The notes under the pieces were generated by a model. It was not told the DNA's origin. It worked only from the letters and a program-made list of their open reading frames with translations, and searched no databases. From a virus, in the IMG/VR virus record IMGVR_UViG_3300044910_000080, positions 1 through 26,411 of that record: a stretch of DNA of 26,411 nucleotides; one strand, given 5' to 3'. Shown in pieces: positions 1 through 26,411 of this stretch (position 1 is the stretch's first letter; each line of letters opens with the position of its first letter). The position numbers were made by a program, and so were the translations under genes.

Positions 1-300
1 ACTCTCTGGATTACCAATAGGATATACCTTTTGAGGATACCGTATCTTTCCCTCTAAAATATAATCTTCAATTGTAATCTTATGTTTATTTAGTATTTGT
101 GCTACCTGTTTTGTTGAATACGCATTTTCCATATTTTTTATAACTTGAGAATATGAATACAGCACACGCTTTTTATCTGGATAGCACCATGCTACGAGTT
201 CATCCTTTGCTCTTGAAGAACTTAATACTTTATGTATTTTGTTATTTAAGAAGAAATAGCTAAATCTTTTAGCTTGTTTTTTTCTGCCTGTTCCAGCCAT
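1..300 (-). CDS. Partial helix-turn-helix (MerR/excisionase-like) DNA-binding protein
   Basis: The reading frame opens at an ATG at 300 and stays open to the window edge, so only the first 100 residues are visible and the C terminus is missing. The N terminus is basic (GRKKQAKR at 5-12). Residues 61-95 (YSTKQVAQILNKHKITIEDY, then ILEGKIRYP) look like a winged helix-turn-helix of the MerR/excisionase class: Q-V-A-x-x-L in the first helix, then a recognition helix and a short wing. The start lies 55 nt inside the zinc-ribbon gene in another frame, so translation is probably coupled; only a weak purine stretch (AGGG) precedes it. A role in DNA binding or control is inferred from the fold alone. 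It shares the unit driven by the promoter at 1277-1304. Confidence 0.62.
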   Translation of the reverse strand, partial: MAGTGRKKQAKRFSYFFLNNKIHKVLSSSRAKDELVAWCYPDKKRVLYSYSQVIKNMENAYSTKQVAQILNKHKITIEDYILEGKIRYPQKVYPIGNPES

Positions 301-434
301 CGCCCTAAAGAACTCGTATCCTTGTTTATCATCCATCGTTTTCCACACATTATGCAAAACAATTCTACATGGAGTTTTTGAGAAAACACTCTGTCCACAA
401 AAACTCTACCTCTACACTTACTGCATTTCATCAT
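246..434 (-). CDS. Small zinc-ribbon protein
   Basis: A 62-residue protein with two CxxC knuckles, C4-x2-C7 and C27-x2-C30 (the latter followed by GKRW), spaced as in zinc ribbons that bind one structural Zn(II). The C-terminal half is charged and probably helical. The ATG overlaps the stop of the upstream phosphoesterase gene in an ATGA junction, and AAGGTG lies 8 nt before the start, so it is probably co-translated. Such mini-ribbons in phages can bind nucleic acid or host transcription proteins, but nothing here shows which. The specific function is unknown. The 3' end overlaps the next gene by 55 nt. Confidence 0.7.
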   Translation of the reverse strand: MMKCSKCRGRVFVDRVFSQKLHVELFCIMCGKRWMINKDTSSLGRWLEQAEKNKLKDLAISS

Positions 435-1231
435 AATGTAAACACCTTGCCGTCAACAACGCATGAATAGTCTGGTGCAATATGGATCATTTGAATATGT
501 GGATAGTCATTAACAATGTGTGCAATTGCAAACCCCTTTTGCCAATCATGGTGTTGCATGTATTTCATCCCTGGCCCCTTTTCATCGCACATGTGCCCAA
601 TCTCATAGCCACGAATTGTTTCTCCAACTCCATTATTTCTCAATTCATAGGTTTGAAGATGTGAAGCAATTCTATGAGAATGTCCACGAATTAATGATAT
701 TTGTAAATCGTTCATATCTTTTCTTACGGCACCAGTATCAGCAATTGATAATCCATGATGAACATGGATGTCGCCAAAACGGCGCTTGGGCAATTCATTA
801 TAATAAATATATTCATATCCCAATGAATCTAAGTTCCATAGTGTTTCTGGAGTAACATCATTTAGATAGTCTGGGAGCTTAGCATCCATATAATTAAATA
901 TACGAACATCATGATTTCCTAATGCTGAAAATAATTGTGCGTCTGGAAGCATCTCTCTTGTTTTAGTGTAGAAATCACGAGCACCTTTTGCCTCATGCCT
1001 CATCATTGGAACAATTAAATCTCTGCTATCGGTTTTATGCAGATTAAGAAACTCTGCCGATTTTCCTTCTGTATACTTGCTGTAACAAGCCTGATCGTCT
1101 GTGTCTCCAAGATAGTCTACAACATCTGGCTTAAACCATTTCATTACCTTAAACCATAGTGCGATTGCTTTATCATCTTGATATGGGAACTGCTGATCTG
1201 ATGACAGCATCCATTTTAAGTCGTTTGTCAT
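431..1231 (-). CDS. Calcineurin-like metallophosphoesterase
   Basis: A 266-residue protein with most of the signature of the calcineurin-like phosphoesterase superfamily, in order: SDQQFPY with D12 (motif I), GDTDD at 42-46 (motif II, GDxxD), GNHD at 105-108 (motif III), HHG at 158-160 and GHSH at 183-186. These residues normally hold a two-metal centre that hydrolyses phosphomono- or diesters. Motif I is usually D-x-H; here it is D-x-Q (Gln14), so one metal ligand is substituted. I chose the ATG at 1231 because TAAGGA lies 5 nt upstream; an in-frame TTG at 1267 has no Shine-Dalgarno and lies at or just inside the predicted transcript start. The substrate is unknown; phage relatives include nucleotide and DNA phosphatases. 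It is the first gene of the unit behind a consensus promoter. Confidence 0.85.
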   Translation of the reverse strand: MTNDLKWMLSSDQQFPYQDDKAIALWFKVMKWFKPDVVDYLGDTDDQACYSKYTEGKSAEFLNLHKTDSRDLIVPMMRHEAKGARDFYTKTREMLPDAQLFSALGNHDVRIFNYMDAKLPDYLNDVTPETLWNLDSLGYEYIYYNELPKRRFGDIHVHHGLSIADTGAVRKDMNDLQISLIRGHSHRIASHLQTYELRNNGVGETIRGYEIGHMCDEKGPGMKYMQHHDWQKGFAIAHIVNDYPHIQMIHIAPDYSCVVDGKVFTL

Positions 1232-1276
1232 TTTTTCCTTACTAATTTTAGCCAGAAGGATATTCAAGCTTACTGA

Positions 1277-1304
1277 ATTATAGCATTAACAGTCAGGCTG
1301 TCAA
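1277..1304 (-). promoter_or_regulatory. Consensus sigma-70-type promoter with extended -10
   Basis: On the minus strand TTGACA (1304-1299) is followed by a 16-nt spacer and TATAAT (1282-1277), with TGC directly before the -10 (extended -10). Both hexamers match the consensus perfectly. It lies in the short gap between the last small tail-side gene (stop at 1309) and the phosphoesterase, with a predicted transcript start near 1270. It would drive the phosphoesterase, zinc-ribbon and HTH genes apart from the tail operon. Confidence 0.85.
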
Positions 1305-1308
1305 GTAG

Positions 1309-1734
1309 TTATGCAGACTCTACTTTTCTTTTTGCCACAGAAATATAATCTACAGAAAGCTTTTCCATGGTCTTTTTTCCCGAATTAGTTTGACTAACAT
1401 TAATTGTCGGAGATAGTCTTGACCCACTTATGGAAACATTAACATTATAATATTCAGGCTTCGAGTATCTTGGTGTAGCAGTGGTATAAACTATATCACC
1501 ATCAATAAATCCTACATCTATTCCTTGATCGTATTTTGTACCATTTTTTAAATTTGTAAATTCAATAGAATCTGCACGGGTTATATATTGAAATGTTTCT
1601 GTTGTGCCGTCAGATGTTCTATTGGCTAGGTCAAAGGCGTTGTTGGCGGTTGCGGTTAATTCAGTAATCTGTTGCTGTAAGCTTCTAAGCTTTTGTGGAT
1701 CTACTGGCTCGCCATCTCTAAAAACTTCAGCCAT
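1309..1734 (-). CDS. Hypothetical protein with N-terminal coiled coil and beta-rich C-terminal domain
   Basis: A 141-residue protein I do not recognise as a named family. Residues 14-42 are heptad-like (LRSLQQQITELTATANNAF) and should form a short coiled coil. Residues about 45-135 are rich in Thr, Ser, Val and Tyr with alternating hydrophobics, as in a small beta-sandwich. The ATG at 1734 lies inside the end of the preceding gene (8-nt overlap), so translation is probably coupled. A coiled coil joined to a beta domain just downstream of the adhesin genes would suit a small trimeric fibre or a fibre-assembly protein, but this is inference from layout only. It is the last gene before the consensus promoter at 1277-1304. 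Confidence 0.6.
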   Translation of the reverse strand: MAEVFRDGEPVDPQKLRSLQQQITELTATANNAFDLANRTSDGTTETFQYITRADSIEFTNLKNGTKYDQGIDVGFIDGDIVYTTATPRYSKPEYYNVNVSISGSRLSPTINVSQTNSGKKTMEKLSVDYISVAKRKVESA

Positions 1735-1909
1735 TATTTACCTGTTCCATTTTTTCTTCTAAAGAGTCAGAATACTTTTTTGCTTCATTCTCCATAGATA
1801 GTTCTGTCAACTCAGCTCTAAGTACGGCTATCTGAGTTTCGTAATTAGCAACTAGCTCACCAATTCTTTGTTGAAGTGCAGTTACAACTAGTTCTATTTT
1901 TGTTGTCAT
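1727..1909 (-). CDS. Small coiled-coil protein
   Basis: A 60-residue, almost wholly helical protein with a heptad pattern of Leu, Ile and Val (for example LVVTALQQRIGELVANYETQ) and many Glu and Lys. There are no Cys, membrane segments or catalytic motifs. AGGA precedes the ATG by a few bases and overlaps the stop of the upstream gene. The 3' end overlaps the next gene by 8 nt. It may be an oligomerising partner or chaperone for a neighbouring tail protein; the function is unknown. Confidence 0.6.
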   Translation of the reverse strand: MTTKIELVVTALQQRIGELVANYETQIAVLRAELTELSMENEAKKYSDSLEEKMEQVNNG

Positions 1910-1914
1910 GTTTC

Positions 1915-2130
1915 CTACTCTATTAATGAAGTTTTCTCGGTGTTTAAAATATCAAGCTTTGTTACAATATCTGAAAGCTTAACATTTAAAGAATCTAAAT
2001 TGTCTTGATCTGGTGTAGATACAGATCCTTCAAGCTGAATATCTAAATTCACACTATATCTTTGATAATCTAGATTTTTGATTTTTTGATCAATAATAAC
2101 TATCTTATCGCTATTTGATAAAGTTGTCAT
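1915..2130 (-). CDS. Small coiled-coil protein
   Basis: A 71-residue protein predicted to be mostly helical, with two heptad-like segments (about 8-33 and 42-68) split by a Ser/Thr/Pro turn, so it could fold as a helical hairpin. The start is well defined: AAGGAG lies 7 nt before the ATG. A 7-bp inverted repeat at 2143-2162 lies just upstream of the ribosome binding site, and a candidate promoter lies beyond that. It begins the run of three small genes ending at 1309. I do not recognise the family. Confidence 0.62.
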   Translation of the reverse strand: MTTLSNSDKIVIIDQKIKNLDYQRYSVNLDIQLEGSVSTPDQDNLDSLNVKLSDIVTKLDILNTEKTSLIE

Positions 2131-2142
2131 AATTACTCCTTT

Positions 2143-2162
2143 TTAATGCTAACGTGCATTAA
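2143..2162. repeat. Inverted repeat upstream of a ribosome binding site
   Basis: TTAATGC (2143-2149), a 6-nt loop and GCATTAA (2156-2162) form a perfect 7-bp inverted repeat just upstream of the AAGGAG of the gene starting at 2130. It is not GC-rich and has no proper terminator U-tract, so an mRNA hairpin at the leader or an operator is more likely than a terminator. Confidence 0.5.
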
Positions 2163-2184
2163 TCTCTATTTTAGCATAAGATAA

Positions 2185-2213
2185 ATTATACCCTATAATT
2201 ACCATTTATTTAA
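2185..2213 (-). promoter_or_regulatory. Candidate promoter for the small-gene run
   Basis: On the minus strand TTAAAT (2213-2208), a 17-nt spacer and a perfect TATAAT (2190-2185) precede the gene at 2130. The -35 is weak (three of six) and lies in the end of the upstream gene. A second -10-like element (TGC plus TAAAAT) lies nearer the gene. In DNA this AT-rich, chance matches are common. Confidence 0.4.
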
Positions 2214-2435
2214 TGGACATTTGGCTAGCTTCAGTTTAGTTTTTGCCGCCATAAAACACCCACACTCATTACACCTCTTAGTCAATTTACTAAGTTCGGG
2301 ACATTCTAGGCATATAGAATATCTTTCCCCAGCCTCCTCGTCAGAAGCATAGGGTGTTGACCTATTCAAAAAATCCCATGGTTTAACCTCATCCGAATCA
2401 ATAAAGCTTTTAATTTTTTCCCATTTAACTGACAT
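2199..2435 (-). CDS. Small Cys-rich protein (DUF6171-like)
   Basis: A 78-residue protein whose C-terminal half carries six Cys: C42-x2-C45, C55-x2-C58-x-C60 and C73, in a CLECPE...TKRCNECGCFM...AKCP..KW context. The pattern matches, from memory, a small zinc-binding family seen often in phages and labelled DUF6171; I could not search to confirm it. The N-terminal half is acidic with Trp residues. AAGGAG lies several bases before the ATG at 2435, in the short gap after the adhesin gene. The Cys spacing suggests one or two structural zinc sites. The function is unknown. Confidence 0.72.
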   Translation of the reverse strand: MSVKWEKIKSFIDSDEVKPWDFLNRSTPYASDEEAGERYSICLECPELSKLTKRCNECGCFMAAKTKLKLAKCPLNKW

Positions 2436-2489
2436 ATAAACTTTCTCCTTTATATAATCTTATCATATAAGATGAACATCGTCTATAGT

Positions 2490-5400
2490 TTAGTATCCAA
2501 ATCCTGGGAAGAATGGGGTTGTAAATGTTGGTGGGAAGAATGGTCCGAATGTTGGTGGGAAGAATGGTGGGAAGAACGGACCAAAGAATGGAGGGAAGAA
2601 CGGTGCTGGTGCTTTGAAGAACGGTGGGAAGAACGGTGGGAAGAACGGACCAAATGTTGGCGGGAAGAACGGTGGGAAGAACGGAGGGAAGAACGGTGCT
2701 GGGGCGCAGCTAATGCAGGATGCGTTTGCTGCTGCTGATAACGCTTCTGCCTGTGTAGATCTATATACAGTTTTAACTCTGGCAGTTGTTCCTCCAGTTG
2801 TGGTATCTGATGGCATAGTTCCGTTAAATGGCCCACTAACAGATGGAAGGCTAGAGTAGCAACCAGATGATACGTTGCATGTAGAAGTTCCTATATAGTA
2901 AACACTTGGTGCTGGGAAGAATGGTGGGAAGAACGGAGGGAAAAATGGAGGGAAGAACGGTGGGAAGAATGGTGGGAAGAAGGGCGGGAAGAACGGTGCT
3001 GGTGTGCAATTAACACAAGATGCATTGGCAGCCGCAGCAAGTGCATCAGCATAAGTAGATCTATAAACAGTTTTTACTCTAGCGTTAGATGGGCCCTCTG
3101 TAATATCAGTCGGCATAGATCCAACTCCATTAAATGGTCCGCTTGCTGAAGGTAATGATGAATAACATCCCGACAAAACATTACATGTTGAAGTTCCAAC
3201 ATAGTATGTGAATGTATTTTGAGACCATCTAGCATAAAAAGTTGTATTTCCAGAAGGTACAAAACTTCCTCCATCAGAAACTTGATTAATAAAATCTCCT
3301 GAAATTGAATCTCTCCAATAAAGGAATGCATAGCCACTTCTTGTTCCTGGAGATGGTGCGGTATGTGAGGTTCCTGCATTGAACGGTCCAGTAGTTCCTC
3401 CTCCCGTTCCTCCGTTGGCATTCCAGTTTATTGTATATTGTGTTATTGCCCATTGTGCGTAAATAGTAATTGAGGAAGTTGGAGTATAACTTGTACCAGG
3501 TTGACCAAGAAAGGTGCCACCAGAAGACTGTGTGTACCATCCATTAAGACTATATCCGTCTCTGCTTGGTGTTGGCAAGGTGACTGAAGATCCAGCATTC
3601 ACGGTGCTAGAAGATGGGCTAACAGTTCCACCATTTGCACTAAAAGATACTGTGTACTGGGCTATTGACCAAACTGCAGTAAAAGTTATGCTGCCATTTA
3701 TAGACCAGTTAGCTCCTGCTGATATATTGTAAAGCATATCTCCAGAGGATGGATTTCTCCAATAAACAAAAGTATATCCGTCTCTGGTGGGAGTAGGTGC
3801 AGTCACAACTTGACCCAAAACTCCTGAGCTTGATGTTGGGTTAACGGTGCCACCATTTGCGTTCCACGTTACTGTGTATGTGATAACAGACCATCTAGCA
3901 TATATAGTAACTGAAGCAGACGGGGTATATGATGACCCTGGATTTCCTAAAAATGTTCCTCCAGTAGCAGCAGTGTACCAGCCATCCAAAACGTAGCCAT
4001 CTCTTGAAGCTGAAGGCAATGTGATTGATGATCCTGCATTCACAATATCTGAAGTTCTAGTTGGTGTTCCACCGTTTCCGTTATATGAAACTGTATATTG
4101 ATTTAAAGACCATCTAGCATAAAAAGTCATTCCAGAGTATGGAGGAATAAATGTGCCACCGTCAGCAACCTGGAATGCATAGTCACCAGAAATAGAATCT
4201 CTCCAGTACAAGAATGCATAGTTTGCTCTTGTACCTGGTGAAGGCGCAGTATGAGCTGTACCTGCATTGAACGGTCCAGTAGTTCCTCCGCCAGTTCCTC
4301 CGTTGGCATTCCATGTTATTGTACGCTGAGCAATTGTATAGTCTGCATACAGCGTTATATTGCTTGTTGGCTGATACTGTGTTGGTGTTGGCCCGCTTCC
4401 TCCGACAAAAGTTCCCGTTGCGTTTGGACCAGTGTACCATCCATTGAAAATATAGTCTGCGTTTGAATCTGGAGTAGGTAAAGTTACTGTTCCTGGATAT
4501 TGAACTGATCTTGTCGCTGGAGTTCCAGTTCCTGAGCCATAATTAAATGTAACAGTATAAGTTTTTGCAACCCATTGTGCATAAAATTGAAATGAGTATG
4601 TTACTATCCACGCATCACCAGCATTAAGAAATATTGGGTCTCCACCAGACTGTGGATTTCTCCATCTAGTGAAATTATAATGTTCTCTAGAAGAGGGTGT
4701 TGGTGCATATATTGTGGTTCCAGAAATAACAGTATCAGAAGTAAAGTCTGAAGTTCCATCATTTTTATTCCACGTTACTGTATACTCTATTCCTGTCCAG
4801 CTAGCATAAAGAGTTATACTTTCAGTTGGAGTGTATGATGTAGGAGTTGGGCCTCCTCCACCAACATAAGTGCCACCACCTAGTGGCTCTGTGTACCATC
4901 CATTAAAAATGTAACCTTGCCTAGAGGTAGTTGGCAAAAATACACTGCTTCCTGCATTTACAATATCATCTGATACTACTGTACCCCCAAGCTCCTCATA
5001 AGTTATAGTATACTGAAGTTGAGTAATTGGCCCTATAGAGTTTGAATATGCTGGGAGGCTGTCAGCCCCATTACTTGCTATTACAGATCCAGAAACTGTA
5101 CTTGTGGTTGGGCTAGTAAATTGATAATCGAAATAAGTTTCTGAAGTGTAACCAGTAGAAGATGGGTAATAAGCTAGCACTGTTCCAGCTTCATTATTTA
5201 ACTCTAGCTGATATCTAAATTCTGTTGGTTCGTTTGTCCACTCTCCAGAAGAAAGCCTATAAGTTGAACCTGTTTTGTTTGCTGTTCCAGATTGAAGGGT
5301 AAGAGTTGGTGGTGTAACATTTACTGGTTCGTCTATAATAGTCTCTAAGTCCACATAAGCATAATCTATAGTTTTATCATCTGTCTCAGTATAACCATCT

Positions 5401-6272
5401 GTTCCAACAACCTCTAACTCAACACTGTAAATCTTATTTGGCTCAAGAAGTGGGCTAGTTAATATGTATGTAGTTGTTGGGGTGGTTACTGGAATTGACA
5501 TCAATAACTCACCTAATTCGTCATAAACATTAAGTTTTTGAGAAAATATATCTAAATTATCATCTACGGTATTACCTGTGGCAAGTGCTGCGTAAGACCA
5601 GCTAAATGTAGCTCCGTCAGCTTCTTCGTCATACACAATAAAGTCTGCTATGTAGAAATCAATTCTAGGCATTGATTCTGGAGTTATATAAAAGTTTTCT
5701 AAACCTCCTGGAGTCTTTGCATCAACCCTTCCTCTAAACTTATAACCTTGCCTAGTTTTAGTTTTAGATATAACTGGTCTAGATGCCGCATTTGCATCTG
5801 ATGGGAATTTGTTTGTTGACTGAGACTCTAAATATTCTTCATAAATTTTAGTAAAATCATATAATGCAGACCATGTTCCTCCTGGTGCAAGCTCTTGAAT
5901 TCTTAATCTAAATTCTTCTGGCTCTTCTGTCCAAGATCCTCTTGTAACATACATGCTTGACCCATTGATTGGACTATCAATTGTTTCAAAACCATCTGGC
6001 CAAATATAGTATAGCTCTGGGTATGGAATTTTAGGAGTTGGAAGATTAGTGCCAGAAAATATTCTTACCCAATTTCTAACACCATTTACTATTGAATCTA
6101 GTCGCCAAGCACTTTTTATTTTTAGCCATCCATCAATTACCCACGGATTTTGACTTTCATTAGAGTTTGCTTCATCTTGAGGTGAGGCTTTTCTCCAAAT
6201 ACTTTTAATTTGGATCCAGCCGTTTTCAGAGACACTATCTTCACCAGGTCCGTTTTTTCGCCACCAGCTCAT
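2490..6272 (-). CDS. Putative tail adhesin with eight Listeria-Bacteroides-type repeats and FFPP-rich C terminus
   Basis: A 1260-residue protein with an unusual modular build. Residues 1-75 hold short Trp-rich repeats (GWIQIKSIWRK, GWLKIKSAWRL, NWVRIFSG), as at the N terminus of several actinophage tail proteins. Residues 76-420 look like Ig/FN3-like beta domains. Residues 421-1018 are eight repeats of about 75 residues matching the Listeria-Bacteroides (InlB B-repeat, Flg_new) pattern: YTVTWNANGGT, then PTPTRDGY, then GWYT or YWRD, ending ITLYARW. Residues 1021-1092 and 1124-1192 are two copies of a module with four Cys (C-x5-C...C-x2-C), each followed by a Phe-Phe-Pro-Pro tract (1093-1121 and 1193-1260). 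The ATG at 6272 directly follows the stop of the upstream fibre gene, with AAAGG 7 nt before it. Position and repeats suggest a surface-exposed receptor-binding or adhesion protein at the tail tip; that role is inferred. Confidence 0.75.
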   Translation of the reverse strand: MSWWRKNGPGEDSVSENGWIQIKSIWRKASPQDEANSNESQNPWVIDGWLKIKSAWRLDSIVNGVRNWVRIFSGTNLPTPKIPYPELYYIWPDGFETIDSPINGSSMYVTRGSWTEEPEEFRLRIQELAPGGTWSALYDFTKIYEEYLESQSTNKFPSDANAASRPVISKTKTRQGYKFRGRVDAKTPGGLENFYITPESMPRIDFYIADFIVYDEEADGATFSWSYAALATGNTVDDNLDIFSQKLNVYDELGELLMSIPVTTPTTTYILTSPLLEPNKIYSVELEVVGTDGYTETDDKTIDYAYVDLETIIDEPVNVTPPTLTLQSGTANKTGSTYRLSSGEWTNEPTEFRYQLELNNEAGTVLAYYPSSTGYTSETYFDYQFTSPTTSTVSGSVIASNGADSLPAYSNSIGPITQLQYTITYEELGGTVVSDDIVNAGSSVFLPTTSRQGYIFNGWYTEPLGGGTYVGGGGPTPTSYTPTESITLYASWTGIEYTVTWNKNDGTSDFTSDTVISGTTIYAPTPSSREHYNFTRWRNPQSGGDPIFLNAGDAWIVTYSFQFYAQWVAKTYTVTFNYGSGTGTPATRSVQYPGTVTLPTPDSNADYIFNGWYTGPNATGTFVGGSGPTPTQYQPTSNITLYADYTIAQRTITWNANGGTGGGTTGPFNAGTAHTAPSPGTRANYAFLYWRDSISGDYAFQVADGGTFIPPYSGMTFYARWSLNQYTVSYNGNGGTPTRTSDIVNAGSSITLPSASRDGYVLDGWYTAATGGTFLGNPGSSYTPSASVTIYARWSVITYTVTWNANGGTVNPTSSSGVLGQVVTAPTPTRDGYTFVYWRNPSSGDMLYNISAGANWSINGSITFTAVWSIAQYTVSFSANGGTVSPSSSTVNAGSSVTLPTPSRDGYSLNGWYTQSSGGTFLGQPGTSYTPTSSITIYAQWAITQYTINWNANGGTGGGTTGPFNAGTSHTAPSPGTRSGYAFLYWRDSISGDFINQVSDGGSFVPSGNTTFYARWSQNTFTYYVGTSTCNVLSGCYSSLPSASGPFNGVGSMPTDITEGPSNARVKTVYRSTYADALAAAANASCVNCTPAPFFPPFFPPFFPPFFPPFFPPFFPPFFPAPSVYYIGTSTCNVSSGCYSSLPSVSGPFNGTMPSDTTTGGTTARVKTVYRSTQAEALSAAANASCISCAPAPFFPPFFPPFFPPTFGPFFPPFFPPFFKAPAPFFPPFFGPFFPPFFPPTFGPFFPPTFTTPFFPGFGY
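2493..2696 (-). repeat. Tandem 12-nt repeats encoding the C-terminal FFPP tract
   Basis: A low-complexity run built on a 12-nt unit (minus strand about TTCTTCCCACCG, variable at wobble positions) encodes residues 1193-1260 of the adhesin-like protein. It includes TFG and KAPAP interruptions and ends in PGFGY. On the plus strand it appears as GGGAAGAAYGGT. Confidence 0.9.
2697..3212 (-). repeat. Duplicated four-Cys module flanking the first FFPP tract
   Basis: The segments 2997-3212 and 2697-2903 encode two similar modules of about 70 residues: YY-V/I-GTSTCN, GCYSSLPS, SGPFNG, ARVKTVYRST, AAANASC-x2-C, ending PAP. Each runs straight into a FFPP tract (the first at 2910-2996), so the duplicated unit is Cys module plus tract. 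Most residues are conserved, which points to a fairly recent duplication. Confidence 0.9.
3219..5012 (-). repeat. Eight tandem Listeria-Bacteroides-type repeats in A-B alternation
   Basis: Eight units of about 225 nt (75 residues) begin near residues 421, 496, 571, 649, 725, 798, 872 and 946. Odd units carry GWYT and a G-rich TP-x-x-Y turn; even units carry RWRNP, YWRD or YWRN instead. The true period is thus an A-B pair of about 450 nt, present four times. Units 4 and 8 are near-identical in protein and share long DNA identities (around 3350-3430 and 4250-4320). Confidence 0.88.
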
Positions 6273-9233
6273 TTATGCCTTTCTGCTTAACCATACATCA
6301 CCAACAACAAAATCTCTTCCACCTTGTGCCGTACTTCTTGACGTAGCACCATTTGGATAATTATTTCCACCATAATAAAAAGCTCTTCCAGTAGTCAATA
6401 ACCCATTTTTATCTTGAACGATTGTTGAATCTCCAAATGTTCCGTCTTCATTACTTACAATATTTAAATAAAGTTTTGTATTAGTAATACTTAATTCACT
6501 AGATCCAGGATCATAAACTATTCTACCATTTCCTAACCTTATTTGTCCATTGCCTTTAATGTAATCTGGAGCATCAGTATAATTATCATCATCATATGTT
6601 CCTATATATACATCGGAACCATGAATGTCTCCTTGAACCGCCAAGGTATTTGTAGAATAATTATAATTTACTCTGCCCTGACCTAACCTAAAACTACCTC
6701 CAGAAGAAATATAATCTGTGCCAGTAGTAGCTCCAGTATTATTTAAATATAATACTGAGCCAAAAATGTTTGCGCCTTTTATAGAACCAGTTTCTCCATC
6801 AAGTTCTACTTTAGTGATTCCAGTAGAATAGCCAGTTGAAACTAATTTAGCTGCATCTATCTTCCAGCCCTTATCAATATCTGTCATGTCAGACTTAAAT
6901 GTTCCAAATCCGCCTTCGTTTGCCCTGACAGTTCCCATTATAGTTGCGTCAGTAGCAGTTAATGCTCCTGCAGTTGTAACCTTAAATACTCCGTCTGCAC
7001 CAGCCTGAATAGATCCATCAGATCCTAATTTTGTTTGATTTTTAGATATCTCAGTAGCCTTTATCTCCCAGCCACCTATATCTCCCTTAACTGCTATAAT
7101 TCCATTTAATGGATCAAGTTGCACATACTTTCCAGTAGACCCAGTTACTTGAATTCCAGAAAATCCATTTACAGGATTCTTTATGTCGCCACTAGTATAT
7201 TTTCCAATTTCTACTTTTGATCCATTGGATGCATCAATTAATAATTGTCCAGCATATGTGACTCCGCCTATTGTTCCGCCTATCTCAACAGTTCCTAATA
7301 TTCCAGAAGCCGCTTTAATCTCTCCAGATAATTTAACGTTTGTAGCTTCAAGATCTCCTTGAGTGTTTACTTTAAATTTAGACCCTACTTGTATTTCTCC
7401 GCCTAAAACTTTTATATTTCTTGCAATTACAGAGCCTTCTTTAGTTACAGAAAACTTTGCATCTTCATTAGCATTAACTGAATATCCTCCAGCTACGCCT
7501 CCTCCTGCCCAAAAGGCATAGGTGCCGCTAGGAGATAATCCAGTGTATGAACCTGCCGCAGCATTTAAAGTGTTTTCTATTTTTGTATCAGATATAACCC
7601 AGTTAGCAATTTTTGCTTTTTTAGTTATAAAGGTAGCAGTAACTCCATTATCTTCACCAATAATTTGTGTAGTAGGATTCAGCCCATTCTCATCATTATC
7701 GTCATATAAGAAAAAACCACGCTTATTAAATACTGCTCTAGCTCCAGTTAAAACTGGCTCATCATTTATATCAAGAGTTCCAGCAAATATAGATCCATTG
7801 GTTTTTATCTTAATTGGATTTTCAATAATAGACAAAGCACCTACATCAAGAATTTCTACTGAATGTGCTATAGATATTGAAGCGTTTCCATCTTCAGAAG
7901 TCCATTCTGCTTTTACCCAAACGGTGTTGCCAGCATTAGTTTCATCATAGACAATAACTGGACTAGAATTAGATGAGGCTACTAATGTATAAGTTCCATT
8001 CTCTGTGGAGCTTTGATAAACTTTTATTCCAGTTGCCTTTGAGTCAAAATTTGAAGAAACTACATAGGCATTAGCGGCTCCTGCTACAGAAATGGTTGTA
8101 GTCTTTCCAGCTAATGGATTTGGTTTAGATATAGAAGATATATTTGATATAAGAACTTGAGTTGTATTCTCATTCCTATATATGTCTAAGTCTGTTACGT
8201 ATCCAGCTGTAAATGAAGATGGGCTGGCTCCAAATCCGTCAATTAATTCTGTTCTACTAATTTTTACTGACGTGTTCGCAGAAGCTGCAATTCCAGAAAC
8301 TGTTTTTTCAAAGTACTCTGTTTGTCCAGAGTAAGTAAGGTGAACCTTTACATATGTTGGTATGTTTTGAGCTGGCATAGTAAAGGAAACAACTAAGTCT
8401 GTACCGCTCCAAGCTGCTGTTGGATTTACTACTGGGTCTGGTGGAGTATTATCAAACTCTATAGTGTCAAAAGCCTTAGCCTGCTTGATATCAGAAAACC
8501 CAGTGCTACAACCACTTTCAGAAAAGTGTTTTATCTTTACATTATGTAAAGCTAGCGAATAAAGTTTTTCGGTTGCTGGACCAGTTCCAGAATAAACCTT
8601 ATCATAAACTAATGTGTCTGGATCTTCAACCCAAACTTCTGTGTACTTATAAGTTGGGTAATCTACGGAATTTATTTTCCATGAAGCTGTAAATCCGTTG
8701 TCTATTGAGGTGACCGACCAATCATCAACACCTATAGAAAGCGAGCATATTGCATCTGCGTATTCTGGTACCGTAAATGCAACTCCTGATGTTGTGCCAT
8801 CTAAATATGTAGTTTTTAAAAATCCTGTAAAAGAAGTTCTAAATGTGTTACCAAAATTTGCTTTATTAGATTCTTTAGATAGTGTCCAAACCTGCTGAGT
8901 TTGTGAGGCGTCTATTGATTGTGTCCAACTTCTTGTAGTTGATGAATTAGTTAAATATATTTGATATCCCTTGGCTAGGGTTGATGTCTTGTCCCATGTC
9001 ACCTTGAGAGTAGTTCCCTCCCAGGTAGCAACTACATTTGCTACTTCCTGCTTAACTGCATCTATTGTTCTAAATTCAAATACATTAGAGAGTGGGCTTT
9101 CTCCCTTTTCCTTATCAGAAAATACCCAACCGAATCTTAATAGGTAATCAGTACTAGGGTCTAAATCTGCAATTACTACTTTAAAGTAATCACCATCCCT
9201 AGTCTGGCTATTTAGATCTTGATATTGAGCCAA
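6273..9233 (-). CDS. Putative tail fibre / tail-tip protein (FN3-like plus beta-helix-like regions)
   Basis: A 986-residue protein. Residues about 1-470 contain several fibronectin-III/Ig-like segments (for example VVATWEGTTLKVTWDK and TAAWSGTDLVVSFTMPA). Residues about 470-986 are Gly-, Ser- and Asn-rich short strands such as LGGEIQVGSKFKVNTQGDL, with repeats like GSFRLGQGRV / GQIRLGNGRI, as in elongated beta-helical or trimeric fibres. It lies between a minor tail protein and the repeat-rich adhesin, so a host-recognition fibre is likely. The start is a TTG at 9233 preceded by GGAGG with ideal spacing; no better ATG is near. The first 16 nt of this ribosome site and start are identical to those of the tail assembly chaperone. 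The stop abuts the next start, so co-translation is likely. It could also be part of a tip assembly like the C terminus of lambda gpJ. Confidence 0.72.
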   Translation of the reverse strand: MAQYQDLNSQTRDGDYFKVVIADLDPSTDYLLRFGWVFSDKEKGESPLSNVFEFRTIDAVKQEVANVVATWEGTTLKVTWDKTSTLAKGYQIYLTNSSTTRSWTQSIDASQTQQVWTLSKESNKANFGNTFRTSFTGFLKTTYLDGTTSGVAFTVPEYADAICSLSIGVDDWSVTSIDNGFTASWKINSVDYPTYKYTEVWVEDPDTLVYDKVYSGTGPATEKLYSLALHNVKIKHFSESGCSTGFSDIKQAKAFDTIEFDNTPPDPVVNPTAAWSGTDLVVSFTMPAQNIPTYVKVHLTYSGQTEYFEKTVSGIAASANTSVKISRTELIDGFGASPSSFTAGYVTDLDIYRNENTTQVLISNISSISKPNPLAGKTTTISVAGAANAYVVSSNFDSKATGIKVYQSSTENGTYTLVASSNSSPVIVYDETNAGNTVWVKAEWTSEDGNASISIAHSVEILDVGALSIIENPIKIKTNGSIFAGTLDINDEPVLTGARAVFNKRGFFLYDDNDENGLNPTTQIIGEDNGVTATFITKKAKIANWVISDTKIENTLNAAAGSYTGLSPSGTYAFWAGGGVAGGYSVNANEDAKFSVTKEGSVIARNIKVLGGEIQVGSKFKVNTQGDLEATNVKLSGEIKAASGILGTVEIGGTIGGVTYAGQLLIDASNGSKVEIGKYTSGDIKNPVNGFSGIQVTGSTGKYVQLDPLNGIIAVKGDIGGWEIKATEISKNQTKLGSDGSIQAGADGVFKVTTAGALTATDATIMGTVRANEGGFGTFKSDMTDIDKGWKIDAAKLVSTGYSTGITKVELDGETGSIKGANIFGSVLYLNNTGATTGTDYISSGGSFRLGQGRVNYNYSTNTLAVQGDIHGSDVYIGTYDDDNYTDAPDYIKGNGQIRLGNGRIVYDPGSSELSITNTKLYLNIVSNEDGTFGDSTIVQDKNGLLTTGRAFYYGGNNYPNGATSRSTAQGGRDFVVGDVWLSRKA

Positions 9234-9234
9234 T

Positions 9235-10095
9235 TTATCCTCCGAAAGAAAGGTCCATCTTGTATTCTATAATTAATTCTTTACCTGAAACTTTTTCAAC
9301 CTCAGAAGGCAAAACCTTTCTAGAAATAAGTCCATATGCTGGATCAAAAGTGTCTTCGTCATTTATTCTTAACCCGTCAACAACGACTGATGTTGCTGAA
9401 GAGGTTGGGGATATAACAATTCCTATTTGTGTTATATTTGCTTTATCTGGAGACCCAACCGTTACAAACTCCGATAAAGTTTTTTCTACAATATTGTTTC
9501 CTGCAGAATAAGAATCAAATATCATTTCTACATAATTAGATGCTGAGCTATATAATCTTAATTTAATTTCAGATAAATTAGAATCTAGTGCTTTGAATGA
9601 AAAAGATATTGTGTCAAAATTACTGTATCCGCTAATATCTAAAGTTTCTATAGTAGAAACATATTCTTGATCTGCCGCCCCGTTTGATTCAAATACAAGT
9701 GAACTATTACCAACTCTATAATTAGATTGATCTATGTCTGGAGTTGGGCTCCAGTCAAAAGGCAGCTCGAAGTCTGTAATAAATTTGCTATCGTAATTAT
9801 TTATTGAAGATCTGGTTCCTGGAAATATTCCAATTTCGTTTATTTTACCAGCAAGGTCTGAGGGTAGTGTTGCTGAATATATAACAGTATAAGTATTTGG
9901 AGATACAGAAGTGTCTATATTTATTCCTCCAAACTCTACTGGCATTCTATAGAATTCAAACCCTAGTCTTGAGTTTGTGTTAGATAATGAATACTCAGAA
10001 TTATTTGCAATACCAACTGCTAAATCTTTAGTCGCAAATGAGGCATTGCCAGCTATAAAGTTTGTCAAAAAACGTTTTCCAAATTGAGTTATCAT
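9235..10095 (-). CDS. Minor tail protein with a jelly-roll-like (carbohydrate-binding-type) domain
   Basis: A 286-residue protein. The N terminus (MITQFGKRFLTNFIAG, then ELP-like loops to about residue 95) resembles tail or baseplate wedge-type proteins that report states such as INEIGIFPG. Residues about 105-245 read like a galactose-binding/jelly-roll beta-sandwich (FELPFDW, SLVFESNG, ISFSFKALDS, EIKLRLYSSASNYVE, VVVDGLRI), often a sugar-binding fold in tail proteins. GGAGAG precedes the ATG at 10095 and the stop is 1 nt before the next TTG start. It probably sits at the tail tip and may bind cell-wall glycans. The carbohydrate role is inferred from the strand pattern only. Confidence 0.6.
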   Translation of the reverse strand: MITQFGKRFLTNFIAGNASFATKDLAVGIANNSEYSLSNTNSRLGFEFYRMPVEFGGINIDTSVSPNTYTVIYSATLPSDLAGKINEIGIFPGTRSSINNYDSKFITDFELPFDWSPTPDIDQSNYRVGNSSLVFESNGAADQEYVSTIETLDISGYSNFDTISFSFKALDSNLSEIKLRLYSSASNYVEMIFDSYSAGNNIVEKTLSEFVTVGSPDKANITQIGIVISPTSSATSVVVDGLRINDEDTFDPAYGLISRKVLPSEVEKVSGKELIIEYKMDLSFGG

Positions 10096-10102
10096 TTCTC
10101 TC

Positions 10103-10474
10103 CTATACCTTAGGCGCTATGACAAATGCAAACTTGTCTATAGGCTCCTCGCTTGAATTATAAACCTTAAATGTTACTTTTACTCTTGCCATTCCAGCAT
10201 TGTCATAATAAACCTCTTGGCTTACTATTGATATATCTCCTACTCCTGGACGATCTTCCCCATCTCCGTCACCGTCTCCATCACCATCTCCTCCGCTTCC
10301 GCCTTCGGTTATGCTAAATGGAAACTTTGCATTTGTAATTATGCCAGTTAATGGTTTGCCACCACGCCATTTGTTAGCTAAAAAATAATCATCGGTAGAA
10401 AATTTATCTACAACAATTGGCGCTACTTCAGATATATCTAAAGAGCTTAATTTTTTATCGGTCTCTTTACCCAT
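10103..10474 (-). CDS. Small tail-module protein with a Gly-Asp linker
   Basis: A 123-residue protein in two parts: residues 1-57 (charged start, then a hydrophobic region with NKWRGGKPLTGIITNAKFPF) and residues 78-123, a small beta domain (VYYDNAGMARVKVTFKVYN, ending FAFVIAPKV). They are joined by a strongly acidic linker of repeated Gly-Asp at about 58-74. There is no Shine-Dalgarno before the ATG at 10474. Instead an extended -10 (TGG plus TATAAT) ends 6 nt upstream, as expected for a leaderless transcript. It could be a small minor tail protein bridging hub and fibre proteins. I do not recognise the family. Confidence 0.62.
   Translation of the reverse strand: MGKETDKKLSSLDISEVAPIVVDKFSTDDYFLANKWRGGKPLTGIITNAKFPFSITEGGSGGDGDGDGDGDGEDRPGVGDISIVSQEVYYDNAGMARVKVTFKVYNSSEEPIDKFAFVIAPKV
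10253..10303 (-). repeat. Short tandem repeat encoding (Gly-Asp)n
   Basis: A 6-nt periodic stretch (GGTGAT/GGAGAC variants on the minus strand) encodes the acidic linker of the 123-residue protein. Such repeats can change in unit number by slippage. Confidence 0.8.
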
Positions 10475-10480
10475 TTATTT

Positions 10481-10489
10481 ATTATACCA
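10481..10489 (-). promoter_or_regulatory. Extended -10 promoter, probably giving a leaderless mRNA
   Basis: On the minus strand TGG is followed by TATAAT (10486-10481) and only six bases later by the ATG at 10474. Transcription about 7 nt after the -10 would start at the A of the ATG. No good -35 is visible, as is common for extended -10 promoters, and no Shine-Dalgarno precedes the ATG. Confidence 0.55.
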
Positions 10490-10494
10490 TTTGA

Positions 10495-13400
10495 CTATCC
10501 AATAGCTCTGCAGGTTAGTCTAGTGGATACCCCCTCAGAATATTGCGTTTCTACCCGTGTAACAATATACTTGTTGTTTGCATCTAGCTGTTGCAATGGA
10601 TAATTTATTGATACTATGTCTCCAGCTGATAAGGCTGGGTTTCCAAAGATATTCATTTCTACATATCTTCCTTTATTTAAAACAGTACTAGATACCCAAT
10701 CCGCCAAGGCCTTAGCTGCTGGTTCAGTTTGTATCCAATTTGATTCAAATATGACTGGCTCTTTTGTTGCAAGCTCAGAAGCATCGTGTGTACTATATTC
10801 TAATGGGCTAGATTTATTTACTGTATTTCCTAATACATAAAAACTGCTATAGTTTCCATCATCCAATGGAATAAAAGTTGATGTGTTGTTTAAAACATAA
10901 GCTTCGGCTTCAAACGGCTGAAGTTTAGTGTCAAGAACGGTTGCATACTTATTTGCAGCCGTAGAAAACTTTAACGGAATTGAAGGCCCTCCATTATATT
11001 TAACCTTAGACTTTCTTATTTCTCTGGCAGTAGTGCCAAACTCCAGGAACGCCTCATCTCTTTTATTTTCATTCTCTCCTTGTGAATAAACGATATTTCC
11101 ATGTAGTAATGAAATCGTATCGTCAGAAAAAACTCCGTCAAAAAAGAAACTACTCTTTGCAGTTGAATTTTCATACTCTGTGTCTTCTATAGACTTTGCA
11201 TACGCATATTCATAATATACAACCCCTTGTCCGCAGAGTAATCCTATGTTTTTCCCTTTTGATAATTTTGGAGATGTATCTGTATTGTTATCAACAGCCT
11301 TTATTTTAAATCCGTTAATAAACACAACTATTTCGTTTTGTTCTACTCCAACTTTTAGCCTAACATCTATATTGTATGCTTGGCCAGCATATATGCCAGC
11401 CAACCTATTTATACTTTTTGATTGACTATCTTTTAACAACAACACTTTGCCATTATTACTAAATTTCATAATTCTAATTTCTTTTTTTGTTTTGGAAGAT
11501 GCAGTTGTATGAATAGTTATATAGTAGCCATTCTTGCCATCATTAGATGTAAAAAGGGCTAAGCCTCCTATTTGTGCAGGGCTTTCAAACTGTGTATCAA
11601 AATACATTCTGGTGCCAAATGCAAAGTAATTTTTTGAAGTATCTATTGAGTCAAAGGATCTGACTGCTATATCGTATGTAGTTTTATCCTTGTCCAAATT
11701 ACTTAAAGCTAAAAATGATTTACTGATAGTATTCTGTTGAGAATTTGCGTCAGACTTAAATAATCCTGGATCGTCTTCTTTTTTGGTAGATGCTGTGGCA
11801 GATAGCAGTTTAACTGAATATCTATTAAACTTTTTAGGATCATTTTCTCCAGCCACATTGATGTATGAGTTTGGAGATTTTTCATGAGTAGGAGGTGTTT
11901 TTGTATTCCACAAAGCTCTTGATTTAATCTTGTACCTTCCTGTTGGCTTAAAGTATGCACTATTAATATTGTTAATATCTTCATACCCTGGTTTAGACAG
12001 GTACCTATATTTGTAAATATCAGACTCAGACTTAATTAATACTTCTTGAGGATCAGAAGGCCCATCTTTTGGAACATACTGGTATTCAATGCCATCATAT
12101 TCAATAATCTCATCATTAATCAAAACGTATCCATTAAAGCTAAATAATGCTTGCAAGTTATTGTCTTGAGATATTGTGCTATTGTTTAAAGAAAAATATT
12201 CGTCTGTGCTCGTCAATGGATCAGCTAATGTTCCTGCGCCTAAGTATGTCTCTTCTGATTTCCATAGTGGCGAAGATGATCCGTCATATTCTGATGTAGA
12301 AGCTGCTGACCATATTACCTTTACAGCATTTGCAGATGCTATCTCTGAAGAAGAAAAGTCTACTATGTTTGGAATAATTGTAGTGCTGCCATCTACATAA
12401 TTTTCACTAGTTAAAATCCAATCAGGATTTTTTTCTGAGTCATAAATATACTCCCTACTATAAAAGTTAAGTATATTATTTTCGTCAACAAACGCATTCA
12501 TTTGTATGTCTCTACATAGCTCTTGTAGGCATTCCCAAACTGTCTTGCTTCTGTCCGACCACCAGTACTTAACGGAAGGAATAGATTCGTCCTCATCTTT
12601 AACATAAAACTTATAATTAGAAAATCCTACAGAGTCTAACAGTGTTCTTATCACAGCAGTAATTGGATAGTCCTGTATTAATATTTCAGGACATAAAATT
12701 TCTTGAAGTATTTTTGCGGAATCTAAAGCCGTTACATCGCCATTTCCAAACTCTCCGATAGACCATGAATGCATATAAAATAATCCTTGATTTATTTTAT
12801 AAGATGTGGCTCCATCTTTAATTGCTATATAAGGTTTAATAACTGCATCTTTAAATGCGTATAATATTGTAGGGTCTATATCAGAATCTCTAAGGTACTC
12901 TTTTAAGTTTAAAGATCCTTGAGTATATTTATTTAAAGATAGCGACAATGTATTTGCTGTTAAATTTCCTACTGGAATAATTGAGTCTGTGTCGTCGCTG
13001 GTTTCTTTTAAAATATTAAAACTTTGAATATCATTTGTAATGTCTACCACCCAAATAGGGGCAAACTCTATTACTCCTATTAGCTTACCACTGTTTGAGT
13101 TAACGGCTTGCAATGATATAGATTTAAATTGTTGATAAGCATTAAATGTAGATGGTTCGTTTGTAGACCAAGTTGTTCCGTTATAGTAAATCGTTGCTTG
13201 ACCATTAACAAGTGCGGTTCCTGTTGCAGTGATTGTAGTGTTGTCCTGCTTAGTTGCGGTAATTGTCCATGAAGTTGGAACATCATGACTAACCTCAAAT
13301 CTTGCAATAATTTTATTTGCTACGATTATCTTTGGAATTGTTTTAGCTTCATCTTTAAAGTATGAGATAGAAATACTAATATCTTCATCCTTAGGGCCAA

Positions 13401-13743
13401 GCCAATACTTGTATGTCATGCTGTCTCCAGGATAGTATAGTCTTGTGCCTTCTGGATTTAATTCTCTGGGGGAAACAAATGAGTTTTCTTGAGTGTCAGT
13501 ATTCCCTACTGTATAAATTAAATATTTAATTCCTGGGAGTAAGGGTCTAAATGGTTTGTATATTGTGTCTATAGGAAATAACTTATTATAAGCATTAGTA
13601 AGGTCTCCATAATTAGCATTAGATGTTCCGCTAATATGATTCACCATATTATTCATATTGTACTCAATAAGTGCGCCCGCCGAAGTAGAGATACTCCTAC
13701 TCGTCTTTAATATATTCTTAACTGTTTCATTTAATTGGATCAT
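10495..13743 (-). CDS. Tail hub / minor tail protein with a LamG-like insertion
   Basis: A 1082-residue protein. Residues about 235-460 (an INDIQSF-like start, VTALDSAKILQEIL, PITAVIRTLLDSVGF, WECLQELCRDIQMNAFVDENN) resemble the core of large minor tail or hub proteins of Gram-positive phages. The C terminus (residues about 1005-1082; WVSSTVLNKGR, GNPALSAGDIVSI, KYIVTRVETQYSEGVSTRL) matches the OB/beta end of hub proteins. Between them, residues about 660-850 look like a concanavalin/LamG lectin-type insertion (FGTRMYFDT, GYYITIHTT, YNIDVRLKVG, VVFINGFKIKA). I start at the ATG at 13743 because it overlaps the upstream stop as ATGA and has GGAG nearby; a TTG at 13773 is less likely. It probably forms the tail-tip ring next to the distal tail protein. 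Confidence 0.7.
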   Translation of the reverse strand: MIQLNETVKNILKTSRSISTSAGALIEYNMNNMVNHISGTSNANYGDLTNAYNKLFPIDTIYKPFRPLLPGIKYLIYTVGNTDTQENSFVSPRELNPEGTRLYYPGDSMTYKYWLGPKDEDISISISYFKDEAKTIPKIIVANKIIARFEVSHDVPTSWTITATKQDNTTITATGTALVNGQATIYYNGTTWSTNEPSTFNAYQQFKSISLQAVNSNSGKLIGVIEFAPIWVVDITNDIQSFNILKETSDDTDSIIPVGNLTANTLSLSLNKYTQGSLNLKEYLRDSDIDPTILYAFKDAVIKPYIAIKDGATSYKINQGLFYMHSWSIGEFGNGDVTALDSAKILQEILCPEILIQDYPITAVIRTLLDSVGFSNYKFYVKDEDESIPSVKYWWSDRSKTVWECLQELCRDIQMNAFVDENNILNFYSREYIYDSEKNPDWILTSENYVDGSTTIIPNIVDFSSSEIASANAVKVIWSAASTSEYDGSSSPLWKSEETYLGAGTLADPLTSTDEYFSLNNSTISQDNNLQALFSFNGYVLINDEIIEYDGIEYQYVPKDGPSDPQEVLIKSESDIYKYRYLSKPGYEDINNINSAYFKPTGRYKIKSRALWNTKTPPTHEKSPNSYINVAGENDPKKFNRYSVKLLSATASTKKEDDPGLFKSDANSQQNTISKSFLALSNLDKDKTTYDIAVRSFDSIDTSKNYFAFGTRMYFDTQFESPAQIGGLALFTSNDGKNGYYITIHTTASSKTKKEIRIMKFSNNGKVLLLKDSQSKSINRLAGIYAGQAYNIDVRLKVGVEQNEIVVFINGFKIKAVDNNTDTSPKLSKGKNIGLLCGQGVVYYEYAYAKSIEDTEYENSTAKSSFFFDGVFSDDTISLLHGNIVYSQGENENKRDEAFLEFGTTAREIRKSKVKYNGGPSIPLKFSTAANKYATVLDTKLQPFEAEAYVLNNTSTFIPLDDGNYSSFYVLGNTVNKSSPLEYSTHDASELATKEPVIFESNWIQTEPAAKALADWVSSTVLNKGRYVEMNIFGNPALSAGDIVSINYPLQQLDANNKYIVTRVETQYSEGVSTRLTCRAIG

Positions 13744-14330
13744 ACCTGCTCCATGCTCATATTTACATTCCAATATGCCTGGATGCCTCTTTTAACTACT
13801 ACAAAGTCACAAGATGTAAATGTAACTGTATAGGTATAATCATCTGCTAATACGCCTGTATTCTCTAAATTGACTGCTGGATCAAAGGATGTAGGATTTA
13901 TCATAATATCAAATGTACCTTGTCCTAGTGTAGATTCATAGAAGGCTTTTAGGTCTTCCGCCCCCCATGCTCCATCTACCGTCTCATTTCTAAATGATGG
14001 CAACATTGTCCAAGATAGGCTAAATGACTTCTTGTCTGCTATTACGTATTTACGTAGAGACCCATTAGCCATTCTTTCTTGCCTTTCTATTCTGATAGGG
14101 GTTACACTAAATTCTGACCTATTATGCTCTGTTACTCTTCTAAATCTGGTTTGAGTTTTATTTCCGACGGCAAGTCCGTTTCTTGTAGCCACCGCCGATA
14201 AATACTTTTGTCCTGGAGCAGTAAATGTAGATCCACCATAGGTAAATTGATTATTTGCAGGATCTATAGCAAGAGGGTCTGTTGCCTTTATGTAAAGGAT
14301 AGAACCTTTAGGTAAATTCTCAAATGCCAT
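13740..14330 (-). CDS. Distal-tail-like minor tail protein
   Basis: A 196-residue beta-rich protein directly downstream of the tape measure gene, where siphoviruses usually encode the distal tail protein that caps the tube and carries the hub. Visible segments include SFSLSWTMLPSFRNETVDG at about 102-120, AFYESTLGQGTFDIMI, and a terminal YTVTFTSCDFVVVKRG...YWNVNMSMEQ, a common ending for tube-like or distal tail proteins. GGAGGT lies just upstream and the ATG shares one base with the tape measure stop (TAATG), so translation is coupled. The next gene starts within its stop (ATGA). The role is assigned mainly by position and fold-like pattern. Confidence 0.62.
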   Translation of the reverse strand: MAFENLPKGSILYIKATDPLAIDPANNQFTYGGSTFTAPGQKYLSAVATRNGLAVGNKTQTRFRRVTEHNRSEFSVTPIRIERQERMANGSLRKYVIADKKSFSLSWTMLPSFRNETVDGAWGAEDLKAFYESTLGQGTFDIMINPTSFDPAVNLENTGVLADDYTYTVTFTSCDFVVVKRGIQAYWNVNMSMEQV

Positions 14331-17300
14331 TAGTACCTCCTACCTATTCCAGATGCTGCTTCTCTTAGCTTCATTTCTCTGCTGATAGCCTTAGCCACAT
14401 CGTCAGGATTCATATCTGATCCATTAAGTGTAACATTAATATTATATAATGCATTTGAGTTTCCTGCTGGTCCACCGCCAGATCCATACATTATTCTTCC
14501 ACCAGTTGAATATTTTGGAATATCAAATCTAGTGGCTAGTCCACCTTGAGCCATTCCATTAATTCTATCTAACATAGGTACGCCAATATTCTTTACAGCA
14601 GCAGCATTTATTACATACTCACCATTGGAAAGCATTGCTGGTATAGAATCAGAGGTTCCAGATCCTGGACCAGTTATCATTCCGCCAGCTGCTTTTTGCA
14701 AATAAGCTCTTTGAGTGTTTGTCTTTGATCCAGTAACTCTATATAACTGACCCTTATACTCAAAGAAATCGTTTCTTTGTAACTTTAATCTATCTACAAT
14801 TTGTCCACGTGCAGCATCAGTCAGAGACCCGTCCTTCTTCGTCTCATAAGTTCCACGTAATACATACGGATTATCTTTCCCATATGTTGCCCCATCGCCC
14901 TTGCCTATTCCCTTATTATTTATAAGTCTATATAGGTCTGCTAAAGTTTTGCCTCCAGTGATAGCTAAAGCTTCTCTCTGAACTCTTTCAATATCGTCTT
15001 GTGTGGATTTTCCTATTGTGGAAACATTTCCGCCAGGAACATACTTACCGCCAACAACAGAACCCATATTCTGAAACACTCCAGCAGGTTGAGATAGCAT
15101 ATCCTTAAAAGCTTCAGAGAAAGCTTTCTTTTGTGCAGCTGTTCCAGTTGTTGCAAAATCTCTTACTGTTGACTGGAAGCCAACCAATTGACCTGTTGCT
15201 GATTCTATTGCTTTTTGTCTTGCTGTATTTTGTTTTACTGTGCCGCTTGGCATTGCTTGGGCATATGCGAGTTCTTTAACAATTCTTTGATATTCAGCTT
15301 GTTGCTTTAATAATTCATCACGAACTGAAGCTGCTTCTTGAGCATTCATTTGACTATTTTGAAAAGCTTCAGCCTTTGCTTCTAGTTGTTTTTGCTTAGC
15401 CTCTTTTTCCTTGTTAGCCTTATTTAACTTTCTTTCTCTTTCATCTTGGATTGCATCTATTGCTAATGTATTTTGACGTTCCTTAACAAGCTGGTCTATG
15501 GCTAGCTGAGCTCTAGCTGCCGCTGCCATATCTCCTCTAGCAATTGCATCCTGATAATCAAGCTGAGCTCTTTGTAAATCTAATTGATAATTTTCTTTTT
15601 GTTGAACTCTTTGAAGAGCTTTAATCTTTGCGTCAGCCTCTTCATTAATCTTTTTAATCTTTTCATCAATTAACTTTATCTCTTCTTCAATTTGCTTTCT
15701 TGCCTTTTCGGCATTTCTTTGGGCTGCTGCTGAAGTAGATAAAGCAATTTTATTTAGTCTAGCTATTTGCTTTCCAACTTTTCCAAAAGTACTGTTGTCT
15801 CCAGCCTCTTTAGATAAATTAGTCATAGCAGTAGACATGGCTGTGTCAAACTCTGCAAGCATGAGAGCCTGATCGGCAGTCATATTTTTCAAATTAACTC
15901 TAGCTCCAGAAATTGCAATTTGCCATTTAGCATAGGCACTAGCAATGGTATCTGCTGAATTAAGTATAGCTGCCAACTCTGGCTGAGACTTTTCCAACTG
16001 ATCTAGTTTGGCCTCTCCAATTTGCTTATCTGAGCCATTTATATTTTTAACTTGCTCTAGTGTTTGTTTTAAGGCCTCTGACTGATCTATTACATTACCA
16101 GTAGCGTCCTTAGTTCCTTCTAATCCCTTTCTAATTCCATCAATTACATTTAGGGTATTACTAAATGCATTTCCTAAATCTTTGCTTCTAGTCATTCCTT
16201 CTAAGTTTTTAACTAAATTTTTAACCATAAAATCAGCAGCTGAAGCTTTATCTCTTATGATAGCAAATCCAGAAGACCCTAAAACATTTAATGCCTCTTT
16301 AGATTTTTCAGAAGCGGCAACAATTCCATATATCTTCTTTGTTGCTTCTTCTGCACTCATGCCACCAGCAATAAATTGTGCCTTAATGTTTTGAGCTAGT
16401 GGTACAACCTGATCTCTTGATGCTGAATTAAATGTGTCAACAAACTCTGTTAAATTTTCTTGAGCAAATTTTTTGGCTTCTTTCATTTCCTTTATTGTTA
16501 TCGACATTCCAGGAAGTCCAGCTGGAGCAACAGCTTCAAATGCTGCCTTGCCCATAGCCCTCTGAGCTCTAATTTGTTCTGTTACATTTTTAATAGAAGA
16601 AGATAAATTATTATACTTTATTCCAGCCTGCTTAGCACCTTCTTCTGTCATTCCATTTAATAAAGTTTGTTCTCTTTGATACTCTTTTACGTTATCATAA
16701 AGTTTCTTTAGGGCAAAGCCGACTGCAGTTATTGCAGCTATAGGCCAAGCAAACTTTGTTGCCATTCCTAATAGCTTAAATGCTTTTGTTAATCCTCCAG
16801 CACCACCTGCAGCAGCAGACATAGCATTTTTTATTGCCATTAGTTTTGGAGTTAGTAGTGGAAGGAAATTTGCTGCAGCCATTATTCCCATTCCAAGACC
16901 TGATTGGCCCATGCTCATTGCACCCATTCCTAGCATGCTTCCGCCCATGGATATGGCGTTCATTTTTACAAATGGATCAACGGGTCCTGCGCCAGTACTT
17001 ATTAAAGGTCTTCCTTCTTTAAACCCTTGACCAAATGCTTGCATTAATCCTGGAGTACGCATTCCAGTTGAAGTTTGTTGTAAAGGAACTCTGGATGCAA
17101 TGTCTGCAGCACTTAAATATGAAGGCCTGTTGTCTCCGTAAAAAAGTCTTCCAGACTTAGCGACTCCTCCTCCCCTACTGTATCCAGGAATCATTCCTCC
17201 CATATTTCTTCTTACTGGGTTTAAGAATCTAAATAGGCCAAGAGGTACTGGGCTTCTTCTAAGAGGTCTTCCAGTTGAAACTATATTATCAACTTCTCCT

Positions 17301-20300
17301 CTTCTTAAAATAAAATCATCATAGTCTTCAAAGCCCAATGTTTTAACTATTGCATTTGCTCTAGCTTTTGCAGCAGAAGAATTGTCTGGTATTCTATCCT
17401 CAATTTCTGGCAACCTTACACTTAACATTCTTGTAAACTGATTATATGGATCAGCGATAGCCTGCCCAAAATATCCTACTCCGTGAGTAGTAAGTGTTCC
17501 TATTGGATCAATGTGTCCTCTTTGCAAAAATTCTGCATTTCTTCCAATTGGATAACCAGATCTACGCATAGTATCACCAATTAATTTTCTTGCTTCATTT
17601 GATAACACTGGCTGGCGTCCACTTCTTAAGGAAATAAGTTTAGGATTTTGTTGAAGAATTCTATCTCTTGCTTCTCTGTATGTTATTCCTTCGGTTTCTG
17701 CTAAATTTGTGGCCTGCTCAAAATACTTTCTTGCTCTTGCGATTGCATCGTCTGGGTCATTTGTAATTCTCGCCTGCATAATTCCCATAGCGTCATTAAG
17801 TATAGCGCTTGATTTAAACCTAGCATCATAGCTGTCATCCATAAGACTATCAACATAACTATATAACATATCAACATCAGATGAAGTGGATCTAAATGGA
17901 GATGTAGCAGCTTGTGCTCCGTAGCCGAACTGTTGATTAGAAACTTCTCCACCCAATGTGCCATTATTAATTGCCATTAGTAATGGAAGATTTCTTTGAG
18001 TAGCTTTTCTATTTACAACAAATTCTCCAGGAGTTAAAACTGCTGGAACAATGTCGGAGTCTACATTTGGACCAGGAACAATATTTGGAGAAGAGTATAC
18101 TGCTCCTCCAGAGTTAAATCTTTTTGGCCTATTTACTTCCATGCTGTAAGGTGCGCCAAATGTTTTAATTCCACGAAGTCTGCCGAACTCCTCCAAAACA
18201 TTCTTGCTGCTTTCACGCTTAAACATATCTCTTAAAGTATATTTTCCAGTAGGATCTGTTACAGCTTGATTTATTAATGGAGCTTTTGAAAAATCAATTG
18301 TTCTTCCACGAGCTGCTGCTAATTGAGATATTTCAGCAGACATTTCTGCCTCAATTTGTGCATTGAGCTGCATGATTTGAATTCTAGCCTGATCTACGGT
18401 AATTTTAGCTGCACGTAATTCTGCAACAATTAAGGCTGATTCTGAAGCAGCTTTATTAGCAAACTTTGATGTTATTGGAAGCAAGTCATCATATGTATTT
18501 AAAAGATCTGAGCTTATTGTTCCGCCTAAAGCGACTACCTTCTTTAATTCTGCCACCTCTGCTTCAGTTTGCATTCCAAGCGTAGCCATTAATGCATGGA
18601 ACTTAGCCGCTTCCTGTGCAACAATTCCAGTTGAAACTCCTCCAACAGAAGTCAGACCTTCTATATTTGGAAGTCTTTCGGTCATATACATTTGTGGAGT
18701 TGCACCCAGCCTTCTATTTACTGGTATTGCTCCTGGAACTACACCCAATAATTGTCCAGCATGACCGCTCTTTCTTGGATTAATGTGTGAGAATGCTCTA
18801 GTATCTCTTTCTCCAGTAAGCCTATGAGTAGGATCTACTTCTATTTGTGTTCCGCCAGTCATTATTAAATTATTACCCATTGTAGAAATTGCTGGCTTTA
18901 CAGATATGTTTCCACTATTTACTGCATTATTTAAAACATTAAACTCGTCTACAAGGTTTCTTAAAGCCTGTTCCAATACAGCTGCCGCCTGTGCATCACT
19001 ATAAAATGTTGCCTCTAGGGATTGAGCAGCATGATTTGCTGCAACAATTTCTGGAGTAAGCATTTTCCATCCCTTTGAGCCAGAAAGTAATGCTTTTAAA
19101 TTAGTTGATCCTTTTAACAGATATCCAGCAAAGTTTGCAAGAACACCAGTTAACATAATTATTGGTCCAGCAATTGCGGTTAATCCTCCAAATGCTGTTA
19201 TTAATTTCTTTACTGGTTCTGGTAAATTGTTTAAAAACTTTAATAGTTTAGTTATAATATTAATGAACTTAGTTCCTATTGTTAAGAAGTCTTCACCTAA
19301 TGTTGATAATTCGGCCTTTAAAGACTCTATAGCCCTCTTATATTGTCCAGATGCAGATTCAGTTACGGCTGCTAATTCTCGGCCCGCTACAGCCTCCAGA
19401 TCCCCAGCACTGGCCTTCATAAGATCCATTACCTGGAGCGTTTGGCTACCCTGTCTTCCTAAGTTGTTAAATAAAGCATTAAGTCTTGAAAATTGAAATT
19501 TACCAAATAATTGTTCAATTGCTTGCTGCTTTTGCAGTGGGTCAAGTTTATCTAATGCAGATTGCATTTCCAAAATCATGCCAGTTGTATTACCAGCATT
19601 TCTTTGAACCATTCCTAAAATATCTATTCCCCAATTACTAAACTTAGCAACCGCCACATCTGTTGGGTTAATTAAAGAAGCAAGACCAGACTTTAATGCG
19701 TTAGCTCCTTCTGATGCAGATATTCCACCTTCACGCATAGCTGTAAGGTATAGAGCTAAATCTTGAACGCTTCCACCTAATCCTTTAATAACTGGACCAG
19801 CTTTGGGAATTGCTTCTACTAAATCATTTAGAGTTGTTGAAGTTTGGTTTTCAACTGCGTTTAAAAAGTTAATTGATTCAGATAGTTCATCTGTATTTTG
19901 TTTAAAGGCAGTTTGAATTGCCAGAGTGGCCTTCATGGCCTCTGCTCTATCTACTTCTCCAAGTACGGCTAATCGAGTTGTTTCTCTTAATGAGCCCATC
20001 AGTTCGTTGCCCTGCTTACCTGTTGCGGCAATATCAGCGGCTAATGAAATAGTTTCTTTATAATTTACGCCTAATGCAGCAGACAATTCTTTAGATGTTG
20101 CAATAATATCTCTTCTTACTTTTGTAAGTTCATCAGCTGTTGCGCCGCCTATATCTCCATACACCTTAGATAATCTTGTTAACTCTTGGTCTGCTTCTCT
20201 AAATGCTTTGGCTGCTGCCGCACCAAAACCTGCTATAGGGACAGTCAATCCAACTGTTAACTGACGACCAGCCCACTGAGTATTTTTACCCCAATTAATT

Positions 20301-20815
20301 AATGCTGTGGCTCCTTCATTAATTGCACGATTCATAATCTGCAATTCCATACGAGCTAAGTTTGCTTTATTTTTTACTAAATCTAAACCTCTTGGAATAT
20401 GTACATTGTATTGCATTAAGCCTTGAGCATTTCTACCCAATGGCTGCATAACTGCATTTTGTAACATTACTTGCTGCTTAGCAAGGTCTCTAATTAATCC
20501 GCCACTTTGTTTTGCATGCTGATTAAAAGCACTATAATAATCTCTTAATTTTAATCTTCCAGAGTCTAAGCCTTTTCCAAATCTTTCTACATCGGAATGT
20601 AGTGTTACGAAATGAGACGCAAACTGTCCAGTACTTCGTAACGTTTCTCCGAATGAGTTATTGATAACCTTTATTTGTGAAGCAACTGATTTTCCAGCTG
20701 ATGAAAGGTTTTGTTGTAATTGTTGTAGGCTGGCAGTAGCCCTGTGCACTTCCGTGACAAGGCTTGAAAGATCAGCTTTCGCAACTATATTAGTTACAAT
20801 CTGATCATCGGCCAT
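14330..20815 (-). CDS. Tail tape measure protein
   Basis: A 2161-residue protein, by far the longest here, which would set tail length and be ejected with the DNA. Residues about 205-400 match the phage minor-tail/TP901 tape-measure core (LTRLSKVYGDIGG, ELSAALGVNYKETISLAADIA, GLGGSVQDLALYLTAMREGGI). Hydrophobic membrane-active segments follow (LITAFGGLTAIAGPIIMLTG; also Gly/Met-rich helices near 1300 and 1370). Two glycine loops of the tape-measure type, DSDIVPAVLTPGEFVVNRKA near 920 and SDSIPAMLSNGEYVINAAA near 2055, are visible. Residues about 1700-1820 form a long charged coiled coil. AAGGGG precedes the ATG at 20815, 3 nt after the chaperone stop. At about 0.15 nm per residue the tail would be some 320 nm long. 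Confidence 0.93.
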   Translation of the reverse strand: MADDQIVTNIVAKADLSSLVTEVHRATASLQQLQQNLSSAGKSVASQIKVINNSFGETLRSTGQFASHFVTLHSDVERFGKGLDSGRLKLRDYYSAFNQHAKQSGGLIRDLAKQQVMLQNAVMQPLGRNAQGLMQYNVHIPRGLDLVKNKANLARMELQIMNRAINEGATALINWGKNTQWAGRQLTVGLTVPIAGFGAAAAKAFREADQELTRLSKVYGDIGGATADELTKVRRDIIATSKELSAALGVNYKETISLAADIAATGKQGNELMGSLRETTRLAVLGEVDRAEAMKATLAIQTAFKQNTDELSESINFLNAVENQTSTTLNDLVEAIPKAGPVIKGLGGSVQDLALYLTAMREGGISASEGANALKSGLASLINPTDVAVAKFSNWGIDILGMVQRNAGNTTGMILEMQSALDKLDPLQKQQAIEQLFGKFQFSRLNALFNNLGRQGSQTLQVMDLMKASAGDLEAVAGRELAAVTESASGQYKRAIESLKAELSTLGEDFLTIGTKFINIITKLLKFLNNLPEPVKKLITAFGGLTAIAGPIIMLTGVLANFAGYLLKGSTNLKALLSGSKGWKMLTPEIVAANHAAQSLEATFYSDAQAAAVLEQALRNLVDEFNVLNNAVNSGNISVKPAISTMGNNLIMTGGTQIEVDPTHRLTGERDTRAFSHINPRKSGHAGQLLGVVPGAIPVNRRLGATPQMYMTERLPNIEGLTSVGGVSTGIVAQEAAKFHALMATLGMQTEAEVAELKKVVALGGTISSDLLNTYDDLLPITSKFANKAASESALIVAELRAAKITVDQARIQIMQLNAQIEAEMSAEISQLAAARGRTIDFSKAPLINQAVTDPTGKYTLRDMFKRESSKNVLEEFGRLRGIKTFGAPYSMEVNRPKRFNSGGAVYSSPNIVPGPNVDSDIVPAVLTPGEFVVNRKATQRNLPLLMAINNGTLGGEVSNQQFGYGAQAATSPFRSTSSDVDMLYSYVDSLMDDSYDARFKSSAILNDAMGIMQARITNDPDDAIARARKYFEQATNLAETEGITYREARDRILQQNPKLISLRSGRQPVLSNEARKLIGDTMRRSGYPIGRNAEFLQRGHIDPIGTLTTHGVGYFGQAIADPYNQFTRMLSVRLPEIEDRIPDNSSAAKARANAIVKTLGFEDYDDFILRRGEVDNIVSTGRPLRRSPVPLGLFRFLNPVRRNMGGMIPGYSRGGGVAKSGRLFYGDNRPSYLSAADIASRVPLQQTSTGMRTPGLMQAFGQGFKEGRPLISTGAGPVDPFVKMNAISMGGSMLGMGAMSMGQSGLGMGIMAAANFLPLLTPKLMAIKNAMSAAAGGAGGLTKAFKLLGMATKFAWPIAAITAVGFALKKLYDNVKEYQREQTLLNGMTEEGAKQAGIKYNNLSSSIKNVTEQIRAQRAMGKAAFEAVAPAGLPGMSITIKEMKEAKKFAQENLTEFVDTFNSASRDQVVPLAQNIKAQFIAGGMSAEEATKKIYGIVAASEKSKEALNVLGSSGFAIIRDKASAADFMVKNLVKNLEGMTRSKDLGNAFSNTLNVIDGIRKGLEGTKDATGNVIDQSEALKQTLEQVKNINGSDKQIGEAKLDQLEKSQPELAAILNSADTIASAYAKWQIAISGARVNLKNMTADQALMLAEFDTAMSTAMTNLSKEAGDNSTFGKVGKQIARLNKIALSTSAAAQRNAEKARKQIEEEIKLIDEKIKKINEEADAKIKALQRVQQKENYQLDLQRAQLDYQDAIARGDMAAAARAQLAIDQLVKERQNTLAIDAIQDERERKLNKANKEKEAKQKQLEAKAEAFQNSQMNAQEAASVRDELLKQQAEYQRIVKELAYAQAMPSGTVKQNTARQKAIESATGQLVGFQSTVRDFATTGTAAQKKAFSEAFKDMLSQPAGVFQNMGSVVGGKYVPGGNVSTIGKSTQDDIERVQREALAITGGKTLADLYRLINNKGIGKGDGATYGKDNPYVLRGTYETKKDGSLTDAARGQIVDRLKLQRNDFFEYKGQLYRVTGSKTNTQRAYLQKAAGGMITGPGSGTSDSIPAMLSNGEYVINAAAVKNIGVPMLDRINGMAQGGLATRFDIPKYSTGGRIMYGSGGGPAGNSNALYNINVTLNGSDMNPDDVAKAISREMKLREAASGIGRRY

Positions 20816-20818
20816 TTG

Positions 20819-21477
20819 CTACCCCTTGGAGTATCCCAATCCCATTCCGATTCCGAATCCAGCTTCTGAGGCGAACGATCCTTGCAGACTAACTACATCA
20901 TCTGCTGATGCGTTAATCCCAAGTGCTCTCCGCTTGACATCGTCGAACGTAGGACCTGATTTTTCTGCTTCATCGTCCATCGGTATTCCCTTTAGAGATG
21001 CTGCAAACTTTCTCTGGTTGTGCTCTTTTTCATGCATTGATTTCAATGTCTGAATGAGCTCTGGCATTGATAGGTTTTCTTCTAACTCTTCGTAATTCTT
21101 CCAATGTCCTAAAAGAAATACTTCTCCTTCTAAAGCGGCAAGATCTAGTTCTGACCAGCCAGAACCGCTGCCGCTATTAGGTTTGGGTCGTCCATCTTAA
21201 TCCCTCCACATACTTCAAGGATGCGATTGATTGTTGGTACGTCCAATGCTTCTTCTAATGCGTCTCTATCTGATACCAAATCTGGTAACTGTGTTTCTAG
21301 CGCAACTGCACATGCATCAATTAAAATGCTCAATGTTGCATTTTCATCTGTTGATTCTTGAGTCTTTTGTACGGCAGCCATAAATTTACGTAACTGCTTG
21401 ATTGATAATGGCTTTAGTTTTACCTTAGCACCATTTTGTAATTCAATTTCTTCTACGTCGTATACTGTAGTAGCCAA
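20819..21477 (-). CDS. Tail assembly chaperone, long frameshifted form (gpGT-like)
   Basis: This is the fused product made when ribosomes slip -1 at CCCAAAC (21187-21181). They read 99 codons of the first frame, then 120 of the second, for about 219 residues. The second frame is open from the slip site to 20819 and encodes a Gly-Ser-rich joint (PNSGSGSGWSELD), a helical stretch (LEGEVFLLGHWKNYEELEENL) and a charged tail ending GLGYSKG. An ATG at 21067 could begin a separate 82-residue protein, but it has no convincing Shine-Dalgarno and would drop the conserved linker. In siphoviruses the long form, made at low ratio, binds the tape measure protein and recruits tail-tube subunits. The tape measure gene begins 3 nt downstream. 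Confidence 0.85.
21135..21187 (-). promoter_or_regulatory. Programmed -1 ribosomal frameshift signal
   Basis: On the minus strand the heptamer C-CCA-AAC (21187-21181) is in the zero frame of the short chaperone and re-pairs as CCC-AAA after a -1 slip. A 6-nt spacer follows, then a nested stem-loop: outer arms GCGGCA (21174-21169) and TGCCGC (21140-21135), inner arms GTTCTG (21165-21160) and CAGAAC (21153-21148), with a 6-nt loop. The zero-frame TAG lies within the structure at 21147-21145. Confidence 0.88.
21145..21477 (-). CDS. Tail assembly chaperone, short form (gpG-like)
   Basis: A 110-residue zero-frame protein directly upstream of the tape measure region, the standard place for the tail assembly chaperone. 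It begins with a beta hairpin (VYDVEEIELQNGAKVKLKPL), continues with helices (SIKQLRKFMAAVQKTQ, then ALSILIDACAVALETQLPDL) and ends in IAAAVLAGQN just after the slip site. The pattern matches small chaperones that keep the tape measure soluble. The start is a TTG at 21477, supported by AAAGGAGG at ideal spacing. It has its own extended -10 promoter (21504-21532) just after the tail-tube terminator, so it heads the tape-measure operon. Most ribosomes should make this form. Confidence 0.85.
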   Translation of the reverse strand: MATTVYDVEEIELQNGAKVKLKPLSIKQLRKFMAAVQKTQESTDENATLSILIDACAVALETQLPDLVSDRDALEEALDVPTINRILEVCGGIKMDDPNLIAAAVLAGQN

Positions 21478-21503
21478 TTTATCCTCCTTTAGGATTCTTA
21501 ATT

Positions 21504-21532
21504 ATTATAACATAAGGATGGTGTGGATACAA
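21504..21532 (-). promoter_or_regulatory. Promoter for the chaperone / tape measure operon
   Basis: On the minus strand TTGTAT (21532-21527), a 17-nt spacer and a perfect TATAAT (21509-21504) with an upstream TGT (extended -10). It starts a few bases after the U-tract of the tail-tube terminator, so it would restart transcription for the tail genes. Confidence 0.65.
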
Positions 21533-21539
21533 ATGAAAA

Positions 21540-21557
21540 GCCCCCATTTCTGGGGGC
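21540..21557 (-). terminator. Intrinsic terminator after the major tail protein
   Basis: A 7-bp GC-rich hairpin (GCCCCCA / TGGGGGC) with a 4-nt loop, followed on the minus strand by TTTT. It lies 25 nt after the tail-tube stop. The U-tract is short, so partial readthrough is likely. Confidence 0.8.
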
Positions 21558-21582
21558 CTTATTTAATAATTAAAATTAATTA

Positions 21583-22317
21583 TTATGCTGGTGTCCAAGC
21601 ACGGTCAATAATCTTACCGTATTCTGAACCTGCGTGAGCTGAGTCACCAGATGGTAGAAGACGGAATGTTACTGGGAATGTGGTTGGAGCAGTACGAGCA
21701 AGCGAGAACTGTGACTGTTGTACTGAAAGAACACGACGTGCATAATATACACGCTCTGTATTTGGAGAAGCTACTGTAGGAGCCTTTCCAATAGCGACAA
21801 GCTGGCGCTCTGTTGGAGCTGCACCAAGTGCACCTGCCTCAAGACCTAGTTCGTCGTTATCTCCTTCTGTCAAAGTTGACTTGCCTTGTCCGAATACAAT
21901 AAGAATATTTTCTAATGTACCTTCGGACATTTCGGTTGCGATCATAACCTCCATCGCAGACTTGAAAAGCTTAGCTGTATCAAGTAGCTGGTCGACGGTT
22001 ACTGAATCGTATGTTGGATTATAAGTGATCTGAAGACCATTATTTGTATAACCAACGTTACGGTATGCGCCTCCATCCTTTGGTGTTGTTCCCTGTGTTG
22101 TGGCAGTTGTTACTGCAACTGCGTTAAGGGTATCAGTGTATGACTCTGAAGTTGAAAATGCTGGAACGAAGCGATTTTTGTTCGCTACGAATGTATTTGC
22201 AACGCCAGCTTCCATGCTCTCATCGTAACCTTCGACTGTAGAATCTTCTACTGAAAGGAACAATGGAGAAGCACCGACAAGAATGTTTTTAGCATTACCT
22301 ACGTTTTGTGCTGCCAT
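21583..22317 (-). CDS. Major tail (tube) protein
   Basis: A 244-residue protein that would polymerise into the tail tube. It begins MAAQNVGNAKNILVGASPLF and has the beta-rich, Thr/Ala-rich make-up of gpV-like tube proteins: an early FLSVEDS strand, a loop region about 70-100 (TTQGTTPKDGGAYRNVGYTN), a helix near 108-130 (VDQLLDTAKLFKSAMEVMIA) and a final strand pair ending SEYGKIIDRAWTPA. Context is strong: it sits between the tail terminator and chaperone genes. AGGAGG lies 9 nt upstream. The gene has its own promoter (22392-22420) and terminator (21540-21557), and looks less AT-rich than its neighbours, with more C-ending codons, as expected for a highly expressed structural gene. Confidence 0.9.
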   Translation of the reverse strand: MAAQNVGNAKNILVGASPLFLSVEDSTVEGYDESMEAGVANTFVANKNRFVPAFSTSESYTDTLNAVAVTTATTQGTTPKDGGAYRNVGYTNNGLQITYNPTYDSVTVDQLLDTAKLFKSAMEVMIATEMSEGTLENILIVFGQGKSTLTEGDNDELGLEAGALGAAPTERQLVAIGKAPTVASPNTERVYYARRVLSVQQSQFSLARTAPTTFPVTFRLLPSGDSAHAGSEYGKIIDRAWTPA

Positions 22318-22391
22318 GAAGTCTAACCTCCTATTTCATGAAATGTTTATATATATATAAATTGCTGGCTAGGCCCTTCCCTCTATGTCCA

Positions 22392-22420
22392 ATTATAGAT
22401 GTCCTAGTCGCCTAAAGCAA
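22392..22420 (-). promoter_or_regulatory. Promoter for the major tail protein
   Basis: On the minus strand TTGCTT (22420-22415), a 17-nt spacer and a perfect TATAAT (22397-22392). The -35 begins right after the stop codon of the tail terminator gene. The predicted leader is about 65 nt and holds an alternating TATATA run and the AGGAGG site. Confidence 0.6.
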
Positions 22421-22421
22421 A

Positions 22422-22931
22422 CTAGGCAAATCTGCCAGAGCTATCAGTTATTCTGGAATATTTTATCTCCAAAATAACATCTGCTGCCAAGAACCCTTGT
22501 AGCTCTTCTGATGGGGCTGTCGGCGACATGTCCGATATAAATATACTGTGAAATTTAAATTTATCTGATAAGCTGTCCCAACGGTTTACGTCTCTAGCAG
22601 AATCATCCATTCTGCGAAACTCATCTGTAAGAAAGTTTCTTATCTCTACAATGTCTAAGATGTCTGTTGAGTATATTGTAAATAATATTTGCTCACAGCA
22701 TATAAGCCAATTGTTTTCATATGACATTCCTATTTTGTCATAGACTATATGCTTTTTGCCACTTAAAAATTGATTCATTTCTGGTGCCTGCTGAATTGGC
22801 AAAATTGGAACTATAGTTTCATTTAAATTGTCACTATAGTAATCATCTGGATCAAATATATTAGCATCTCTTAACTTTTCCCAAAGATACTTTCTGATCT
22901 CAAACATAGCGTCTAATCTATAATTTACCAT
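22422..22931 (-). CDS. Tail terminator / tail completion protein
   Basis: A 169-residue protein placed just before the tail tube gene, where siphoviruses encode the tail terminator that caps the tube and joins it to the head. It opens with a helix (RLDAMFEIRKYLWEKLRDA), as in the gpU/gp17 family, followed by alternating strands (NWLICCEQILFTIYSTD), a second helix (VEIRNFLTDEFRRMDD) and a final beta strand (ADVILEIKYSRI). I use the ATG at 22931, two bases after the upstream stop; a TTG at 22946 would give five extra residues but overlaps the neighbour. Assignment rests on order and secondary-structure pattern. Confidence 0.7.
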   Translation of the reverse strand: MVNYRLDAMFEIRKYLWEKLRDANIFDPDDYYSDNLNETIVPILPIQQAPEMNQFLSGKKHIVYDKIGMSYENNWLICCEQILFTIYSTDILDIVEIRNFLTDEFRRMDDSARDVNRWDSLSDKFKFHSIFISDMSPTAPSEELQGFLAADVILEIKYSRITDSSGRFA

Positions 22932-22932
22932 T

Positions 22933-23715
22933 CTATACCCCCGCAAATGCTGTGCTTACCGCCGCCTCAGCTTGGCTTGCAACTGAATTAGGCGAGAACT
23001 TATATTGTACCGTTTTTATATTAACAGGTATCTTCATTGCTTTTGTTAAAGACGAATTAAATAATCTCTGAAATCCAGAAGCTTTAATTGAGTTGCTAAC
23101 TAAATTGCTGGTAAAAAAATATTTATATGCTGATAAAAAAGAATTTTTTGTTGCTGCTCCACCAGGCTTTTGTACAGTTACAGATTTTCCTTTGGGCATA
23201 AAAACAGTATATCCGTTTACATCAAAAACGAGTCTCTCTGCTGATCTAGGGGATATTACAACTGGCTTGCCCTGTTCCATAATTTCTGCTTTGCTAACAA
23301 AGACATGTCTATGCTTGCCCTTTTTAGTTGGAACCATGGACTTTGAAGGCAGAAGGTTATAATTGATTTGAAAAGACATTACGCCTTCAGAAATTTTGTT
23401 TAACTTAAAAAGCCTAGCTTCCTTGTCACCAACTCTTTGCCATTCATATACATGGTGCATTGACCTTGGAGAAGTTCTTGCTTTCGCATCTATGTACTGG
23501 CCAAAATCCTGTTCGATTTGCTTAAATATAGTTTTTGCAAATGCTCTATTAAATGATGTGCTGTTTGTTAATTTTGCTACAACATTTGCTTGATAAAATA
23601 TTGCTGCGGAAACCTGGGCCACAGTACTATCTTTAATTGCTCCGTCAACTCGTTGTCCCGCCATTAACTTTGTTAATCCGCTGGCTGCTTGTAATAGTAA
23701 TTTATCAGATGCCAA
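22933..23715 (-). CDS. HK97 gp10-like head-tail joining / tail completion protein
   Basis: A 260-residue protein in the slot between head closure and tail terminator genes, usually held by HK97-gp10-type proteins. It is basic (many Lys, few acidic residues), with an N-terminal helix and a central beta region (EARLFKLNKISEGVMSFQIN, KHRHVFVSKAEIMEQGKPV, VFMPKGKSVTVQKPGG). It is longer than typical gp10 proteins (about 110-150 residues), so it carries extra N- and C-terminal parts. The start is a TTG at 23715 with GGAGAA about 8 nt upstream; the first ATG (codon 18) has no ribosome site. It overlaps the upstream gene by 11 nt. Confidence 0.65.
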   Translation of the reverse strand: MASDKLLLQAASGLTKLMAGQRVDGAIKDSTVAQVSAAIFYQANVVAKLTNSTSFNRAFAKTIFKQIEQDFGQYIDAKARTSPRSMHHVYEWQRVGDKEARLFKLNKISEGVMSFQINYNLLPSKSMVPTKKGKHRHVFVSKAEIMEQGKPVVISPRSAERLVFDVNGYTVFMPKGKSVTVQKPGGAATKNSFLSAYKYFFTSNLVSNSIKASGFQRLFNSSLTKAMKIPVNIKTVQYKFSPNSVASQAEAAVSTAFAGV

Positions 23716-24133
23716 TTTGCTGGTTCTCCGATCTTCTTACAGATGAGTTATATCCTAAAACCGATCCAAATGGATCTGTTATTGGTGTGGTTCCTACGAC
23801 TTCAAAAACAGTTGGGCTGTTGGTTGGAAAGTTTATCTCAGTCCAAACACATTCTCCTCTTGAATCCCTTATATTTGTTATCTTTTCTCTTATTGTAAGT
23901 CTGTCTTTAGTTCTTATCTGAAGTATTTGATCATTATAGTATCTATTGTCGAATACCTGCTTATCGCTAGTTCTTGTTGTAGCTGAGTTGCTTATTACTC
24001 CTTTAGCATGACAGTCTAAAGTTTTATCATAAATCCATTCTTTTTTTATAGAACCAGTGTTTGCGTCCTGAATATCAATCTGCTTATATACATCCAGCTT
24101 CATTGATAAAACTGCATTAATAACTGATGACAT
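23705..24133 (-). CDS. Head closure (head-tail adaptor) protein
   Basis: A 142-residue protein that fits the small beta-barrel head closure proteins (SPP1 gp16/HK97 gp7 type) that plug the connector: MKLDVYKQ near the start, then EWIYDKTLDCHAKGVISN, an ILQIRTKDRLTIREKITNI core with the RxxD...IR pattern of these barrels, and a strand near the end (TVFEVVGTTPITDPFG). The ATG shares one base with the upstream connector stop (TAATG) and no separate Shine-Dalgarno is evident, so translation is coupled. The 3' end overlaps the next gene. Confidence 0.72.
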   Translation of the reverse strand: MSSVINAVLSMKLDVYKQIDIQDANTGSIKKEWIYDKTLDCHAKGVISNSATTRTSDKQVFDNRYYNDQILQIRTKDRLTIREKITNIRDSRGECVWTEINFPTNSPTVFEVVGTTPITDPFGSVLGYNSSVRRSENQQIGI

Positions 24134-25116
24134 TATATCAATGAGGCTTTGTTTACAATGAAGTCAGACAATAGTCGGTCAGCGTAAGCATTACCCGTTC
24201 CCATAAAAACTTCTGGACTGTATTCAAACTGCCAGTCAAAAGTTTGTATTGTTGAAATATATTGATTCTTCCAAGTGTTATCCTTTGCGAAGAAATCTTT
24301 CATTAATTCTATAGCTGCAAGCTCTACCTTGTCTGGAACCTTCTTCCATCCGAACTTGCCTTGAACTTCATACATCGCACCGTTTTTAAATACACCTTGA
24401 CCATCATGTATTGTTGGTGGAACCATTCCATTTGCAATATAGACAGTATTATCTAACATTTCTGCTCTATTAACTCTTATACCAAAGCCAGTTTCTGAAA
24501 CCTGTACGTTGTATCCCCAATTATTTACTGCTGGGTAGGCAGTGTTATCTATTAAAACAATATCATTTAAGTATAGCTTATGAATTGTGTGAAGACGATC
24601 TGGTAATGGCAAGGTGTCAGAACCAGTTCCCATGACTCTATGTATATCGCTATACAGATAAAATTGTTGTCCAGTATAATCTTCTATTCTCTGTCTAGCA
24701 TATCGTTCTGCCGCTGCTAGCTCTGAAAAAGATTTATAATTTGGATCTGAAGGATCTGTGCTTACACCAAGCATGTAGGCAGACTGGTATAAATCTGCAT
24801 ATGGCGTCACTACAAAAACATCATGACGGTAGGTAAACTCTTCAGAATCTACCTCATAAATCCAAACAAGTCTTAGAGTACCTGTGTTGCTTGTATATGG
24901 CAAAGGTATGTGTGCTGCATACAGACCAATATTTGTTTCATCTTTTTCAGCAGTAATAGTATCTAATAAAATTGTTAAGCCAGGATTTTCTTCTTCTGGA
25001 GTTTCAGTGATATCGTATATCTCTACTGTTGGTAGATTGTCTGCATCAACAACATTTCCTCTCCAGAATACCTGATGATAAACTGGGGAATTGCTATTTT
25101 TTAATATCTCTGCCAT
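24133..25116 (-). CDS. Head-tail connector (adaptor) protein with N-terminal Ig-like extension
   Basis: A 327-residue protein. Residues about 1-105 look like a beta-sandwich (VYHQVFWRGNVVDADNLPTV, TNIGLYAAHIPLPYTSNTGT, LVWIYEVDSEEFTYRHDVFV). Residues about 125-325 resemble the helical HK97 gp6/SPP1 gp15 adaptor: SELAAAERYARQRIEDYTGQ, a beta insert with PLPDRLHTIHKLYL, and a final helix set (ELAAIELMKDFFA). Adaptors form a ring under the portal, and here the Ig-like extension may decorate the neck. The ATG at 25116 is 9 nt after the previous stop and has only a weak purine run. The length exceeds a bare adaptor (about 100-200 residues) because of the extension. Confidence 0.75.
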   Translation of the reverse strand: MAEILKNSNSPVYHQVFWRGNVVDADNLPTVEIYDITETPEEENPGLTILLDTITAEKDETNIGLYAAHIPLPYTSNTGTLRLVWIYEVDSEEFTYRHDVFVVTPYADLYQSAYMLGVSTDPSDPNYKSFSELAAAERYARQRIEDYTGQQFYLYSDIHRVMGTGSDTLPLPDRLHTIHKLYLNDIVLIDNTAYPAVNNWGYNVQVSETGFGIRVNRAEMLDNTVYIANGMVPPTIHDGQGVFKNGAMYEVQGKFGWKKVPDKVELAAIELMKDFFAKDNTWKNQYISTIQTFDWQFEYSPEVFMGTGNAYADRLLSDFIVNKASLI

Positions 25117-25125
25117 TTAATAGGC

Positions 25126-25524
25126 TTAGTTGTAGAACTCTCTTACTTCTGCTGGAGTTGCTAATCTAAAGCCCTCCTCCTTGTCAAAAATTCTTTGAGC
25201 GTCTTCCTTGCCCATAGCGACAAATGGATGCTCTTTAGTAAATGTCTTACCCATTATATCGTATCTAAAATTATTTCTTGTCATTCTAACAAGCACTTCG
25301 TCTGCAGAAATATCTTTATTTGGGTCAAACTTTGGAAGCACAGTAGGAGCTTCTTCTTTTGCCTCTTCAATATTCTTTAATGTGCTTTGGTATACTGACC
25401 ATGTTACGCCTTCTTCTGCAAGAGCGGCTACTATATCGGCCTTGTTTTTTAGACCATCTGTATCAACTGCAAAGTCCTCTGCAATTTTCTTTAATTCTTT
25501 TACCTTTAATGTCTCGAATGACAT
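25126..25524 (-). CDS. Head-module protein with SAP/HeH-like N-terminal domain
   Basis: A 132-residue protein between the capsid and connector genes. Residues 3-38 (ETLKVKELKKIAEDFAVDTD, then GLKNKADIVAALAEEG) match the helix-extension-helix of SAP/LEM/HeH/Rho-N-type domains, which often bind nucleic acid. The middle is a Pro/Glu linker, and residues 80-132 hold a conserved-looking block (VRMTRNNFRYDIMGKTF, then FDKEEGFRLATPAEVREFYN) seen at the C terminus of head-completion proteins in actinophages, from memory. AAGGAG precedes the ATG at 25524 and an extended -10 promoter lies upstream. It may attach to the capsid or packaged DNA; the exact role is unknown. Confidence 0.62.
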   Translation of the reverse strand: MSFETLKVKELKKIAEDFAVDTDGLKNKADIVAALAEEGVTWSVYQSTLKNIEEAKEEAPTVLPKFDPNKDISADEVLVRMTRNNFRYDIMGKTFTKEHPFVAMGKEDAQRIFDKEEGFRLATPAEVREFYN

Positions 25525-25551
25525 ATATTCTCCTTAATCTAGGTAACAATA

Positions 25552-25580
25552 ATTATAGCATTACTGGGTTAAAAGGAAAA
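25552..25580 (-). promoter_or_regulatory. Extended -10 promoter for the head-completion genes
   Basis: On the minus strand a perfect TATAAT (25557-25552) follows TGC; the -35 17 nt upstream is weak (TTTTCC). The 12-mer TAATGCTATAAT (25563-25552) is identical to the -10 region of the consensus promoter at 1277-1288. It lies just after the capsid terminator. Confidence 0.6.
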
Positions 25581-25603
25581 GCCCCCAAATTTAATTTAGG
25601 GGC
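25581..25603 (-). terminator. Intrinsic terminator after the major capsid protein
   Basis: Hairpin with arms GGGGC/GCCCC and AAAT/ATTT, one mismatch between them and a 3-nt loop; on the minus strand it is followed by TTTTCCTTTT. It lies 25 nt after the capsid stop. It shares its GGGGGCTTTTC base with the tail-tube terminator. Confidence 0.75.
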
Positions 25604-25628
25604 CTTTCAGCAGTTTAATTCCTATAAA

Positions 25629-26411
25629 TTAGGAAGCAACCTTAACGTTCTTAACGACAACCCATGCATCTGCTTGCTCAATTTGGGTTCCGACACGGGT
25701 ATACATTGTATACTCAATCGAATCCTTCTTTGGCCAGAAGAAGCGATAAACTGTAACGTCACGCTTGATACCAATAACTACGTTATTAGGGAATGTCAAG
25801 TGTACGTCACCATGGTTACCTGATGGAGTGTCATAATCTCCAGCTTGTGTCTCAGGAAGTAGTGGCACTTCAACAATCGGAATACCGAATGCGAATGGTG
25901 CTACGAATCCAGCTGGGCCACCAAGACCTGGCTGATCTCCACGGATAATGCTTGAAGCGATATCCTGTGGGTTTACGTTCTGGATATTTTGTGATGTTGA
26001 ATACAAATAATCCTGAATCAAGTTTGATCCTGATAGGAAGCGGAGATCTGGTCTACGCTGCTTGTACTTACGTGGCAAAGCCTTAAGGGCATTGTTGAAT
26101 ACTTCACGGGATACGTTAGCACCCTCAGCATCAACTACATGTCCGTTTGTCTTTGCAATCTTAACTACGCCGTCAAACGCCTTGTATAGCTGGTCAGAGC
26201 TTAGTGCAGTATTTCCATTGAGGATTACATCTTCAATGTCGTTACCTGCCTGAGTTGCCATCATACGTGCGATATGATCTTCTAGATCAGCACCTTCAAT
26301 GTTGTCTTCAAGAGATTCTGTTGAAAGCTCCCAATCTAGGCGAAGCTTCTTTGTTGTAAGAGAAATCTTGGAGAAGGTGACTGCAGCATTACCACTGTTT
26401 GTGTTATCTGC
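25629..26411 (-). CDS. Major capsid protein (HK97-like fold), partial
   Basis: The frame is open from the right edge to the TAA at 25629, giving 260 residues; the true N terminus lies outside. An internal ATG at 26264 is not the start, since upstream codons in the same frame continue as ...SKISLTTKKLRLDWELSTES, a motif typical of HK97-fold capsid proteins, followed by helix-like LEDNIEGADLEDHIARMMAT and GNDIEDVILNG (the spine helix and nearby loop). The C terminus ends in strands (VRVGTQIEQADAWVVVKNVK in the YTMYTRVG region). It would form the capsid shell. The coding sequence looks less AT-rich than neighbours, with codons fitting high expression. A terminator follows. Confidence 0.88.
   Translation of the reverse strand, partial: ADNTNSGNAAVTFSKISLTTKKLRLDWELSTESLEDNIEGADLEDHIARMMATQAGNDIEDVILNGNTALSSDQLYKAFDGVVKIAKTNGHVVDAEGANVSREVFNNALKALPRKYKQRRPDLRFLSGSNLIQDYLYSTSQNIQNVNPQDIASSIIRGDQPGLGGPAGFVAPFAFGIPIVEVPLLPETQAGDYDTPSGNHGDVHLTFPNNVVIGIKRDVTVYRFFWPKKDSIEYTMYTRVGTQIEQADAWVVVKNVKVAS

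Follow-up and report, generated by a model that had tools for sequence, protein, structure and literature searches.

Tailed phages need hundreds of capsid and tube subunits in the right ratio, and how a single operon supplies them is largely unexplained; the closest described systems each offer part of a comparison. The levivirus MS2 has long-distance RNA interactions and coupling of coat and replicase, and STAB-SD or 5′ polypurine elements are known as stabilisers of mRNA. Phage T7 transcribes with its own RNA polymerase and carries a promoter just ahead of capsid gene 10. A terminator stands immediately behind that gene (PMC6171733). In Listeria monocytogenes, the hly mRNA protects the prsA2 mRNA (Ignatov et al. 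2020, via the review PMC8079631); by that review's account, a 3′ UTR provides the partner segment, and experiments demonstrated the protection from RNase J1. No conserved mRNA-mRNA contact in DNA phages was described in the open-access papers searched, and the literature searched held no relevant paper on Streptomyces phage transcriptomes or phage tube leaders. Here we describe a locus in an uncultured phage, IMGVR_UViG_3300044910_000080, of which the whole 26,411 nt stretch analysed is called the window; all junction features lie on its minus strand.

Results

The 3′ part of the major capsid gene, cut by the window end, occupies 25629..26411 (PHROG 1623 head protein, E 1e-70; synteny), with its stop codon at 25629-25631. 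A terminator hairpin visible in the sequence (25577..25607) lies 21 nt past the stop and is followed by the extended -10 TGCTATAAT (25552..25560) of a promoter upstream of the start, at 25524, of gp2 (25126..25524), the first gene of the connector block. The tail tube (major tail protein) gene spans 21583..22317 (PHROG 2175; homologues annotated 'major tail protein'; stop codon 21583-21585), and 22 nt past its stop is a hairpin of 10 bp, 6 of them G-C, at 21537..21560, with TTTT behind it. Beyond this hairpin, the sequence contains a promoter for the chaperone/tape-measure block, TTGTAT-N17-TATAAT with TG, at 21504..21532 (TTGTAT 21532-21527; TGTTATAAT 21512-21504), upstream of the start, at 21477, of the tail assembly chaperone gene (21145..21477; PHROG 344 and 10504). 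The capsid|gp2 and tube|chaperone junctions are thus both modules of a terminator plus an extended -10, with the hairpin and T tract of an intrinsic terminator and the TGNTANNNT of sigma-70 extended -10 re-initiation. The sequence-only reading had described both hairpins and the promoter behind each, and both kinds of signal are found and conserved in relatives; it had placed the promoters within a few bases of the terminators, where stem and -10 are about 14–30 nt apart at both junctions. A third promoter that it proposed, ahead of the tube gene, is likewise present, with a -35 of TTGCTT (22415..22420) 17 nt from a -10 of TATAAT (22392..22397) that is not an extended -10 in the window. Throughout the freshwater alignment the -35 is kept as TTGCYT at this 17-nt distance, and the -10 is conserved as TANNAT.

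Generic scans of the window found no excess of such signals, with 51 promoter-like sites against 51.6 expected from shuffles and 7 terminator-like sites against 9.9; TGNTATAAT occurs 6 times, compared with 2.6 expected, a count reached by 7 of 100 shuffles. These counts were therefore dropped as evidence, and the case for the signals being real is comparative. Rfam offered no match that passes in the window (best 31 bits, gathering cut-off 55) and none at cut-off in positions 10700-16400 of a second locus, L319. At the capsid junction, a terminator and then TGNTATAAT were found in that order in 69/69 distinct freshwater junctions (shuffles: 3% and 0.9%), the extended -10 being present in all 69 compared with 0.9% of shuffles. 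Among 16 named phages, the capsid terminator was found by script in 15 and is seen by eye in the 16th, and TGNTANNNT follows the hairpin in 14. The tube terminator passes the script rule at 60/66 distinct freshwater junctions, the other six showing by eye a G+C-rich hairpin with fewer Ts behind it, and it is kept among relatives although the stem sequences differ; TGNTANNNT lies past the tube hairpin at 62 of the 66 junctions and in 14/16 named phages. The same layout occurs in Streptomyces and Rhodococcus phages. This punctuation, which flanks both of the most abundant virion proteins, is strongly conserved to about 40% protein identity, in low- and high-GC phages alike.

That punctuation sets the stoichiometry of the late operon, as the sequence-only reading proposed, holds in part: the signals are real and conserved and bracket capsid and tube, and T7 too has a terminator directly behind capsid gene 10 (PMC6171733). 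However, no extended -10 was found in the 700 nt preceding the capsid gene in the loci checked, so that of a T7-type pair of capsid signals the terminator alone was found; in a near-identical 62 kb contig, the extended -10 nearest the capsid gene precedes a large gene at 25783, well upstream. Capsid, portal and protease therefore seem to be carried on one transcript, and punctuation cannot raise capsid over either of the other two; it can only reduce expression of the genes downstream of capsid. A monocistronic tube mRNA would be the natural reading of the predicted signals. It is unlikely that terminators and promoters alone fix the amounts of capsid and tube, with the leader sequence incidental, as this would not predict the co-varying complementarity described below.

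The 5′-terminal pairing segment of the tube leader (GAGGGAAGGGCC, 22372..22383, minus strand) begins 8 nt past the -10. In a large group of actinobacteria phages, the first ~10–20 nt of the predicted tube mRNA are nearly always reverse-complementary to a segment ~45–110 nt upstream of the capsid start. For the window leader this complement lies beyond the window end, upstream of capsid, within 30913-30935 of contig G001, and GAGGGAAGGGCC forms 12 pairs, including 3 G-U, with the capsid-upstream segment of the near-identical contig (L004 class). Lineages differ in sequence with complementarity kept (GAGGAAAG/CTTTCCTC, TGAAGCGTTCC/GGAACGCTTCA, GGTAAGATAC/GTATCTTACC), and one-sided changes to G-U occur within the pairing. 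Because RNAduplex with unlimited bulges produced over-long alignments, pairing was instead scored without gaps and tested by permutation. Across 21 sequence classes, the cognate score was 590.9 compared with 426.8 ± 18.1 for permuted partners (z 9.1; 0/20,000); held-out loci, fetched once the idea existed, gave z 8.5 (0/20,000), and leaders lacking GAGGAA, taken alone, gave z 4.0 (10/20,000). Control combinations of regions (z -1.1 to 1.0) and a same-strand similarity control (z 1.6) were null. Some loci are weak (L198, L208, L276 and L373), giving only 6–7 bp or ranking poorly, and in Coruscant and NiceHouse another segment slightly outscores the expected one. In most lineages the capsid-side segment falls in coding sequence, but in the Rhodococcus phages it is found at the protease stop or beyond, and thus protein conservation cannot explain it. 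It is mostly unpaired in predicted local folds, which are weak; a capsid-side hairpin is strong only in Dorin (z -3.2) and NiceHouse (z -2.3) and, with a mean z of -0.7, was set aside as suggestive only.

These many sequence versions bear on the idea that the repeats act as DNA, with a single regulator binding inverted copies of a site ahead of capsid and at the tube start. Trina, which has an additional inverted AATCCTACC copy beside the tube -10, would fit such operators. Related phages, however, share no one conserved site: more than 10 different sequences occur, always inverted, with complementarity kept and G-U tolerated, and the sites tested in Trina, NiceHouse and Navo are present 3–7 times per genome, the copies elsewhere all lying inside genes. 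A protein operator is accordingly disfavoured, and we consider it highly improbable.

Base-pairing kept by covariation, as expected of a riboregulator of the prsA2 type, fits pairing in cis and trans alike. In the cis form, a read-through late transcript would fold into a long-range stem that encloses the capsid-connector block and might, like the stems of pre-rRNA, be cleaved by RNase III. Both segments are on one strand, about 4–6 kb apart, the duplex can be extended in two or three blocks (L395, L388, L147), and some pairs, GAAC in the L057 class, immediately precede the likely start site. Nevertheless, a terminator and then the tube gene's own promoter stand between the segments, and in nearly all classes the tube-side segment is at the predicted tube start site, which fits a free 5′ end; we therefore regard cis pairing as unlikely. 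The leader segment begins 4–11 nt (mostly 4–8) past the best -10, near the predicted transcript start, and its core begins 45–97 nt ahead of the tube start codon, such that the segment occupies the predicted distal 5′ end and leaves the ribosome-binding site free. From the sequences, we infer that the capsid and tube messages bind each other by RNA-RNA pairing. Were this contact repressive, tube mRNA would, late in infection, act as an antisense regulator that reduces the synthesis of capsid (or protease), and in most lineages the target does fall within the final protease codons, a short distance before capsid. By position, however, the ribosome-binding sites of both capsid and tube are uncovered, and reducing the most needed protein seems improbable; repression is thus very unlikely.

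Beside the pairing segment, most lineages carry a covarying leader hairpin with an invariant 7-nt loop, CUAGCCA (22364..22374, loop 22372-22366, minus strand). Its stem is only 2 bp in the window copy and at least 3 bp in most relatives. All 5 of 5 pairs have changed on both sides, and its covariation score of 0.300 compares with 0.121 for shuffled alignments (0/500) and at most 0.110 for slid ones. The loop partner TGGCTAG, as a target in trans, has no coding-strand copy in the 62 kb contig, and the leader element was not seen at the tail gene of Weaselvirus and Vibrio D4, which have a related capsid. A host or widespread motif was rejected, since the 22 matches in bacterial and archaeal genomes came from unrelated taxa and are consistent with chance. 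The pairing 5′ leader and this hairpin, apparently the most constrained features at the tube promoter, had been overlooked by the sequence-only reading.

Discussion

Conservation suggests that the terminator-promoter modules behind capsid and tube split the late operon into transcription units and that the tube gene's own promoter would yield a short tube mRNA. The extreme 5′ end of this mRNA may then pair with the protease-capsid transcript, at the segment that precedes capsid, and covariation shows that the pairing is kept by coordinated sequence change. Such a contact in trans would most likely shield the tube 5′ end, the capsid message or both, in the manner of hly and prsA2 mRNA, and protection of this kind could tie tube output to capsid output; the CUAGCCA hairpin probably holds the 5′ tail single-stranded or acts as a second contact. 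We judge the chances about even that this explanation as a whole, a punctuated operon in which a trans contact between capsid and tube mRNAs couples their outputs, is correct. That a family-wide contact links capsid and tube amounts in Streptomyces, Rhodococcus, and uncultured freshwater and soil phages is, on the comparative sequence evidence, evenly balanced as well. Such a contact, if real, would be an mRNA-mRNA interaction conserved among DNA phages. The sequence record indicates a specific and testable post-transcriptional link between capsid and tube messages, in phages for which ordinary laboratory strains of Streptomyces serve as hosts, and metagenomic phage diversity yields very strong covariation for contact of two distant transcript segments.

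With T7, the phages described here share a terminator directly behind the major capsid gene; they differ in that their signals are of the sigma-70 type, that capsid has no extended -10 ahead of it, and that transcription is predicted to restart right past the terminator. As in MS2, relative output would be under long-range base pairing between genes, though MS2 couples translation in cis on the genomic RNA of an RNA phage, whereas the molecules here would be mRNAs of DNA phages. The purine-rich, SD-like segment (GAGGAA) near the mRNA 5′ end resembles STAB-SD elements, but it varies freely (e.g. TGACGAAGGT, ACCGTAAGA) with complementarity to its partner kept, and SD-likeness is therefore not the conserved feature. 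In the hly-prsA2 pair, as the review presents it, the partner is a 3′ UTR, whereas the phage partner lies upstream of capsid and is known here from covariation alone; what the two systems would have in common is an mRNA-mRNA interaction linking two products that are used together (PMC8079631).

Results

The IMG/VR record is the entire 26,411-base window, whose minus strand carries, in order, the capsid gene (cut), five head-tail genes, the tail tube, tail chaperones, a tape measure of 2,161 aa and further tail genes. A near-identical contig of 62,649 bases (G001, locus L001) has ~18 mismatches over the window's first ~14.9 kb, beyond which the ungapped comparison breaks at an indel. The closest named relatives are Stanwilliamsviridae of Streptomyces (tube ~40-44% identity) and Trinavirus-type phages of Rhodococcus. 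Two tail-chaperone frames lie at 20819-21477, where a joined product is annotated in Sham, Dorin and NiceHouse, as for a programmed frameshift. For unannotated genes, start codons follow a simple rule, and a few positions may be off.

The two modules proposed from sequence alone, each a terminator hairpin and an extended -10 promoter, after the capsid and tube genes, are where they were placed, to within a few bases, as is a third promoter directly before the tube gene. Generic scans of the window gave 51 promoter-like sites (51.6 expected) and 7 terminator-like sites (9.9 expected). Judged on a single sequence the module signals could be of chance origin; we therefore gathered 157 related loci and compared the junctions extracted from them. 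All 69 distinct capsid-gp2 junctions have a terminator and then TGNTATAAT, found in 3.2% and 0.9%, respectively, of dinucleotide shuffles. Among 66 distinct tube-chaperone junctions of under 150 nt, 62 contain TGNTANNNT and 60 passed the terminator rule; in the six that failed, the hairpin is G+C-rich and is followed by fewer Ts. The terminator T tract occupies the -35 position in the capsid module, and the tube module has a TTGTA-type -35 with a 17-nt spacing to the -10. The layout recurs in named phages whose hosts are high-GC, with one clear exception, the Dorin tube junction. An A+T-only inverted repeat, TAATAATTAATTTTAATTATTA (21564-21585), overlaps the tube stop codon; different inverted repeats, A+T-rich as well, occupy this position in freshwater relatives.

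In every locus tested, the 700 nt upstream of the aligned capsid position lacked TGNTATAAT, and the same-strand intergenic extended -10 sites of G001 include those preceding a large gene at 25783, following the capsid (32102), following the tube (36150) and preceding genes at 47188 and 56398; the capsid thus appears to share a message with portal and protease. The suggestion that such punctuation sets the stoichiometry of the late operon holds only in part: it can reduce what comes after the capsid, but with that upstream region lacking TGNTATAAT it cannot raise capsid above portal. Elsewhere in the window, a full-consensus sigma-70 promoter (TTGACA-N16-TATAAT with TG, TGCTATAAT) lies at 1277-1305, immediately ahead of the gene that ends at 1267, and an intergenic TGGTATAAT lies on the coding strand at 10481-10489, before the gene at 10103-10474, and at the matching place in G001 (47173).

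Alignment upstream of the tube gave TTGCYT-N17-TANNAT, then a near-invariant GAGGAAA-(0-6 nt)-GCCTAGCCAGC. The fetched loci contain this last 11-mer 136 times, with no copy on the other strand, and it lies 41-87 nt ahead of the tube start wherever a tube gene was found. A database pattern scan for the leader element returned 119 loci. Of these, 114 have a tube gene downstream, four are truncated by contig ends and one is a chance match; bacterial genomes yielded scattered chance matches only. Of 38 complete or long records, 33 have the element in one copy and the other five lack its exact form. Folded as a stem with loop CUAGCCA, the leader core has both-side changes in 5/5 pairs and a covariation score of 0.300, versus 0.121 +/- 0.015 when shuffled and <=0.110 when slid; the element matched no Rfam family. 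The window's own hairpin has two pairs only. In Samistivirus/Karimacvirus leaders such as that of Navo (L300:5920-5975), the pairing segment TCTTGAGGAAGTG can also pair locally with a downstream CACTTTTTCAAGA, enclosing the CUAGCCA hairpin, and a two-state leader is possible.

The start of the tube leader has a complement upstream of the capsid. At the protease-capsid boundary, freshwater phages carry an unusually invariant CTTTCCTC, the reverse complement of GAGGAAAG; boundary and leader carry CTTCCTC and GAGGAAG in Streptomyces phages, AATCCTACC and GGTAGGATT in Trina, and TCTTACGGT and ACCGTAAGA in NiceHouse. More distant relatives were added after the first complementary pairs were seen. 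Among all loci with both genes, 28 have leaders without the common element, and nearly all of these keep a matching pair (TGAAGCGTTCC/GGAACGCTTCA, GGTGAAGCGATC/GATCGCTTCACC, TAGGAAGAAA/TTTCTTCCTA, TTGGAAGAAG/CTTCTTCCAA, GAGGAATGATC/GATCATTCCTC, TGACGAAGGT/ACCTTCGTCA and GGTAAGATAC/GTATCTTACC, for example). The Streptomyces-phage, Trina and NiceHouse sites are rare in whole genomes: Trina has four GGTAGGAT, three of them at the capsid-upstream and tube-leader places. Trina (L301:6895-6945) has an additional inverted AATCCTACC copy immediately ahead of the tube -10, which places AATCCTACC and GGTAGGATT on either side of the promoter.

The leader segment starts 4-11 nt downstream of the best -10 hexamer, and so corresponds to the 5' end predicted for the tube mRNA. 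Its capsid-side partner occupies the last protease codons in most lineages, and lies at or after the stop codon in Rhodococcus phages. The window ends inside the capsid gene, so its own capsid-side segment lies outside; with the partner taken from G001, the window's pairing segment, GAGGGAAGGGCC, still forms 12 pairs (three G-U). A second block, AAGAAGTCCTCNGACCTTGGCGGGTC, lies farther upstream of the capsid, in the protease 3' coding region (L001:2400-2560, outside the window), with strong third-codon-position conservation in freshwater phages.

Each tube leader was matched with its own (cognate) or another (permuted) capsid-upstream region and scored by the best ungapped duplex, with identical maximisation for every pairing. 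Across 21 classes hand-picked for distinct sequences, cognate pairs scored 590.9 versus 426.8 +/- 18.1 (z 9.1, 0/20,000); related sequences are non-independent, an effect that comparison across classes lessens and does not eliminate. Controls pairing the leader with the capsid-upstream antisense (z 1.6), the protease interior (z 0.9) or the capsid start (z -1.1), the capsid-upstream region with the gene upstream of tube (z 0.2) or tube start codons (z -0.5), and every combination involving the other two promoter regions (z 0.4 to 1.0) stayed low. Held-out loci, all gathered after the pairing had been proposed and thinned by a fixed similarity rule, gave z 8.5 (N=25, 0/20,000), and z 4.0 among those without GAGGAA (N=8, 10/20,000).

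Discussion

Coordinated change in many versions, with tolerance of G-U pairs, is what base-pairing RNA shows; a DNA-binding protein recognizing both segments is hard to reconcile with it, fitting poorly with either the number of versions or the G-U tolerance. The segments lie 4-6 kb apart, and a read-through transcript would carry both in cis. Since they are separated by a terminator and by the tube's own start site, a trans contact between capsid and tube mRNAs would be the simplest form. The ribosome-binding sites of both genes lie outside the pairing, which favours a putative role of this contact in stability, processing or co-localisation over one in direct blocking. Among described systems, the nearest is hly-prsA2 of Listeria, where pairing of the distal 5' end shields prsA2 mRNA from RNase J1, with ribosome binding unaffected (PMC8079631); by analogy with hly-prsA2, we infer that the capsid/tube pairing may function in a similar way.
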